A stretch of DNA of 64,000 nt, taken from Luteolibacter luteus. Its GTDB lineage: Bacteria; Verrucomicrobiota; Verrucomicrobiia; Verrucomicrobiales; Akkermansiaceae. The notes beneath the pieces are model-generated. The model had not been told where the DNA came from and made no database searches. It saw only the letters and a list, made by a program, of their open reading frames with translations. Position 1 is the stretch's first letter. Every line of letters starts with the position of its first letter. The DNA lies in the NCBI RefSeq assembly GCF_012913485.1, contig NZ_CP051774.1, positions 5,394,001-5,458,000 on the forward strand. Direction: 5' to 3'. Made by a program: the position numbers and the translations under genes. Positions 1 to 64,000 of this stretch are shown one piece after another.

Positions 1-1
1 C

Positions 2-439
2 ATCTTCAACCACTACATCGAAAACAGCATGGCGGCGTACTTGGAGCAACCGCTCCCGCTGGCTTACTTCGATGTGTTGATGAAGCTCTGTGAAGGCTAT
101 CCCGCCTACGTCGCGAAGGATGAGGCGGGATCGGTGGCCGGCTTCGGGATCCTGCGTCCTTTTCACCCCGCGCCCGCCTTCTCCGCCACGGCGGAGATCA
201 CCTACTTCCTGCACCCGCAGGCAACCGGGGCCGGAATCGGGAAGCTGCTTCTGGAGCGGCTGGTGGAGGAGGGGAGGTCCCGGGGTTTGAAGACCATCCT
301 CGCCAGCATCTCGTCCGCCAACGAAGGGAGCATCCGTTTTCACCTGAAGAACGGCTTCACCGAGTGCGGCCGCTTCCTGAGGATCGGGACGAAGCAGGGC
401 CGTAGCTTCGACGTCGTGTATTGCCAGCGGTTCCTTTGA
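2..439 (+). CDS. GNAT family N-acetyltransferase, 5' end cut by window
   Basis: The reading frame is open from base 2, so the true start lies before the window; an internal ATG at 29 is unlikely to be the start because the preceding codons (IFNHYIENS) look like the usual beginning of phosphinothricin-acetyltransferase-like proteins. The visible 145 residues hold the GNAT core: a beta-strand region, the acetyl-CoA loop QATGAGIGK followed by a long helix, and a C-terminal segment with [14 protein letters not shown], the position where these enzymes bind the CoA tail. It would transfer acetyl from acetyl-CoA to an amine; the substrate cannot be told. It precedes the ATP-grasp trio in the same direction, separated by about 155 bases and a possible terminator hairpin, so co-transcription is uncertain. 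Confidence 0.85.
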
Positions 440-449
440 TCGAATCGGG

Positions 450-476
450 CGTGACCGGTGCCCGCTGCCGGTCACG
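450..476 (+). terminator. Possible terminator hairpin after the acetyltransferase
   Basis: A perfect 9-bp inverted repeat (CGTGACCGG at 450-458, CCGGTCACG at 468-476) with a 9-base loop lies 11 bases after the stop codon. There is no immediate T tract; short T runs appear about 20 bases later. It may be a weak terminator or a processing structure. Confidence 0.35.
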
Positions 477-593
477 ACCCGAGCCCCAGCAGACGGTTTT
501 GGCTTTTCCGGACAGGCAGAACCGTGGCATTGTAAGAATGCCAAGGGGACTTGGCCCGGCCCCTGCTTGGACCACCCATACCCCAAGAACTGC

Positions 594-2021
594 ATGTTTG
601 AGGCCTACGAGGCAGATGGATTTTTCGACGAGATGTTCGCCTTGGAAGGCGAAGTAAGGCCGCACTACCGGACCCTTCTCAACCGTTTCTCCGCCATTGC
701 GGCCGATGACTTCGAGGCCCGGCGCGCTGCCTGCGACCAGCACTTCTTGCGGCAGGGCGTCACCTTCAATGTCTATCATGACGACCGCGGAACGGAGCGG
801 ATCTTTCCTTTCGATCCCGTGCCCCGGGTGATTCCGGCGGCGGAATGGGAGCATCTGGAGGCGGGCCTGACCCAGCGGATCATCGCGCTGAATCTCTTCC
901 TCCACGATATCTATCACGAGCAGCACATCCTGCGGGACGGTATCATCCCGCGCTTTTACATTGAGGAGGCGAAGCACTACCGCCCCGAGTTCCGCGGCAT
1001 CAATGTGCCGAAGGACATCTACATCCATATTTGCGGCAGCGATCTGATTCGCGGCGCGGATGGCACCTATTTCGTTCTGGAGGACAATGGCCGCTGCCCA
1101 TCCGGTGCCTCCTACCTCTTGGAAAACCGGAATGCCCTCAAGCGAGCCTTTCCATCTCTCTTCGAGTCCCTCGGTGTCCGTCCGGTGGATGCCTATCCAC
1201 GCGAGTTGCTGGACATGCTCCATCATGTCTCCCCGCATCGTGAGGGAGAGCCGGTCTGCGTGCTGCTGACGCCCGGCTGCTACAATAGCGCCTACTTCGA
1301 GCACTGCTACCTTGCCCGTGAAATGGGCATCGAGATCGTGGAGGGCCGCGACCTCGTGGTGATGGATGACTTCGTCTACATGCGCACGACGAAGGGGCTC
1401 GTCCGGGTGGATGTGATCTATCGCCGGATCGATGACGATTTCCTGGATCCCACGGTCTTCCGGAAAGATTCCGTCCTCGGAGTCCCGGGAATCATGCGCG
1501 CCTATCAGGCGGGCAACGTCGCCCTCGCGAATGCCGTCGGAACCGGCGTGGCAGATGACAAGGTGATCTACTACTTCGTCCCGAAGATCATCGAATACTA
1601 CCTCGGCCAGGATCCGATCCTCCCGAACGTGCCGACCTACCTCGCTTCCGAAGAGAGCGACCGGAAATACATCCTCGAGCATCTCCCGGAACTCGTCGTG
1701 AAAGCCGCGAATGAATCCGGCGGCTACGGCATGCTGATGGGGCCATCCGCCACTCAAGAGGAGATCGCCAAGTTCAAGGAGAAGATCATCGAGGATCCGC
1801 GGAATTTCATCGCCCAGCCGGTGGTGTCCTTGTCCCGCTCGCCCACCTGGTGCGAGGGGAACATGGAAGGCCGCCACATCGACCTGCGCCCCTACATCAT
1901 CTACGGGGAAGACGTAAAGATCGTGCCCGGAGGTCTGACCCGAGTGGCCCTGAGAAAGGGTTCGCTGGTGGTCAATTCGTCGCAAGGTGGCGGCAGCAAG
2001 GACACCTGGGTCTTGAAATAA
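594..2021 (+). CDS. Circularly permuted ATP-grasp protein (DUF404/DUF407 type)
   Basis: 475 residues from ATG 594; an in-frame TTG at 567 is an alternative, but the family normally begins close to the motif [11 protein letters not shown] seen right after this ATG. The protein matches circularly permuted ATP-grasp enzymes throughout: the central [18 protein letters not shown] and the C-terminal [15 protein letters not shown] (ATP-grasp loop) and [22 protein letters not shown] segments are characteristic. Such enzymes are predicted to form amide bonds with ATP, probably on a peptide or amino-acid-like substrate. It is the first gene of a tight trio with an alpha-E protein (12 bases downstream) and a transglutaminase-like protein. 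The substrate is unknown in general and here. Confidence 0.9.
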
Positions 2022-2033
2022 CTTTCCGTCGTC

Positions 2034-3068
2034 ATGCTTTCCCGCGTTGCCAATAGCCTTTACTGGATGGTCCGTTACATCGAACGGGCCGACAGCCTCT
2101 CCCGCCTGATTGAAGTCAACGGCCAGCTGCTGCTCGACCACGAGCGTCTCGACAGCGAACGCCTGCGCGCTTTCTGGAAACCAATCATCCTCAGCACCGG
2201 GGATGAGACCTTGTTTTCGGAATTCTACAGCGATGCGAGCAGTTCAGAGGTCATCCGCTTCCTCACCAACGACCGCCGCAATCCGAACAGCATCGTTGCC
2301 TCGATCGGCCAAGCCCGTGAGAACGCCCGGATGGTGCGCGACCAGCTTTCGGAGGAGCTGTGGGAGGAGCTGAATTCTCTCTACCTTTTCATCAACTCCC
2401 GGGAAGGCGAGTTGCTTTTCAACGCAGACCCGACCCGCTACTACGAGACGATCCGGCGCGCCACCTTCACCTTCCATGGGATCGCGGCGGCTTCGATCGC
2501 GCGCAGCGAGTCATGGGAGTTCATGGATCTCGGCCGTCACCTCGAGCGGGCGGACAAGATCACGCGCTTCCTCGATATCACCAGCTTCCTGCCGGAATCG
2601 GATGCGCCGGTGAATGGCGCGGCCACCTTCCACTGGACGGCGATCCTGCGCTCCTGCGGGGGCCTCGGCGCCTTCCGCGCAGAGCATCGTGGCGAGCCTA
2701 CGGCGGAAGGAGTGGTGAGTTTCCTGATGTTCTCGCCCGGCTTTCCTCGCTCGGTGCGCTTCTGCGTGGACCGGATCGACCGCAATTTGCATAGCATTTC
2801 GGGAACTCCGCGCGGGACCTATACCAATGATGCGGAGCGGGTTGCGGGGCGCCTGCTGGCGGAGCTGGCCTACGGATCGGCCGCGGAGGTGCTGGAGCAC
2901 GGACTCCATTTGTATCTCGATGAGCTTCAAGAACGTCTGAATGAAATCGGGACGGAACTTTTCCAGACCTACGTGCTGCTGCCGGACTCCACCGACAAGC
3001 GCCCGCCGATCCCCGCGGCGAATATGTCGGCGGTTGTCGCTTGGCAAATGGCCCAGCAGCAGCAGTGA
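2034..3068 (+). CDS. Alpha-E domain protein (DUF403)
   Basis: 344 residues starting MLSRVANSLYWMVRYIERAD, the standard opening of alpha-E proteins. The fold is all-helical, and the sequence carries repeated E-R/A-D pairs such as YIERAD near the N terminus and LGRHLERADKITRFLD near residue 165. Alpha-E proteins almost always occur beside circularly permuted ATP-grasp and transglutaminase-like proteins and are thought to be a partner or second catalytic subunit of that system. Here the gene begins 12 bases after the ATP-grasp stop and is followed 84 bases later by the transglutaminase gene, so the three are probably one operon. The length fits the family. Confidence 0.9.
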   Translation: MLSRVANSLYWMVRYIERADSLSRLIEVNGQLLLDHERLDSERLRAFWKPIILSTGDETLFSEFYSDASSSEVIRFLTNDRRNPNSIVASIGQARENARMVRDQLSEELWEELNSLYLFINSREGELLFNADPTRYYETIRRATFTFHGIAAASIARSESWEFMDLGRHLERADKITRFLDITSFLPESDAPVNGAATFHWTAILRSCGGLGAFRAEHRGEPTAEGVVSFLMFSPGFPRSVRFCVDRIDRNLHSISGTPRGTYTNDAERVAGRLLAELAYGSAAEVLEHGLHLYLDELQERLNEIGTELFQTYVLLPDSTDKRPPIPAANMSAVVAWQMAQQQQ

Positions 3069-3152
3069 TCCGCGGCGCACGACCCCGACCCGCGATTGAA
3101 TCCCGTACTACCCGAATTTGGTGCAGCCCCTGCGCCGACCCCCGGATTGTTC

Positions 3153-4025
3153 ATGGCACAGCCCTTGCAGCCAGGTCCCGTATTCCGAGTCCTGCACCGG
3201 ACCGTATTCGATTACGACGCTCCGGTGCGGGATAGCATGAACACGCTCCATCTGGAGCCGCGGACCTTTCCTTTCCAGCGGACGCTTTCAGCGGTCGTCA
3301 AAGTCCTTCCCGCAACGCGGGTGCGCCGCTTTCACGATCTCTTCGAGAATGTGACCCATCACTTCGAGATTCCGGGCGATCACAAGCGGCTGGAAATCGA
3401 GAGCCGGATCCGGATCCAGAACCTGCCGCTGGTAGTCCCGGAAGGCTCGCAAAACGCGACCCTGCGCGACTACAGGGGGGGGGACATTCCGGAAAGGACC
3501 TGGGCCTACCTGCAGGATAGTCGCTTCGTTTCGCGGCATCCACAGATCTGGCGCCAGGCTCTGGACATCACCGCGGGGATCGAGTCGGTCTTTGGACAAG
3601 CAGTCGCGATCATGCACTGGGTGCATCGCGAGTTCCGCTACGAAGCGGGATCCACCACGGTGAGCACGCACTTGGAAGAGGCCTTCGCGCTGCGTCGCGG
3701 GGTTTGCCAGGACTTCACTCATGTGATGCTCGGGCTTTGCCGCGCGATCGGGATCCCGGCGCGCTATGCCTCCGGCTACCTTTATAATGGTCCGCGGGAT
3801 CATCTGGTAGGGGCTCAGGCCTCGCATGCCTGGCCGGAGGTGTTTTTCCCCGGTGTCGGATGGATCGGCTTCGATCCGACCAACGAGACACTGGCGGATG
3901 AGCGCTACATCAAGATCGCGGTGGGTCGTGACTACGATGACGTGGCACCGGTGCGCGGGAGCTACCATGGTAGCGGCCACTGCCGGATGAGCGTCAGCGT
4001 GGACGTGGAGAAGGTCAGCGAGTGA
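3153..4025 (+). CDS. Transglutaminase-like cysteine protease family protein
   Basis: 290 residues from ATG 3153; an upstream in-frame TTG at 3096 adds only low-complexity sequence. An N-terminal beta domain (residues 1-130, with FRVLHRTVFDYDAPV) precedes a transglutaminase core holding the catalytic triad: Cys185 in RRGVCQDFTHV, His225 in SHAWPEV and Asp241 in GFDPTN. In this gene order the protein is expected to cleave or transfer peptides made or modified by the ATP-grasp/alpha-E partners. It lacks a recognisable signal peptide, which points to action in the cytoplasm. The trio is widespread in bacteria and its product is still undefined. Confidence 0.88.
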   Translation: MAQPLQPGPVFRVLHRTVFDYDAPVRDSMNTLHLEPRTFPFQRTLSAVVKVLPATRVRRFHDLFENVTHHFEIPGDHKRLEIESRIRIQNLPLVVPEGSQNATLRDYRGGDIPERTWAYLQDSRFVSRHPQIWRQALDITAGIESVFGQAVAIMHWVHREFRYEAGSTTVSTHLEEAFALRRGVCQDFTHVMLGLCRAIGIPARYASGYLYNGPRDHLVGAQASHAWPEVFFPGVGWIGFDPTNETLADERYIKIAVGRDYDDVAPVRGSYHGSGHCRMSVSVDVEKVSE

Positions 4026-4041
4026 TCGCCAGCATGGAGAG

Positions 4042-4872
4042 TCACTTTACGGCCCGCTCCTGATTCTCCGCTTTCCGTTTCGAGACGGCTTCGAATTGCG
4101 CCTTGTAGAACGGTGTCCGCTTCCGGCTGCTAGGCAGCGCTTCCAGTAGTGCAACGGCGGTGTCACAGGACTCCGCCGCATCTTCAAACCTCCCCGCCTT
4201 CTCCAAGATCTCGGTGCGCCGCATCTCCAGATCCACCGAGGGGCGATAGCGGGCGGTCAGCGCATCGATCCTCCGCAGCGAGGAGTCGTGATGCCCCAAC
4301 TCGAGTTCGATGACGATGGCTGCGTAGTGAAGTCCGGAAAGGCAGCCCAGTCGTGCCACTCCGCGATCCAGCACCTCAAGCGCCGCCTCGGAATCCCCGG
4401 GCTTCCCGCGCTCGCGGAGCCAAGTGGCACAGGTCATGACGTCGGTAGGTCCCGGACTCTTGGAAAACTCAAGGTAGCGCAGCTTTGCTTCGATCGCCGC
4501 ATCACGGTCGCCCGAATCATGCTCGATCCGTGAAAGCAGGTTCCATCCGAAGGCATCCTTCGGGTGCTTGGAAACCAGATCCTTCGCCTTCGTTTCTGCC
4601 TCGTCGCGCTTGCCATCGGCCAAGTGGAGACGCGCCTCTAACAGAAGGTTCTCCTCTTGGTCCGGGCCCTCCTGCATGAGTTGCTGCACCACGGGAGCCG
4701 CTTCCTTCGGATGTCCCGTGGTGATCAACAGGTCGGCCTTCTGGCGGAGCAGCGTTTGATCGCCGGGTGTTTCACGCAGGTGTTGCTCAAGCTCCGCCAA
4801 GGTGTGGCTCGGGTCCGGATGCGCGCAGAGCAGCATCGGAACCAGCAGTGCGGAGAAAACCAGTGCCCTCAT
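4042..4872 (-). CDS. Secreted tetratricopeptide-repeat protein
   Basis: 276 residues from ATG 4872, which lies two bases after the stop of the giant upstream gene; a TTG at 4878 would overlap that stop. An N-terminal signal peptide (MRALVFSALLVPMLLCAHP) is followed by degenerate TPR helices, for example the segments around LLLEARLHLADGKRDEAE and FGWNLLSRIEHDSGDRDAAI. TPR proteins act as protein-protein scaffolds; no catalytic motif is visible. The close coupling to the phosphoesterase gene suggests co-expression and possibly joint action outside the cytoplasmic membrane. It runs convergently to the transglutaminase gene, with only 16 bases between their ends. Confidence 0.75.
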   Translation of the reverse strand: MRALVFSALLVPMLLCAHPDPSHTLAELEQHLRETPGDQTLLRQKADLLITTGHPKEAAPVVQQLMQEGPDQEENLLLEARLHLADGKRDEAETKAKDLVSKHPKDAFGWNLLSRIEHDSGDRDAAIEAKLRYLEFSKSPGPTDVMTCATWLRERGKPGDSEAALEVLDRGVARLGCLSGLHYAAIVIELELGHHDSSLRRIDALTARYRPSVDLEMRRTEILEKAGRFEDAAESCDTAVALLEALPSSRKRTPFYKAQFEAVSKRKAENQERAVK

Positions 4873-4874
4873 GC

Positions 4875-7800
4875 TCAAGGCGTGACTGCAAGACGGAGAT
4901 AGACGGTCTGTGGAGCAGGCCCGGCGGTAATCGTCAGGACGGCTTCGATCGTCTCCGGATCTTCTTCTTCCGGGGACACCCGCTGGGTCGCGATTGTGCC
5001 GGAGCGTTGGCCATCGCTGTCACCGGAGCGATTCCAGTTAACCAGATCCGTCGACCATTCCACCGCCGAACTCAGGTCGCTTGCCGCCTTTGCGTGCGGG
5101 AAGCGTGCGGAGAAACTTCCATCTCCGTTCGCGACGGCGACCAATGAGGACACGCTCGAGCTTTCGCTTGCGGCCGTGCCCATGAAGTATTCCAGCAGGT
5201 TCGGCATCCCGTCGCCGTCGTCATCGCCTTCGGCGGCACCCACGCCGCTGGCGTGGAGATAAGCGTGGAGCGGGCGATCTTTGATCGTCGCTGCTGCGGA
5301 AACCGGATTCCGGGAGATATAGCTTTCGTTCGGGATCAGGGACAGCACCACCGTTTCGTCGCCTTCCGCGGAAGCGTCCGAGCGGATCTCGACAGTGACC
5401 TTTGCGGATTCCTGGCCTGCGGGGATGGTCACCACGCCGGGCAGTGCCGTGAAGTCGATGCCAGCCACCGCCGTGCCACTGGTAGTGTAGGCAAGGCTCA
5501 TCGGCTGGTCCAAGGAACCGGTGCGGGTGAAGGTGAATTCCAAAGTGCGATCCTCACCGTATTCGCCACCGCTTGCCTTCGATGCACTCACGCTGGCCTC
5601 CGGCATTTGGGCGGCGCTGAAGCTGAAGGGGACCACCAGGAAACGAATGTCGGTAGCCTGGAAGGTGCCCGCGAGCTGTGGCAGGTCCTGGCTAAAGATG
5701 CGGAAGGCATTCCCGCTCGAAGAGTAGCTGACGATATTCTCCGCGGCAGTGCCGGAGCTTGTGGAGTCACCACAGAGCAGCAGTGCGCTGTTCGAGGGGT
5801 TGATCACGCTGCCATCACCGAAGGTGATCTGGAAGTAGGTCGCGGCCTTCGACGAGGTAGCGCCCATGCTTTCCAAGCCGGCATTGAGACGGGTGTTCGT
5901 GCCGTTCGCCTTGATCATGCCGCTGAGCACCCCCGGTGTGGCGGCAGGAACATACACAAAGGAGAACGGGCCATTCTGCCCTTCGCTGGAATTGTCGCGC
6001 ATGTCGACGATCCACTTGCCGCTTTCGACCCGGACGGAGAGCACGTTGTCCACGTCCGTGCCGCTGTTGCCATTCGGGAAGGCCAGCAAGTTGCCGGAAG
6101 TCGCGAGGCCGGAGATGGTGTAAAGTCCGTCGCCCACGCGGTGAACTTCCACACCGGCGGGCAGGTTGCCACCGATCACGTTGGCATCGACGCCGATGCT
6201 CGCGCCGATCCAACCTGCGGCGTAGGGAAGGTAGGCCACGGCCGCACCGGCGGATTCCTCGGCGGTCGTCGGGTTTGCGTCCGCCGCGTTGTTATTGGTG
6301 TTGTCCACCACGTTGACCCAAGCCTTCCCGCTGCCACTTGCGTAGGGCGAGGGAATGTTATCGAGTGCATCCGGGCCGCTGGCATTCTCCCAATTGGTGG
6401 CTCCCGTGAAGCCGGCCAGGAAGTTCGGGGCGGTCCCGTTGATCTTGAGCTCGATGTCTCCCACGTTCGTGCCCGGATTGTTGAACTGTCGAGGGCTGGA
6501 TGAGGTGCCTGTGACGGTCCAGTTCGGATTGAAAAGACCTGCGGAGGCCGTGCTCGGATCGGGTGCGGCAGGCTCGGTCACGACCTGGATCGAGATCGGG
6601 GCGGAACTGCCGACGTTGCCATCATTGTCCACCGCCTTCGCGATGATCGTGTAGTTGCCCGTTGTGACGCCGTTCCATGCATGGGTGAAGGGAGCCACGC
6701 TGTCTTCGCCGATGAGAGCGGTGCCGTTGTAAAACTGCACCTTGGAAACCGTGCCATCGATGTCGGCGGCAGTTGCCTGGAGCGTGAGGTTTGCGGGGCT
6801 GGCAACCAGAGTGCCATTGGCCGGACCCGTGAGTTCCACGGTCGGATCAAAAAGCACGCCGTCGGTGACAAAGGAGCGCACCGGCGTGGTCACGATGTTT
6901 TCGCCATCGCTGACGGTGGCATACCATTCGTAGCGGGTGCCCGCTTCCAGACCGTTCCATGTGAAAGTGGTCGCACCCGGTGCGGCGATGGCGGAGCCCA
7001 CCAGCGAGTAGGGGCCCATGCCGCTCTTGAGATCCACGGTGAGGGAGAACTGGCTGTCCGCATCCGTCTCGTACTGGTCGAGCGTGGGAGAGTAGGTCTG
7101 AACGTCGATCTTGTTCTGCGATGGGCGGAACTTCATGATGCGCAGCCAGCCATCGCCGCCATTGCTGCGTCCTTGGAAGTCGGCCAGCAGCGAGTGGACG
7201 GTGCGACCTTCGAAGGTATCGCTGCGGCGGCCTTCACCGTGGATGTGGCCGCCGTGCATCAGGATCAGGTTCGGATTGTCCTTCAGCTCCTGATAGATCG
7301 CGGAGCCCAGCGTGCTGAATGTCGCGGGATTGCCCGTGTTCACCATGTGGTGGGTGATCACGATGCCACGGCGTGTCGGATGCGCCTTCAGGAGCGCATC
7401 CGCCCACTTGAGGTCCGCGGTGTCGGGTGTCGTGTCGAACTCGAGGCTGATGACGATGAAGTCAATGCCACCGGCGGTGAAGAGCGTGTAGTTGTTGTCT
7501 GCCTTCGTTGGCTCCGAGGTGCCACCGTAGTAGGACTTGTCCGCGAAGTGGTTGATTCCCGTATCCGGGTGGACGCCGAAGTACTTGTTGAAGTTCGTGG
7601 TCGTTCCATCCGCATCACCGATCGGCGTCTGGTCGTGGTTACCCACCGCCAAGATGTAGGGAACCCCTTCCTCGAGCATTGTCGTGGTCGGGTTCTCGAG
7701 GCGATACATCGCATTGGAGGCATTCGTCCACTGCTCAAGGGCCGTGGAAGGGTTGTCGCCGTTCTGGCTGATGTCGCCCAGGTGAAGCACGAAGCCGATG

Positions 7801-9185
7801 TTCTGCGCGTCGCGTTCCGCCACGATCCAATCGGTTTGTGCGGAGAAGATCGCGGCCCGATTACCGCCTGTGTTCTCCGAGTAGAACTGCGTGTCCGGCA
7901 GGGCCACCACGCTGAATTGATCGGACGACTCCACCGCAGCCACCCGGCGGGCGTAGTAGCGCACCGTGAGGTTTGAGCTGTCGGCGTCAGCGGTCTGAAC
8001 GGTGAGCGGAGCATTCACCGGGACCTTGATGGCATTGTTTGCCGGGGATTGCTGGGACGCAGTCGGCGCTTGGTTGGAAGCGTTTCGCGCGAAGAAGGCG
8101 AAGCTGAAGGCGTCTTCCGCATCGGTCGCCATGTTCTGCAAGGCGGGTGCCTGCGGTGCGACCCCGCTGAGATCGCGGCTTTCGATGATCCAGCGGGAAT
8201 TTGCCGCGTCCCATTCTGCGGAGACGATGTTGTCGACGTTGTAGTTGTCGCCGCCTTCCGGGCTGACGATGAGCGTGCCGGTGCTCTGGGTATGACCGGG
8301 GATCTGAAGATACCAACGGCCGACCGGACCCTTGGTCACGGTGAAGGTGCCGCCCGCCACATCGGTGGAGCCGTCGCCATTGACCCGGCCGAGCGCGACC
8401 AGTCGCTTGGTTCCCACCGCGCTGACGGGCAGGTAGGAGAAGCCGACACCGTCATTCTCGTAGCTGCGGCCGTTTGCGCCGTTGTCGTGGCAGTAGAGGG
8501 TGAAGCTGCCGTCGGCGTTGGCTTGGGAAAGGGCGTAGTTATCTTCGTTCTTCGATCCGGTTACGAGCAGCACGCCATTCTGCGAAGCATTCGTTGCCTG
8601 CGGTGCGAGATCGAGGGTGTAGGTGCCGTTGTTCTCGGTCGGGTCGATGAGGTTGGTGCCGAGCGAAAGCCCCGCGGTGCCGGTGAACTGGGTCAGCGCG
8701 CCGTTGTTGGCATCATTGACCGCATAGCCGCCGACGAATTCGTCGTAGGGGAGGTAAGCATAGGAGACGTCATAGTTTGCCTCCAGATTGTCGTCGGCCT
8801 CGGCCCAATGGACGGCGATCCAGTATTTGTTGCTGGTGGCGTTGAAGCCGAAGCTGCTGGTCGCATTGAAATCTCCCGTGGCCGGACCACCCTTCGCGCT
8901 GTCATTGCGGATCAATTGCGCGGTAGAGCTGATCAGCACGCCGGATGCGGTGTCGCTGCTCCGGCCGAAGTCCATGTTGTAGTCCGCCCGATTCGCGCCG
9001 TCCGTGAAAATCCCGCCGGTCGTGCTGCCCGGACCGTAAGCGATCGAAATGCCCGGGGTCGGGTCGCTGAGAGGATTGTTGTTGTTTGCGAGCTGCGTGA
9101 CTTTGAGAGTGCCGAATTCGACGGCGCCTGCGGCAAGCGGGGTGAGGGAAGCGAGGGCGATGATTCGGGAGAGACGGCTGCTCAT
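4875..9185 (-). CDS. Giant secreted multidomain metallophosphoesterase
   Basis: 1436 residues with a signal peptide (cleavage likely after AAGA near residue 21). Approximate order: N-terminal module A (21-380, repeated in the paralogue at 30055-34488), an Fn3-like strand segment, a calcineurin-like phosphoesterase at about 425-700, a second Fn3-like stretch, a bacterial Ig domain (775-865), module B (870-1190), a Calx-beta domain (1195-1300) and a C-terminal D-x-D-x-DG/LLEYFMG domain. The phosphoesterase has PDTQ, GDISQNGDN, GNHDQ, THHM and GGHIHGEG, so a dinuclear metal site looks intact, with Q where many members have H in the first motif. The substrate is unknown. The phosphoesterase seems inserted between two halves of an Fn3-like region. 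A TPR gene follows two bases later. Confidence 0.8.
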   Translation of the reverse strand: MSSRLSRIIALASLTPLAAGAVEFGTLKVTQLANNNNPLSDPTPGISIAYGPGSTTGGIFTDGANRADYNMDFGRSSDTASGVLISSTAQLIRNDSAKGGPATGDFNATSSFGFNATSNKYWIAVHWAEADDNLEANYDVSYAYLPYDEFVGGYAVNDANNGALTQFTGTAGLSLGTNLIDPTENNGTYTLDLAPQATNASQNGVLLVTGSKNEDNYALSQANADGSFTLYCHDNGANGRSYENDGVGFSYLPVSAVGTKRLVALGRVNGDGSTDVAGGTFTVTKGPVGRWYLQIPGHTQSTGTLIVSPEGGDNYNVDNIVSAEWDAANSRWIIESRDLSGVAPQAPALQNMATDAEDAFSFAFFARNASNQAPTASQQSPANNAIKVPVNAPLTVQTADADSSNLTVRYYARRVAAVESSDQFSVVALPDTQFYSENTGGNRAAIFSAQTDWIVAERDAQNIGFVLHLGDISQNGDNPSTALEQWTNASNAMYRLENPTTTMLEEGVPYILAVGNHDQTPIGDADGTTTNFNKYFGVHPDTGINHFADKSYYGGTSEPTKADNNYTLFTAGGIDFIVISLEFDTTPDTADLKWADALLKAHPTRRGIVITHHMVNTGNPATFSTLGSAIYQELKDNPNLILMHGGHIHGEGRRSDTFEGRTVHSLLADFQGRSNGGDGWLRIMKFRPSQNKIDVQTYSPTLDQYETDADSQFSLTVDLKSGMGPYSLVGSAIAAPGATTFTWNGLEAGTRYEWYATVSDGENIVTTPVRSFVTDGVLFDPTVELTGPANGTLVASPANLTLQATAADIDGTVSKVQFYNGTALIGEDSVAPFTHAWNGVTTGNYTIIAKAVDNDGNVGSSAPISIQVVTEPAAPDPSTASAGLFNPNWTVTGTSSSPRQFNNPGTNVGDIELKINGTAPNFLAGFTGATNWENASGPDALDNIPSPYASGSGKAWVNVVDNTNNNAADANPTTAEESAGAAVAYLPYAAGWIGASIGVDANVIGGNLPAGVEVHRVGDGLYTISGLATSGNLLAFPNGNSGTDVDNVLSVRVESGKWIVDMRDNSSEGQNGPFSFVYVPAATPGVLSGMIKANGTNTRLNAGLESMGATSSKAATYFQITFGDGSVINPSNSALLLCGDSTSSGTAAENIVSYSSSGNAFRIFSQDLPQLAGTFQATDIRFLVVPFSFSAAQMPEASVSASKASGGEYGEDRTLEFTFTRTGSLDQPMSLAYTTSGTAVAGIDFTALPGVVTIPAGQESAKVTVEIRSDASAEGDETVVLSLIPNESYISRNPVSAAATIKDRPLHAYLHASGVGAAEGDDDGDGMPNLLEYFMGTAASESSSVSSLVAVANGDGSFSARFPHAKAASDLSSAVEWSTDLVNWNRSGDSDGQRSGTIATQRVSPEEEDPETIEAVLTITAGPAPQTVYLRLAVTP

Positions 9186-9337
9186 GGGAATATGGGCGAC
9201 CGGTCTAACGGAGCCGCTCTCTCATGAAATTCCGTTTATGTGAGGAAACTGAGACGTGAAGGTTTGGTCACATGAAACAGGGCTGTGCCAGATTCAGGTG
9301 ACGAAATGGTCAGGTGGATTGACCCGGGTGCTTGCTC

Positions 9338-9745
9338 ATGGTCTTCTCATTCAGGATGCTCGGCTCGAAAAAGTATCTGGGATATTCCGCTTTTGCCTGT
9401 CTCCTTGCCGCCGCTGTGTTCATCATCGTTGGTGCGCGCGGCCCAAGCAAATTGCCTGCCTATGACTCCGCGGAGTTCGTTTCCGCCAACCTGAATGCTC
9501 CCTTGAAGCTTCAGTGGGAAGGGGATCCGGCAGCTGCGATCGTCGGCTTGTTCGAAGGGGCGAACCGCGATCTCAATCCGTCGAAATGGGTTTTCGAAGG
9601 ACAGCTGACCTTGGTTCTGGGAGGCAAATCCGTCGGGAAAATCGAGGTCTTTTCTAATTCGCAGGGTGCTGGCCCCTTCAAGATCGGCGACAACTACTAT
9701 CTAGTCTACGACCAAGCAGCTTTTCAGCGAGCCCTCCACCCTTGA
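9338..9745 (+). CDS. Small membrane-anchored protein of unknown function
   Basis: 135 residues from ATG 9338; a later ATG at 9356 is also possible. An N-terminal hydrophobic segment (residues about 13-32, YLGYSAFACLLAAAVFIIVG) is a transmembrane anchor or uncleaved signal. The remainder is a small, probably beta-rich domain with a strand pattern ending YLVYDQAAFQRALHP. I do not recognise the family. It is transcribed divergently from the giant phosphoesterase gene and ends 57 bases before the methyltransferase gene. Coding is supported by an uninterrupted frame and sensible composition, but without homology I am only moderately sure. Confidence 0.6.
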   Translation: MVFSFRMLGSKKYLGYSAFACLLAAAVFIIVGARGPSKLPAYDSAEFVSANLNAPLKLQWEGDPAAAIVGLFEGANRDLNPSKWVFEGQLTLVLGGKSVGKIEVFSNSQGAGPFKIGDNYYLVYDQAAFQRALHP

Positions 9746-9802
9746 AGGAATGCCTCTCATTCCGCTTGCCTCCTTGCGGCATTCCCGTCGCCGTAAGGCA
9801 TC

Positions 9803-10837
9803 ATGAATCCTGTCGATCTCACCCGCATCCCGACTGCTGATCCGCTCCGCGCCTACCGGTATCGGGATGGCCTCTATGCGGCGGACCTGGTGACGGCGGC
9901 ACTGGTGCACCTCGATTTCTTCACTTGGCTGGCGGCGAACCCTTCGAGCGTCACGGGAATCTGCACCCACTTCGATTTCGCGGAGCGGCCGGTGGATGTG
10001 ATGATGACCCTCTTCGTGGCCAATGGCTTCGTCCGGAGGAACGGCGATGTCTTTCACATTGCCGACTCCGGGCTCGAATATCTCGTCGCCGATTCCCCTT
10101 GGTCGCTCGCTCCATACTACCGCTCCCTGAAGGACCGGCCCGTGACGATGGATTACCTGAAGGTCCTAAAAACCGGGAAACCCGCAAACTGGGGTGCCTA
10201 CGACGAGGGCTTCGACTGGCATCGCTCGATGGAAGATGAGTCCTTCGCCCGCCAGTTCACCGCCGCAATGGATTGCCGGGGCGTGTTGCTGGGTCCTGCG
10301 ATGGCCAAGGCACTCGACCTGTCGCGCTTTTCCCGTCTGCTGGATATCGGCGGGGGATCCGGGATCTACGCCTGCTCCCTGGTGGCAAATCACCCGGGCC
10401 TGAGCGCCACCGTCTTCGACCAAGCTTCCGTGGAGAAGATCGCCCGGACCCGGGTGGAGGAACTCGGCTTCCCGGATCGGGTGGACGTCAGGGCAGGGGA
10501 CATGCTGACCCAGCCGCTGCCCGAAGGTTACGACCTGCACCTCTACTCGAATGTCCTTCACGATTGGGATGTTCCGGAGGTTCGCCAGTTGCTGGCGGCC
10601 TCCTTCGCCGCGCTGAAGCCGGGCGGGATGCTAATTATCCACGACGCGATCATCGGGCCGGAGAAAGACGGGCCGCTCCCGGTGGCCGAATACTCGGCGA
10701 TGCTGATGCACTCGACCCAAGGAAAGTGCTACTCCGTCAACGAGTATGAGGCCCTGCTGAGCGAGGCCGGGTTCCGCGGTTTTACCTTCCAGACCACGGC
10801 CGCGGACCGGGGCGTGATGACTGCGGGGAAGCCCTGA
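9803..10837 (+). CDS. SAM-dependent O-methyltransferase (Methyltransf_2 type)
   Basis: 344 residues. The N terminus (1-90) is a winged-helix dimerisation domain typical of small-molecule O-methyltransferases. The SAM-binding glycine loop LLDIGGGSG lies at about 179-187, followed by a conserved acidic position in ATVFDQASV. NVLHDWD near residue 250 matches the HDW catalytic-base motif of the COMT-like family, and LKPGGMLIIHDA is the usual post-motif strand. It would methylate a hydroxyl on a phenolic or polyketide-like substrate, but no biosynthetic partner gene is adjacent, so the substrate is open. Confidence 0.85.
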   Translation: MNPVDLTRIPTADPLRAYRYRDGLYAADLVTAALVHLDFFTWLAANPSSVTGICTHFDFAERPVDVMMTLFVANGFVRRNGDVFHIADSGLEYLVADSPWSLAPYYRSLKDRPVTMDYLKVLKTGKPANWGAYDEGFDWHRSMEDESFARQFTAAMDCRGVLLGPAMAKALDLSRFSRLLDIGGGSGIYACSLVANHPGLSATVFDQASVEKIARTRVEELGFPDRVDVRAGDMLTQPLPEGYDLHLYSNVLHDWDVPEVRQLLAASFAALKPGGMLIIHDAIIGPEKDGPLPVAEYSAMLMHSTQGKCYSVNEYEALLSEAGFRGFTFQTTAADRGVMTAGKP

Positions 10838-11334
10838 GTTCTTCAAATGCGGCTTCTCGGCTTCGGTGGCAGTAGAAAACGATGGCCGGCATATGGGAAG
10901 GTCCGCGGCTGCAATGCCATCGATATCCACACGCTCCCGCGGTTTGGCCGCGGCTTCCTGCCGCAGGTCCGGGCCTGGCAAATCCGCCGGGTTGGCACAG
11001 CGTCGGGCAAGAACTTTAACGGCCTACCCGCCGGAGCCCGGGACGGAGCCTGTTATTTTTCCTGTTATAACAGGCGGAACAGGCTGGAAATTCCAGTGGT
11101 CCCCGCATCAGCGGGATTCACAAACCCCGGAATCGGCGGACAGCGCGGATTTGGCGGCCATTCTGAAAAAGAGGCAGGGAGCTGTCTGGTTGGTTGTTTT
11201 GAGTTGCTTACCCATTGGAAATCAAAGGTGTTCTTGCCGGGAGGGCTTGGGTTCGCCAAATCTTCGATTTTCCAGAGACAAAGTTGCGCCTCCGGTGGTT
11301 TTAAGGGACAAGACCGTCAGCAGAATTACTCCGA
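10838..11334. other. Gene-free stretch upstream of pilB
   Basis: 497 bases with no convincing gene. Two overlapping open frames on the + strand have no start context, no recognisable domain and compete for the same bases. The visible content is a cluster of inverted repeats between 11047 and 11115 (see separate entry): a nested CCTGTT/AACAGG structure, the near-palindrome CTGGAAATTCCAG at 11084-11096, and CCCGC-ATCA-GCGGG at 11102-11115. The 200 bases just before pilB are slightly less GC-rich and probably contain its promoter, though I could not pick -35/-10 boxes with confidence. Confidence 0.6.
11047..11085. promoter_or_regulatory. Nested CCTGTT/AACAGG inverted-repeat element
   Basis: A perfect 14-base palindrome, CCTGTTATAACAGG at 11061-11074, is enclosed by an outer 8-bp inverted repeat AGCCTGTT (11047-11054) and AACAGGCT (11078-11085). 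The hexamer CCTGTT thus occurs twice (11049, 11061) and its complement AACAGG twice (11069, 11078). This could be a multi-site operator for a dimeric regulator or a structured RNA leader. It sits about 250 bases upstream of pilB. Confidence 0.45.
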
Positions 11335-13044
11335 ATGATTGACCTTTTGATCGACCCCGCCCGCCGGAGCGGATGCCAGGATTTGGACAAACTCGGAGAA
11401 GTTCTGGAGGGCGCGACCCAACGCCAGCGCTCGCCGATCGACGACGTGCTCGATGCCGGGGTGGTGGATGAGGAGCCCTACATGCGCGAACTGGCCAATG
11501 AGCTGGGCATGGAGTGGCTGGAGACGATCCCGCAGCCGGAGGCCCCGCTGCCCCTGCGCGAAGCCTGCGGGCCCCGCGTCGCCCTGCGCCATCGTCTGCT
11601 GCCGGTGGAAATCATCGGGGAAGGTGAGGACCAGCGCCTGAAGCTCGCGACCTTCGATCCCTTCAATCTCGTGGCACGCCAAGCCGTGGCCCAGGAAATC
11701 GAGATGCCGGTGGAGTGGTGCATGGCTTCCCGCCGCCGCGTCCACGAGTCCCTGCGCCGCCTCTATGGTGTGGGTGCCGATACCTTCGAGCAGATCTTGG
11801 AAGGCCGGGATCTCGACTACGACAATCTGGAATCCCACGACGAGGCGAACGTCATCGACGCCGATGAGGATGAAGAGGCCAGCGTCGTGAAGTTCGTGAA
11901 CCAGATCATCCGTGAGTCGCTGGAGCAGCGCGCGACGGATATCCACGTGGAGCCACTTTCGAACAACCTCCGGATCCGCTACCGCATCGACGGCAAGCTG
12001 CTGGAAGTGACCGTGCCGGAAAACATCAAGGCACTGCAGAGCTCCGTGATCGCCCGTCTGAAGATCATGTCGCGCCTCGACATCGCCGAGCGCCGCTTGC
12101 CTCAGGACGGACGTATCAACCTCCAGTTCGAAGGCCGCACCATCGACGTCCGCGTTGCGACCGTGCCGACGGTGGAAGGCGAGAGTGTGGCACTCCGTCT
12201 CCTCAACCAGGAGAAGTTCAACTTGGACAAGCTGGGTATGGAGATGCACGTGCGCTCGAAGATCGAGGGCCTGTTGCACCTTTCGAACGGCATCATCCTG
12301 ATCACCGGTCCCACCGGTTCCGGTAAGTCGACCAGCCTTTACTCCTTCCTCAGCGAGATCAACCACCCGGACCGCCGCATCGTCACGATTGAGGACCCGG
12401 TGGAAAACAAGCTCTCCGGAGTGATGCAGATCGCGGTGAAGTCGGACATCGGCCTGACCTTCGCGGCCGGTCTTCGCTCGATTCTCCGTGCCGACCCGAA
12501 CGTCGTGATGATCGGGGAAATTCGTGACCTTGAGACTGCGGAAATTGCCATCCGTGCCTCGCTCACCGGTCACTTGGTGTTCTCCACGCTTCACACCAAC
12601 GACGCTCTCGGCGGTATCAGCCGTTTGATCGACATGGGCGTGGAGCCTTTCCTCGTTTCCGCCGCCGTCCGCGCCTTCCTCGCACAACGTCTCGTCCGCC
12701 GCCTCTGCCCGCACTGCAAGGTGCCGCGCGAGTTGAGCATGGATGATCGCCGCGACCTCGGCATCCCGATGAACCTTGAGGGCCAGCCTTTCCAAGCGAA
12801 GGGTTGCGACCGCTGCCGCGGCACCGGCTTCCAAGGTCGTCTCGCCATTTACGAAGTCGTGGTGCTTAGCCAGGCCATGCAGGACATGATCGCTCACGGT
12901 GCCACCGCTCCGGAGATCCGCGCGCAATCGATCAAGGAAGGCTTTGTCCCGATGCGCGGCTACGGCTGGATCAAGGTGATGCAGGGCTTCACCACGATCG
13001 AGGAAGTCATCTCCGTGACCGCGACGGACATCGCCACCGAGTAA
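11335..13044 (+). CDS. pilB: Type IV pilus / type II secretion assembly ATPase PilB (GspE)
   Basis: 569 residues. An N-terminal MshEN/GspE-N-like domain (about 1-150) precedes the bilobed ATPase. Walker A GPTGSGKS is at 325-332, followed by the Asp box (TIEDPVENKL), Walker B region (ADPNVVMIGEIRD) and His box (FSTLHTND). A tetracysteine zinc site is formed by CPHC at 458-461 and CDRC at 491-494, a mark of PilB/GspE assembly ATPases rather than PilT retraction ATPases. It powers pilin polymerisation from the cytoplasmic face of the inner membrane. pilC follows 21 bases later. No pilT, prepilin or prepilin peptidase is in the window. Confidence 0.93.
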   Translation: MIDLLIDPARRSGCQDLDKLGEVLEGATQRQRSPIDDVLDAGVVDEEPYMRELANELGMEWLETIPQPEAPLPLREACGPRVALRHRLLPVEIIGEGEDQRLKLATFDPFNLVARQAVAQEIEMPVEWCMASRRRVHESLRRLYGVGADTFEQILEGRDLDYDNLESHDEANVIDADEDEEASVVKFVNQIIRESLEQRATDIHVEPLSNNLRIRYRIDGKLLEVTVPENIKALQSSVIARLKIMSRLDIAERRLPQDGRINLQFEGRTIDVRVATVPTVEGESVALRLLNQEKFNLDKLGMEMHVRSKIEGLLHLSNGIILITGPTGSGKSTSLYSFLSEINHPDRRIVTIEDPVENKLSGVMQIAVKSDIGLTFAAGLRSILRADPNVVMIGEIRDLETAEIAIRASLTGHLVFSTLHTNDALGGISRLIDMGVEPFLVSAAVRAFLAQRLVRRLCPHCKVPRELSMDDRRDLGIPMNLEGQPFQAKGCDRCRGTGFQGRLAIYEVVVLSQAMQDMIAHGATAPEIRAQSIKEGFVPMRGYGWIKVMQGFTTIEEVISVTATDIATE

Positions 13045-13065
13045 ACGATCTCTAGCAAGCAAGCC

Positions 13066-14379
13066 GTGCCCATCTACTCTTACAAAGCCATCAGCTCCTC
13101 CGGTGGTGTCCAGACCGGCGAAATCGATGCTGCAGATCGTCCGGAGGCCCTGCGCGTCCTGGATCGCCGTGGTCTCCAACCGGTAAATCTCAGCGAATCG
13201 GCGTCGAAGTCGGTCACAGCGCCGGCGAAGAAGAAGGCGAAGAACGATGCCGCCCCGGCTCCTGCCCCCGCCAAAGCGAAGGCCGCTGCGAAAGGGACTG
13301 GCAAGGAAGGTGAGGACAAGAGCCCCGAAGGTCCGCTGAAGATGAAGCGTCCGGAGGTGATCATGTTCACCGAGGAGCTTTCAGACATGCTTTCCGCCGG
13401 TCTCCAGCTGGAGCCGGCACTCAAGTCGATGGAGAATCGCCAGGAACTTGGCGGTTTGAAGGATGTGGCCAGCCGCGTGCGCCAGTTGGTGCGCGATGGT
13501 ATGAACTTTTCCACGGCACTGAAGCGGGTGAGCCCGAGCTTCGGCCCGCTCTATTGCTCGCTGGCCGCTGCGGGTGAGGCTTCCGGTGCGCTCGACACCA
13601 TTCTCAAGCGCCAGGCTCACTACCTGAAGACGATTTCGGAACTCCAGAGCCGCTTGATCCTGGCCCTCATCTATCCGGCCTTCCTTGTGGTCGCCGGCAT
13701 CGGTGTGGCTTTCGTTTTCGTTACGACGCTGATTCCGCAGCTCACCACGCTGATCGAGAGCACGCCTGGCGGCAAGCTGCCGGCACCGATCAAGCTGATG
13801 GTTTCCGCCACCGACTTCCTGAAGTCTTATTGGTACATCATCGCAATCATCCTCGTGGCGGGTGGCCTTTTCTTCAAGGCGTGGAAGGACAATCCGGACA
13901 ACCGGATGACTTGGGATACTTTCAAGCTGCGCGCTCCCTTGATGGGACCGGTGGTGGCCAGCCGCTTCTACGTCCAGTTCCTGGAAACGATGGCGAACCT
14001 CGCAGGCAACGGCTTGCCTCTGCTGCGCGCGCTGGAGCTTTCCCGCGATGCGACGCAGAATCTCGCGCTGCGCCAGCAACTCAATATCGTGATCGACCAG
14101 GTGGGAGATGGCCGTGCCTTCTCGAAATCCCTGATTCGAACCGGTGCCTTCCCCCCGCTCCTGATCGACATGGTCTCGGTGGGTGAGCAGACCGGTAAGC
14201 TGGACCTCTCCCTGCGCCGTGCTGCGGAGCGCTATGACAAGGAGCTTGATAAGAGCCTTTCCCGGATCATGGCGCTGATCATGCCGACCATTCTTATCAT
14301 CATGGCCGGTCTCATTGGCACCATGGCCTACTTGATGATCACGGCGATCTTCCAGACGATCAAGAACCTCGGCGCCTAA
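13066..14379 (+). CDS. pilC: Type IV pilus / type II secretion inner-membrane platform protein PilC (GspF)
   Basis: 437 residues from GTG 13066. The first 45 residues (PIYSYKAISSSGGVQTGEID) are the conserved PilC/GspF N terminus. Two T2SSF repeats follow, around 100-225 and 300-425, with the three expected membrane helices (about 200-225, 255-280 and 395-420). Between the N-terminal segment and the first repeat there is an Ala/Lys/Pro-rich linker of about 45 residues (roughly 48-92) that is low in complexity. The protein anchors PilB and the pilin base in the inner membrane. The short 21-base gap from pilB indicates one operon. Confidence 0.92.
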   Translation: MPIYSYKAISSSGGVQTGEIDAADRPEALRVLDRRGLQPVNLSESASKSVTAPAKKKAKNDAAPAPAPAKAKAAAKGTGKEGEDKSPEGPLKMKRPEVIMFTEELSDMLSAGLQLEPALKSMENRQELGGLKDVASRVRQLVRDGMNFSTALKRVSPSFGPLYCSLAAAGEASGALDTILKRQAHYLKTISELQSRLILALIYPAFLVVAGIGVAFVFVTTLIPQLTTLIESTPGGKLPAPIKLMVSATDFLKSYWYIIAIILVAGGLFFKAWKDNPDNRMTWDTFKLRAPLMGPVVASRFYVQFLETMANLAGNGLPLLRALELSRDATQNLALRQQLNIVIDQVGDGRAFSKSLIRTGAFPPLLIDMVSVGEQTGKLDLSLRRAAERYDKELDKSLSRIMALIMPTILIIMAGLIGTMAYLMITAIFQTIKNLGA

Positions 14380-14449
14380 GGCTGAGAGGGCGGGTCTCAG
14401 GGTGTGAATTGATTTCCCGGCGGAGGCATCGGCATGGTAGTCCCATGCC

Positions 14450-15109
14450 ATGACCTCCGGAGAAATCCTGAAACAGCTTGAGGCTTGGGGTGACCCGAAG
14501 ATGCGGGCCGTGAATATGAAGCACGGGGCGGGGGAGAATCATTTCGGCGTGAATCTTTCCAAGCTCCGGACCTTGGCGAAGCAGCTGAAGACGAATCACC
14601 CGTTGGCGCTGGAGCTATGGGCTACGGGGAATGTGGACGCGATGCTGCTGGCCTCGCTGATCATGAATCCAAAGGAGCTCACGGCGAAGGATCTGGATGC
14701 GATGATGAAGAAGGTCTCCTACTTCAAGATCTCGGATTGGCTCGTGTCCTATGTGCTTCCGAAGACGAAGCTCGCGGACGACCTCTTGGGCCGCTGGCGG
14801 GATTCAAAGGCGGAGTGTTCCGGCCGCGCCGGATGGAGCCTGATGGCGGACAAGGTGAAGGCCGATGCTTCCACCGTTGAGGAGGCGCTGCAAACGATCG
14901 AGGCGGAGATGAAGAAGGCTCCCTTCCGGAAACAGGAGAGCATGAACTACTGCCTGGTGATGATTGGAGCCAATTACCCGGAGCATCGCCAAAGAGCCAT
15001 CGACATCGCGAACAAGCTCGAGGTGTTGAAGGACTATCCGGTGCCAAAGGGTTGCACATCACCCTTCGCTCCGATCTGGATCGATTATCTGGTGCAGCGG
15101 CAAAAATAG
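14450..15109 (+). CDS. DNA alkylation repair protein, AlkD-like HEAT-repeat glycosylase
   Basis: 219 residues, all-helical, beginning with EILKQLEAWGDPKMRAVNMKHG and continuing with helix pairs such as HPLALELWATGNVDAMLLASLI and the DWLVSYVL segment, the pattern of the DNA_alkylation (AlkC/AlkD) family. Known AlkD enzymes excise bulky cationic alkylpurines such as 3- and 7-methyladenine/guanine without flipping the base. I did not confirm the catalytic Trp/Asp/Arg trio residue by residue; some family members are non-catalytic. The gene stands alone on the + strand, 70 bases after pilC, and an AlkB-type gene lies 3.4 kb downstream on the other strand. Confidence 0.75.
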   Translation: MTSGEILKQLEAWGDPKMRAVNMKHGAGENHFGVNLSKLRTLAKQLKTNHPLALELWATGNVDAMLLASLIMNPKELTAKDLDAMMKKVSYFKISDWLVSYVLPKTKLADDLLGRWRDSKAECSGRAGWSLMADKVKADASTVEEALQTIEAEMKKAPFRKQESMNYCLVMIGANYPEHRQRAIDIANKLEVLKDYPVPKGCTSPFAPIWIDYLVQRQK

Positions 15110-15175
15110 CAGCGTATCGCCGTATTCGCCGAATATTCCCGGTTCCCATCCGTCCATTTCCGCTAAGAAAGCACC

Positions 15176-16618
15176 GTGCAAGGTTCGAGCATCGCGAAAG
15201 TCATCTTATTTCTCTCTGGCTGGGTCATCGCCGGATGGCTTCTCGTCGCTCCACGCATTGAGCCGATCTCGATCAACTTCGATTCGAGTTCGATCGGGGA
15301 GGCGGCGGACAAGCTGGTTCCCGTCGAGAAGGGGCCGTATCAACGAATCTTTGAAAAGTGGGCAACCGATCCCGGCTTGGAGGGTGCTCTGATCGGTTTC
15401 TGCATGCTTGATGGCGAAGGCGACACGATCTACGCCTCGCCGCTTGCGGAGACCGCCCTTTGTCCGGCATCGGCACTGAAGACCGTGACTTCTGCGGCGG
15501 CGTTCGATTTGCTCGGTCCGGAGTTCCGTTTTGAGACCCACTTCGGTAGCGGCTCTGCCATGGGTGCAGACGGAGTGCTGGATGGAAATCTGGTCTTGGT
15601 CGGCGGTGGAGATCCCACGCTGGAGACCGCCGATCTGGATGCCATGGTGGCTGATCTGGTGAAGGCCGGTCTGAAGCAGGTCACCGGCAAGCTGGTGGTG
15701 GATGCCTCCATTTTTCCTGCCCAAGCAGTGAGCGATCACTGGAACTGGGGCGATATCGGCAATGCCTATGGGGCAGGAGCCTTTGGAGTGAACCTGAATC
15801 ACAATCGCTTGGAAATTCCCTTCCTGCCTGGAACCAAGGAAGGCGAGCCCGCCAAGATCGGCCCGGGATTGCTCGTGGCGAAAGATACCCGCTGGCTGAA
15901 TCGCGTGACGACCGGGCCGGCGGGCAGCGGCGATCAGGTGGTGGTCTATTCGGAGCCCTATGGCCGTGCCATCATGCTTCAGGGGACTGTTCCTCTGGGA
16001 GAGTCACCTTTCATCGTGACCGGTGCTTTGCCCGATCCCCCGGCGACAGTGTCGGAGTATCTCATGGCAACATTGAAAGCGAAGGGGATCAACCTCTTGG
16101 GACGTGAAATTCCGATCGCGAAGCCGGAAGTCACCTTGGCAACGCATCAGTCGGCAGCGTTGCCGGAGATCGTCGATCACCTCCATTTCGTCAGCGATAA
16201 CTTGGAGGCTCAGTGCTTCTTCCTCACCATGGGTGGTCTTCGGAAAATGGAGGGGGGCAAGGCGCTGCGCAGCTACTGGGAACAGAAGGGCGTATTTTTC
16301 CGGGGGCTTCGTTTGATTGATGGCAGCGGCCTCGCCCGCGCAACGATGATCCGCCCCATCGATCTGGCGGAAATCAATCACCTCGCGCGTCACGGCTCCA
16401 ATGGCGACCGCTTCAAGCAAAGCCTGAAGGAATACCTTGGCGGTAGCGTCCGCGCGAAGCTTGGTGCGATGTCGGGAGTCCGGACAGAAGTGGGCTTCCT
16501 CACGCTGGCGGATGGGCGTGAAGTGACCTTTGCCCTGATGGCAAACGGTCTCGATCCCGCCTTTGACTACTGGCCGCTGTGTGAGGATTTGCTCAAGAGC
16601 ATCCGGGACTACAAGTGA
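15176..16618 (+). CDS. dacB: D-alanyl-D-alanine carboxypeptidase/endopeptidase, PBP4 type (peptidase S13)
   Basis: 480 residues from GTG 15176 with an N-terminal signal or anchor helix (about residues 6-25). The S13 active-site motifs are recognisable: Ser99-x-x-Lys102 (SALK), Ser340-Asp-Asn342, and Lys428-Leu-Gly430. The large inserted domain between the first and second motifs, typical of PBP4, is present (DGVLDGNLVLVGGGDPTLE). These enzymes trim or cleave peptidoglycan cross-links in the periplasm. The third motif is normally KTG; here it reads KLG in the context AKLGAMSGV, where relatives usually have AKTGTLTGV. Whether this lowers activity is not known from sequence alone. Confidence 0.85.
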   Translation: MQGSSIAKVILFLSGWVIAGWLLVAPRIEPISINFDSSSIGEAADKLVPVEKGPYQRIFEKWATDPGLEGALIGFCMLDGEGDTIYASPLAETALCPASALKTVTSAAAFDLLGPEFRFETHFGSGSAMGADGVLDGNLVLVGGGDPTLETADLDAMVADLVKAGLKQVTGKLVVDASIFPAQAVSDHWNWGDIGNAYGAGAFGVNLNHNRLEIPFLPGTKEGEPAKIGPGLLVAKDTRWLNRVTTGPAGSGDQVVVYSEPYGRAIMLQGTVPLGESPFIVTGALPDPPATVSEYLMATLKAKGINLLGREIPIAKPEVTLATHQSAALPEIVDHLHFVSDNLEAQCFFLTMGGLRKMEGGKALRSYWEQKGVFFRGLRLIDGSGLARATMIRPIDLAEINHLARHGSNGDRFKQSLKEYLGGSVRAKLGAMSGVRTEVGFLTLADGREVTFALMANGLDPAFDYWPLCEDLLKSIRDYK

Positions 16619-16633
16619 TCGGCGATCGCTGGC

Positions 16634-17428
16634 TCACTCGTGGTCGTGATCATCGTGATCCTCATCCCGATCTTCCCTGAGCTCCTTGCGAAGGCGCCGC
16701 ACTTCCTTCTGAAGCTCGCGGATCTGTTTTTCCTGCCGCTCCAGCCGCTTGGCAAACTCGGCAAAGGGGCGTTCGGGCGCGGCCCTGTCCGGACCTGCTT
16801 CCTCTGGCGGTTCGACGGGCTTGGTGCTTTTAGGAATCACCACCACCGGACGGCGCTCACCCTGGTGAACCACGACCATCGCGATAGGGCGTCCTTCCTT
16901 TCCGGACTGATCGACGATCTCCCTCAACTCGTCCACCTTGGTGATGTTCCTCCCGTTCGCGGAAAGGATAATATCGTTGATTTCGATCCCTGCTGCTGCG
17001 GCCGGTAGATCCTTGGCGACGAGGCTTACCCGCGCACCACTATTCTCGTCGAGACGCAGGTGGGCTCTCACGAAGGGATCCAAAGGCTCCACGCCCAGCC
17101 CGATCACCCAGTCCGGTTGCTTCGCTTCCTGGAATTCCGGCTTGGGTTGCTCAAGAAGCATGTGCTGGTGGATGCGATCCAACATCTGGCGTTGGATTTC
17201 CTCGGACTCCGTCTTCGGGTTCACGGGTGACTCGTCCGGAATCGGAGGGAGATGGTCCCGTTGCTGCTGCTCTTTTGCCCGCTCCTCGATATAGAGCCTC
17301 TCCATTGTCAGGGGCTCTTCCTTGGGATCGGGCGTCACGGGAATCTCCCGGAACTCCTGCGCGTGAAGCGATGCAGCCAGGGAAGCCGCGGAGAACGCGA
17401 CACTTGAGATGAGTCGGATCGTTTTCAT
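16634..17428 (-). CDS. Periplasmic PDZ-domain protein with charged coiled-coil tail
   Basis: 264 residues with a signal peptide cleaved near ASLHAQ (residue 24). A single PDZ domain spans about 110-195: GLGVEPLDPFVRAHL, DLPAAAAGIEINDIILSANGR and the following helix are the usual carboxylate-binding loop, core and final strand. No protease domain is attached. The last 55 residues form a predicted coiled coil rich in Arg, Lys and Glu ending in a Asp/His run (DEDHDDHDHE) that could bind metal. It probably binds unfolded or C-terminal peptides, or tethers a partner. It ends convergently 15 bases from the PBP4 gene. Confidence 0.75.
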   Translation of the reverse strand: MKTIRLISSVAFSAASLAASLHAQEFREIPVTPDPKEEPLTMERLYIEERAKEQQQRDHLPPIPDESPVNPKTESEEIQRQMLDRIHQHMLLEQPKPEFQEAKQPDWVIGLGVEPLDPFVRAHLRLDENSGARVSLVAKDLPAAAAGIEINDIILSANGRNITKVDELREIVDQSGKEGRPIAMVVVHQGERRPVVVIPKSTKPVEPPEEAGPDRAAPERPFAEFAKRLERQEKQIRELQKEVRRLRKELREDRDEDHDDHDHE

Positions 17429-17535
17429 GGGATGTAAGTAGAGCGCCTCAATCTAGCCCGATTTGTCTCTTCGTAATGTAAATTGACGCTCCAAGGCTTG
17501 ACCATCGGCAGCAGGATTGCGAGCAAGGAGATCCC

Positions 17536-18447
17536 ATGAAACGGCTGTTTCTTCTCGCGCTCATTTTGCCGCTCCACGCCGCCCCTACGGATGAGGCGCT
17601 GCTCAGCTTTGTCCGGGATCGGGCCAAGGCCGAGCGCGTGACGCCAAAGCCCTTCGACATGGACAAGGCGACCGCGACGCGCTGCAGCATTGATTCCGTC
17701 CTAGCTGCGGACAAGGACCATGGAGGCTCCCTTTTCCACATCTACACGAGCGAAGCCGCCGCCCTCCCGATCTTCGACCCCTACGGCAAGTTTCCGGAAG
17801 GAAGCATCGTCTTGAAGGAGAAGATCTCCCGTGAGAATGGCGCTGCCACGCTTTTCACGGGCATGGTGAAGCGTGAAAAGGGTTTCAATCCGGAAGTGGG
17901 AGACTGGGAGTTCTTCACCGTGGATGCCAGTGCATCGAAAATCGCGGAGCGTGGGAAAATGGAGCGATGCGCCACTTGTCATGAGGATTTTCCGAAGGGT
18001 GATTTCATCACGCGCTACCTCTACTCCCGCCCGGCGCAACTCAGTGGTGGTCGCATCGTCCTCCACTCCTGCGAGGCTCAAGCCCATGGCGAGAAGCTCC
18101 ACTACGAAGAACAGGAGAACAAGAACACCCTCGGCTTCTGGGTGAATCCCGCGGACTGGGCATCGTGGGATTTCGAGGTCCAACAAGCGGGGACATACGC
18201 CATCCACATCTGGCAAGGGTGCGGAGCGGGCAGCGGCGATAGCGAGGTGGAAATCAAGTGTGCGGGAGAAAGCAGCCGCTTCAAAGTGGAGGACACCGGA
18301 CACTTCCAGAACTTCAAGGAGCGGGAGATTGGAAAAGTGACCTTCGATAAAGCGGGGCCGCAAACTTTGGAAGTTCGCGCCCTCTCGAAACCCGGGGTCG
18401 CAGTCATGGATCTGCGGCAAGTGGTTCTCGTGCCGTTGAAAGAATAA
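17536..18447 (+). CDS. Secreted cytochrome P460-type protein fused to a carbohydrate-binding-like domain
   Basis: 303 residues; signal peptide MKRLFLLALILPLHAA. The start is firmly set by AAGGAG at 17525-17530, five bases before the ATG. Residues 20-160 look like a cytochrome P460 domain: SLFHIYTS, FPEGSIVLKEK and the single haem c motif CATCH (Cys145-His149), with the Lys of TGMVKREKGF in the region where P460 cross-links Lys to haem. Residues 165-303 form a beta-sandwich like those at the C terminus of many verrucomicrobial sulfatases (LGFWVNPADWASWDFEV, GCGAGSGDSEVEI). P460 proteins act on hydroxylamine or nitric oxide; the role of this hybrid is unknown. Confidence 0.65.
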   Translation: MKRLFLLALILPLHAAPTDEALLSFVRDRAKAERVTPKPFDMDKATATRCSIDSVLAADKDHGGSLFHIYTSEAAALPIFDPYGKFPEGSIVLKEKISRENGAATLFTGMVKREKGFNPEVGDWEFFTVDASASKIAERGKMERCATCHEDFPKGDFITRYLYSRPAQLSGGRIVLHSCEAQAHGEKLHYEEQENKNTLGFWVNPADWASWDFEVQQAGTYAIHIWQGCGAGSGDSEVEIKCAGESSRFKVEDTGHFQNFKEREIGKVTFDKAGPQTLEVRALSKPGVAVMDLRQVVLVPLKE

Positions 18448-18506
18448 GGAGATGCGATATTCCTCGTCGCTTCCGTGTTTGATGAAGAGGCAGGCTCTGC
18501 GGGGCG

Positions 18507-19106
18507 TCAAATGACTCGCGCCCGGAACGTCAGGTTGATCCGTGCCTCCGCGATCTTCTTCGCTGGCGGCAGGCGATGCTGCCAGTATCGCTGCGTCTCA
18601 CCTTTCATTGCGAGCAGGCTGCCATGCTCCAGCAGAATTGAGACCGTCTCCTTCGTTTCCTTATGCCGGAAGTCGAACCGCCGCTCTGCTCCCAAGCTCA
18701 TCGAGGCGATGCAGGCATCGAGTACCAGATCCTTCTCGTCATCGCTGTGCCAGCCCATGCCTTCACCGCCGTTTTGATAGAGGTTCAGCAGGCATGAATT
18801 AAAGGTGGCACCGGTCCTTTCCTCCACCAGTCTCTTTAGGGCGGAGAGCTCTCGTGTCCACGGCAGAGCCTTCTTGGTCCTTCCGGAGTATGTATAAGAG
18901 AAATCCGAGTCTCCGAACCACGCGACCTTCCTCGATGTGACGACCGGCTTGCCGAACATCACCAGTTCATCGTGACGCCAAGGCACCGTGACCATCAGCG
19001 CCTCGAAGTAGTCCCATGCATCACAGCGATCCAATACACATCCGTAGTAATTCACTATGCCATCACGGGGCAGCAGGTTGATGCCAGGTTGGTGAAATAG
19101 ATCCAT
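18507..19106 (-). CDS. alkB: AlkB-like 2-oxoglutarate/Fe(II)-dependent dioxygenase
   Basis: 199 residues. The iron ligands are His120 and Asp122 in GWHSDDE and His177 in WQHRLP; Arg189 and Arg195 in ARINLTFR are the 2-oxoglutarate-binding arginine signature of AlkB proteins. Preceding residues (PRKVAWFGD-like VTSRKVAWFGD and FNSCLLNLYQNG) match the ALKBH2/3-type subgroup. These enzymes oxidatively remove methyl groups from 1-methyladenine and 3-methylcytosine. The gene stands alone, convergent with the P460 gene and followed (upstream on the same strand) by a 51-base gap to the repeat protein. I saw no LexA or Ada-like box in front of it. Confidence 0.9.
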   Translation of the reverse strand: MDLFHQPGINLLPRDGIVNYYGCVLDRCDAWDYFEALMVTVPWRHDELVMFGKPVVTSRKVAWFGDSDFSYTYSGRTKKALPWTRELSALKRLVEERTGATFNSCLLNLYQNGGEGMGWHSDDEKDLVLDACIASMSLGAERRFDFRHKETKETVSILLEHGSLLAMKGETQRYWQHRLPPAKKIAEARINLTFRARVI

Positions 19107-19157
19107 GCCGGTATGATTCTACTGCGATCCCTGCGCCTGCCAATCGCAGCCTTTTCG

Positions 19158-20459
19158 TCATTCTCCGAACTCCTTGCGCAAACGCTCCGGCAGTTCATTC
19201 CGTCCGAGCCACTCTTTCGCCGCGTTGCGATCCTCCACCAGCCAACCCTCGATGATGTGCCGGTAAAGCTGTTCCCTCAAGGCCTCCGACTGGATTCCGG
19301 GCACCTCGGCCAAGGCGATTGCAGCATTCCGGGTGGTGGGGCGCGGAGTCGCCGGTCTCGCCGCCTCGTCAGGAATGAACCGGACTCCGGACCGGTTGTT
19401 GTCATTGGAAGCCGCCCCTGCGATCAGGTCCGCCATCTGTTCCTCGGAGATGTCGTCCAGGAAGCGCCGCATGGTTGAGAACAGCTCAGAAAGGTCATCC
19501 TCTCGTGCCAATCCTGTTAGCAGGCCGCGGAGGGCAGCCTCACGTGCTTCTCCTGCTTCCATTTGCTCGACCGATTGCCTTGCTGCAGGCAGATCGGATT
19601 TCGGCCACTCCTTGTAGATCGGATGGTAAGACCATGGCTGAGCCGCGTCCGGATACTCGCGGAGGACGGCGAGCCGTGCTTCGTGGTCCTTCAATCCCCG
19701 GAGCAGCAGGTCAAGCCCGTGAAACTTGAAGGGAGGATCAAGCGAGTCCAGGAAAGCCTTGATGTCCCCGGGTTGTAGATTTCCGAACTGCGGTTGCGCG
19801 CGCCAAGGCCCGAATTCACGACAATCCTCAGGAACTTCACGGATGGCGCGTGCGATGCGCGGGAGATCATCGCCCAAGGCATCGATGGCTTTGCCCACCA
19901 TTGCCGTGACATTCCCGTCGTTGCCATTCTTCATATGATCCCTGAGATAATCCAAGGCCGCGTCCGGATCCTTCCCGATCCAAGCGGTGATTACCCGGAA
20001 ACCCCGGTAGCCCTGCGCTCCGGACCACTCCATCGCGGCCTCGGGGTCGACTTCGGTCCAAGCCGCGATGATCAGATCTGCAATGCTCCCCGCCTCGGTA
20101 GGGCCAGGTTTGCTCATCATCTGGAGCGTTTCCCTGGAAAGAGCCCTCTGCCAATCCTCCGGCTTGAAGTGCGACACCAGCTCTAACACTCCTTGTGTGC
20201 GGTCCGCTTCGTTCCCGATGGCCATGAGCGCTTGGAGCTGCTTGATCAAGCCATCTCCTTCAAGTGGTGGAGCCTTTGTTTGGCCGGCAGGGACCGAGGG
20301 CAGCGGGGTGGACTCTGCCTTCCGGGCCTTTGCTCTTGGATGCTGGCCAGAGGATTGTTTCGATGCCTGAGCATCCACATAGAGACGACCGCCGACGCTC
20401 AGGGCGGACATACCCAGCAACAGGGAGATGATAGCGATGGTGGCGGTGCGGGCTTTCAT
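19158..20459 (-). CDS. Membrane-anchored helical-repeat protein, partner of the sigma-factor fusion
   Basis: 433 residues. An N-terminal helix (about 7-27, IAIISLLLGMSALSVGG) anchors or exports it; a Pro/Lys-rich spacer follows, then an all-helical domain with repeats of the W..DP.AA..W/Y type: IAAWTEVDPEAAMEW and ITAWIGKDPDAALDY are clear. The same motif recurs in the C-terminal half of the sigma-factor fusion encoded just upstream, and the two frames overlap by four bases (ATGA at 20456-20459), so translation is coupled. I do not know a named function. Shared repeats and coupling suggest that the two proteins bind each other outside the cytoplasmic membrane. Confidence 0.7.
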   Translation of the reverse strand: MKARTATIAIISLLLGMSALSVGGRLYVDAQASKQSSGQHPRAKARKAESTPLPSVPAGQTKAPPLEGDGLIKQLQALMAIGNEADRTQGVLELVSHFKPEDWQRALSRETLQMMSKPGPTEAGSIADLIIAAWTEVDPEAAMEWSGAQGYRGFRVITAWIGKDPDAALDYLRDHMKNGNDGNVTAMVGKAIDALGDDLPRIARAIREVPEDCREFGPWRAQPQFGNLQPGDIKAFLDSLDPPFKFHGLDLLLRGLKDHEARLAVLREYPDAAQPWSYHPIYKEWPKSDLPAARQSVEQMEAGEAREAALRGLLTGLAREDDLSELFSTMRRFLDDISEEQMADLIAGAASNDNNRSGVRFIPDEAARPATPRPTTRNAAIALAEVPGIQSEALREQLYRHIIEGWLVEDRNAAKEWLGRNELPERLRKEFGE

Positions 20460-22360
20460 GGATTTTCAGATGGGCGGGTCTCCAAGACTTCGCGGACACT
20501 CGGTGGTATTTCGTGCTGCTCGATCCATTTTCGCGCAGCGGGTTCCTGCCTTGTTTCCAGCCATGCCTTGAGGTGGCGGGTGAGGGTCTTGTCGCGGAGT
20601 TCGCGGTCTTGAATCCGGAGGCTGAATTCCGCCCCTAGGACTAGGCCGCAACGGTCGGCGACCAGCAGCATCAGCGGATCGCTGGTCCATTCCGGATGCT
20701 GGTCGAGGAGGGCGATGGCGTCCGCCGGCTCAAGGAGCCCGACCCGGGTAAGGACTCCTGCCTTCGCTTGCTCGCGGACCTTGGCTTCCGGTAGCGCGTC
20801 GATCGCGGCGAGGGTGTCTTCCGGATAATCATTGTGCCAACGTGCGAACAATGACTCGATGTCGGCGAGGTGCCGCGCGTCTTTGTCGGCGAGAAGCAGT
20901 TCGAAAGCCTGACCGTATTTGCTGTAGTCGGCGAATGTTTTGACGCTTGCCCCGACGATCGCGCTCCGCTGTGGGCCATCGCTGGTGGCGGCGATCAGTC
21001 GTTCCAGGTCTTCGATCCGGAGCGTCGTACCGATGGCGTTGAGGGCTTCGATGCGGTCCTTTTCATCAGGAATCACCCCGAGCGCTTTCACCACGGCGGA
21101 TGCATCTTTGGTAGCGAGACTGGACAGGATCTGCACCAGCGGGAGGCGCGCCTTCGCATCACTGCCGGTGACATCCGGGAGGTTCCTGACGACCCAATCG
21201 ACCGCGGTGGCCGGGTCATCCTCGCCCCACGTCTTGAAAATCACAGCGGGTATCCCGCCGGCGGAACTCTTCCGCGCCCATCCCACGGCACCCAATGGAT
21301 GGCGCTTGGCCCAGGCAGCCAAGAACATGCGGAAGTTACTGGAACCCGTGTCGACACCAAGTTCTTGAAGCTGGTCCGCAGTCTCTTCGAATTGATCGGG
21401 TGCGAGTTCCCCGATGAAGGCCAGCATCTGCCGGGGTTGCTCGACGCGGCTGGAGAGTGCCAGGATTGACCGGAGGCGTTCTAAGCGTTCTCTGGAGCTG
21501 GCACCATTCCGTCTTTCGTTGCGCGTGCGAGGTAGGGTGCTTTCGCTGCTGCCGGCGGTCAGGGCTGCAGCGGATTTTACACCGGCTTCGGGATCCTCTG
21601 GACTACTACGAAAGGCGTAGCCCAGCGAAGTCATGAAAACGATCGCCGCTCCGGCAATTGCGGATTTCTGGACGGATGTCATGGCGAGGTGAAGATTGAG
21701 GCCTTGCGGCGCGAGCGGGATGACTCCCTTCGATACAGTGCTGATGGAGAGGGCGAGGGTGCTGGAGACCGGCGTGGCAGCGTTTGCCGGCAGCAGGGTG
21801 GCAAGTGCGGCGGTGGTTGTGGCGATTCCCCGGCTAGCCAACAGGCCACGCAGCTTTTCCAGCGCCCGGCTGGCGCGCTTCTTTGCAACCACCTCACTCA
21901 CGCCCAGCTGTCGGGCCACCTCGGCATGAGGCTGGTCACGGTAGTAGCGGAGCAGCAGCACTTCGCGCTCCGCAGTTGGCAGGCGGTTGATCAGGGAATC
22001 CACAAGCGGCGCCAGCGCCGACCAATCGGGTGAGGGCGTGTTGCTCATGGCGGCATGATAGGGGTTGGCGATCTCACGCTTCTTCCGGCGGGACTCGGCA
22101 CGCACAAGATCAATCGCCAGATGTTGGGCCACCCGATGCAGCCACGCTGTCAGGCTGAGGTTTTCCGGGATCAACGCGGCGCGCCGGGCCAGGCGCATGA
22201 AGGTGTCCTGCGCCACATCCTTGGCCAGGTCCTCATTCGCGGTGATTCGCCGCGCAACTCCGTGGACCAGCGGTAGATGCCGCTCCACCAGCAGCCGGAA
22301 GGCCGCTTCATCGCGGCCCGCGGCAAATCGCTCCAGTAGATCCCGGTCGGACAATTCCAT
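20456..22360 (-). CDS. ECF-type sigma factor fused to transmembrane helix and helical-repeat domain
   Basis: 634 residues. Residues 1-175 are a complete ECF sigma factor: region 2 (about 8-95, with AQDTFMRLARR and TAWLHRVAQHLAIDL) and region 4 (about 118-171, ending in the helix-turn-helix SEVVAKKRASRALEKLRG). A hydrophobic stretch (175-212) and a clear transmembrane helix (about 232-250, SAIAGAAIVFMTSLGYAF) follow. Residues 300-634 are helical repeats including WAKRHPLGAVGW and WGEDDPATAVDW. If the helix spans the membrane, the sigma domain is cytoplasmic and tethered, with the repeats outside. Release by proteolysis or signalling through the helix would be possible ways of control. No separate anti-sigma factor is seen. 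Confidence 0.82.
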   Translation of the reverse strand: MELSDRDLLERFAAGRDEAAFRLLVERHLPLVHGVARRITANEDLAKDVAQDTFMRLARRAALIPENLSLTAWLHRVAQHLAIDLVRAESRRKKREIANPYHAAMSNTPSPDWSALAPLVDSLINRLPTAEREVLLLRYYRDQPHAEVARQLGVSEVVAKKRASRALEKLRGLLASRGIATTTAALATLLPANAATPVSSTLALSISTVSKGVIPLAPQGLNLHLAMTSVQKSAIAGAAIVFMTSLGYAFRSSPEDPEAGVKSAAALTAGSSESTLPRTRNERRNGASSRERLERLRSILALSSRVEQPRQMLAFIGELAPDQFEETADQLQELGVDTGSSNFRMFLAAWAKRHPLGAVGWARKSSAGGIPAVIFKTWGEDDPATAVDWVVRNLPDVTGSDAKARLPLVQILSSLATKDASAVVKALGVIPDEKDRIEALNAIGTTLRIEDLERLIAATSDGPQRSAIVGASVKTFADYSKYGQAFELLLADKDARHLADIESLFARWHNDYPEDTLAAIDALPEAKVREQAKAGVLTRVGLLEPADAIALLDQHPEWTSDPLMLLVADRCGLVLGAEFSLRIQDRELRDKTLTRHLKAWLETRQEPAARKWIEQHEIPPSVREVLETRPSENP

Positions 22361-22389
22361 GACTCAACCGCTATCCGGCATGCTCTGAA

Positions 22390-22417
22390 AAAAGGTGACC
22401 GGGAAATCACCCCTTTT
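22390..22417. promoter_or_regulatory. Inverted repeat ahead of the sigma-factor gene
   Basis: AAAAGGTGA (22390-22398) pairs with TCACC and TTTT (22407-22417) with a two-base CC bulge. It lies 30-57 bases upstream of the sigma-factor start codon on the - strand, a place for promoter or leader control. It could equally be a weak bidirectional terminator. Confidence 0.25.
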
Positions 22418-22457
22418 CAAGAAAGCTCCGCCAGCGGCTGCGTCAGGTCTTCCGGGC

Positions 22458-23771
22458 TTAGGACAAGCCCAGTGGCCCGCCGTCGCTGAAGCCCTTGTGG
22501 CCGAAGCTCGGGATATAGTGGCCGAAGGCGTGGGCAATCGACATCCACAAGCGGTTGTGCGTCACGTTGTCGAACTGCATCGCCTGGCCGGTCTTGAAGC
22601 CGAGTCCGCCGCCGACGAGCACGAAGGGGATGTTATCCAGCGTGTGGCTGTTGCCTTTGCCGAGCTCGTTGGTCCACACGATCGTGGTGTTGTCGAGCAT
22701 CGTGCCCTGGCCTCCGGGTTCCGGGATCGCATCGAGCTTGCGGGCCAGATCGGCGAGCTGTTCACAGAGCCAGACATTGATCTTCACTAGCTTTTCCTGC
22801 GCATCGGTATTGCTATCCGGCTCGTGGGAAAGGTGGTGGTGATCCTCGTGGATATCCAGCCAGCGCATGCGGGCCTGGCCCACGCTGTTGGTGTATTGCA
22901 GCGTTGCGACACGGGCCATGCCGTTGGCAAAGGCATTCACCAGCAGATCGGTCTGCATGGAGCTGATCTTCGGGATCCCGTCGTTGTCGAGGGCCACACC
23001 TTGCTCCAAGGCAGGGGGAGGGAACATCAGGTTCACCGTGTTCGCGCTCTGGAGGTCGCGCTCCATCTCGCGGACGAAAGTCTCGTGCTTCTCCAGCAGG
23101 TCTCGTTCTTCCTGGTCGATCTTTGCGGAGATCAATTTCAGGTCATCGCGCACTTCATCCAGCACGCTGCCCAGGTTCTCGCGATCCTTGGTTTGGCCGT
23201 AGATCTTGTCGAAGAGCGAATAGGGATCGCTGTTCGGTGCGAGAGGTTGGTTCGATCCTGCATAGGACTCGCGGGTCCATGGGTCGGCCCGATTCGGCAC
23301 CGCTACGCCGATCTCCATCGAGCCAAAACGCGTCGCGGTCTCGGGGCGGGCCTGCAGGAAATTGCGGATCTCCTGGTCGATGGAAATGTTTCGCGCCCAT
23401 CCGGCCGGCTTGTCGCTGCCGCCCTGAATGTTTCCTGGCAAGAGCTCGTCCGCGGTCAGCAGGCAACTGATCCCGCGCATGTGACCATCGCCATCGCCAC
23501 GGATCTTGTTGTGGACTCCTTTCAAGGTCATCATCCGCTTCTTGAATGGCTCCAAGGGCGCGAGGATTCTCTTCAGCTGGAAATCCGGCCCCGTCTGGTC
23601 CGGCCAGAACTCCGGAGGGATCGTCCCATTCGGAGTGAAGACGAAGATGATCCGTTGCATTTTCGAGCCCGGAGCATTTTGCGCGAGGGAAGGTAACGCG
23701 GGCAGGAAAGGAAGGGCCGCGGCGGAAAGGCCGAGCTGGCGGAGGAAATTGCGGCGGGTCGAGAGGTTCAT
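22458..23771 (-). CDS. DUF1552 family secreted protein
   Basis: 437 residues with a twin-arginine signal: TRRNFLRQLG at residues 5-14 followed by a hydrophobic stretch and the cleavage region LPSLAQ near 31. The body matches DUF1552: FVFTPNGTIPPEFWP, HNKIRGDGDGHMRGISCLLT and LDIHEDHHHLSHEPD near residue 305 resemble the metal-binding and alkaline-phosphatase-like motifs of this family. It would be exported folded, perhaps with a cofactor. It overlaps the upstream DUF1592 gene by four bases (ATGA at 23768-23771). In planctomycetes and verrucomicrobia these two families nearly always occur as a pair; the biochemical role is not established. Confidence 0.88.
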   Translation of the reverse strand: MNLSTRRNFLRQLGLSAAALPFLPALPSLAQNAPGSKMQRIIFVFTPNGTIPPEFWPDQTGPDFQLKRILAPLEPFKKRMMTLKGVHNKIRGDGDGHMRGISCLLTADELLPGNIQGGSDKPAGWARNISIDQEIRNFLQARPETATRFGSMEIGVAVPNRADPWTRESYAGSNQPLAPNSDPYSLFDKIYGQTKDRENLGSVLDEVRDDLKLISAKIDQEERDLLEKHETFVREMERDLQSANTVNLMFPPPALEQGVALDNDGIPKISSMQTDLLVNAFANGMARVATLQYTNSVGQARMRWLDIHEDHHHLSHEPDSNTDAQEKLVKINVWLCEQLADLARKLDAIPEPGGQGTMLDNTTIVWTNELGKGNSHTLDNIPFVLVGGGLGFKTGQAMQFDNVTHNRLWMSIAHAFGHYIPSFGHKGFSDGGPLGLS

Positions 23772-26086
23772 CGGCTTGCTTGGTCGGGATTATTCACGCC
23801 GTGGCTAGCGGCCAGGCTCTGCATGTCGACAAGGAGTTGCCGGACGTGATGTCCGGAGGCAGTAAAGGAAGTATCCAGGCGGGACAGGGTATCGAGCCCG
23901 TAGGAATTCGGGTTCTGCTTCAGTTCGTATTGGAAAAGCTGCCTGATAAATCCGCGCCGCGCACTCTCGGATTTCACCGCGTAGCCCGCGACATCGAGCG
24001 GGCCTTTCAGCCGCAGCACATCACCCTCCTGCGTGAGGAAGTCCGCCTCGGTATTGATCGGGCGTTCCTTCTCGGTAGTTCGGAAACGGCCTACCGCATC
24101 GAAGTTCTCCAATGAGAAGCCCAGCGGATTGATCGTCTCATGGCAGGTCATGCAATTGGCATTCCGGGTCATCTCCGCGACCTTCTCACGCATGGTCATC
24201 TTCGGATCGAAGCGATGATCGTCGAAGGCGATAGCCTCCGGAGGTGGCTTCAGGAATCCACCAAGCACATTGCGGGTGAGGAAGACCCCGCGATGGATGG
24301 GCGAGGTGCCATCGTGATGCGCCAATCGCGCCATAAGGAACGGATGTGTCAGAACCCCGGCGCGGTGCTCGGGATCGAACTTTACCGGCTGGAAACCTCC
24401 GCCTTCCGGGATCGGTGCATTGTAGAACCTCGCCAAGCGCTCGTTGAAGAGCACGTAATCGGCCTCTAACAACTCCCGGTAATCCGATTTCTCACCCCAG
24501 ACGACGCGTTCGACGAAGAGCTCCAGCGAGCGTCGCAAGTCCGCGACCAAGGTGGAGTCAAAGCCGGGATAATCCTCCGCGTCCTTTTGCAGGTCCGCCT
24601 CGGCATCGAGCTTCAACCAGCGTTGGAAGAACTCGCCCACCTTTGCCTTCGCGCGGGGATCGGCGAGCAGGCGCTGCGCTTGGGCCTGCACTTGCTCCGG
24701 TGTACGGAGTTGTCCTGCCTTTGCTGCATCGGCCAAGATTTGATCCGGCAAGGAATCCCAGAAGCCGAGGGCCAGCCGCGAGGCCACCGTGAATTCATCC
24801 TTTTCCTTCCCGAGTTCCGGATAAAGGAAGCGCGGGGAGGTGAGGATCAGGATGACCGCTCGCTTTATCGCCTGATCAGGTGCGATGCCTTCGCCGAAAG
24901 CGCGGTCCACGTAGGTCTGCCGCAGCTCGGCGCTCAGCGGTCGACGGAAGGCGCGCTCCGCAAAACTGGCCGTGAAGTCCTTGAGCTTCGGCACGCGTTC
25001 CGGGTCATCGTCCTTCACGCCACTCAGGCGCTGGAGCCGGGCGACGACTTGGTTCGAGACGTCGACAGCAGAGGCGGTGATGGCTTCATGCCATGCCTTG
25101 GAGACCTCCGTGCCGCGCTCGTAGCCTTCGCTGGCATCATCCGGGGGAAAAACCGTATCCGCCACCGCCACGTGGGCGGCAGAGGCAGGGGAAAGATAAG
25201 GAGCGGCAAGGACCGCCCAGTCGGCACGTGGCTGCTTCCACTCCAGCTTCACCATGGCGCGTTTCTCCTGGAACTTGAAGTAATCCAAGCGGAAGGGATA
25301 GCTGCGGCCGCCCAGCAGGAAGATCCGCGCCGTCTTCACGCGCATCTCCGCCCCGGAACTCACCCACTCGTCGATAAGGGTCGTCTGCCGCTTCGCACTG
25401 CTGTCATCGCGGAAATTTCCATCGCCGTCCTGCTGCTCGCCATTGAGGTAGACGCGTGCGCCATTCGGCGTGCTCAGGCGGAATTCATACCAGCCTGTCG
25501 CAGGCGCCAGCAGCGAGCCATCCCAGGCGATCGAGAATTGATCCGGGGTGATTCCTTCGCAGGGCGGTCCCTCGGCGAATTCGAAGTCCAGGTGTTGGTC
25601 CTCGCGATCCAGCACCTTGCGGGCCTTCTTGTTCATCCCGTCGGACTGGAAGTACTGCGCCTTCAGCCCGCGGCCCTCCCCCGGAGCGGTGATCTGGCCG
25701 AAGCTGCCGATCAGGTCGGCGACCGACTCCCGGTATTGCCGGTTTGTCAGCCTGGCGACTGCCATTTTCGGGGGCGGGGTGGTTTTGGCCCGTGCTTCCG
25801 GCGAGTAAAAGGCGCCCATGATATACTCGGCCACCCGGTGGGATTCCTCCGCATTCAGGAGATCCGGATCATCCTCCGGCATTCGCTTGTCGATGTAGCG
25901 GGACAGCGATTGGAGCGAGCGATCGCCTTGGAGCGGCTCGTCGCACTCGTCCTCCACGCCCTCGCCATTCTTCCCGTGGCAGGAGGCGCAGTGCTGCGCG
26001 TAAATCGCCTCACCCGTGGGCACGGCTTCCTGAGCAGGCAAAATGCCCGCAAGCCCGGTCCACAGATAGACGGAAATCCCTCGCAT
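23768..26086 (-). CDS. DUF1592/DUF1588/DUF1585 c-type cytochrome with PA14 domain
   Basis: 772 residues with a signal peptide ending near PAQE. A cytochrome c domain with CASCH (33-37) is followed by a DUF1587-like segment (LTNRQYRESVADLIG), a PA14 domain (about 150-270, GLKAQYFQSDGMNKK to the DYFKFQE end), then DUF1592, DUF1588 and DUF1585 blocks. A second CxxCH, CMTCH at 645-649 in the context TINPLGFSLENFD, is the normal DUF1588 position. The protein is probably an exported dihaem electron carrier or oxidoreductase, and PA14 suggests binding of polysaccharide. It forms an operon with the DUF1552 gene. Its start codon lies in a hairpin (26074-26124). Confidence 0.88.
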   Translation of the reverse strand: MRGISVYLWTGLAGILPAQEAVPTGEAIYAQHCASCHGKNGEGVEDECDEPLQGDRSLQSLSRYIDKRMPEDDPDLLNAEESHRVAEYIMGAFYSPEARAKTTPPPKMAVARLTNRQYRESVADLIGSFGQITAPGEGRGLKAQYFQSDGMNKKARKVLDREDQHLDFEFAEGPPCEGITPDQFSIAWDGSLLAPATGWYEFRLSTPNGARVYLNGEQQDGDGNFRDDSSAKRQTTLIDEWVSSGAEMRVKTARIFLLGGRSYPFRLDYFKFQEKRAMVKLEWKQPRADWAVLAAPYLSPASAAHVAVADTVFPPDDASEGYERGTEVSKAWHEAITASAVDVSNQVVARLQRLSGVKDDDPERVPKLKDFTASFAERAFRRPLSAELRQTYVDRAFGEGIAPDQAIKRAVILILTSPRFLYPELGKEKDEFTVASRLALGFWDSLPDQILADAAKAGQLRTPEQVQAQAQRLLADPRAKAKVGEFFQRWLKLDAEADLQKDAEDYPGFDSTLVADLRRSLELFVERVVWGEKSDYRELLEADYVLFNERLARFYNAPIPEGGGFQPVKFDPEHRAGVLTHPFLMARLAHHDGTSPIHRGVFLTRNVLGGFLKPPPEAIAFDDHRFDPKMTMREKVAEMTRNANCMTCHETINPLGFSLENFDAVGRFRTTEKERPINTEADFLTQEGDVLRLKGPLDVAGYAVKSESARRGFIRQLFQYELKQNPNSYGLDTLSRLDTSFTASGHHVRQLLVDMQSLAASHGVNNPDQASR

Positions 26087-26124
26087 CAGTCCGCGATAGG
26101 ATACGCGGACCGGGCGAGGGATTT
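26074..26124 (-). promoter_or_regulatory. Long hairpin covering the DUF1592 start codon
   Basis: AAATCCCTCGC (26074-26084) is exactly complementary to GCGAGGGATTT (26114-26124). Inside, GTCCGCG (26089-26095) pairs with CGCGGAC (26104-26110) around an 8-base loop. On the - strand transcript the start codon ATG (26086-26084) has its G in the outer stem and the other two bases in the internal loop, and the first codons form the outer stem. Such a structure could hide the ribosome site or act as an attenuator between this gene and the Verru_Chthon A gene upstream. Confidence 0.5.
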
Positions 26125-26164
26125 ATCCAATAAGATTAAGCGATTGCGCGGGATCCGGGGGCCC

Positions 26165-29100
26165 TTAGACCTCGTCGCGACCCAGCCAGCGGAAGCGCTT
26201 CACTTCGAAATGGCGGCCGAAGTCGGCTTCGGAGGACTTGATTTCCGGGTTCAGGCCGGTCGAGTCCGGGCGCAGGGGAGTCGGGGTCCGTTGGACCACA
26301 GCCTCGCACCAGGCTTCGGCGACGACCTTGCCATCCTTGTCCACAGTGTTGCCGTAGGCGCGGACCACGAAGGTATCCGAGCGGGCCGTCAGCGCGGGTC
26401 CTAGGAATTGGAGCACGTCGGCTTGGGTCAGGAAGCCTTGTGCGCCCCATGCCGTGGTGTCCGGCTTATTCCGCTGCTCCATGCGGGTCGGGTCCTTGAT
26501 GTGATCCGGGTGGTTGTAGTCCGGCAGCGCGCGGGTGTTGTCTAGAGGCCACTCGGCTTGGAAAGCGGAGTTGAGTCCCGCACGGTCGATTGCCGCTTGC
26601 AGGGCACCCTTCTTGCCGGTGGCGTCATCGGACAAGCGGCGGTTCACGAAGTCGGACATTGAAAGGAAGGGGCCGCGGGTCTTCACCTCGCGCACGATTT
26701 CTTCCGCCAAGGTCCTGATCTCGTCCAGTCCCAGCGTGCGGACACCGCCCCAAGCCTCGGTGGAGCGTGCGCCCCGGCCATCATAGGTGCGGTCCAGTCC
26801 GGGAATGCGCGGGAAGGCCACCTTGTTATCCCCGAACTGGGTGCCCACGCTGGAAAGCAGCATCGCTTCCCAAGCGGTCACGCTGGTCGAGTTCACATTG
26901 AAGGCTCCATCCACGCCCAATCGTGAACCGGCACGATGATAGTCGGTGATGTCGTCTTCCGCGGTATCCGCCGTGCCGGAGATCAGACGCATGCGGCCGT
27001 TCGGCAGCGCAGAACGCTCGGGACTCTTCAAGAAGTCGGATTTCTCCGCATTCGTTCCGCTGGAAAGGAAGAACTCATCCCACAGCGAGTAGTTCAACTC
27101 GTAGCTCAGGTCGTAGATGACGTTCTGGTCGAGCGGCACCTGGTCGAGGAAATTGCGGGCGTGATAGGCCCAGTTGTCCTCGTTCGTGGTGGGGTTATCC
27201 TGGTTGGTATCGGAGCGGCCGTCCGTGGAGTAGCCGATCGAGTCCTGATTCCAGCCACCCTTTTCGCGGTTGATGGTTTCGCGGCGGCTCGGCTCCGTGC
27301 GGTTCAGGGCAACGCGGGGATCCGCGAGCGAGTTCCCGAAGGCGTAGCTCGGGTGCCAGACGAAGGGTGAGAAGTTCACATGCTGGAAGGCACCCAGGGA
27401 TGAAATCTCGGCACCGCGTCGTGGCACGTCGAAAAGGATGCGGGGGCTGGTGAACTTCAGCGGGTGATCGAACGGATCGCCCCGGTAGGTGCTGCCTTGG
27501 AAGCGGGGCGACATTTGGTTCCAATCGACTTCCGCGTCGAAGAGATCCCGCGTGTAGATGCCGAAGAAGTTCGGCGCGATGTCGGTCACGTTGTCGAAGG
27601 GGTTCCGGTAGAAGTAGGATCCGCGCATGTTCCAGTTCGCGATCGGCGCGCACTGTAGGTGAGCGGTGCCGGCCAAGCTGCCGGATCCCAGGCGATTGGA
27701 CGCATGTTCTTCAGACCAGCGCAGGCGGAAGCCATCGCGGGTGCGGCGGTCGGGAGCCACTTGGATCGATGGATTCTCGGCGGTGGAGCCGGGGAAGGGG
27801 ACGGGGTCGATGCTGCTCCAGACCACCGGGATCTCATCCTCGTCACCGTATTGATAAGCACAGGAGATGAACTTTGCGGTGGGCAGCGCGTTGAAATCGG
27901 ATGCGGAATTAATGGAGCCGCTGCCCGAAAGCGGTTTCCAGATCATGCGGTAATCGTCCGCCTGGGTCCACTGGGCTTCCTGCAGGTTGCCGGTGGGCTT
28001 GGGGAGCACGATTTCGCGCCACTCCTTTGGCATTGCAGCCAGGCAGTTTGGCTTCAGGCCCGGCGTCGGCGGCCAGCTGGTGTCTGGCTTGAAGAGCGGC
28101 TCGTTATCGATGCGGGAATCCTGATAAAAGCTGCGCGACGGGCTCGGTGCCACGCCGGGGGACAGAACGTTTCCGGAGAAACCTTCTTGCTGGTAAAGCT
28201 GGTTGCCTGAAGGCGACCACATCACCGTTTCGCCAGGTCCCAAGGTCGCGCCTTGCATCTTGAAGAAAAGACTACCTTGGGAAGCACCGCCGGTGATCCC
28301 GCCGGGCAGACCCCAATACATGCGGTATTTCTTCGAGGGCTTCCCATCCATCACGACCTCGATCATCTTCCGCCCGTTGATGTGCAGGTTGATCATGGAA
28401 TCCCCGAGCTTCATTTCGAAGTTGTAGGGGTTCCACATCACCACGCGCGGGTACATGTGCAGGCGCATGCCGTAGGGGTTCTGCGGATCCACCCCGGCAC
28501 GGCGGTAGTAGCTGATATTGTAGTAAAGCGATCCCTCCACCAGGACGGGTGAGATATCACTTTCACCCAGCTTGCGGAATTGGACCTTGTTCCCGTTGTT
28601 CAATGGATACTTCGGCGATGTCGAGTAGTTGCCGAAGGGGGTTTGCTCCGCACGCCGTGCCCAGTCACGCAGCAGTCCGAAGGTGGGAGATGTCACGTTG
28701 TAACGGCCTGCCTGGCCCGGGCTTGAGGAATGGGAATCAGCCTCGTTGTTACGAGGTCCCACCAGCCGGTCGCTATCCTGGACACCCAGGGAGACACCTC
28801 CCGTGCCTTCGTCGGAAATGCCTCCGCTGCTCAACAGGTAAGCGGTCAGGTCCTTCTTCAGGCCGCCTTGGCGGACGTCGGCGAGCAGCCCCATCGAATC
28901 GACCGTGAGATCATGGAAATGCTTCTTGAGGAGATCAGCGTCGGTGTTGGCGAGAACCAGCTGGCCTTCCGAGAGCATTTTCGAACGCACCCCGTTGTCC
29001 AATTCCGCCTTGGTGACAGCCTGCATCGAAGCGTCCTGGGAAAGCATCGTGGGCCGGAGTTCCGCGAGATTCGCCCGCGATTCCTTGGAGCCGTCTTCCG

Positions 29101-29764
29101 TGGCCACGTTCGCACGGATACCGAGGTCGCCCACCCACCAGGCATACTGGCCGCGGACTTCCTCGCCTTCCATCAGCTCCACGCGCGGGGCGGAAACCTT
29201 GCTGCCCGGCGTGTTTTCATCCGCGCTGCCCTTTCCGACGAGCTCGATCATCTCATCCTCATCAGGCGCATTGCTCTGCGTGCCCTGTTCGTAGTTCAGG
29301 CCGCCTTCGTTGCCGCTGACGAGGCAGGCGATGCGTTCGTCCTCGCGATCCCAGTTTTCAGACATCCGGAGATCGCGGAGGCCACCGTCTTCGGCGCTCC
29401 GGACCATATAAGAGGTGCCATCTTCCTTGGCGGTGCGCCACACGTTCATCCAGTGCGGCTGGGCGAGATTCGAGTTCTCCCCGGGGCCGACCTCGTCTTC
29501 AAGGAGGGTCGAATCGGAACTGACGCGCTGGTCAGGCCCCAGGTGCTTCTGGAGTTGCCCGATGGCTGTGATCAACGCGAGCCGGGCATTTGCCCTGGCT
29601 TCATCGCGAGCCATGGACACGGTGGACTTACGGAGTTCGATCGACGATAAACCTAGTAGTCCGAAAACAAGAAGTGCAAGCAGCGGCATCACGAGGAGTG
29701 CTGCCACCAATGCGAATCCTCGCTGCTGTTGGGATCGTGCAAGCTTGATGTGAGTGAAGGACAT
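26165..29764 (-). CDS. Verru_Chthon cassette protein A
   Basis: 1199 residues from ATG 29764 (a TTG at 29779 is an alternative). The N terminus QQQRGFALVAALLVMPLLALLVFGLLGLSS is a type IV prepilin/PilX-like signal: a G-F processing site followed by a hydrophobic helix. A very large extracellular domain follows, with no enzymatic motif. Length and N terminus fit the Verru_Chthon cassette protein A family, which normally sits in a cassette of four prepilin-like proteins (A-D); I see no B, C or D gene here. The prepilin-type N terminus suggests it is processed by a prepilin peptidase and could use the PilB/PilC machinery encoded 12 kb upstream, which is inference. Confidence 0.8.
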   Translation of the reverse strand: MSFTHIKLARSQQQRGFALVAALLVMPLLALLVFGLLGLSSIELRKSTVSMARDEARANARLALITAIGQLQKHLGPDQRVSSDSTLLEDEVGPGENSNLAQPHWMNVWRTAKEDGTSYMVRSAEDGGLRDLRMSENWDREDERIACLVSGNEGGLNYEQGTQSNAPDEDEMIELVGKGSADENTPGSKVSAPRVELMEGEEVRGQYAWWVGDLGIRANVATEDGSKESRANLAELRPTMLSQDASMQAVTKAELDNGVRSKMLSEGQLVLANTDADLLKKHFHDLTVDSMGLLADVRQGGLKKDLTAYLLSSGGISDEGTGGVSLGVQDSDRLVGPRNNEADSHSSSPGQAGRYNVTSPTFGLLRDWARRAEQTPFGNYSTSPKYPLNNGNKVQFRKLGESDISPVLVEGSLYYNISYYRRAGVDPQNPYGMRLHMYPRVVMWNPYNFEMKLGDSMINLHINGRKMIEVVMDGKPSKKYRMYWGLPGGITGGASQGSLFFKMQGATLGPGETVMWSPSGNQLYQQEGFSGNVLSPGVAPSPSRSFYQDSRIDNEPLFKPDTSWPPTPGLKPNCLAAMPKEWREIVLPKPTGNLQEAQWTQADDYRMIWKPLSGSGSINSASDFNALPTAKFISCAYQYGDEDEIPVVWSSIDPVPFPGSTAENPSIQVAPDRRTRDGFRLRWSEEHASNRLGSGSLAGTAHLQCAPIANWNMRGSYFYRNPFDNVTDIAPNFFGIYTRDLFDAEVDWNQMSPRFQGSTYRGDPFDHPLKFTSPRILFDVPRRGAEISSLGAFQHVNFSPFVWHPSYAFGNSLADPRVALNRTEPSRRETINREKGGWNQDSIGYSTDGRSDTNQDNPTTNEDNWAYHARNFLDQVPLDQNVIYDLSYELNYSLWDEFFLSSGTNAEKSDFLKSPERSALPNGRMRLISGTADTAEDDITDYHRAGSRLGVDGAFNVNSTSVTAWEAMLLSSVGTQFGDNKVAFPRIPGLDRTYDGRGARSTEAWGGVRTLGLDEIRTLAEEIVREVKTRGPFLSMSDFVNRRLSDDATGKKGALQAAIDRAGLNSAFQAEWPLDNTRALPDYNHPDHIKDPTRMEQRNKPDTTAWGAQGFLTQADVLQFLGPALTARSDTFVVRAYGNTVDKDGKVVAEAWCEAVVQRTPTPLRPDSTGLNPEIKSSEADFGRHFEVKRFRWLGRDEV

Positions 29765-29853
29765 GTGATGGATGCGCAAACAATCGGGGAAATTTTCCGG
29801 AATCTAAAGTGTCCGGCTGTCACAGTTCCGTGGCAAAAGGGATGGTCATTGTA

Positions 29854-29861
29854 GTCACATG
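29854..29861 (-). promoter_or_regulatory. GTCACATG element upstream of the Verru_Chthon A gene
   Basis: GTCACATG (CATGTGAC on the coding strand) lies 90 bases before the start codon. The identical octamer occurs at 9267-9274, ahead of the first giant gene, and GTCAC occurs at 34570-34574 ahead of the second. A related GTGACATG copy follows at 29873-29880. Possible operator half-sites; the evidence is only positional and short. Confidence 0.2.
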
Positions 29862-29986
29862 ATGACGAATCCGTGACATGACGATCCTGAGATAAGTCTC
29901 CGGAATGGACGGTGGGCCGATGGGCCCGGGAAATTCATTCCAGCCCTGCTTGTCCGGCTGGAGGATCCCTTGGGAAGTGCCTCGGG

Positions 29987-30020
29987 AAAAAGAAGCAGCC
30001 GCCACCTTGGCGGCTGCTTC
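29987..30020 (-). terminator. Rho-independent terminator of the second giant gene
   Basis: A perfect 12-bp stem (29992-30003 with 30009-30020) closes on the 5-base loop ACCTT and is followed on the - strand by five T residues (A run at 29987-29991). It lies 35 bases after the stop codon of the 1477-residue protein and fits a classical intrinsic terminator. A smaller inverted repeat GAAACGGC/GCCGTTTC at 30039-30056 overlaps the stop codon itself. Confidence 0.85.
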
Positions 30021-30054
30021 ATGGGATGTTTCAATTCAGAAACGGCGGGCCGTT

Positions 30055-33000
30055 TCAGGGGGTGTAGGTGACCACGAGCTTGAAGAACTTCTTCGTCGCG
30101 TTCGCGGGTAGGGTCACCGAGATATCATCGGGACCATCCACGGCTTCCGCGAGGGGAGCCCACTCGATGAGGTCTTCACTCGCCGCGATCTCGTACTTCA
30201 CGGCGGTGTCGCTCTTGGCGGCGCTGCCCTTCACGAATTGGAGCGTCACATTGTTACCGTTCTTGATCGGCACCGGCGAGGCATCCGCTTTCCGGGGATC
30301 GAAGCCCAGGGCATATTCGACCACGGCGGTCAGGCCGTCGCGATCGTTATCCGAGGTAGGCAGGATACCGGCAGCGCCCTTGCTTTCCGCCCAGATTTGG
30401 AAGGCGGACGGAGCGGTGGTTTCGGCAGTCACGATCCGGAGCGTAGGCTCGGCACCTGGATAGGGCTCGGAGGCACCCGGCCAGAAGATCTGCCAGCCAT
30501 CGGTGGTCTGTGGCTTGACGTTCACCCCGTAGTTCGGAGCACCACGGCGCCATGCTTGGACGATCGCGGTGACATCGAGATACGCGGCACTGGTCTGACC
30601 CATGCCGGTCACGCGGCTGACTTCAGGGCCGATGTTCGTGCCTGCCACCGGACCGGCAGGTCCGAAGGCGGTTTCGACGGTCCAATCGGTGAGCACCTGA
30701 TGCACCGAGATCGGGCCGGGGCTGTGGGCATTCGTGCTGCCTTCCAGCAGCAGCGGCGTGCCGGTGGTGAGCACCAGCTCGGCGCGCACGATTTCCTCGT
30801 CCTCGGGGATGTCGGTCTCGGCGGTGCCGAAGGTCACCGGGAAGCGCATGAATCCTTCCGTGGTGGCATCGGCGATGAGATCGACGAAGGCCAGGCTGAG
30901 GGTGGAGCCATCAACCGTCGGACCAGCACCGTTGAGCAGTGCCGAGCGATCGGCGGAGTAGGTGTGGATCGAGATCGGCGAGGTCACGTAGCTCACCACG
31001 AGCTTGGGACGCAGCGCTACGGTGGTATTGCCTTCCGCACAGTATTCCCAGCCGTCGGCGGTGCCACCGGTGTAGATGGAGAAGCCGAGGTTCGGGTTTT
31101 CGTTTGGATTGGCGATCAGTTCGTTCGCCCAGTAGCGCACGATGGCGGTCACGTCGGCGACTTGTGCGGTCTGGTTCGTCATCGAACCGAAGGCTGCCAC
31201 CGGAAGGCCCGAGGAAGAACCACGCACGCCTTCGAAGCCGTATCCGGCATCGAGGTCGGCGTAGGTGGTTTCAGCCGTTACCGGGACGATCAAGCGGTCC
31301 ACCACGAATGGACCCGGGGAACGGGAGTTCGCGCCGTTGGCCGTGGTGAGGATGAGCTCGGCCTTGGTCACCTTCGCGCCGGCCGGGATCTGTCCCGGGC
31401 CATTGCCGAAGATGTTGTCAAAGCGCATGATCGCGTTCTGGTCGGCGCTATCGGCATGACCCGGATAACCGTCGAGATAGTACGAGGCCGCCGAGCTGCC
31501 GAGGGTATTGGTGTAAACCGGATTGCCCGAGGCATCGGGCAGCGCGTTCTTGCCGATGTGCTTCGAGAAGGTGCCGGTGTAGTTGTCCACGCCGTTCTGG
31601 AACGAGGCGGTCGCCACGGGAACCAGCGAGGAAGCATTGCGGATCGTCGCCGAAGCCTGGAAGGCCGTGGCGGTGTAGCCGGTGCCTGGCAGGAGAGAGA
31701 TGATCAGCGTCTCGTCTTCTTCATACAGGCTTTCGGTATTGATCGTCACGTTTACCGTGGCGGTCGCGGAGCCGGCAGCGAAGGTCACCGCGCCGGGGAG
31801 CGTCTCGTAGTCGGCGCCGTTCGTGGCCGTGCCGCCGATACCGTAGTTCACGGTCAGCGCGGGAGTCGTGTCACCGGTGCGGGTGAAGACGAACTGCAAC
31901 GTGGTGTCGGCAGTGTTTTCCTGCGCGAAGTTGTCGGTAACCTTCACGAACACCTCATCGCCAGCGGCGGCGACGGGAGCGTAGGGGGCTGCCAGGAAAC
32001 GGAAGCCGCCAGCCTGCGGGGTGCCGGGAACGCCGGGAAGATCGTGGGAGAAGACCACGAACTTGTTTCCATCCGCATGGTAGGAATACACGTTGTCGCC
32101 ACCGTTGCCGTTCTGATAGTCGGCGGTCACGAAGAGCGCGGTGTTGGAAGGATTGATGATCGTTCCATCACCGAAGATGATTTCGTAAGTGCCAGCCACT
32201 TCGTCCACCGTCGCACCCACGGCAGCCATGCTGACATTGAGCGGGGTCAGGGTGCCGTCATTGGCGATCTTGCCGCTGTAGACGCCTGTCGCTTCCTGCG
32301 GGATGTAGAGGAAGGCGAAGTCGCCGTTCTCCACGTTCTGGCTGTTGTCGCGGTTGATGACCGACCAGTTCACTCCCACTTGGCCGATGTTCGACACGTT
32401 GTCTGCGCCGGCCGTGGTGCCGGTGCTGAGAGCCAGCATGTTGCCGGTCTGTGGCAGGCCGGAGATGGTGTAGGTGCCGGCGGCGTTGTTGGTCACGGTG
32501 ATACCGGCAGGCAGATTGGCGCTGTCGGTGTTGATCGTGCCGTTTTCATTCACGTGAGCACCCACCCAGCCATTGGCGTAGGGGAAGAAGCCCATGGTGA
32601 AGCGGCCGGATTCGGGACGATTGACCGGATCGGTCGAGGCATCCTGTGCGAGGTCCTTCACGGAGAGGGCATAGTTGCCGCCTTCGTTGCGCGGGATCAG
32701 CAGGTTGTCGATCGAACCACGGGTGGTGATGTCCAGCCAGTTTTCACCGGCATAGTCGAGTCCAAGCAGGATGCCGGAATTGAAAGGCACGGCATTGTCA
32801 TTGATCTTCACGGCAGGTTCGCCGGAGACGTTGCCGAGTGCCGTAAAGCCGAGCGGGGAAGGCGTGCCGAGGACGGTCGCCCAGGCCGGGGCCGGATTGG
32901 AGGTCTTGTCCGGATCCAGTTCCGGGTCGCCGCCATCGATGATGCCGAGGCTGTAACCGGAGATGGTCGGAGGATTGATCTTGGCCTCCATCAGGATCGG

Positions 33001-34488
33001 CGTCAGCACGCTGGAAACCACGGCACCACCATTGAGGGTCGCGACGGCTTCCACCTTGCGCTGGCCTGGAAGAGGAGAAGGAACGCTGATTTCGAAAGGC
33101 GCGGTGGCATCGGTGCCCACGGAGACGCCATCGATGAAGAATTCGATCTGCTGGATTTCGGCCGGCGTGGCCACGGTGTTCGTGGCAGACAGCGTGAGCT
33201 GGGATCCAGGATCGGTCGGGTAGATCGCATCCTTCACCGGGCTGGTCAGCGCGATGGCTGGCGCGGTGGTGAGGAAGGCGAAGCTGAACATGTCTTCGTC
33301 CGCCGTCAGGCCATCTTCCAGCGCTGGTTGCAGCGTGGGAGTGGTCGAAGCGACGGGGACGATGGTCGGGAGGTCGCGGCTTTCGATCAGCCAGCCACCC
33401 AGTGCTTGGTTCCACTCATAGCTCACGATGTTGTCCACGTTGTTCGGGTTCGGCGTGGTGCCGGCAGCTGGCCTTCCGCCTTCTGCGGAAATGATCAGAG
33501 TGCCCGTGGCATCGGTCTGGTCGGGGATGGTCAGCAGCCATTGGCCGACGCCCTGCTTGGTGATGGTGAAATTGCCACCGCCCACTTCGGAAGAGCCATC
33601 ACTTTGGATGCGGCCCACGGCCTTCACGTGGCCACGACCGGCGGCTGCCGTCGGGACATACACGAAAGCCACACCGTCCTGCTCGGATCCGACGCCGTTC
33701 TGGCCGTTGTCCTTCACGGTCAAGCTGAAGGTGCCGTCGGCATTGTCGCGGCTCAGCGCGTAGTTATCCTCATTCTTGCCACCGACTACCAAGACCACAC
33801 CATTGGACGAAGTGGCAGGTACTCCGTGGGATTGCAGGGCCGTCAGGTTCACCAAGGCGGTGCCGTTTACCGCGGGGGTGCTGGTGCTGTTGTCGACGAA
33901 TTCCAGACCGGCGCCGAGACGGATCAGGGGATTGCTCCGGAAGTCGGCGGTCAGCGGGCCACCGTTCACGGAGCCGGCGCTGGCGTGCGCGCCGAGCCAA
34001 CCTTCGGCATAGGGGAACCAAGCTGCGGCGAGGTTGACGTTGAATTCACCGCCACCATTGAGCTGCAGGGTCGGTGGGTTGCCATCCACCGATTCGGCAC
34101 CACCGGAAGCCGCGTGCACGGGAATGAAAAAACCATTGGCGCTGAGTTCCGCCATGCTGGTCGAGTAGGTGATGCCGTCCGGGCCGCCACCTGAAACGTT
34201 ATTGCGGCCGTTCTGCGTCACCGAAGTGATCATCACGCCATTGTTGCAATCTTGCGCAGGGGTCGCGCTGAAAGCCATGTCGAAGTCGCCGCGGTTGTGA
34301 CCACGCACGGCGAAGTTGGGGGTGGCACCAGGCTTGATCGTCACCGCCACGGCGGGTTCGGGGGATGCTTGGCCGTTGTTCGTGGTGTTAAGCTGCACCA
34401 CGTCGAGGTTGCCATGTTCCAGAGCGAAGCTGAGGCCCGGGCTGGCGAGGACCACGAGCGCGCTCAAACACGAGGGTATTTTCTTCAT
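30055..34488 (-). CDS. Giant secreted multidomain protein, paralogue of the phosphoesterase at 4875-9185
   Basis: 1477 residues, signal peptide cleaved near SFALE (residue 23). Order: module A (23-410), an Ig-like domain (about 410-505), module B (510-870), a Calx-beta domain (880-970), two DNRLRE-like beta domains (about 980-1175 and 1176-1360, each with a D-V-T-A-I-V motif before a W-R/N segment), and a C-terminal D-x-D-x-DG/VVEYALG domain. Modules A and B are closely similar to those of the first giant protein: GKNEDNYALS..NADG and GTLI(I/V)S.EGG are shared in A, and FGDG(S/T)(V/I)INPSN in B. No catalytic domain is seen. Likely an extracellular or surface structural or binding protein. A strong terminator follows. 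Confidence 0.78.
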   Translation of the reverse strand: MKKIPSCLSALVVLASPGLSFALEHGNLDVVQLNTTNNGQASPEPAVAVTIKPGATPNFAVRGHNRGDFDMAFSATPAQDCNNGVMITSVTQNGRNNVSGGGPDGITYSTSMAELSANGFFIPVHAASGGAESVDGNPPTLQLNGGGEFNVNLAAAWFPYAEGWLGAHASAGSVNGGPLTADFRSNPLIRLGAGLEFVDNSTSTPAVNGTALVNLTALQSHGVPATSSNGVVLVVGGKNEDNYALSRDNADGTFSLTVKDNGQNGVGSEQDGVAFVYVPTAAAGRGHVKAVGRIQSDGSSEVGGGNFTITKQGVGQWLLTIPDQTDATGTLIISAEGGRPAAGTTPNPNNVDNIVSYEWNQALGGWLIESRDLPTIVPVASTTPTLQPALEDGLTADEDMFSFAFLTTAPAIALTSPVKDAIYPTDPGSQLTLSATNTVATPAEIQQIEFFIDGVSVGTDATAPFEISVPSPLPGQRKVEAVATLNGGAVVSSVLTPILMEAKINPPTISGYSLGIIDGGDPELDPDKTSNPAPAWATVLGTPSPLGFTALGNVSGEPAVKINDNAVPFNSGILLGLDYAGENWLDITTRGSIDNLLIPRNEGGNYALSVKDLAQDASTDPVNRPESGRFTMGFFPYANGWVGAHVNENGTINTDSANLPAGITVTNNAAGTYTISGLPQTGNMLALSTGTTAGADNVSNIGQVGVNWSVINRDNSQNVENGDFAFLYIPQEATGVYSGKIANDGTLTPLNVSMAAVGATVDEVAGTYEIIFGDGTIINPSNTALFVTADYQNGNGGDNVYSYHADGNKFVVFSHDLPGVPGTPQAGGFRFLAAPYAPVAAAGDEVFVKVTDNFAQENTADTTLQFVFTRTGDTTPALTVNYGIGGTATNGADYETLPGAVTFAAGSATATVNVTINTESLYEEDETLIISLLPGTGYTATAFQASATIRNASSLVPVATASFQNGVDNYTGTFSKHIGKNALPDASGNPVYTNTLGSSAASYYLDGYPGHADSADQNAIMRFDNIFGNGPGQIPAGAKVTKAELILTTANGANSRSPGPFVVDRLIVPVTAETTYADLDAGYGFEGVRGSSSGLPVAAFGSMTNQTAQVADVTAIVRYWANELIANPNENPNLGFSIYTGGTADGWEYCAEGNTTVALRPKLVVSYVTSPISIHTYSADRSALLNGAGPTVDGSTLSLAFVDLIADATTEGFMRFPVTFGTAETDIPEDEEIVRAELVLTTGTPLLLEGSTNAHSPGPISVHQVLTDWTVETAFGPAGPVAGTNIGPEVSRVTGMGQTSAAYLDVTAIVQAWRRGAPNYGVNVKPQTTDGWQIFWPGASEPYPGAEPTLRIVTAETTAPSAFQIWAESKGAAGILPTSDNDRDGLTAVVEYALGFDPRKADASPVPIKNGNNVTLQFVKGSAAKSDTAVKYEIAASEDLIEWAPLAEAVDGPDDISVTLPANATKKFFKLVVTYTP

Positions 34489-34569
34489 GCGGCGCGGACC
34501 CTAGGAAAAGGTACCTGCGTGGCTATGAAACAAGAGTTACAGATGAGACACCAGAATCGTTTGGATTGA

Positions 34570-34574
34570 GTCAC
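34570..34574 (-). promoter_or_regulatory. GTCAC element at the same distance as in the paralogous gene
   Basis: The GTCAC here begins 82 bases from the start codon of the second giant gene; GTCAC at 9267 begins 82 bases from the start codon of the first. Surroundings are partly similar (TGTTTCATGTGAC against TGTTACATAAGTGAC on the coding strand). This may be a shared operator or a remnant of a common ancestral promoter. Confidence 0.25.
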
Positions 34575-34755
34575 TTATGTAACATCTTCGCCACATCGGA
34601 AGTGTCGCCGTTGTCACACAGGGGACACTCTGCACCTATGGCGCTGCATTAAAGGGAATTGCGACTTCACGCATCCTTCATCATTTGGGAATGCGACGGT
34701 AAAGTCACTTTGCCGGTCGTGGACTCCCGCGGGATTTCTCCTAGCTGGGGCGCGA

Positions 34756-35475
34756 ATGAAAGTCCTTTTGTCGCTCTTGCTCGCCAGTGCAGCCGCTGCC
34801 TTTGCACAGGAAGCACCGAAACACACGCTGCGGATTTTGCCCTTGGGTGATCCGCCGCCATTCCGCCAGGAACTGCGCGGAGGCATCCGCTATGAGATCC
34901 CGGCGGAAGAAGGCACCGTGCCGCCACGCCAGATCCTTTTGTTCCAGAATGTCGCGGAAGGAGAGAAGAAGGAAGAGTGGCCGCTGAAGCTGCGCCTCGG
35001 CACGATTACTCCGGAACTGAAGATCCCGCCGCCGAAGGATGGTGCCATCATGGTGAAGACGGAAGCGGGCACTCCATGGGTCCGCATCCCCTTGGCTCAG
35101 GGCAGCTCGACCTTGGCGCTCGTCTGGCGGAGCGGGAAATCCTGGGACCAAGCCCGCGTGATGAGCCTTCCGGATGATACCAAGGATGGTGACTTCCGTT
35201 TCGTGAATCTCACCGGGAAGCCGATGGGCATCACCTGGGGGCAGGAAAAGCTGAAGTTGAATCCCGGAGCCGTGATGGTGCGCCGAATGCCGGATACCGC
35301 GAAGGTCCTGCCGATGAGCATCCTTTACCCGGCAGCGGATGGCAGTCTTCAGGCCTGTCTGAGCACGCAGGTGGAGCGGATGTCAGGCTCCCGCCAGCAA
35401 TTCTTGATCTACGTCTCGGACGGAGTGGATCCGAAGATGCCCGTAAAAGTGCTGCCTCTTTCCGAACAGTTATAA
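34756..35475 (+). CDS. Secreted protein of unknown function
   Basis: 239 residues with a clear signal peptide (MKVLLSLLLASAAAAFAQE). The remainder looks like two beta-rich halves: 25-130 with an extended Pro-rich strand region, and 131-239 with FRFVNLTGKPMGITWGQEKLKLNPG, a pattern seen in small secreted verrucomicrobial proteins associated with surface proteins. No catalytic motif is visible and I do not recognise the family. It is preceded by a 267-base divergent region shared with the second giant gene. Its stop codon touches the LexA box of imuA, so the two genes are adjacent but probably controlled apart. Confidence 0.65.
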   Translation: MKVLLSLLLASAAAAFAQEAPKHTLRILPLGDPPPFRQELRGGIRYEIPAEEGTVPPRQILLFQNVAEGEKKEEWPLKLRLGTITPELKIPPPKDGAIMVKTEAGTPWVRIPLAQGSSTLALVWRSGKSWDQARVMSLPDDTKDGDFRFVNLTGKPMGITWGQEKLKLNPGAVMVRRMPDTAKVLPMSILYPAADGSLQACLSTQVERMSGSRQQFLIYVSDGVDPKMPVKVLPLSEQL

Positions 35476-35477
35476 AC

Positions 35478-35491
35478 TGTTCGATTGAACA
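35478..35491 (+). promoter_or_regulatory. LexA (SOS) box of the imuA-imuB-dnaE2 cassette
   Basis: TGTTCGATTGAACA is an exact match to TGTTC-N4-GAACA, the palindromic LexA motif reported for Verrucomicrobium spinosum. It lies 28 bases before the imuA start codon and three bases after the previous stop. A further GAACAGT half at 35464-35470 makes an inverted repeat with ACTGTTC (35476-35482). TTGAAC at 35485-35490, inside the box, could be a -35 hexamer, so LexA binding would block the promoter. Confidence 0.85.
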
Positions 35492-35519
35492 TTTTGAAAT
35501 TTGATCCTAGCGTGCCGGG

Positions 35520-36146
35520 GTGTCCGCCCCGGCGATTGAGGATCTGCGCAGGCAACTGAGGGAGAAATTCCCTCAGGCCCATGCGGTTTCGCTGATCAAG
35601 CAGGAGGAAAAAGCGGATGAAGGCCAGCCCTTTGATCCCGCGTTTTTCCCGCCGGGTGCGATCTCGGAAGTGATCGGCTCCGGCGTGAACATGCTGGTGG
35701 CCGGCCTGTTGGGAGAGCCGGAAGAGATCGCCGCGCTTCCCGATTTCGTGTTGGTGGATGGTGGCGATTGCTTCGATCCCGCCTCCTTCACGCAGGAAGC
35801 ATGCTCGCGCTTGGTCTGGGTGCGCTGTTCCTCCGCGCTGGAGATGCTGAAGGCCACCGACCTGCTGGTGAGGGATGCAAATATCCCCTTCGTGCTGCTT
35901 GATACCTGCGGTATCGGAAGGCGGGAGCTGAGCGGCATCCCGGCCTCTGCGTGGTGGCGGCTGAAGCTGGCTGCGGAGGCTTCGAGCTGCCGCCTGGTGG
36001 TGATGTCTCCCTCCGCGCAGGTGCCCTGTGCGTCCGTGCGTGTCTCGCTGAATGCGAAGCTGGCCCTTGAGGACTTTGAAGTGCCGCGCCGCGAGCTGAT
36101 CTCGCGCTTGCGGGTAGTGCCGGAACGGATGCGTCGCGCGACTTGA
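35520..36146 (+). CDS. imuA: ImuA-type RecA-like protein of the SOS mutagenesis cassette
   Basis: 208 residues from GTG 35520, about 28 bases after the LexA box. The protein resembles ImuA/SulA-like RecA-fold proteins: an N-terminal helix (DLRRQLREKFPQA), FFPPGAISEVIGSGVN where RecA relatives have the entry to the P-loop, and central strands VLVDGG and FVLLDTCG. A canonical Walker A is not present, as is usual for many ImuA proteins. ImuA recruits RecA and supports the ImuB-DnaE2 mutasome. The stop codon is six bases from the imuB ATG. Confidence 0.82.
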   Translation: MSAPAIEDLRRQLREKFPQAHAVSLIKQEEKADEGQPFDPAFFPPGAISEVIGSGVNMLVAGLLGEPEEIAALPDFVLVDGGDCFDPASFTQEACSRLVWVRCSSALEMLKATDLLVRDANIPFVLLDTCGIGRRELSGIPASAWWRLKLAAEASSCRLVVMSPSAQVPCASVRVSLNAKLALEDFEVPRRELISRLRVVPERMRRAT

Positions 36147-36151
36147 GGATC

Positions 36152-37630
36152 ATGTTTGCTGCTCTCCATGTGCCGGACCTCACGGTGGCTGCCGCGTTGA
36201 AAGCCTTTCCCGAAGGACGGGGGATGCCTTGTGCCGTGCTGCAAATCGATCCGGAGGCAATGGCCGAGAAAGTGAAGCTGCCCCTGCAGGCGGTGAACGA
36301 ACTCGCGCGCAGCACCGGGATTGCTTCCGGTTGGCCGCTGAACCGCGCCCTCGTGCGTTGCCCGGATCTCAAGGTGCTGTCGCCCGATCCCGCTGGCGAG
36401 GCGGAGTTGATGCGGGACTTGATCGCGCTGGCGGAAAGCCTCACGCCGGATCTGGAGATCGCGGGGCGAGACACCCTGATCCTCGATCTTTCGCGGACGA
36501 CTTCAAGGCATGCGGCCCGTCTTGCGAGCTTGGAGCTGCCGGGCGCGTGCTTGCTTTACTCCAAGGCGCCGACACCCGACCTCGCACGTCTGGCGGTGCG
36601 CCATGCTTCTTGCCACGGTCTCCAGATAAGCCCGAAGGATATTGCGGTCTTGCCCTTCTCCCTGCTGGGCCATTTGCCGGAGGGCGAGGGCTTCCTGCCG
36701 CTCTTGAAGGATTGGGGCATCCGATCCTTGGGTGATTTCATGAAGTTGCCGCGGCAGGCCTTGGCCGAGCGTCTGGGACCTAGGGCAGGGGCGTGGCATG
36801 ATCTGCTGCATGCGAAGTCCTGCCGCTTGCTGAGGTTGCATCGTCCTCCGGAAAGCATGGAGCAGACAATGGACTTCGAGGAGGCGCTTCGTTCCACCGA
36901 GCCGCTGCTCTTTTCCTTCAAGCGCTTGCTGCACTCGCTCTCCGCGCGCTTGGCCGCGCGTCATGTGGCGGTAAAGACGCTGCGGATCATTTTCCATCTG
37001 GATGGCGGGGCCTGTCTGCTGCGGGAGATCCGTCTGCCGGAGCCGCGGGTGGAGGAAGAGGAACTGCTCAGGCCGATCAGCGTGCTGCTGGATTCCTTGA
37101 AGACGGGGAAGGGGATCACGGGCATCACGCTGGATGTGGAGATCACGCTGCCCACCGCGGCGCAGAAGGATTGGTTCATCCGCCAGCTTCCCCGGCCGGA
37201 ACGCTGGACGGATACTCTGGCACAGCTCGAAGGGCTGTTAGGCCCCGGCAAGATGGGCATCCCGCTACCTCCTGAAAGCCATCGGCCGGATGATTTCAAG
37301 CTCCGCTCTGCCGATGGCAGCCCGGCTCCCGACCCCGGTCGTTTTCAGCCCTCGTGTTCCTTGCCCCTGAGGCGTTTCCGCCCGGCGTATCAGGTGAACG
37401 TGGCTTCCGATGCTGAGGCACGGCCGCCGCGTCCTTACGCGCTGCTCACGGGACCCTATCGCGGGGAAATCCTTGAAGCACGAGGCCCCTTCCGGCAATC
37501 CGGGCACTGGTGGGATCCTCAGGCGGAGTGGCGTCGCCTGGAGTGGGATGTTCTTTTGGCGAACCAGCATTTGCTTCGCCTCGCGTTCCAGCCTCCGGAC
37601 CAATGGTTGATCGATGGGCTTTACCAGTGA
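36152..37630 (+). CDS. imuB: ImuB, Y-family polymerase-like mutasome subunit
   Basis: 492 residues from ATG 36152; a TTG at 36143 would overlap the imuA stop. The opening FAALHVPDLTVAAALKAFPE replaces the acidic first catalytic motif of Y-family polymerases, in line with ImuB being catalytically inactive. The helix-hairpin-helix region (IRSLGDFMKLPRQALAERLG, about residues 190-210), little-finger region and a C-terminal tail ending WDVLLANQHLLRLAF follow. ImuB links DnaE2 to the sliding clamp; I did not identify the clamp motif with certainty. It is the second gene of the cassette; dnaE2 follows after a 147-base spacer that carries a palindromic repeat. Confidence 0.85.
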   Translation: MFAALHVPDLTVAAALKAFPEGRGMPCAVLQIDPEAMAEKVKLPLQAVNELARSTGIASGWPLNRALVRCPDLKVLSPDPAGEAELMRDLIALAESLTPDLEIAGRDTLILDLSRTTSRHAARLASLELPGACLLYSKAPTPDLARLAVRHASCHGLQISPKDIAVLPFSLLGHLPEGEGFLPLLKDWGIRSLGDFMKLPRQALAERLGPRAGAWHDLLHAKSCRLLRLHRPPESMEQTMDFEEALRSTEPLLFSFKRLLHSLSARLAARHVAVKTLRIIFHLDGGACLLREIRLPEPRVEEEELLRPISVLLDSLKTGKGITGITLDVEITLPTAAQKDWFIRQLPRPERWTDTLAQLEGLLGPGKMGIPLPPESHRPDDFKLRSADGSPAPDPGRFQPSCSLPLRRFRPAYQVNVASDAEARPPRPYALLTGPYRGEILEARGPFRQSGHWWDPQAEWRRLEWDVLLANQHLLRLAFQPPDQWLIDGLYQ

Positions 37631-37636
37631 AGGGAT

Positions 37637-37740
37637 GAAAACCACGGAATACGCGGAATACACGGAACGGAAGAAGGGCTTGCTCATGACAACCTGCCCT
37701 TTCCCTGCTTCCGTGTGTTCCGGGTATTCCGTGGGTTCTC
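37637..37740. repeat. Imperfect palindromic repeat element between imuB and dnaE2
   Basis: The left arm (37637-37679) contains ACCACGGAATACGCGGAA and TACACGGAAC; the right arm (37696-37740) is the near-complement, GCTTCCGTGTGTTCCG and GTATTCCGTGGGTT. The arms of about 43-45 bases align with few mismatches around a loop of about 16 bases. Within each arm the unit A-C-x-CGGAA repeats about every 9 bases. Such ACACGGAA-type interspersed palindromes are common in environmental genomes and behave like miniature, non-coding mobile repeats. The transcript could form a long hairpin within the SOS operon. Confidence 0.8.
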
Positions 37741-37777
37741 TTCTTCCTTGCGAAGGTGTCCCGCGGTTCTTATCTGC

Positions 37778-40700
37778 ATGAAAGCCGCGCCTCCATTCGC
37801 GGAATTTCACGCGCGCTCCGCTTTCTCATTCCTTCGCGGCGCGAGCGATCCGGAGATCATGATGGAACGCGCCGCGGACATCGGTCTGCAGACCATCGCC
37901 ATCACCGATCATGCCGGTTTCTACGGTTCCGCCCGGGCGTATCATGAGGCGACGAAACGCGGCCTCCGCGCGATTACCGGGGCGACCTTGGATATCGATG
38001 GCGCCCAGGTGCCGGTGATTTGTGCGACGCGGAAGGGTTATCGCATCCTGTCCCGTCATCTCACGAACGGGCACCTGAAGGAAATTGTCCGCTGCTATGA
38101 AATGAACGGCGGCGATCTCATGGCCCTCACCGGGGATCGCGAAGGACCGGTGATCCGGCATCTGCTCCGGGATGATCGGGAGGCAGCGATTCAGGCAGCG
38201 CGCGGGCTGATCCAGATGTTCGGCCATGGAAACGTATATGTGGAGATCCATCGCCACGGCCTGCGGGACGATGCGAAGTTGAACCGCTATCTCATCGACC
38301 TTGCCCGCCAGTTGCGCCTGCCCTTGCTGGCAAGCAATGCGCCCATTTACGCCACGCGCGAGGATCGCTTGCTGGCGGATGCCTTCACGTGCCTGCGCCA
38401 TAAGACTGCGCTCGATGCGGCGGGCCTGCTGCTGGAGCCGAATGGCGAGCGTTACCTGAAGTCACCGCAGCAGATGGCGAAGCTCTTTTCGGATTTGCCG
38501 GAAGCTTTGTCCAATACCCGGGAGCTTTCCGAGCGCATCGGGTTTACCTTGGAGAAGCTGGGTTATGACTTTCCGTCTTTTCAGGATGAGAACGGGCGCT
38601 TCATGTCCTTGGATGAAGAGACCGAATATCTGAAGGCGAAATGCTTGAAAGGCGTGGAGTGGCGCTATGGAAAGCTCACCAAGGAAGTGGCCGAGAAGCT
38701 GGATATGGAGCTTGCCTTGATCGGCAAGCTCGGGCTTTCCGGATACTTCCTGATCGTGCAGGACATCGTGAACTACGCCCGTGAGGAAAAGATCCTCTGC
38801 CAAGGGCGGGGTTCTGCCGCGAACTCGGTCGTCTGCTTCGTGCTCGGCATTACCAACGTGGATGCGGTGAAGCAGAAGCTCGTCTTCGAGCGCTTTCTTT
38901 CCGATGGCCCCAGCAAGAACGAATACAAGTCTTGGCCGGACATAGACATCGACTTCCCCTCCGGCGACCAGCGCGAGAAAGTCATCCAATACGTCTTCAA
39001 AAAATACGGTGCGCGTGGTGCTGCGATGACCGCGAATGTCATCACCTATCAGCCGCGCTCCGCTTTCCGTGAGATGTCGAAGGTGCTCGGCTTTCCTCCA
39101 TCCGTAGCAGATCGCTTTTCCACCCTCGGCGGGACGCCTTCCCAAGATAGCCGCTTCGAGGAGAAGAAGGAGGGAGAGGAGAAAAAAACGTCTGAGCAGC
39201 TCGAAGCCGAAATGCATGAGGCCTTTGAAGAAAGGATGGCCAGCCTCTTGCCGCCTTCGCATCCGCGCTTGGCAGCCTTGGAGAAGCTCTACCACGCCGT
39301 GCTCGGCCTGCCGCGTCATCTGGGGCAACATTCGGGTGGGATTGTAATCTGTAACCAAGGCCTTGATGAAGTGGTACCGATCCAGAATGCCAGCATGCCC
39401 GGTCGCACGATTGTCCAGTGGGACAAGGATGACTGCGAGGATCTGGGGATCGTGAAGATCGACCTGCTGGGCCTCGGCATGCTTGCGGCGATGGAGAACA
39501 TGATCGAGGTGCGGAGGCGCAAGGATCCGGGATTCGAGCTCGCGAGCATCGATCTCGATGACAGGGCGGTCTATGACCTGATGCAGAGGTCGGACACAAT
39601 TGGTACTTTCCAGGTAGAGTCGCGTGCGCAGATGGCGACCTTGTCGATTCTACTGCCTGATCATTTCTACGAAGTGGCCATTCAAGTAGCCATCGTGCGT
39701 CCGGGGCCGATCGTGGGCGGTTTGTTGAATCCTTACCTGAGACGACGAAAGGGCTTGGACAAGCCGGATTGGATTCATCCTTCGTTCGAGAAAACTCTTG
39801 AGCGCACGCTGGGCGTTCCTCTTTTCCAAGAGCAGGTGCTCGAAATGGCAAAGATCATTGCGGATTTCACCGGCAACGAGGCTGCGCAGTTGCGACGGGC
39901 GATGTCCTTCAATCGTTCGCACAAGCGGATGCAGGAAGTTACTGCCGAACTTCGCCGTCGTATGGCCGAACGCGGGGTGGATGAAGAAGTTCAGGTGAAG
40001 GTGATCGACGCGATTGGTAATTTCTCGCTCTACGGTTTCCCGGAAAGCCACGCTTTGTCCTTTGCCTCGATTGCCTACTGGTCCTGCTGGTTCAAGGTGC
40101 ATGAACCGGCGGCCTTTTACGCCGGCCTGCTCAACAATCAGCCGATGGGCTTCTACTCGGCTCACTCCTTGATCCAAGATGCGAAGCGCCATGGAGTGCA
40201 GGTGCTGCCCGCCTCATGCGTGCATAGCAAAGTGGTGACCGAGGTGACCGGTGATAAAGTCGTCCGTCTCGGGCTGCATCGCTTGAAAGGCGTTTCGCAG
40301 GAAACTCAGGAAAGAATCTTTCGGGAACGGGAAAAAGAGCCCTTTGAATCCTTGGGAGACTTTATCCATCGCGTCTCTCCGAACGTAAAGGAGCGTCGAG
40401 TCCTCGCGAAGTCGGGAGCCTTGAACGACCTGCCGGAAGTCGGCCATCGGCGTCAGGCGATGTGGCAGGTGGAGCTGCCGCTTTATGGTGACCTCCTCGA
40501 TGCGAATACCCGGTTGATGGAAGAGGTGCTTCCGGCGATGTCGATCCATGAACGCCTCGCCTCCGACATTGCCGTGCAAGGCGCTTCGACGGGACCGCAT
40601 CCGATGAAGCTATGGCGCCAACGCACCGATGTCCCCAAGGTGGTGACTGCGGCCGGACTCCAGCAATTGCCCCATGGCGTGCCGGTGAGGGTGGGGGGCT

Positions 40701-40963
40701 TGGTGATCTGCCGTCAGCGTCCCGGCACCGCGAAAGGGCATTGCTTCATCTCCCTCGAGGATGAGACGGGAATCTCGAATCTCTTCGTGAAGAAAGAGAA
40801 CTTCCATCGTCTCAAGCTGGTCATCGTCAGCGAACCCTTCCTGATGGCGGAAGGGCGGGTGCAGATCTCCGAAGGCGGGCAGCGAACGGTATTCGTCAGC
40901 GAGGTGTTTCCTTTGCCTGGCTCAGAACCCGTTCATGCCTCGGAGTCGCACGACTTTCATTAG
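37778..40963 (+). CDS. dnaE2: Error-prone DNA polymerase DnaE2
   Basis: 1061 residues from ATG 37778; earlier in-frame starts fall in the repeat element. The N-terminal PHP domain (1-270) starts FAEFHARSAFSFLRGASDPE with TDHAGFYGS. The polymerase catalytic aspartates are in SWPDIDIDFPSGD (Asp388, 390, 392), preceded by the palm motif CQGRGSAANSVVCFVLGIT. A helix-hairpin-helix region and a C-terminal OB domain (VGGLVICRQRPGTAKGHCFISLEDETG) complete it. The length matches DnaE2 rather than replicative DnaE, and the imuA-imuB context confirms it. It performs translesion synthesis after SOS induction. Confidence 0.95.
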   Translation: MKAAPPFAEFHARSAFSFLRGASDPEIMMERAADIGLQTIAITDHAGFYGSARAYHEATKRGLRAITGATLDIDGAQVPVICATRKGYRILSRHLTNGHLKEIVRCYEMNGGDLMALTGDREGPVIRHLLRDDREAAIQAARGLIQMFGHGNVYVEIHRHGLRDDAKLNRYLIDLARQLRLPLLASNAPIYATREDRLLADAFTCLRHKTALDAAGLLLEPNGERYLKSPQQMAKLFSDLPEALSNTRELSERIGFTLEKLGYDFPSFQDENGRFMSLDEETEYLKAKCLKGVEWRYGKLTKEVAEKLDMELALIGKLGLSGYFLIVQDIVNYAREEKILCQGRGSAANSVVCFVLGITNVDAVKQKLVFERFLSDGPSKNEYKSWPDIDIDFPSGDQREKVIQYVFKKYGARGAAMTANVITYQPRSAFREMSKVLGFPPSVADRFSTLGGTPSQDSRFEEKKEGEEKKTSEQLEAEMHEAFEERMASLLPPSHPRLAALEKLYHAVLGLPRHLGQHSGGIVICNQGLDEVVPIQNASMPGRTIVQWDKDDCEDLGIVKIDLLGLGMLAAMENMIEVRRRKDPGFELASIDLDDRAVYDLMQRSDTIGTFQVESRAQMATLSILLPDHFYEVAIQVAIVRPGPIVGGLLNPYLRRRKGLDKPDWIHPSFEKTLERTLGVPLFQEQVLEMAKIIADFTGNEAAQLRRAMSFNRSHKRMQEVTAELRRRMAERGVDEEVQVKVIDAIGNFSLYGFPESHALSFASIAYWSCWFKVHEPAAFYAGLLNNQPMGFYSAHSLIQDAKRHGVQVLPASCVHSKVVTEVTGDKVVRLGLHRLKGVSQETQERIFREREKEPFESLGDFIHRVSPNVKERRVLAKSGALNDLPEVGHRRQAMWQVELPLYGDLLDANTRLMEEVLPAMSIHERLASDIAVQGASTGPHPMKLWRQRTDVPKVVTAAGLQQLPHGVPVRVGGLVICRQRPGTAKGHCFISLEDETGISNLFVKKENFHRLKLVIVSEPFLMAEGRVQISEGGQRTVFVSEVFPLPGSEPVHASESHDFH

Positions 40964-40997
40964 GTCGTGGTTTCTCAAATGACCGGGGCCATGTGCC

Positions 40998-42365
40998 CTA
41001 CTTCGCTCCCGCCAGCTTCGGGTCATCCAGATCCAACCGGTAAAGGATCTGGTTGTAATTGTACCGCGCCGTTGGCACCGGACGGTCCGCGAACTCTGCC
41101 GTATAGGTCCCCTCGAACACGATAAAGGGAGCCCCTTCCGGAGTGAGTTCCGCGTGGATCTTCGGGTTGTAGAAAGTATAGTTGTCGTGCGTCAGCACCT
41201 TTACCGCTTTGCCCCAAGGCCCCATCGGCGAATCCGCCTCGGCATACCAGATCTCGCCGAAGGTGGATGGCTTGCCATATTGTTGCGTGAAGATCGCCAC
41301 CCAGCGCTTGCGGAAAGGGCTCCACACGACCGATCCACGATGCGGCTTCACCTCTGAACCATCCTCCGCGGAACGCGGAGCGGCGGCTTCTTCGATCTTC
41401 TCCCAAGTCTTCGGATCGCTCCATGATTCATAGGTGGCCTCGCAACGCGCTTCCGGGAAGGGATCCCCGAAAAGCAGCCACTTCTTCCCGGCGGGATCAC
41501 TCCAAGCGAATGGATGTCCGCGCAGCAGCAGCGGTTTCTTGCCGTCTCCGTCTTTCCAGATGGCCTGAACCTTTTCAAAGGACTGCGCCTTCTCATCCCA
41601 CCGGCACAGCCCCACCTCATACTCATCGAGGTGGCCCTTGATCTTCGAATAAAGCGCCACCAACTGGGGCTTGCCCTCCTTGTCCGGCACGCTTGCCATT
41701 CCACCAAGCCACGTCGGGCCATCGCCTGGCATCTTTGCCACGCCGCGCGGCTTGCCCTTGTCATCGCGAAAATGCGTGTAGGGCATCGCGATCGGCGGTT
41801 CGAATTTCTTCAGCGGTTGCAAGTCGGTGAGCGCGGCCGTCGAATCGAAGACCCCGAGGGGATAACCGGGCATGGTCGTATCGCCCCAGAGCCAGAAGAG
41901 CTTCGAGCCGTGCTTCGCCATCAATACCGAATCGCAGCCGAAGACCCCGCTTTCCGGAAGCGGTGCCTTGATCCCGAGCTTCCCGCTTTCCGCGAACATC
42001 CCGGCACCGGTCAAGCGGCCCAAGCGCTTAGCGACGTTCTTCCGCTCCACTTCGATCCGTAGCTTTCCACCCGCCTTGGGAGTCACACGCACGCCTTGGA
42101 AGCCGAAGCCGTCCTTCGCCACTTCATAACCGTGGCCCTTCACATGGAACCACACCTCACGGTCTAACAGGTCGGAGTCTTCCAGCGCGATCAGTCCCGC
42201 GTTGTCACTCACATAGCGCGCCTCATGTGTGGTCTTCAGCTCGACCAAAGGCACCGGCCAGCCGTTCTCCTTGTCCACGATCTCCACGCGGCAGGGTTCA
42301 ACGGCAGAAGCCGCCCCTGCGAACAGGAGCCAGGGAAGGAGTTTGATATGGCGAACGGCGCTCAT
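40998..42365 (-). CDS. Secreted beta-propeller-like protein (DUF4185-type)
   Basis: 455 residues from ATG 42365, chosen because the signal peptide SAVRHIKLLPWLLFAGAASAVE follows directly; a longer form starts at 42416. Residues 20-115 form a small beta domain (VEIVDKENGWPVPLVELKTT) that resembles a carboxypeptidase-regulatory-like fold. Residues 120-455 show the repeated W-x-G-D / F-G-D-P strand pattern of five-bladed propellers: LFWLWGDTTMPGYPLGVFDST and WLLFGDPFPE. This is like DUF4185 or glycoside-hydrolase-43-like proteins that act on or bind polysaccharides. Catalytic acids cannot be assigned. The gene ends 34 bases from dnaE2, convergently. Confidence 0.6.
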   Translation of the reverse strand: MSAVRHIKLLPWLLFAGAASAVEPCRVEIVDKENGWPVPLVELKTTHEARYVSDNAGLIALEDSDLLDREVWFHVKGHGYEVAKDGFGFQGVRVTPKAGGKLRIEVERKNVAKRLGRLTGAGMFAESGKLGIKAPLPESGVFGCDSVLMAKHGSKLFWLWGDTTMPGYPLGVFDSTAALTDLQPLKKFEPPIAMPYTHFRDDKGKPRGVAKMPGDGPTWLGGMASVPDKEGKPQLVALYSKIKGHLDEYEVGLCRWDEKAQSFEKVQAIWKDGDGKKPLLLRGHPFAWSDPAGKKWLLFGDPFPEARCEATYESWSDPKTWEKIEEAAAPRSAEDGSEVKPHRGSVVWSPFRKRWVAIFTQQYGKPSTFGEIWYAEADSPMGPWGKAVKVLTHDNYTFYNPKIHAELTPEGAPFIVFEGTYTAEFADRPVPTARYNYNQILYRLDLDDPKLAGAK

Positions 42366-42434
42366 CGGGTTGTCCCTAAACGCAAGGGGCACCCGCGAGG
42401 CTATCAGCCATGACAAAGGAATTCCACCGATGTC

Positions 42435-43514
42435 TCAATCGCGCACGCAGCGGAAGCCGGTGTGATTGGTCGGGGACTCGCTATCCTGCGAGTGCCGCGC
42501 CGCCGGGCGGTAGCGCATGCAGTAGGACACGTGGCAGAGGAAAGAGCCGCCCTTCGTCACGCGGTGGACCTTGCCGTCATTCTTCTGGCCGGTGTCTCGG
42601 TTTACCCATTGCGCGGGGCCTTGGGGATTATCCGGATCGCACTCGGTGAAGTAATTCGGATCGTAGAGATCGTTGCATATTTCCCACACGTTCCCGGCCA
42701 TGTCATAGAGGCCATAGGCATTTGGCGGAAAGGAACGTGCCGGAGCGGCTCCGGTGAAGCCGTCGTCGCCGGTGTTCTTGTTGGGAAACTCGCCTTGCCA
42801 AGTGTTCGCCATCCACTTGTCGCCTGGCTTCAGTTCGTCGCCCCAGCAGTAGATCTTGCCTTCCAGCCCGCCGCGCGCGGCGAATTCCCATTCGGCCTCG
42901 GTTGGCAGGCGCTTGTCCGCCCACTTGGCATAGGCGCTGGCATCCTCATAGGTCACGCAGACCACGGGGTAGTTCTCCTTGCCTTCGATCGAGCTGCCTT
43001 CGCCGGTGGGGTGCTGCCAGTTTGCCTTCGGGTCCCATCGCCACCACTCGATCGAGCGGCCGGGAATATTGGGATTGCCTTCGATGTGGGCATCCTCGCG
43101 GAAAACGATCGAGCCGTTCGCAAAGCCGCCCGGCGGCAAATTGGCGCGGGCTTCTTCGGGGAAATCCTCCGGCTTCACCTCGCGTTGGGCGAAGGTCACG
43201 TAGTTCGTGGCCTTTACGAAGGCGGCGAACTGGGCGTTCGTGACCTCCGTCTCGTCGATCCAGAAAGGCTTCACCGTCACCTTGTGGGAAGGGCCTTCCT
43301 CCGGAAATTCCTTGGGCCCGAATGGTGTCTGGAAGGCACCGTCGTGGCCCATCGTGTAGGAGCCGCCCTTCAACTTCACCATCCCGTCTTGTTTTTCCAA
43401 ACCAGCCTCTTGGGCCGGGGCAGAGGGATTGGCTGCAGCGGCAGGGCTCTGGTCCTTGTCCTTTTCCTTCTGGCACGCAGGCAGCAGGGCGAGGACGACG
43501 AGAAATCGCTTCAT
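42435..43514 (-). CDS. Formylglycine-generating enzyme (SUMF1/EgtB family) lipoprotein
   Basis: 359 residues from ATG 43514 (ATG 43523 adds three residues). The signal ends in LALLPACQ, a lipoprotein lipobox with the modified Cys near residue 14. The body is a full SUMF1 domain (FWIDETEVTNAQFAAF, PTEAEWEFAARGG, YDMAGNVWE). Near the C terminus KGGSFLCHVSYCMRYR carries two cysteines (about 327 and 332) spaced exactly as the active-site pair of true formylglycine-generating enzymes, followed by TGFRC. It would oxidise a sulfatase Cys in C-x-P-x-R to formylglycine. No C-x-P-x-R sulfatase is in this window. Confidence 0.85.
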   Translation of the reverse strand: MKRFLVVLALLPACQKEKDKDQSPAAAANPSAPAQEAGLEKQDGMVKLKGGSYTMGHDGAFQTPFGPKEFPEEGPSHKVTVKPFWIDETEVTNAQFAAFVKATNYVTFAQREVKPEDFPEEARANLPPGGFANGSIVFREDAHIEGNPNIPGRSIEWWRWDPKANWQHPTGEGSSIEGKENYPVVCVTYEDASAYAKWADKRLPTEAEWEFAARGGLEGKIYCWGDELKPGDKWMANTWQGEFPNKNTGDDGFTGAAPARSFPPNAYGLYDMAGNVWEICNDLYDPNYFTECDPDNPQGPAQWVNRDTGQKNDGKVHRVTKGGSFLCHVSYCMRYRPAARHSQDSESPTNHTGFRCVRD

Positions 43515-43550
43515 CGGGCGCATTGGATTGATGGCAAAGTGGCGTGTTCA

Positions 43551-43564
43551 GTGCCCGCGGGCAC
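43551..43564. promoter_or_regulatory. Perfect 14-base palindrome upstream of the MFS gene
   Basis: GTGCCCGCGGGCAC is its own reverse complement and is followed after four bases by six T residues (43569-43574). It lies between the divergent formylglycine-enzyme and MFS genes. It could form a 5-bp hairpin and act as an attenuator, or be an operator; its purpose is not clear. Confidence 0.3.
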
Positions 43565-43746
43565 GAAGTTTTTTCCGAGCCTCCTTTGCAAGGTCAACCG
43601 GGCCAAGGAAACCGCCGGATTCGCCGCCGGTTGCGGTGGAAATCGGTTCAGAGGGTTTGAAGCGGCCCCGACCGGATCCCGCGCAGCCCGACATTGCAAT
43701 CAGGCCAGATCCAGCGAGCATGGCCGGGCCGTTAGGCCGCATTCAC

Positions 43747-45063
43747 ATGAATTTGTATCCGCTCAAGGGGCTGCCGCAGCAGAAGCAATTGTGGAGCTGG
43801 ATCTCGTATGACGTGGCAAACCAGTCGTTCACCCTGATTGTGAACACGCTGCTCTTCTCCGTCTTCTTCACCGATGTGGTGGTGACCTCGAAGGGGAATG
43901 AGAACCAGCTCTGGTCGATCACCTTCGGCGCCAGCATGCTGCTGGCAGCTCTGGCATCCCCGATCGCCGGCGCGGCGGCGGACGAACGGGCCTGGAAAAA
44001 GGAAGGCCTGATCGTCACCGGCTTCATCTGCGCCATTTTCACCTGCCTGCTCGCCCTCATTCAGCCCGGCCAGGTTTGGCTGGCCATGCTGCTCTACATC
44101 CCGGCGAACTTCGCCTTCTCCGTGGGGGAGAACTTCCTCGCTAGCTTCCTGCCCAGCCTCGCGCGGCAGGATCAGGTCGGCAGGGTCAGCGGCTTTTCCT
44201 GGGGCTGCGCCTACGCGGCCGCCTTGTTCCTGCTCTGTGTCACCGCGGCAGCGATCGTCGGCTTCGGCCTGAAAGATCAGCCTCGTCCTTTCTTTGTCTT
44301 CGCTGGCGTCTGGTTCCTCGCCTTCATGATCCCGGTGATGCTCTGGTTGAAAGAGCCGGAGCTGAACCGCCCCGAACACCCGGGCAAGAACCTGCTCACC
44401 GTCGGCTTTGTCCGCCTCGGCGAGACCCTCCGCCATCTCAAAGGCTACCGCGATCTGGCCACGCTCCTGCTCGCCTCGCTCTTCTACGGCACCGGCATGA
44501 GCGTGGTGGTCTTCTTCGCCAGCAATCTCGCGAAGGAATACGGCTTCAAGGACGTGGAGCGGGTGATCTTCCTCGCGGTGATCACGGTTTCAGGAATCAT
44601 CGGCACCATCATCCCCATGCTGTTCCAGGACCGCGTGGGTCACCGGCGTTCCACCGTCGTACTACTGGTCGTCTGGATCCTCGCGGCGGTCAGCTTCGCA
44701 TTCTACGCCTACCGCCATGAGGTCTTTGTGGCGGCCGGCGGTGACCCGGAGGGCTTCATCAAATGGCCGCTGTGGGTCATCGGGAATCTTCTTGGCTTCG
44801 GTCTGGGCTCCCTCGGTTCCGCGAACCGCGCCTTTGTCGGCTACCTCGCACCGCCGGATCGCGCGGCGGAGGTCTTCGGCCTCTGGGGGATGATGTTCAA
44901 GCTGGCGGCGATCATGACCTTCCCCTTCGCCTATGCCCGCGACAAGCTGGGCACTCCGCAGGCCCTCGTGCTCCTGGCCGGCTTCCTCATCGTCGGCCTG
45001 ATCCTCACCTTTCTGGTGAACGAAAAGCGCGGGCATGCCGCAGCCCAGAGCGGGGTCTTGTAG
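43747..45063 (+). CDS. MFS transporter, UMF1/Atg22-like
   Basis: 438 residues from ATG 43747 (an in-frame ATG at 43720 adds nine residues). About twelve hydrophobic segments are visible, and the opening LWSWISYDVANQSFTLIVNTLLFSVFF matches the UMF1/Atg22 subfamily, whose members start with W-x-x-Y-D-x-A-N-x-x-F. Members are thought to export amino acids or unknown small molecules. The transporter is not clustered with an obvious biosynthetic gene; hisA follows 60 bases after it in the same direction. Confidence 0.82.
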   Translation: MNLYPLKGLPQQKQLWSWISYDVANQSFTLIVNTLLFSVFFTDVVVTSKGNENQLWSITFGASMLLAALASPIAGAAADERAWKKEGLIVTGFICAIFTCLLALIQPGQVWLAMLLYIPANFAFSVGENFLASFLPSLARQDQVGRVSGFSWGCAYAAALFLLCVTAAAIVGFGLKDQPRPFFVFAGVWFLAFMIPVMLWLKEPELNRPEHPGKNLLTVGFVRLGETLRHLKGYRDLATLLLASLFYGTGMSVVVFFASNLAKEYGFKDVERVIFLAVITVSGIIGTIIPMLFQDRVGHRRSTVVLLVVWILAAVSFAFYAYRHEVFVAAGGDPEGFIKWPLWVIGNLLGFGLGSLGSANRAFVGYLAPPDRAAEVFGLWGMMFKLAAIMTFPFAYARDKLGTPQALVLLAGFLIVGLILTFLVNEKRGHAAAQSGVL

Positions 45064-45123
45064 TCCTTTTGATGCCTTTCTGATGCTTGACGGACCGCTG
45101 GCAGCGCGGAGGCTCTCCCGCTC

Positions 45124-45885
45124 ATGACTCAGTTCCGCCCGTGCATCGACCTCCACCAAGGAAAGGTAAAGCAGATCGTCGGCGGCACCTTGCGCGATGA
45201 CGGCCCGGGTCCGCGGGAAAATTTCGTGGCCTCGGCCGGGGCAGGGGAGTTCGCGGGGATGTTCCGCGGCGACCAATTGACGGGCGGGCATGTGATCAAA
45301 CTAGGCCCCGGCAATGACGAAGCGGCCAGGGAAGCCCTCGCCGCATGGCCCGGCGGCCTGCAGATCGGCGGCGGGATCCACTCGGGAAATGCCCGGGAGT
45401 GGCTCGATGCCGGTGCCTCTCACGTGATCGTGACCTCCTGGCTTTTTGAAGACGGACGTTTTTCCGAAGACCGCGTGAAGGAGTTGGTTGAAAAGATCGG
45501 CGCTTCCCGCCTGGTGATCGATCTTTCGTGCCGCCGCACCGCCCAAGGCTGGACCGTGGCCATGGACCGCTGGCAAACCCTCACCGATCTGGACGTCACG
45601 TCGGCCACGCTCGATCGTCTCGCCCCTTGGTGTGACGAATTTTTGATCCACGCTGCCGATGTCGAAGGCCTCTGCGGAGGAATCGATGGCGAGCTGGTTT
45701 CCATGCTCGGCGCATGGGGCGGTCGCCCCATGACCTATGCCGGGGGCGCGGCCTCCATGGCCGATGTGGAAAAGGTCCAGGTCCTCTCCGGCGGCACCGT
45801 GGACGTCACCGTTGGCTCCGCGCTGGATATCTTTGGCGGCAGCGGCGTTCGCTACGGGGAACTGGTGTCCTGGAACCGTCGCTGA
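45124..45885 (+). CDS. hisA: Phosphoribosylformimino-AICAR ribotide isomerase, eukaryote-type
   Basis: 253 residues. A TIM-barrel isomerase of histidine synthesis that converts ProFAR to PRFAR. The sequence follows the eukaryotic HIS6 type rather than the usual bacterial HisA: FRPCIDLHQGKVKQIVGGTL at the start, HVIKLGPGNDEAAREAL, SHVIVTSWLF, and LIHAADVEGLCGGID are near-identical in the yeast and plant enzymes as I know them. The catalytic Asp of CIDLH and Asp in IHAADVEG are present. No other histidine gene is adjacent. This variant is also known from some bacteria, so either an old transfer or a shared ancestral type is possible. Confidence 0.88.
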   Translation: MTQFRPCIDLHQGKVKQIVGGTLRDDGPGPRENFVASAGAGEFAGMFRGDQLTGGHVIKLGPGNDEAAREALAAWPGGLQIGGGIHSGNAREWLDAGASHVIVTSWLFEDGRFSEDRVKELVEKIGASRLVIDLSCRRTAQGWTVAMDRWQTLTDLDVTSATLDRLAPWCDEFLIHAADVEGLCGGIDGELVSMLGAWGGRPMTYAGGAASMADVEKVQVLSGGTVDVTVGSALDIFGGSGVRYGELVSWNRR

Positions 45886-45930
45886 ATTTGGCTTTGAGAT
45901 TTCCGAATCCCGCCCTGAAATGGGGCCGCG

Positions 45931-46668
45931 ATGTCGAAGTCTCCCGACTTTCCTTACCTCCCCGCGCCCTTCGAACTTGAGCGTGAGTTGCTCGATCAGC
46001 TCAGCAACCATCCCGGCAACCAGCGCTGCGTGGTCGGGCGGGACGAACTGCTGCTGATCACCCACGATGTCCCGCGGGGCGGCACCCCCAGCCGGGACGC
46101 ATTGGTCTTCTGGCGCCGGCAGGATGAAGTCTGGGTGGACTTTTCCGGTACCAAGGGCTTCCGCAAGCTCGGGGAATTGCTCGACCGCTACACCCGCGTC
46201 ATCACCGAGCAGCAGACCCTTCTCGACCAAACCACCTCCGCTGCGGCGGTTTTCAAGTTGGCCCGTTCTGCCGGACCTCTCGCCCGCGCCGCGAAGAATC
46301 TCGCCACCGCCATCGATCAAACTCTCTCGAACGATGAGGACAACCGCGAGCTCCGCTCCTATCGCGATCGCGCCCGCGAGGTCGAGCGCGCTGCGGATCA
46401 GGCGAATCAGGATGCCCGCCTCGCCCTCGAATTCCAACAGGTCGAGCTCGTCGAAAAGCAGCAGCAGTCGATCGACAAGTTGACCCGCGTCGCCACGATG
46501 CTCGTCTTCCTGATGATTGCCGCGTTTCCCATCTTCATCTTTGGAGCGGTGGGCAGCATGAATGGCGGCCTGTCCCGAGTCTGGTTCTGGCTCTTCCTGA
46601 TCGCAGGTCTCGGCGGGGGGGCTGGGCTCGTCTACTTCCTTATTCGTCGAATCGGGCTGCGGCCATGA
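45931..46668 (+). CDS. Membrane protein with coiled coil, upstream partner of MtfA
   Basis: 245 residues. Residues 1-70 look globular, 75-180 are strongly helical and likely coiled coil with many Glu, Gln, Asp and Arg (VELVEKQQQSIDKLTRV), and two transmembrane helices lie near 186-205 (ATMLVFLMIAAFPIFIFGAV) and 215-238. The family is not one I recognise. It overlaps the following peptidase gene by four bases (ATGA at 46665-46668), which points to translational coupling and a shared role, perhaps membrane presentation of or substrate delivery to the peptidase. Confidence 0.7.
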   Translation: MSKSPDFPYLPAPFELERELLDQLSNHPGNQRCVVGRDELLLITHDVPRGGTPSRDALVFWRRQDEVWVDFSGTKGFRKLGELLDRYTRVITEQQTLLDQTTSAAAVFKLARSAGPLARAAKNLATAIDQTLSNDEDNRELRSYRDRAREVERAADQANQDARLALEFQQVELVEKQQQSIDKLTRVATMLVFLMIAAFPIFIFGAVGSMNGGLSRVWFWLFLIAGLGGGAGLVYFLIRRIGLRP

Positions 46669-47477
46669 CCGGGCTGCTGATCCTGATCGGTGGTCTGGTC
46701 TGCGTGGGAGCTTTCGTCTTCTGGCATTCCCGGCGGGCGGAGAAGCTGCGCTCAAAGCTTCGCGAGAATCGTCTGGATGAAAGCCAGCGCGCCTTGGTGA
46801 TCGCGAATTTCCCGCTTTGGGAAAAGGTTCCCGAGGATATTCGCGAAGATGCGGAGCGCTGGATGCAGGTCTTCCTCGCGGAGAAAAGCTTCGAGCCTTG
46901 TGGCGGCTTGGCGGAGGTCACCGAGGAAATGCGTCTCGCGATCGCGGCCCCTGCTTGCCTGCTCATCGCGCGCCGCCCGCAGGATTACTACGATAGGCTT
47001 CGTAGTATCCTCGTCTATCCGGATGCTTTCTCGGTGAAAGACGAGTGGGGTATCGAGGACATCCGCCTCGGCGAATCCTGGGGCACCGGCAGCGTGGTGC
47101 TTTCTTGGCAGACCGTGAAGCAGGGCGACCTCAATCCGGAGGACGGCCTCAATGTGGTGCTGCACGAATTCGCGCACCAGATCGATCAAGAGGACGGAGC
47201 CGCGGATGGCGTCCCGGAGTTTGAAGAGCTCACCGATTACGGCAAGTGGTCCGAGGCCTTCCTTCCTGCCTACGATGAGTTCTGCGAGCGGGTGAACGCC
47301 GGAAAACGGAGTGTACTGGATGATTACGGCGCGGAAAGCCCTGCGGAATTCTTCGCCGTCGCCACGGAGACCTTCTTCGAAAGGGCAAAGGGCCTGAAGC
47401 GCGAGGAGCCCGAGATCTATGCCGAGCTCGTGAAGTTCTACGGGATGGATCCGGGCGAGTGGGAGCGAGGTGAATGA
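46665..47477 (+). CDS. mtfA: Zinc-dependent peptidase, MtfA family (M90), membrane-anchored
   Basis: 270 residues with an N-terminal transmembrane helix (about 3-22, GLLILIGGLVCVGAFVFW). The zinc-peptidase motif HEFAHQID is at 167-174 (His167 and His171) with the third-ligand region SPAEFFAVATETFFE near residue 230. Family motifs RYDRLRSILVYPDAF-like (YDRLRSILVYPDAF) and the Gly-Ser-Val-Val-Leu-Ser-Trp segment are also present. In enterobacteria MtfA controls the glucose phosphotransferase system through the Mlc repressor; no such genes are here, so a different target is expected. It is coupled to the preceding membrane protein. Confidence 0.85.
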   Translation: MTGLLILIGGLVCVGAFVFWHSRRAEKLRSKLRENRLDESQRALVIANFPLWEKVPEDIREDAERWMQVFLAEKSFEPCGGLAEVTEEMRLAIAAPACLLIARRPQDYYDRLRSILVYPDAFSVKDEWGIEDIRLGESWGTGSVVLSWQTVKQGDLNPEDGLNVVLHEFAHQIDQEDGAADGVPEFEELTDYGKWSEAFLPAYDEFCERVNAGKRSVLDDYGAESPAEFFAVATETFFERAKGLKREEPEIYAELVKFYGMDPGEWERGE

Positions 47478-47617
47478 CCAATCATCTCCCGGGAAATCCT
47501 AGGGTTGCCTTTTTCCTGCGAAGTGCAACCTCGATCAATGATCGGGGGATTGATGATGAAGGATTTACCCCTGTGCTTGCCCTCCGCCGCGAAAGCCGTC
47601 AGAAAAGCCGGGCCGAT

Positions 47618-48805
47618 ATGATCATTTCGCCTAAGATCCGTGGATTCATCTGCACGACCGCCCATCCCGATGGCTGCGCCGCGCACGTTCAGGAGCAGAT
47701 CGACTATGTGAAGTCGAAACCCGCGCTGGCCCACGGGCCGAAGAAGGTCCTCGTGATTGGTTCCTCCACTGGCTATGGCCTCGCCTCCCGCATCGTCCCG
47801 GCCTTCGGTGCCGGTGCCGCCACCATCGGCGTGTTCTTCGAAAAGGAAGGTGAAGAGAAGAAGACCGCCTCAGCCGGTTGGTACAACTCCGTGGCCTTCG
47901 AAGAAGCCGCAACGAAAGAAGGACTCTACGCAAAGAGCTTCAATGGCGATGCCTTCTCCAATGAAGTGAAGCAGCAGGTGATCGATGCCATCCGTGCCGA
48001 TCTCGGCCAAGTGGACATGGTCATCTACAGCCTTGCTTCCCCGCGCCGTACCGATCCGGTCACCGGCGAGGTCTACAAGTCCGTGCTCAAGCCGACCGGC
48101 CAGACCTACACCAACAAGAATCTCAATACCGACAAGAAGGAGATCACCGAGGTCACCATCGAACCCGCGAACGAAGACGAGATTGCCCAGACGGTGAAGG
48201 TCATGGGTGGCGAGGACTGGAAGCTGTGGATCGATGCGCTTTCAGAAGCCGGCGTGCTCGCCGATGGCTTCAAGACCGTGGCCTACTCCTATATCGGGCC
48301 GGAATTGACTTGGGCGATCTATACCGATGGCACCATCGGCCGTGCCAAGGTTCACCTCGAAGAGACCGCTAAGGAGCTCAACGCCAGCTACGGTGCCAGC
48401 ACCGCAGTGGTGTCCGTGAACAAGGCCTTGGTTACGCAGGCCAGTTCCGCGATCCCGGTGGTTCCGCTTTATATCTCCATCCTCTACAAGCTCATGAAGG
48501 CGAAGGGTACACACGAGGGCTGTATCGAGCAGATCCAGCGTCTCTTCGCCGATCACTACGATGCTCCCGGCGGACCGAAGCTTGATGAGAAAGGCCGTAT
48601 CCGCATCGACGACTGGGAGATGAACCCGGAGATCCAAGCCGAAGTGGAGAAGATCTGGGCGACGGTCAGCACGGAAACCATCGACGAAGTCTCCGACTTC
48701 GAAGGCTATCAGAAAGAATTCTATCGTCTCTTCGGTTTCGGACTGAAGGGGATCGACTATGATGCGGACGCGGATCCCGTTCGCCCGATGCCGAGCCAAG
48801 CCTAA
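47618..48805 (+). CDS. fabV: Trans-2-enoyl-ACP/CoA reductase FabV
   Basis: 395 residues from ATG 47618; longer frames begin in unrelated sequence. The NADH-binding motif GSSTGYGLASR starts near residue 47. The catalytic Tyr235-x8-Lys244 pair (YTDGTIGRAK) is exactly the spacing of FabV, longer than in FabI. YSLASPRRTDP and GIDYDADADP are other FabV marks, and the length fits (about 397). It carries out the last step of fatty-acid elongation and is naturally insensitive to triclosan. The gene has its own upstream region of about 140 bases. Confidence 0.95.
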   Translation: MIISPKIRGFICTTAHPDGCAAHVQEQIDYVKSKPALAHGPKKVLVIGSSTGYGLASRIVPAFGAGAATIGVFFEKEGEEKKTASAGWYNSVAFEEAATKEGLYAKSFNGDAFSNEVKQQVIDAIRADLGQVDMVIYSLASPRRTDPVTGEVYKSVLKPTGQTYTNKNLNTDKKEITEVTIEPANEDEIAQTVKVMGGEDWKLWIDALSEAGVLADGFKTVAYSYIGPELTWAIYTDGTIGRAKVHLEETAKELNASYGASTAVVSVNKALVTQASSAIPVVPLYISILYKLMKAKGTHEGCIEQIQRLFADHYDAPGGPKLDEKGRIRIDDWEMNPEIQAEVEKIWATVSTETIDEVSDFEGYQKEFYRLFGFGLKGIDYDADADPVRPMPSQA

Positions 48806-48821
48806 TCATCCTCACTGAACC

Positions 48822-49319
48822 ATGCCACAGTGGTACTACGGATCAGCGGCGGGCCAGTCCGGTCCTGTCGAGGAACACGAGATCCGCGCCTTGATTGCCG
48901 CCGGAACCGTCGTGCCGGAGACCTTGGTATGGCGGGATGGCATGAAGGACTGGACTCCCATGCGGGCGGTTCCGGAATTTTCGGGCCAGCCATTGGCGGC
49001 TTACCCCGCGCCCTATCATGCCCCCTTTTCGGGTGCTCCTGGTTATCCGGTGATTCCCGTGATCCCGAACAGTGGCTTGGCGATCGCCAGCATGGTCTGC
49101 GGGATCGTGGGCATCTGCACCTGCTACTTCGCGATCTTTCTGGGAATCCCTGCCGTGATCTGCGGCCATATGGCCCTTTCCCAGATCAATAACAGCCAGT
49201 TACCCATGGGAGGCAGGGGTATGGCCATTGCCGGGCTCGTATTGGGCTATCTGGAGATCCTCATCACAGTGGGATTTGGCATTTTTTTAGGAATCGCCAT
49301 CGCGACAGGTAATCCCTAA
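48822..49319 (+). CDS. GYF_2 (DUF4339) / DUF4190 membrane protein
   Basis: 165 residues. Residues 1-50 form a GYF_2 domain (WYYGSAAGQSGPVEEHEIRALI, ...VWRDGMKDWTPM), a proline-rich-peptide binding fold. A short Pro-rich linker and a DUF4190 region with two membrane helices (about 85-115 and 125-160) follow. It lies 16 bases after fabV and 15 bases before a homologous gene. In this architecture the GYF domain faces the cytoplasm and may bind proline-rich partners at the membrane. The exact role is unknown. Confidence 0.8.
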   Translation: MPQWYYGSAAGQSGPVEEHEIRALIAAGTVVPETLVWRDGMKDWTPMRAVPEFSGQPLAAYPAPYHAPFSGAPGYPVIPVIPNSGLAIASMVCGIVGICTCYFAIFLGIPAVICGHMALSQINNSQLPMGGRGMAIAGLVLGYLEILITVGFGIFLGIAIATGNP

Positions 49320-49334
49320 CTCTTCTCGAACTGC

Positions 49335-49997
49335 ATGAACTGGTACTACGCAACGAATGGCACCCAGAAGGGCCCTGTCCCGACGGAAGACCTGAAATCC
49401 CGCATCGCCATGGGAGAGGTTTCCGCTACCGACCTCGCATGGCGGGAGGGCATGGCCGACTGGATGCCGGTAGGTAGTATCGCCGAGCTGAAGCCCGCCG
49501 AACCGGAACCACGCGTCGAAGCCGCGCCTCCGGTGTCCGGTATTCCGTCCGCTCCTGCTTCCCATGTTCCGGCCGCTTCTCCTGCTCCTCAACCATACTC
49601 TCCGCCGGGCGCTCCTGCTGGCACGGTGCTGGCCCCGCCCTCGCAAGGCTTGGCCATTGCTTCCATGATCTGCGGTATCATCGCCCTGATCTTCTGTTGC
49701 GGCTGGGTCATCGCTTTGCCTTTGGCCATCGTGGCCATCGTGCTTGGCCATATCGCGATCTCGAAGGTGAACGCCAATCCCCAGCGATACACCGGCAAGG
49801 GCTTGGCCCGCACCGGTCTGATCACCGGCTACCTCGGCTTGGTAGGTGCGATCGTCATGGCCGTCGTGGCCATGCAGTTCCAAGGTCTGAGCGAGGCCGA
49901 GGTGCAAGAAAAGATCGTCAACTGGTTCCCGAAGGACATGCAGCAGCAGATGCGGGAGCAGATTGAAAAAGAGCAGCAGAAGCGGCAGGCGCCGTAA
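49335..49997 (+). CDS. Second GYF_2 (DUF4339) / DUF4190 membrane protein
   Basis: 220 residues with the same design as the gene before it: GYF_2 domain (WYYATNGTQKGPVPTEDLKSRI, LAWREGMADWMPV), a longer Pro/Ala-rich linker (about 50-105), two DUF4190 helices (about 110-175), and a charged C-terminal helix ending EQIEKEQQKRQ not found in the shorter copy. The two share the QGLAIASMICG / NSGLAIASMVCG core. A tandem duplication that has diverged in linker and tail is the simplest reading. The DUF2752 gene starts three bases after it. Confidence 0.8.
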   Translation: MNWYYATNGTQKGPVPTEDLKSRIAMGEVSATDLAWREGMADWMPVGSIAELKPAEPEPRVEAAPPVSGIPSAPASHVPAASPAPQPYSPPGAPAGTVLAPPSQGLAIASMICGIIALIFCCGWVIALPLAIVAIVLGHIAISKVNANPQRYTGKGLARTGLITGYLGLVGAIVMAVVAMQFQGLSEAEVQEKIVNWFPKDMQQQMREQIEKEQQKRQAP

Positions 49998-50000
49998 CTC

Positions 50001-50405
50001 ATGAGAAGAATCCGGCGCCCTTGGACATGGCTCGCAGTAGCCGGGGCGCTGGGGTTTCTCGGGCTGCGCTTTTTGTGGACCGGATGGTCCACGGCCTCGC
50101 CGTCATGTGTCATCCGCCGCTTCACCGGGCTTCAATGTCCGGGCTGCGGCGGGACGCGCTGCGCCGTCCGCTTGCTGGATGGCGATATCGCCGGTGCAAT
50201 CGCCATGAATCCGCTGGTGGTGTTGCTTGCCGCGCTTGGCACCATCTGGATCGGCTATGGCGTCTTTCGGGAATGGAAAGGCGAGCCTCGGCCTCTGCCC
50301 TTGCTCCCTTCATGGGTGGCATGGAGCCTTGCGATCGTCGTGATTGGCTTCGGCGTGGTGCGGAACTTGCCTTGGTGGCCCTTCACGCTCCTCGTGCCGC
50401 ACTGA
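50001..50405 (+). CDS. DUF2752 membrane protein
   Basis: 134 residues with three hydrophobic segments (about 10-28, 66-86 and 104-130). The motif CPGCGGTR near residue 48 in the context GLQCPGCGGTRCAVRLLDG is the DUF2752 signature and may bind a metal. The function of DUF2752 is not known; in many genomes it lies near other small membrane proteins like those with GYF_2/DUF4190. It follows the second GYF_2 gene after three bases, so an operon of three membrane proteins is likely. Its 3' end overlaps the convergent riboflavin synthase gene by 23 bases. Confidence 0.8.
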   Translation: MRRIRRPWTWLAVAGALGFLGLRFLWTGWSTASPSCVIRRFTGLQCPGCGGTRCAVRLLDGDIAGAIAMNPLVVLLAALGTIWIGYGVFREWKGEPRPLPLLPSWVAWSLAIVVIGFGVVRNLPWWPFTLLVPH

Positions 50406-50988
50406 AGCCTTCCATCAGCTTTGCCACGTGCTTGGCTAGCAAATCCGCCTCCAGGTTCACGCGGGCTCCCGCTTTCAACGCGGGAAGATGGGTCGCCTGA
50501 AAAGTATGCGGCGTGATCCAGAACCGCGCCTTGCCTTCCGAAAGCTCGGCGATCGTCAGCGAGATTCCGTCAACGCAGAGTGAGCCCTTGTCGATGCACA
50601 AGCGCTCGATCTCCGGTGGCAAGGCGACATCGAAGATGTGATCCTGCCCCTGTGCCTCCAGCGCGACCACGCTGCCCGTGGCATCCACGTGGCCTTGGAC
50701 GAAGTGGCCGCCGAAACGATCACCGACCTGCAGCGCGCGCTCCAGATTCACGATCGAATCTTTCTCCAGATCTCCCAGCGAAGTGACGGCCAAGGTTTGG
50801 GCCAGAAGGTCGAAGCTCGCGCCCTGCTCATCCATCGCCGCCACGGTCAGGCAGCAGCCGTTCACCGCTACGGACTCTCCCATCTCCAGTTCCCCCGCGA
50901 AAGGGATCTCCAGGGAAAGACGGGCTTGAGCGCCGAGCCGTTCAAGGGAACGGACACGGCCGGTGGTTTCGACGAGACCGGTAAACAT
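50383..50988 (-). CDS. ribE: Riboflavin synthase, alpha subunit
   Basis: 201 residues from ATG 50988, which gives the standard start MFTGLVETTGRV. Two lumazine-binding barrels are visible: first half with VAVNGCCLTVA, second half with GSLCVDGISLTI, and the linking VQGHVDATGSV. The enzyme converts two 6,7-dimethyl-8-ribityllumazine to riboflavin. It begins 7 bases after the antiporter gene and is probably in that transcript; the other riboflavin genes are not here. The last 23 bases overlap the DUF2752 gene on the other strand. Confidence 0.95.
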   Translation of the reverse strand: MFTGLVETTGRVRSLERLGAQARLSLEIPFAGELEMGESVAVNGCCLTVAAMDEQGASFDLLAQTLAVTSLGDLEKDSIVNLERALQVGDRFGGHFVQGHVDATGSVVALEAQGQDHIFDVALPPEIERLCIDKGSLCVDGISLTIAELSEGKARFWITPHTFQATHLPALKAGARVNLEADLLAKHVAKLMEGFSAARGA

Positions 50989-50995
50989 GGTGTTG

Positions 50996-52585
50996 TCAGG
51001 GGTTCGGATGGCTCTCTCCGGGCGCGACGTAACCGCGCTCCTTCTCCGGGGCAAACATTTCGTCGATGCCCTTGTCCGGAAAGTAGAACATGCACAGCGC
51101 GACGATGATCGTGGGAATCAGCGCGCCGGTCAGCAGCTTCAGGGGCGAGACGCCTTCGCCGAAGAAACGTCCCAGCAAAGCTTGGCCGGCGGGATTCGGC
51201 GCGTTGGCGATCACCGTGAGGCCGCCGCCGGTGACCGCGCCGGCGAGCACCGCATACTTGAGTTGCGCGGGTAGCCCCTCCACTTGGCTGGCAAGGAAAG
51301 TGATCGCCGCATTGTCGTTGAAAGAGGTCAGGATCGTCGAGCCGATGAAAAGCGCTCCCTTGCCGAGGCTGCTAATGATCGGGGCCAGCCACCAGCCTTG
51401 CAGGCCTCCGTGCACCACGAGTCCCGCGAGGAAGAAGCCGACAAGAATGGGTCCTCGCAATTGGATTGCCGTTTGGTGGTGGGCGGTGGCCTGCGAGAAG
51501 GCGAGGAAAAACAGGAAGCCCCCGATGAAGAGCGGGGGATAGTGGGCGAAGGCCACGGTCCATGCCATGAAGCCGAGGTGCGCGAGGGTGATGAAGAAGG
51601 GAATCGGCCGCGCTTTCTCCTTCAGGTCTCCGATGCCATCGCCATCATGATCACCCGCGCGTGTTCTCATCGCGACGAGTTCCTTCCGGAAGAAGAGATA
51701 ATAAAGCGCCGTTGATGCCAGGATCGCGGTCACTGCCTTGTCGCCGTAGTGCAGCAGCATCTCCGTGGTGCTCAGTTTCCACTTCGCGGCGACCATTAGC
51801 ACTGGCGGGGCGGCGAAGTTGGTGAGCACGCCTCCCACCGAGATATTCACGAAGAGCAGACCTAGCGTGGCATAGGCGAACTTCGCACTCGGACGGAGTT
51901 TGTAGAATTTCTTCGCCAGAAGCATCGCGCAAATGGTCATGGCGCCCGGCTCCGTGATGAAGGACCCGAGCAAAGGGCCGACGATGAGGATCGAGAGCCA
52001 CCACGCTGCCGGTGAGTCTTTTCCGAAGCGGGCGAAGAAACCGAGGCAGTTCTCCGCAAAGCGCAGCACCGGCCGAGTGGAGGCCAGCGCCATGATGACC
52101 ACCACGAAGAGGGGCTCGGTGAAATTGACCCCCATCAGATAGGATTTCGCCGCCGTGAGATCGTAGAACCATAGGATGGCCCCCAGCAGCGCGATCACCC
52201 AGATGCCGAAGATCGCCTCCACCTCACCGAGAAAGTGAAGGATCGTGGCCTTGAAGCTCACCGTCTCCTTGGCAGCCTCCTTTCCGATGCGTTTCTCATG
52301 TTCATGCTGAACCTTGTGGGCCAGCCGGGTGATCGGGATTGCGATGAAGGTATGCAGGATCGCCAGGATGAAGATGACGGTTGCGACGAGCAGGAAGGGT
52401 TGTGCCTTTGCCCGGTAGGCCAATTTCGCGCCGATGCCCTCGATTCCTGCACTTGCCTCCTCCTTCGGAAATTCCGCCATCTTGGTCAGGAATTCCGGAG
52501 CCGGCAGCTCGGCAGCGGAAGAAGGCAGCGCCATGAGGACGGTAAAAATCAGCGTGATGGCGAGGGTCCAGAGCTTGATGGGCAT
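50996..52585 (-). CDS. Putative Na+/H+ antiporter (ion transporter superfamily)
   Basis: 529 residues from ATG 52585 with a signal-like first helix and about eleven further membrane helices. GPLLGSFITEPGAMTICAMLLAKKF, NISVGGVLTNFAAPPVLMVA and TSFNDNAAITFLASQ are the conserved half-helix motifs of the putative Na+/H+ antiporter family (NhaD/ArsB-like fold). A cytoplasmic Asp-rich loop (GDHDGDGIGDL) near residue 315 could be a Ca2+-like binding segment. It probably exchanges cations for protons across the inner membrane. Transcribed with ribE. Confidence 0.8.
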   Translation of the reverse strand: MPIKLWTLAITLIFTVLMALPSSAAELPAPEFLTKMAEFPKEEASAGIEGIGAKLAYRAKAQPFLLVATVIFILAILHTFIAIPITRLAHKVQHEHEKRIGKEAAKETVSFKATILHFLGEVEAIFGIWVIALLGAILWFYDLTAAKSYLMGVNFTEPLFVVVIMALASTRPVLRFAENCLGFFARFGKDSPAAWWLSILIVGPLLGSFITEPGAMTICAMLLAKKFYKLRPSAKFAYATLGLLFVNISVGGVLTNFAAPPVLMVAAKWKLSTTEMLLHYGDKAVTAILASTALYYLFFRKELVAMRTRAGDHDGDGIGDLKEKARPIPFFITLAHLGFMAWTVAFAHYPPLFIGGFLFFLAFSQATAHHQTAIQLRGPILVGFFLAGLVVHGGLQGWWLAPIISSLGKGALFIGSTILTSFNDNAAITFLASQVEGLPAQLKYAVLAGAVTGGGLTVIANAPNPAGQALLGRFFGEGVSPLKLLTGALIPTIIVALCMFYFPDKGIDEMFAPEKERGYVAPGESHPNP

Positions 52586-52671
52586 CGCTATGCATTTTCC
52601 CGCTGACACAAGACCTCGCAAGGCAAACCGGTTGGATTGCATCCCCGCCGGGAACTCTCTAGCGTCCCGCC

Positions 52672-53586
52672 ATGAGATGGCAGTATCACCTTCCCGCGCT
52701 TGTGGCGGGCCTCCTGTTTACCGGTTGCGCCGGCAAAGGAGGGAGCAGTGCGGAAACCGGAGAAAATCCTTACAATATCCCCACCGGAGCACTGGCGGCG
52801 AATGCAGCCGAATTCGGCACACCGATCAAACGCGGTGAAAATCAGGCCGCGGCAGCCGAAGCCGCCGCCAAGGCGCTTGGCTACAATCCCGAAACGGATT
52901 TGGCTCACACCGATCCCGATAATCCGGACGCCGAATTGCCGGAACTTCAAGAGCTGATGGCCCAAGGCCCCAAGCAGGACAGCTGGCGGAGAAGCGAATC
53001 CGAGTCTCTCCGGGAATCCCGCCGCACCGGCAAGCCGATGCTGATTTGGTTCACGGACAGCTTGAATAGCTCCGCCAGCAAGACACTCAGTGACCAATTG
53101 CTTACCACCTCGGAGTTCCAAGACTGGGCGGAGGAAAATACGGTCCGTCTGGTGGTTGACCAGAATCAGGGCTCGAACATCGATGATGCGGTCCGCAAAA
53201 AAATCCACTCCCGGGAACTGAAGAAAAAATACAATGCCCGGGGCTATCCCACGCTAATGGTCGTCGCCCCATCCGGTGAGGTGATCGGACGCTACACCGG
53301 CTATCGTCGGGGGAAGGAGGACTTCATTTTCGGCCAGGTGAAGCAGGGTGTTCATGTGGCGGCGGAAAATCAGAAGGTATGGCGTAGTTCCTTGGAAAAG
53401 AAGGGCTACCGCGAGTGGTCCGACGTCAAGGGACGCAAGATTTTTGCCAAGTTGGGTGCCTATAAGGATGGCGAGTTGATTCTGGTGGAGCCGGATGGCA
53501 CCCGCGCCCGGACCCAGGAGAAGCGCCTCTCTGCCGAGGACCGGGTCTGGATCCAACAGCAAAAGGAGGCTCGGGGGATTCACTAG
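52672..53586 (+). CDS. Thioredoxin-fold lipoprotein with SHD1-like C-terminal domain
   Basis: 304 residues; signal ends in the lipobox LLFTGC (Cys19). A Gly/Ala-rich spacer precedes a thioredoxin-like domain (about 110-225) with KPMLIWFTDS and YPTLMVVAPSGEVIGRYTGY. The CxxC pair normally after WF.D is replaced by SLNSSAS, so it cannot be a dithiol redox enzyme. Residues 235-300 resemble the SHD1 fold (WSDVKGRKIFAKLGAYKDG, LVEPDGTRARTQEKRLSAEDRVWI). It probably acts as a binding protein in the envelope. TrxB is encoded 92 bases downstream in the same direction, but there is a separate promoter. Confidence 0.7.
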   Translation: MRWQYHLPALVAGLLFTGCAGKGGSSAETGENPYNIPTGALAANAAEFGTPIKRGENQAAAAEAAAKALGYNPETDLAHTDPDNPDAELPELQELMAQGPKQDSWRRSESESLRESRRTGKPMLIWFTDSLNSSASKTLSDQLLTTSEFQDWAEENTVRLVVDQNQGSNIDDAVRKKIHSRELKKKYNARGYPTLMVVAPSGEVIGRYTGYRRGKEDFIFGQVKQGVHVAAENQKVWRSSLEKKGYREWSDVKGRKIFAKLGAYKDGELILVEPDGTRARTQEKRLSAEDRVWIQQQKEARGIH

Positions 53587-53620
53587 CCAAGCTCCCCGGG
53601 CATTTCCCCGTCGCCTGCGG

Positions 53621-53650
53621 TTGACGGAGCGGCATTCCGACCGGAATACT
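53621..53650 (+). promoter_or_regulatory. Candidate promoter of trxB
   Basis: TTGACG at 53621-53626 and AATACT at 53645-53650 are spaced 18 bases and end 28 bases before the trxB start codon, close to the housekeeping consensus. A similar TTGACGGA box is found at 45087 before hisA, with a poorer -10. Confidence 0.45.
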
Positions 53651-53678
53651 CCCGCGCCCCGACTCCCGCAGAGTAAAC

Positions 53679-54605
53679 ATGGAAAACGTCATCATCATCG
53701 GCACCGGCTGCGCCGGCTACACCGCCGCCATCTACACCGGCCGCGCCAACCTGAATCCGCTCATGCTCACCGGCACCCAGCCGGGTGGCCAGCTGACCAC
53801 CACCACCGAGGTGGAGAACTTCCCGGGCTTCCCGGAAGGTATCATGGGTCCGGAGCTGATGATGAACATGCAGAAGCAGGCGGAGAAATTCGGCGCCCGC
53901 ATCGAATACGCGAACGTCGAATCCGTGGAGAAGCGCGCTGATGGATCCTTCCTGGTGAAGACCTCCTCCGGCGAGCACGAGTCCCACACGGTGATCATCG
54001 CTACCGGAGCCGCTCCGAAGCATCTCGGCCTGCCGAATGAAAAGAGTCTCATCGGCCGTGGCCTGACCTCTTGCGCTACCTGTGATGGTGCCTTCTACCG
54101 TGATGTGCCGGTGGCTGTGATCGGCGGTGGCGATAGCGCTGCGGAAGAGGCCACCTTCCTGACCCGCTTCGCCAGCACGGTTTACCTGATCCATCGTCGT
54201 GATGAATTGCGTGCCTCGAAGATCATGGCGGACCGCGCTCTCGCGAATCCGAAGATCAAGCCGGTGTGGAACTCCACCGTCACCGAATACCTCACCGACG
54301 CTGCGGGCGAAGTCCGTGCCGTGAAGCTGCAGAACCTCGTCACGGGTGAGGAGAGCGAGCTTGAGCTGAAGTGCGTCTTCGTCGCGATTGGTCACGTGCC
54401 GAACAGCGCCTTCCTCGGAGACCTCGTCGACAAGGATGAGAACGGCTACATCATCCAGAACCCCGGTCGCACCTCGACCAAGACCGAGGGCCTTTTCGCC
54501 GCCGGCGACGTCGCCGACCACTACTATCGCCAGGCTGTCACCGCTGCTGGCCAAGGCTGCGCCGCCGCCCTCGAGGCCGAGCGCTACCTGGCAGATCACG
54601 AGTGA
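53679..54605 (+). CDS. trxB: Thioredoxin reductase
   Basis: 308 residues. FAD-binding [18 protein letters not shown] at the N terminus, redox centre CATC at 132-135 ([10 protein letters not shown]), NADPH-binding [13 protein letters not shown] near 150 and the C-terminal FAD motif [21 protein letters not shown]. The length and all motifs are complete. It reduces thioredoxin with NADPH in the cytoplasm. No trxA is adjacent; the thioredoxin-fold lipoprotein upstream lacks cysteines and cannot be its substrate. A bidirectional terminator follows. Confidence 0.96.
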
Positions 54606-54696
54606 TCACCGCGTTGATCTAACCGAATTTAGAGAGGCGCTGTAGCATGGCTATGGCGCCTTCTTTTTGCTGCCTCGTCCAACTCCAGAAACAACA

Positions 54697-54718
54697 AGGG
54701 CGGCCTTCAGGCCGCCCT
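54697..54718. terminator. Bidirectional terminator between trxB and the RGG-type gene
   Basis: AGGGCGGCC (54697-54705) and GGCCGCCCT (54710-54718) form a 9-bp GC-rich stem with a TTCA loop. On the + strand TCTTTT follows (54721-54726); on the - strand TTGTTGTTT follows. It serves trxB and, in the other direction, the convergent gene that ends at 54725. Confidence 0.8.
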
Positions 54719-54724
54719 CGTCTT

Positions 54725-56359
54725 TTAATCTTCCTGCACCAGCGAGCTGATCTTGCCGCGCTTCTCAAGGCGTCGTTTCCAGATCAATGCCGGGCCCTTG
54801 AGCTGCTTCAGGCGGGTGGGGGACATGCGGCTGATCGAGCGGATCAATTTCGCATGGCTCGGCACTGCGACCTTGGGCTTGCGTGTCCGCTTCCGCTTTT
54901 TGCGCTTCTTCTTTTTTGCAGCCTTGGCAGCCGGAGCTTTCTCTTTGTCCTTGGCTGTCGCTGCATTGCCGCCTTGCGGAGCACGGCGGCGCGGGAGCAC
55001 CAGCGAATCATCCGCGAAAAGCAGCACGTGGCCTTGCGTCAGCAGCCAGAACAGATCCGCGAACCATTCGTTGCCCGGCTCGGTCTGACCTTCCGGCAGC
55101 ACGCCAGCCCAGAGAGCGGCGAGCTTCTTGTCCGGATTCGCCTCCAGCCAATTCACGATGATGGACGGGCGCTCGGCGAGCACGGCGTCCGTGGTAAGCG
55201 GATGCGGGCGGGCCGGACCGGTGAAGAGCTTGCCCTCGCGCTTGAAGACGGAGAGATGCTCGCTTTCCAGCAAACGGCAGATCGCGGGAATCAGGATCGC
55301 GGGATGCTTGCGCGCGTGCGATCCGGCGATGCGGACGCAGGCCAGCAGCCCGTGCGACATGTTCTTCGCCGGAATGTCTCCGGGAATCTCCACGCTACGA
55401 ACTTCATCGAAGACTTCAGGGAACAGGCGCGTCGCGAAATCGCGCTCGATCTCGCTGCGGTCGAAGCGCCATGCGCTGTCATCCCCACCCTTCGGCCGCC
55501 AGCGCACTCGCTTGCGCATCGTGTCGAGCCAGGCATTCACCGCCTCCTCGCCGCGCTCGGTTCGCACGCGTGAAGCGTAGACTTCGAAGGGAAGATTCGG
55601 GAAACGCTCGCGGTGAATGCGGCGCAGTGTGCTCTGATAAGAATGGAAATTCGGCGGGCCTAGCCACTCGCCGCTCATGCCGCAGCGCGCCACCACTTGG
55701 AAATTTCCAGCTGGGGGTTCGGTCTCGGTTTCCTCCGATTCGTAGTATTCAGCAGCTGCTTCCGACTGCCAGAAGTGAGCCACCGCTTCTTCCTTCGTCA
55801 GCCACAGCGATTGGTCCTTCTTCGAGACGAAGAGCGAAGGAGCCTTGTCGGAAAGCGTGAACTGCAGGTGATAGCGGTTACGTCCTGCGAGCAGGATCTG
55901 TGCGACATCGAAAAGGGAGTAAACACGGGCGACGTGATGGATCTCACGCACGACGAGATGCACGGCTTCCGCCGCGGGCACCAAAGTCACGCGCACGCCT
56001 TCCGCCGGCTGTGGCAATTCTCGCGGGCCGAAATCCCGGCCGCCGCCATGACCATGACGACGATCACCGCGATCACGGTCGCGGTCACCTCCACCGCGTT
56101 GGCGAAAATCCCCACGGCCACCGCCGCCTCCGCCGCCTCCGCCGCCTCCGCCGCCACGCGAGTCCCTGCGATCACCATCACGGCGGTCGAAGTCACGTCG
56201 GCCACGATCTCCGCGATCTCGATCACGCCGCTCGCGCGGTGCTTCTTCTTCGCGGAATTCGGGAGTTTTTTTCGCCGGTGCATCATTCCGTGCCCAGGAC
56301 GGGCCCAGTTCGAATGCGGACAGCAGGCGCTTGGCCAGCTCATCGGAGGGATCGCTCAC
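54725..56359 (-). CDS. Low-complexity Arg/Gly/Asp-rich protein, likely nucleic-acid binding
   Basis: 544 residues. Residues 35-120 are disordered: R/D repeats (RRDRDRGDRGRRD), a run of 13 glycines and Arg-Gly-rich sequence (RGDFRQRGGGDRDRDRGDRR). Residues 120-460 are a structured region I do not recognise (VHLVVREIHHVARVYSLFDVAQILL; MSGEWLGPPNFHSYQ; WFADLFWLLTQGHVLLFADDSL). A Lys/Arg run (KKKKRKKRKRTRKPK) precedes the last 50 residues. The charge layout suggests RNA binding or phase-separating behaviour, which is inference. The poly-Gly part is encoded by an exact DNA repeat. Ends seven bases from the bidirectional terminator. Confidence 0.75.
   Translation of the reverse strand: MSDPSDELAKRLLSAFELGPSWARNDAPAKKTPEFREEEAPRERRDRDRGDRGRRDFDRRDGDRRDSRGGGGGGGGGGGGGRGDFRQRGGGDRDRDRGDRRHGHGGGRDFGPRELPQPAEGVRVTLVPAAEAVHLVVREIHHVARVYSLFDVAQILLAGRNRYHLQFTLSDKAPSLFVSKKDQSLWLTKEEAVAHFWQSEAAAEYYESEETETEPPAGNFQVVARCGMSGEWLGPPNFHSYQSTLRRIHRERFPNLPFEVYASRVRTERGEEAVNAWLDTMRKRVRWRPKGGDDSAWRFDRSEIERDFATRLFPEVFDEVRSVEIPGDIPAKNMSHGLLACVRIAGSHARKHPAILIPAICRLLESEHLSVFKREGKLFTGPARPHPLTTDAVLAERPSIIVNWLEANPDKKLAALWAGVLPEGQTEPGNEWFADLFWLLTQGHVLLFADDSLVLPRRRAPQGGNAATAKDKEKAPAAKAAKKKKRKKRKRTRKPKVAVPSHAKLIRSISRMSPTRLKQLKGPALIWKRRLEKRGKISSLVQED
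56121..56156 (-). repeat. Four tandem 9-base repeats encoding poly-glycine
   Basis: CCGCCGCCT occurs three times and CCGCCGCCA once, head to tail, in frame within the Arg/Gly-rich protein gene. Each unit gives three glycines. Such a short exact tandem repeat can change length by slippage, altering the glycine run while keeping the frame. Confidence 0.8.
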
Positions 56360-56473
56360 GGCGCGGAGACTAGCGAACGTTCTGGAAATGACAAACTCGC
56401 CTTACAACATTCTCACGACCGGTTTTGCGCCACTTTTCCGGCCAAACCGGGCCTAACATTTCATCCCGCCCCC

Positions 56474-56833
56474 TCAGCGGGCGAAAACGTGCGAATCCTT
56501 GACCGGTTTGCCGCAATAAAAGCATGCACCGCTCCGGGTATTCGTCTTCCTCCCGCAATGCGGGCAATCGATGGTTTCCGCGCCGATCTTCTCGTCCAGC
56601 CGGCCATCGCGACCATCGATTTCTTCCATCTTGGCAATCAGGTGTGCATCGCTCAACCCGGTCTGCTCGCGCACCAGTTCCCACATCGCCTGTGTCGCGA
56701 GCATCAGCCGCTCGATCTGGTCATTGCTGGTTGCGGCCCTGTTCTCCTGCCGGGATGCGCGCTCGGCGGCGTCCCGCGCTTCATCGCGTGCTTCCTGGAT
56801 TTGGTAGTGCTGAACGATATCCCACAAGCTCAT
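56474..56833 (-). CDS. Small coiled-coil protein with C-terminal zinc ribbon
   Basis: 119 residues. Residues 5-75 are charged and helical with heptad-like spacing (ARDEARDAAERASRQENRAAT), then a zinc ribbon with two Cys pairs: CPHCGR near 90 and CFYCGK near 104. No enzymatic motif. The function is unknown; such proteins may bind nucleic acid or partner proteins. It starts 14 bases after waaA and probably shares its transcript. The stop codon lies within the small inverted repeat CCCGC/GCGGG that could aid termination. Confidence 0.75.
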   Translation of the reverse strand: MSLWDIVQHYQIQEARDEARDAAERASRQENRAATSNDQIERLMLATQAMWELVREQTGLSDAHLIAKMEEIDGRDGRLDEKIGAETIDCPHCGRKTNTRSGACFYCGKPVKDSHVFAR

Positions 56834-56847
56834 CGGTGGGATCTTCG

Positions 56848-58122
56848 TCAGCCTTCCGTCAGGAGATCAAGGATTCTCCCGGTCGCTCCTGTGTGCCCGC
56901 CGAGGACCTTCGCGGCGTTATCGCACATCTGTTCGTAGCGGGCCTTGTCGGAAAGCAGTTCCTTTACCGCGTGAAGCAGTTCCCAGCGGTCGCGGAAACG
57001 GATCGCGCCGCCGCTGGCAACCAGTGACGAAGCCAGCGGCTCGAAGTTCTCCATGTGCGGTCCGAAGAGCAGCGGCTTGCGCGCAAGGATCGCCTCCGCA
57101 GGATTCTGTCCTCCCGTGCCGAGAATGCTCTTGCCGATGATCACCATCGTCGCATGCGCGGTCCAATCGCGGAGCTCACCGGTACTATCGATCACCAGGC
57201 ATGCATTCAGCGGATCACGAGGTGAGTGATAGTTCGAACGCAGCACGACCTCGTAGCCTTCGCCTTCCAGCGCGGCACGCACCTCCGCGCGTCGTTCGGC
57301 ATGGCGGGGGACCACCGCGTAGAGCGCAGGAATGTTATGCAGGACATTGCCCAGCCATCCCTCCTCTTTGCCATGCGTGCTGGCAGCGAGAATGACGGGA
57401 CGCCCCTTGCCGAAAGGGTCGATCATCGCGGAAAATTCTTCACGCATGGCAGGCATCGCCGCCCCGCCGGGATCGAACTTCGAGCTGCCGGTGACCGTGA
57501 TCTTTTCGCGTGCCACGCCAAGCGCCTCCCAGCGCGCGATGTCCGATGGCTCTTGCGCGGCCACCGCATCAAGCATGCCGAAGACCGGCTGTACCAGCGA
57601 GGCCACCTTCCGATAGCGGCGCTCCGAGCGCGGGGAAAGCCGGGCATTCACCAGACGCACCGGGATGCCCCGCTTCTGGCACTCCAGCAGCAAATGGGGC
57701 CACGCCTCACCCTCGACGAGCACGATCTGGCAAGGCTCGAAGCGTCCAAGGTAGCGTCCGACGCAGACTGGAAAATCAAACGGCGCATAAGTCACGCGCA
57801 CGCCCTCGATCGCAGCCTCCTTCGCGACCGCATGACCTGTGGCGGTGCCGACCGCCACGACGAAGCGCTTGCCCGGCTCCCGGATTTTCCAGGCACGGAT
57901 CAGCTTCAGCGCGATCATCGTTTCGCCCACGCTCACCGAATGCAGGTGAACCTCGCCGCAGGGCTCGGCCTCCTCCGGCCTTTTGTAGATCGAAAAACGT
58001 TCCCGCAGCCCGCTGCCGAAACCTCCGCGGCGGCCCATTCTTACCAGCCAACCCGGCAAAGCGACCAAGAACAGCAGCGGTAACAAGAGGCGGTAGAGCC
58101 CGAGGACAAGGCGGAACGGCAT
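56848..58122 (-). CDS. waaA: 3-deoxy-D-manno-octulosonic acid (Kdo) transferase
   Basis: 424 residues from ATG 58122. An N-terminal membrane helix (about 5-28, LGLYRLLLPLLFLVALPGWL) precedes a GT-B fold: HSVSVGETMIALKLIRAW, the first-domain motif VEGEAWPHLL, ARLSPRSERRYRK and the second-domain motif SILGTGGQNPAEAILARKPLLFGPHMENF with the conserved GGQN-x-x-E. It attaches Kdo to lipid A precursors in the inner leaflet, showing that this organism makes lipopolysaccharide. It follows rsmD after 10 bases and precedes the zinc-ribbon gene. Confidence 0.95.
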   Translation of the reverse strand: MPFRLVLGLYRLLLPLLFLVALPGWLVRMGRRGGFGSGLRERFSIYKRPEEAEPCGEVHLHSVSVGETMIALKLIRAWKIREPGKRFVVAVGTATGHAVAKEAAIEGVRVTYAPFDFPVCVGRYLGRFEPCQIVLVEGEAWPHLLLECQKRGIPVRLVNARLSPRSERRYRKVASLVQPVFGMLDAVAAQEPSDIARWEALGVAREKITVTGSSKFDPGGAAMPAMREEFSAMIDPFGKGRPVILAASTHGKEEGWLGNVLHNIPALYAVVPRHAERRAEVRAALEGEGYEVVLRSNYHSPRDPLNACLVIDSTGELRDWTAHATMVIIGKSILGTGGQNPAEAILARKPLLFGPHMENFEPLASSLVASGGAIRFRDRWELLHAVKELLSDKARYEQMCDNAAKVLGGHTGATGRILDLLTEG

Positions 58123-58132
58123 CGCGTGCAGG

Positions 58133-58690
58133 CTAGGAAGGCGTGGCCGGAGCGTAAAGCAGGATGGCACAGCCCCCGTACTCGCGGCGGTCCTCGAGCG
58201 TCCAGCCATCGGCTTCGGGGGAGCGTGAAGAAGCGGAGCACTCCCCAATGAAATAGCCACCTTTGGCCAGTCGCTCGCCCAAGGCCGGCTTGGACAGCAG
58301 TTCTTTCAGGTGGTCCCTGTCGCCCGGATTCTTGGCATAGGGGGGATCCGCAAAAATCAGATCGTAGCTGCCCGGATCCCGTGACAACCAAGCGTGTACA
58401 TCCGCCCGGACCACGCGTGCTCCCTGAAGCTTCGATTTCTCCAGATTTTCCCGGATCACCGATTCAGCCTGGCGATGCTCATCCACGAAAACGCAGCTGG
58501 CAGCCCCGCGGCTCAAAGCTTCAAGGCCGATCGCCCCGGATCCCGCGAAAAGATCAAGCACATGGGCGTCCTCTATCCTTGATCCAAGGATCGAAAAGAT
58601 CGCCTGACGGACAAAATCGGTCGTCGGCCGTGCCACGGCCTTTGGTACCTTGATGGCCAGTCGCCCGGCAGTTCCCGCGATGATTCGCAC
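58133..58690 (-). CDS. rsmD: 16S rRNA (guanine966-N2)-methyltransferase RsmD
   Basis: 185 residues. The start MRIIAGTAGRLAIKVP and RPTTDFVRQAIFSIL are classical RsmD. The SAM motif LDLFAGSGAIGLEALSRGA spans about 45-63, and the N-methylase motif DPPY is near 117 (FADPPYAKNPGD). It methylates a guanine of helix 31 in 16S rRNA. First gene of the rsmD-waaA-zinc-ribbon run on the - strand. Confidence 0.95.
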   Translation of the reverse strand: MRIIAGTAGRLAIKVPKAVARPTTDFVRQAIFSILGSRIEDAHVLDLFAGSGAIGLEALSRGAASCVFVDEHRQAESVIRENLEKSKLQGARVVRADVHAWLSRDPGSYDLIFADPPYAKNPGDRDHLKELLSKPALGERLAKGGYFIGECSASSRSPEADGWTLEDRREYGGCAILLYAPATPS

Positions 58691-58756
58691 GCTATCTCAG
58701 ATGCCATGGTCGCCGGGCCTTCGCAAGGAAGAGACCTGAGACCCGGTGAAGATCAC

Positions 58757-59548
58757 TTACTTCTTTTTCGGCTTCGCAGCAGGCTTGGCCGGAGCTGGGG
58801 CTGGCTTCGCAGGCGCTGCGGTTGGAGCTGGCTTCTGTTTGATGATGCCCGCTTCTCCCAGCGGGAACCGCACTACCAGACCGCGGTCCAGCAAGCGGGT
58901 GCCCTGCGAGGAAACTTCCTGGAGGCGGTAAACGACGAGGCCGTACTTCTTATCGCCGGTCTTGCCGATCGCGATGTTCTCCTTGGTGGTGCCGAGGCCG
59001 GTTTGCTCCTCATACTTCCACTCCTGCCCGGACCAAGCTCCCAAGGTGCTGTTGGCGTCGGCATTCACGTCCTCGATGCGCTTGAGCGGGCCGTTCGGTG
59101 AGCGGAAGGTGTCATCCTTCACGTCGTAGCGAAGCGTGGAGACAGACTGGGCACCGCCCGTCATGTTGATGTTCCAGCGGCCTTCCTTGTCACTCTTCAA
59201 TTGAATGGCGACGGCTTCCACCGGCTTGAACTCACGCTTACCCCAGAACTTGAGATACTCGTCGTATTCCTCCTTCGTCAGGCCCAGGCGCTCGTCGTAG
59301 GGCAGCGGCACACCCGGCTTGCCGGTCTTCGCGTGCTCGCGGAACCAATCCGCGTTGGCCTTCGAGCTGCGTGCGGTTTCCTCGACCTTCGCGATGTACT
59401 TGTCGAGTTCCGGCGGCGGCACCACCACGACGATCTCTCCTTTGATCGGCGTGTCAGGCGGCAGGTAGTCGGCAAGGAGCTTCGGGGCATCAGCCGCGAA
59501 GGCGCTGCTGCACACGAGGGCGACGAGAGGGAACTGGACAAATTTCAT
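58757..59548 (-). CDS. Secreted protein with Ala/Pro/Lys-rich tail, unknown function
   Basis: 263 residues from ATG 59548, followed by the signal peptide KFVQFPLVALVCSSAFAAD. The mature part (25-220) contains VEETARSSKANADWFREHAKTGKPGVPLPYDERLGLTKEEYDEYLKFW-type helical sequence and a beta-rich second half; I do not know the family. The last 35 residues are Ala/Pro/Lys-rich (AKPAPAPAKPAAKPKKK), a flexible, positively charged tail that could bind peptidoglycan or anionic polymers. It is separated from its neighbours by 66-82 bases and probably has its own transcript. Confidence 0.7.
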   Translation of the reverse strand: MKFVQFPLVALVCSSAFAADAPKLLADYLPPDTPIKGEIVVVVPPPELDKYIAKVEETARSSKANADWFREHAKTGKPGVPLPYDERLGLTKEEYDEYLKFWGKREFKPVEAVAIQLKSDKEGRWNINMTGGAQSVSTLRYDVKDDTFRSPNGPLKRIEDVNADANSTLGAWSGQEWKYEEQTGLGTTKENIAIGKTGDKKYGLVVYRLQEVSSQGTRLLDRGLVVRFPLGEAGIIKQKPAPTAAPAKPAPAPAKPAAKPKKK

Positions 59549-59629
59549 GAAACGGGTCGTTTGCCGGAGGAGCGGGCGAAAGCATTTCCGCTCCGGGCGG
59601 AAACTCAAGCGGCAATCCTGCTTAGCGCG

Positions 59630-61798
59630 TTACGGTTCGCCCCCGGGGAAGATTTCGGCGATGGCCGTTTCCTCGTGCCGGTCCATCCAGCGCTCCAGCG
59701 CAGCCTGCATGGGATGAAGGATTTCCGGCATGTGCCCGGAAAGGTCATCCCGGCAATCCGGGTCCGTCGAGATCCGGAAAAGCCCGTAATGGCGGTTCCC
59801 CTCGCTACATGGCGTGCAAACTACCTTCCAATTCCGGGTGCGCAGGCAGCGTTGTTTTGCAATGTTCACCGGCTCGTTGAATTCCGGCTTCATCACGAAC
59901 TGATGCTTGAAGCCCGGATCGATCATCGTCAGCTCGTCCATCGGCGGCAGCTTCGGCCGGTCCACGCCCGGCACTTTGAATTGGATGAAGGGAAAGCTGG
60001 TCTCCCCGTAATACGGGCGGTCTTCCTGCGGAGCGGTGCCATGGATCCGTCCCGCGAAGCTCTTGCCCTCCCACTGCGCCGGCTTCTCCACACCGAGCAG
60101 GTCCAGCAGGGTGGGGGATAGATCGATGCTCCGGATCTGATCCGGGAGCGAAGCCGGGGTCGCGCCGGGTACATGCAGCGCCATCGGGATGTGGAAGCAA
60201 TGGTCGCCACCGTTGAAGCCGAGACCATGGGTCAAGGTCACACCCGGTTCGTAAAGGTCATCACCGTGATCCGCGGTGACGATCACGATCGTGTTCTCCG
60301 CCAGGCCGTTCTTTTTCAACGCTGCTTGAATCCGCCCGAAGCAATCGTCGAATTGCCTCGTGCAGCCATCGTAAAGCGCCCGCACCTGGCGGATGTCGGC
60401 TTCCGGCAGCGCGCTCATCTTGTCCTCCAGTGAGGTGCCGCTGACGAATTCATTGATGTCGAAGTCGACCTTCGCGAGGTTCCGGCCCTTGTAAGCAGGA
60501 TCGGTGAAGAGGCGGTTGTAGGGTTGTCCGCAATTATAGGGGAGGTGATTGCAGGAATAAAAGACGTGCCAGAAGAAGGGCCGGCCGGTCTTCGCTTGGT
60601 CTGCCAGCTTGTCCTCCACTCGCTTCGTTACCACTTCCGGAGTGACGAATTCCGCGAATGAGGTGATTTGCGGGAAGAGTTTGTACCCCAGCGGATTGTC
60701 GAAATAGAGCGGCACCACGAAGTGCGCCATGAAAACCGCCTGGGTCATGTAGATCCGGAAGTTCTCGAAGGTGGATACCAGCTTCTCGTTGAAGCCCAGT
60801 GGCATCATTTCATAGAAGCCGGCGCACCAATCTCCGATCGCGGCCGTATCGTAACCCTTCTCGGAGAGCACCGCCGCGATTGGGCGGACCTTTGCTTGGG
60901 TTGCTTCCACCTGCTCTTTCCCCGGATACATGTGGCGGATGCCGTTGGTATGCGGATAAGTGGAGCTCATCACGCTTACCGCCGACTCGAGCGTCGACGC
61001 CATGGGGACGTAGCATCTTTCGAAGCGGACTGCGTCCTTCGCCCAGCTGTCGATATTCGGGGAAACCCCCGCGGCGGCGGCGCCATCGCTTCGCGAGGGC
61101 TTGTAGCCGGTGAAACCAAGCCGATCTCCACGGAGTGAATCGGAGCCCACGATGATCACGTTCAAGGCCTTGCCATTGGGTGCTGTGGCCGTGGCCTCCG
61201 TCTTGTGGCGGGCGGGTGCAAAGGCGAATGCCGCGGAAACCAGCACGCCGGCGACGATCACTCCGGCGCGCAGGCGCGGCTTCATTTTCATCAGCCACCA
61301 CGCGGCGAGCGCGGCAAATGCCAGCAAGGGAAAGGCGGTGAAGACGATTGTCTTGGCGGTAGCCTGCCAAGCGTCCGGTAGCAGGTAAATCATCCCTCGC
61401 TGCTCTCCTCCACCGAGGAAATAGGGACGGTTATACTCCAAGCGTGTTTCGAAATACGAATGGATCAATGCGGTCAGGATCAGCGCCGCAAGGGCGATCG
61501 CTCCCTTTCCTTGCCATGGCAGCCACCGCCGGATCAGCGATACCAAGGGAGTTACAAGGAGTATCGCGGCGATCCAGAGAATCAGGTAGGCTAGCAAGAC
61601 CACGACATTCTGGCCGATCAGGTAGGACAGATACTCGCTCTGCGCCAGCTGGCTGAACTTGTTGTCCATTCCGCCGGTGCGGTTGGCCAGGCTCCAAAGG
61701 GCCTTGCCATACTGGTAAATTAGGAAAAGCAGGGTCCCACCCGCGACTCCTCCCAAAAGGGGGCGCCATCCCATTGCCGCTGTCTTTGCCTTGCTCAC
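59630..61798 (-). CDS. Sulfatase-fold membrane enzyme (alkaline phosphatase superfamily)
   Basis: 722 residues from GTG 61798. Five to six membrane helices in the first 200 residues precede an alkaline-phosphatase-fold domain. Metal-binding motifs are visible: VGSDSLRGDRLG near residue 220, ADHGDD and HGLGFNGGDHCFHIP near 510-535. The nucleophile region reads CYVPMASTLESAVSVMSSTYPH; the C/S-x-P-x-R of true sulfatases is absent and a Thr or Ser (AST) stands there. That resembles phosphoethanolamine or phosphoglycerol transferases that modify lipid A or polymers outside the inner membrane. Its activity on a sulfate ester is doubtful. Confidence 0.78.
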   Translation of the reverse strand: MSKAKTAAMGWRPLLGGVAGGTLLFLIYQYGKALWSLANRTGGMDNKFSQLAQSEYLSYLIGQNVVVLLAYLILWIAAILLVTPLVSLIRRWLPWQGKGAIALAALILTALIHSYFETRLEYNRPYFLGGGEQRGMIYLLPDAWQATAKTIVFTAFPLLAFAALAAWWLMKMKPRLRAGVIVAGVLVSAAFAFAPARHKTEATATAPNGKALNVIIVGSDSLRGDRLGFTGYKPSRSDGAAAAGVSPNIDSWAKDAVRFERCYVPMASTLESAVSVMSSTYPHTNGIRHMYPGKEQVEATQAKVRPIAAVLSEKGYDTAAIGDWCAGFYEMMPLGFNEKLVSTFENFRIYMTQAVFMAHFVVPLYFDNPLGYKLFPQITSFAEFVTPEVVTKRVEDKLADQAKTGRPFFWHVFYSCNHLPYNCGQPYNRLFTDPAYKGRNLAKVDFDINEFVSGTSLEDKMSALPEADIRQVRALYDGCTRQFDDCFGRIQAALKKNGLAENTIVIVTADHGDDLYEPGVTLTHGLGFNGGDHCFHIPMALHVPGATPASLPDQIRSIDLSPTLLDLLGVEKPAQWEGKSFAGRIHGTAPQEDRPYYGETSFPFIQFKVPGVDRPKLPPMDELTMIDPGFKHQFVMKPEFNEPVNIAKQRCLRTRNWKVVCTPCSEGNRHYGLFRISTDPDCRDDLSGHMPEILHPMQAALERWMDRHEETAIAEIFPGGEP

Positions 61799-61831
61799 GT
61801 GCGGGAAACGCTCGCAGGCGGGCGGCGTGGG

Positions 61832-62974
61832 TCAAGGCGCGTCCGTCGGGTCCTTCAGGTAGACCCAGCGCGGGGCCACCACCTTCTCGATTACCACGCC
61901 TCGCGGCGAACCGGCTTCCGGCAGGAAGCGCAGCCGCAGGATCACCGATGCCGTTTTGCGGGGTGCTCCGGCACAATAGGCCTCCAGAAACTTGGCGATT
62001 TCACTATCGGCGGGAGCGTAGCCGAAGAGACGCTCCACGGAATTCTTCGCCCCGATCCGGAAGCAGCGCCATTTCGAGGCATCGGAGAATTCATGGCTGA
62101 AGAAGTTGTCCCGCTCCACGGTGACTCGGAAATCGAAGCTCTGGCCCGAAGGGCGACTGGAAACGTAATCGTTCCATGGCATCGGCTGATGGCAGACCTG
62201 CGTTTCCCAATCCACCTTTACTTCGGCGTCTCCGGTTTGCTCCAGTAGCAGGTTTTCCGGGGGTGAGTTCTCCACCTCCGCGCGAATCACCCAGAAGGGT
62301 TTTCCTTCGATCGTTGCCGGCTGAAACATTGCCAGGCGCCGGAATTTCGAAGCTACCTTTGGTTTGGTCTGCCACTCCTTCTCGATGAGCGGGCGCACCC
62401 GCTCCGGCTGGCGGATTAGCGGAACGATGTCTTCGATGGTGTCGGCCGCCAGATAGCTGCGGACCACCTTTTCGACTTCGGCCACGAGATCGCGCGCCGC
62501 TGCATCCTTCTGTTCGTCCTTCTCGACCTTTTCCCGCACCGTTTCGTGGGCCGCTGCGACGTTTTTCTCGCCCTTTTTCGTTTGGAGAATCGACCAGAGT
62601 CCGGCACCCGCCACGACGAGACCGATCAGCAAGAACCAGCCATAGGGAATGCCGGAAACCCGTTTTTCCTGGCCACCCCAAGGGGTTTCGATCGTCTCCG
62701 TGGCCACCTGTTGGTCCAGGATCGCCTCGACTCCCGGTTCTACGCTGCGGCCGTCGAAGTAATCACGGCTCGCGCTTTCAAGACGGGCGGGGGACTCGTT
62801 TGGTGCGGGCCGCGGCTCTTGGATCGGCCGGACGGTAGGCGCCTGATCCTGCTGAAGCCGTTGATTCGGAGCCTTCTCCGGTTTTTCCGGCCCTAGGCGC
62901 ACCACGCCCTCTGCCGGGGTTTCCTCCTGGTCCTCAATGACGCGCAGTTTGGGGGTCGGATCGTGCTCTGGCAT
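61832..62974 (-). CDS. Single-pass membrane protein of unknown function
   Basis: 380 residues from ATG 62974; longer frames extend into the divergent region. Residues 1-105 are hydrophilic and disordered (Pro/Glu/Gln-rich), a transmembrane helix spans about 111-130 (WFLLIGLVVAGAGLWSIL), and a coiled coil (135-170, VREKVEKDEQKDAAARDLVAEVEKV) leads into a periplasmic globular domain (175-380). The last part has FLEAYCAGAPRKTASVILRLRF and may be a nuclear-transport-factor-like or beta-rich fold, but I cannot name it. It is divergent from the glycosyltransferase gene with 86 bases between them. Confidence 0.7.
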   Translation of the reverse strand: MPEHDPTPKLRVIEDQEETPAEGVVRLGPEKPEKAPNQRLQQDQAPTVRPIQEPRPAPNESPARLESASRDYFDGRSVEPGVEAILDQQVATETIETPWGGQEKRVSGIPYGWFLLIGLVVAGAGLWSILQTKKGEKNVAAAHETVREKVEKDEQKDAAARDLVAEVEKVVRSYLAADTIEDIVPLIRQPERVRPLIEKEWQTKPKVASKFRRLAMFQPATIEGKPFWVIRAEVENSPPENLLLEQTGDAEVKVDWETQVCHQPMPWNDYVSSRPSGQSFDFRVTVERDNFFSHEFSDASKWRCFRIGAKNSVERLFGYAPADSEIAKFLEAYCAGAPRKTASVILRLRFLPEAGSPRGVVIEKVVAPRWVYLKDPTDAP

Positions 62975-63060
62975 GAAAAAAGGGCGTCTGGAGACGAAAG
63001 CCGTAAATGCCGTTCGACGCAATGCCCGCCTTTTGCCTAAGAAGCCCGTGACACCTGCTG

Positions 63061-64000
63061 ATGCCTGCACGGATTCTCATTTGCACTGCCGCTTTTGGCG
63101 AAGGTCATAATAGCGCGGCGCGGAATCTGGCGCTCGCGCTGGAGGAAGCGGGGGCGGAGGCTCGCGTGACCGATCCCTGCATGCTCGGTGCTCCGGTAAG
63201 CACGAAGTGGATCTGCAAGGGCTACCGCCTCGTCACCACCCGCGCACCGCGGCTTTGGTACCGGGTTTATCTGCAGACTGATCAGGTGGATTTTACCAAG
63301 CAGCGCATGCCGCTGATGCGGAAGCCCGAGCGGAAGCTTGGCGAACTGGTGGAGACTTGGAAGCCCGATGCCGTGGTGGCGACCTATCCGCTCTATCCCT
63401 ACTTTCTGGAACGCCTCTTGGAAGGGCATCCGAATCCGCCGAAGATTTTCACGGTCGTCACCGACTCGATCGAGATCAATGCCGCCTGGGTGAAAGCTCC
63501 GACCTCGGAGTGGTTGGTTTCCGATCCTTTCACGCGGACCGCCTTGATCAAGGCGGGACTGCCTGCGGAGAGGGTGGTCGATACCGGCTTCCCGGTAAAC
63601 CCCGCGTTCTCTCGTCTCGATCCGGTTCCTGCGGACGATCCCTGCAAGCCCTTCCGCGTGCTGCATTTCACCACCGGCAGGCGTCTGCAGGTGCGGCGTA
63701 TCTCGAAGGCGATCCTGAATGCCTCGCCGAATACCGAGATCACCATCATCCTCGGTCGGAACGTCCGCCACCTCTGGCATAAGGCGAAGGAGATCCGCGA
63801 TGCCTTCCCGGGCCGCGTGAAAATCAAGGGCTGGACCCGCAAGGTGCCCGCGCTGCTCAACAGTCACCACTTGGTCGTAGGCAAGGCCGGCGGCGCGACG
63901 GTTCACGAAGCGATTGCCGCCCGCGTCCCCATGCTCGTTCATCACCTCGTGCCCGGGCAGGAAGAGGGGAATCTTAAGCTCCTCGAAGCCATCGGTGCCG
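63061..64000 (+). CDS. MGDG-synthase-like glycosyltransferase, 3' end cut by window
   Basis: 313 residues are visible from ATG 63061; the frame is open at the window edge. The start ARILICTAAFGEGHNSAARNLALALEE is the typical MGDG-synthase/MurG-like N-terminal domain (GEGH motif), and FTVVTDSIEINAAWV and the later DTGFPVNPAF fit the diacylglycerol glucosyltransferase subgroup. The second GT-B domain begins with FHTTGRR-like FTTGRRLQVRR, followed by KGWTRKVPALLNSHHLVVGKAGGATVHEAIAARVPML, the nucleotide-sugar binding segment. It would make glycolipids at the inner membrane. Not previously covered by any closed frame because it runs off the end. Confidence 0.88.
   Translation, partial: MPARILICTAAFGEGHNSAARNLALALEEAGAEARVTDPCMLGAPVSTKWICKGYRLVTTRAPRLWYRVYLQTDQVDFTKQRMPLMRKPERKLGELVETWKPDAVVATYPLYPYFLERLLEGHPNPPKIFTVVTDSIEINAAWVKAPTSEWLVSDPFTRTALIKAGLPAERVVDTGFPVNPAFSRLDPVPADDPCKPFRVLHFTTGRRLQVRRISKAILNASPNTEITIILGRNVRHLWHKAKEIRDAFPGRVKIKGWTRKVPALLNSHHLVVGKAGGATVHEAIAARVPMLVHHLVPGQEEGNLKLLEAIGA

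Follow-up and report, generated by a model that had tools for sequence, protein, structure and literature searches.

Luteolibacter luteus encodes an ECF sigma factor that is fused, through a single predicted membrane helix, to a helical-repeat domain (solenoid), and immediately downstream a membrane-anchored protein that carries a related solenoid. We read this pair as an envelope sensor in which a membrane-held sigma factor would work with a dedicated partner, and give the whole model a probability of about 0.55; the sigma factor and its partner probably act as one membrane signalling unit. Judged from sequence comparison, the two-gene unit has been duplicated repeatedly in Verrucomicrobiota, with its two genes staying together.

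A coupled pair of genes

The window (the whole stretch of 64,000 nucleotides that was analysed) comes from a genome of 6.41 Mb in a single contig, in which the pair described here is one of nine such pairs. The fusion is also carried by Haloferula sp. BvORR071 and by one Akkermansiaceae metagenome bin. Coordinates of the two open reading frames bear out the ATGA overlap reported in the first-pass annotation of this DNA:

19158..20459, minus strand: partner solenoid gene, 433 aa
20456..22360, minus strand: ECF sigma - membrane helix - solenoid fusion gene, 634 aa
20456..20459, minus strand: ATGA overlap of the fusion and partner genes, 4 bp (from ORF coordinates)

The two neighbouring genes that were checked code for a 2OG-Fe(II) oxygenase and a DUF1552 protein and are unrelated to iron uptake. 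Pfam detected no anti-sigma domain in the fusion, in the partner or in the two adjacent genes tested, in agreement with the earlier remark that no ordinary anti-sigma factor is present.

Sigma domain, membrane helix and juxtamembrane segment

The following parts of the fusion are referred to below:

22085..22291, minus strand: sigma region 2, residues 24-92 (Pfam PF04542, 4.6e-15; structure resembles E. coli SigE region 2)
21851..22003, minus strand: sigma region 4, residues 120-170 (Pfam PF08281, 1.5e-13)
21770..21832, minus strand: conserved cytoplasmic juxtamembrane segment, residues 177-197, RGIATTTAALATLLPANAAT (identity 0.68)
21680..21682, minus strand: methionine codon 227 just ahead of the membrane helix, ATG (GTG in some relatives)
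21614..21673, minus strand: predicted single membrane helix, residues 230-249 (AlphaFold2 with low pLDDT, and membrane-window scoring)
20477..21496, minus strand: alpha-solenoid at the C terminus, residues 289-628, carrying W..DP.AA..W motifs and predicted to lie outside the cytoplasm

The 634-aa protein matches Sigma70_r2 (24-92) and Sigma70_r4/r4_2 (120-171) above the Pfam cut-offs, as expected from the first-pass description of a full ECF sigma factor, and also TIGR02937 above cut-off; besides the sigma-type domains no Pfam family was found up to E 1. It has regions 2 and 4 only, joined by a short linker, as in ECF sigma factors (sigma-70 group IV), and its sigma domain aligns with the SigE-RseA structure (VIA-align Z 13.6). 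The score for Sig-70_gvs1 (TIGR02989, the Rhodopirellula/Verrucomicrobium family) is 55.2 bits, below the cut-off of 124.55. With a helix after region 4 the protein belongs, by prediction alone, among ECF sigma factors with a membrane-spanning C-terminal extension.

In AlphaFold2 modelling on eight relatives, the two sigma regions come first, then an isolated helix (230-249), a disordered part and finally the solenoid (289-628). The isolated helix is modelled with very low confidence (pLDDT <50), as is the whole of 195-285. In the fusion of the window it is rich in alanine and no more than moderately hydrophobic; the most membrane-like 19-residue window nevertheless falls around 230-250 in all 15 close relatives, just past an [AV]M[TN]xxQK-type motif in each of them, and the segment ahead of it scores as clearly less insertable. 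The first-pass annotation had staked its proposal on a transmembrane helix within residues 175-260, which is where the predicted helix lies.

Mean pairwise identity within the close group is 0.68 for segment 177-197, 0.67 for sigma region 2 and 0.65 for region 4, with values of 0.42 for the membrane helix, 0.39 for the remaining linker, 0.28 for the solenoid and 0.20 for the outer linker. Segment 177-197 is the most conserved part of the fusion outside the sigma domains, and a comparable juxtamembrane segment recurs in fusions with other C-domains. It is a candidate for a built-in inhibitor that would hold the sigma domain inactive, or for a part that would be read by a protease.

In 47 of 70 fusions a methionine lies no more than 10 residues ahead of the membrane helix, as against 13% expected from the methionine content of the linker, and a methionine or GTG-encoded valine at this place is kept in most fusions of the wider family. 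Since a Shine-Dalgarno-like sequence accompanies the methionine in only 5 of the 47 fusions, an internal start is no likelier an explanation for its retention than a scar of the fusion or a local motif of the protein.

The solenoids and the partner protein

The C-terminal helical domain with W..DP.AA..W motifs noticed in the first-pass annotation is modelled as a confident helical solenoid (289-628, pLDDT mostly about 90). It has no Pfam match and no PDB sequence family, and a search of the PDB with the solenoid profile gave nothing convincing. PPR and armadillo repeats were considered as its family and rejected, fold comparison yielding generic repeat-protein matches only. The partner, which has no Pfam match either, is made up of two parts:

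20391..20447, minus strand: membrane anchor at the partner's N terminus, approximately residues 5-23
19167..20249, minus strand: partner solenoid, residues 71-431 (structure model)

In the model an N-terminal helix (4-36, low confidence) precedes the solenoid, which starts at 71. The two solenoids are related (BLASTP of fusion against partner, E 5e-6; a profile of one retrieves the other), so that the same repeats do lie behind an N-terminal membrane anchor in the partner, as had been claimed. Ahead of its membrane helix the partner has about 4 to 9 residues, and the flanking charge bias is not decisive. Two coupled downstream genes of related fusions (L254 and L247, the C-domain of the L247 fusion being left untyped) begin with lipoprotein-type signals, and these sequences favour an exported partner. 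The solenoid of the fusion would lie outside the cytoplasm too, because a single membrane helix follows a sigma domain that is necessarily cytoplasmic and because partners elsewhere are of the lipoprotein type.

Conservation and co-inheritance of the pair

Fifty-seven genomes were searched and the loci then inspected. All 15 close sigma-solenoid genes whose 3' side could be read, from six genomes, have a partner beside them; it lies 3' on the same strand, overlapping the sigma-solenoid gene or within about 41 bp. A coupled gene for a membrane-anchored protein or lipoprotein, mostly with a 4-bp overlap, also stands beside 18 fusions that are more distant and have long helical C-domains (chosen by a match to the fusion profile or by W..D..A..W motifs, the solenoid match being partial for a few). 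These fusions come from the L. luteus genome, from other genomes of the genus, from other genera of the family and from one other family of the class. Conservation of the partner beside the sigma fusion, the other point on which the first-pass proposal had been made to depend, is thus seen in 15/15 close and 18 distant cases.

Within the L. luteus genome a partner accompanies each of the nine fusions that show solenoid motifs and none of the four whose extension is shorter and different, the C-domains having been typed partly by eye; of the latter, partnerless kind are L004, L007, L008 and L010, all membrane-fused ECF sigma factors. Three solenoid-like sigma fusions of one genome (L156, L157 and L158 of G011) have no adjacent partner, nor is there one beside two long fusions whose C-domain type is unsettled (L073 and L088). 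One locus from another family of the class (L248, 346-4582) has two genes arranged in the same way, and clear W..D..AA..W repeats are numerous in both products.

Distances between solenoids of the fusions correlate with those between their partners (r = 0.65, 15 pairs, permutation 5e-5), the correlation between sigma domain and partner being only 0.36. A tree of 51 sequences places the close group's fused solenoids in a single clade adjoining free-standing solenoids, and most of that group's partners on a line of their own; the subgroups agree between fused solenoid and partner. The matching trees of sigma-solenoid and partner fit duplication of the pair as a unit. Such co-inheritance, as read from sequence distances, would be compatible with contact between the solenoids and is no proof of it, as a shared duplication history alone can correlate trees. 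Free-standing membrane-anchored solenoid proteins of about 430 aa, with no adjacent sigma gene, occur across the family. In some genera two such proteins are encoded close to each other, next to a methionine sulfoxide reductase-like gene (identified by eye), as at L144-L150 in several genomes of one genus.

Promoter-like element and search for targets

A promoter-like element precedes the fusion gene:

22372..22406, minus strand: TTTCCCGGTC - 19 nt - CGGATA; it ends 11 nt upstream of the start codon of the sigma gene

Upstream regions of the sigma genes contain a TTTTCC[TG]GTC-type box, a spacing of 17 to 19 nt and then a CGRATA-like box, which ends 11 nt ahead of the start codon in 10 of 15 cases. 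The first, -35-like box was found upstream of 25/37 long-extension ECF genes, 1/13 other ECF genes and 7/202 other ORFs, a contrast with the controls that is suggestive and not an independent test, the motif having been defined on the same upstream regions. Because the element recurs just before the sigma start codon, it suggests that the sigma factor may autoregulate its own two-gene operon.

A regulon search with a strict pattern and with a genome-wide sequence model pointed convincingly to the sigma genes alone and to no other target. The top matches of the model are largely its training sequences and other matches score far lower; four of these lower-scoring matches in the L. luteus genome were examined and none stands before a plausible target gene. 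A model trained without this genome recovered just one of the genome's three promoters (E 0.73), with no clear separation from chance. At one further locus (L198, 4223-7353) the same promoter-like element is combined with a diverged C-domain and an ATGA-coupled gene for a 411-aa membrane protein. Membrane-fused ECF genes of other families of the phylum (upstream regions of L207-L250) also seem to carry promoter-like boxes (TTGTSCGGTTT and GCGGTTA-like) a short way upstream of the start codon.

Proposed mechanism and alternative explanations

In the proposed sensor, a cytoplasmic sigma domain would be followed by the juxtamembrane segment, one membrane helix and an outer solenoid, and the translationally coupled partner would present its related solenoid from an anchor of its own. 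When there is no signal, the sigma domain would be inactive through tethering and through segment 177-197, which would stand in for an anti-sigma factor. Once the solenoid pair changes (candidate inputs are a ligand, a misfolded protein or the state of the wall), this would alter the juxtamembrane part or expose it to regulated proteolysis, and the sigma domain would be freed for RNA polymerase. Contact between the two solenoids outside the cell is somewhat favoured, and release of the sigma factor by proteolysis rather than by conformational change is given an even chance. Since the active sigma factor would transcribe its own two-gene operon from 22372-22406, fusion and partner would rise together. 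Our most extended version can be put forward only tentatively: a widespread Verrucomicrobiota system of tethered ECF sigma factors, each inhibited by its own juxtamembrane segment and controlled by a co-inherited pair of outer solenoids, forming parallel pathways with their own promoters, to which internal initiation before the helix may add a sigma-less membrane solenoid.

Sigma/anti-sigma pairs are usually laid out as a sigma gene and then its regulator, both in a single transcription unit (PMC8103513). A gene order of this kind, together with the strict coupling and the matched trees, would suit a partner that is a negative regulator: an unconventional anti-sigma factor that works in trans by way of its membrane helix or its solenoid, holds the fusion off and is titrated by the signal. 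However, no known anti-sigma domain would fit into its predicted cytoplasmic tail of about 4 to 9 residues, some of the coupled genes encode lipoproteins and no anti-sigma family was matched; we regard this explanation as unlikely. A one-component control, by the juxtamembrane segment and the tether alone, would leave the solenoids with a separate job in the envelope and reduce the coupling to co-expression. The presence of a comparable segment in partnerless fusions with quite different C-domains speaks for it, as do the solenoid proteins that stand free of any neighbouring sigma gene. Yet in the L. luteus genome partners go with the solenoid fusions and are absent from the four others, and partner distances track the solenoid more than the sigma domain, which makes control of this kind decidedly improbable.

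That the search found no target genes beyond the operon could also be taken to mean that the sigma domain no longer works as a regulator and that the fusion serves as a membrane scaffold. We give this very little credence, as regions 2 and 4 are well above the Pfam cut-offs, few parts of the fusion are as well conserved as the sigma domains, and the promoter-like element recurs upstream. The envelope sensor with a dedicated partner is the reading that we retain.

Comparison with known systems

ECF sigma factors with extensions are recognised and hardly studied. A 2022 review (PMC8999054) lists membrane-spanning extensions in ECF48, ECF52, ECF53 and IutY, and repeat extensions in ECF42 (TPR) and ECF57 (WD40); its table of extension-bearing groups contains no example with a coupled solenoid partner. 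Literature on membrane-anchored sigma factors and on the sigma factors of the genus, covered in part, contained nothing on a fusion-partner system, which does not establish its absence from the literature.

Like the fusion of the window, the actinobacterial groups ECF52, ECF48 and ECF53 (SCO4117, Streptomyces coelicolor) have a C-terminal extension with membrane helices and an outer domain, and activation through proteolysis of the extension has been proposed for them (PMC8999054). They differ in having a zinc-finger anti-sigma-like domain, where the extension of the window fusion has no Pfam match, and no coupled solenoid partner is described for them in that review. IutY of Pseudomonas putida (ECF243) likewise has a sigma domain fused to a membrane-spanning part, which is inhibitory and from which release occurs by regulated proteolysis via Prc and RseP (PMC8999054); that part, however, is a fused anti-sigma factor in iron-siderophore signalling, and the window fusion shows no anti-sigma Pfam match. 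Among the groups with repeats, ECF57 of Planctomycetes has a C-terminal repeat extension thought to bind other proteins, and conserved cysteines (PMC8999054), but its repeats are WD40-like, whereas the extension of the window fusion is all-helical in the model and has no WD40 match. ECF42 shares a helical-repeat (TPR) extension and a conserved neighbour gene; no membrane helix is described for it, and its neighbour is YCII-related and no paralogue of the extension (PMC8999054).

The two-gene unit looks like a little-studied bacterial way of sensing events at the cell surface. If this is true, sigma factors of the phylum can serve as membrane receptors that rely on a dedicated co-receptor and do without a separate anti-sigma factor. 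With so many paralogous pairs, whose promoters are related, one could then ask how parallel signalling lines stay apart. Set beside the systems above, the fusion and its partner look like an ECF sigma factor with an extension, the conserved coupled partner being the distinguishing feature.
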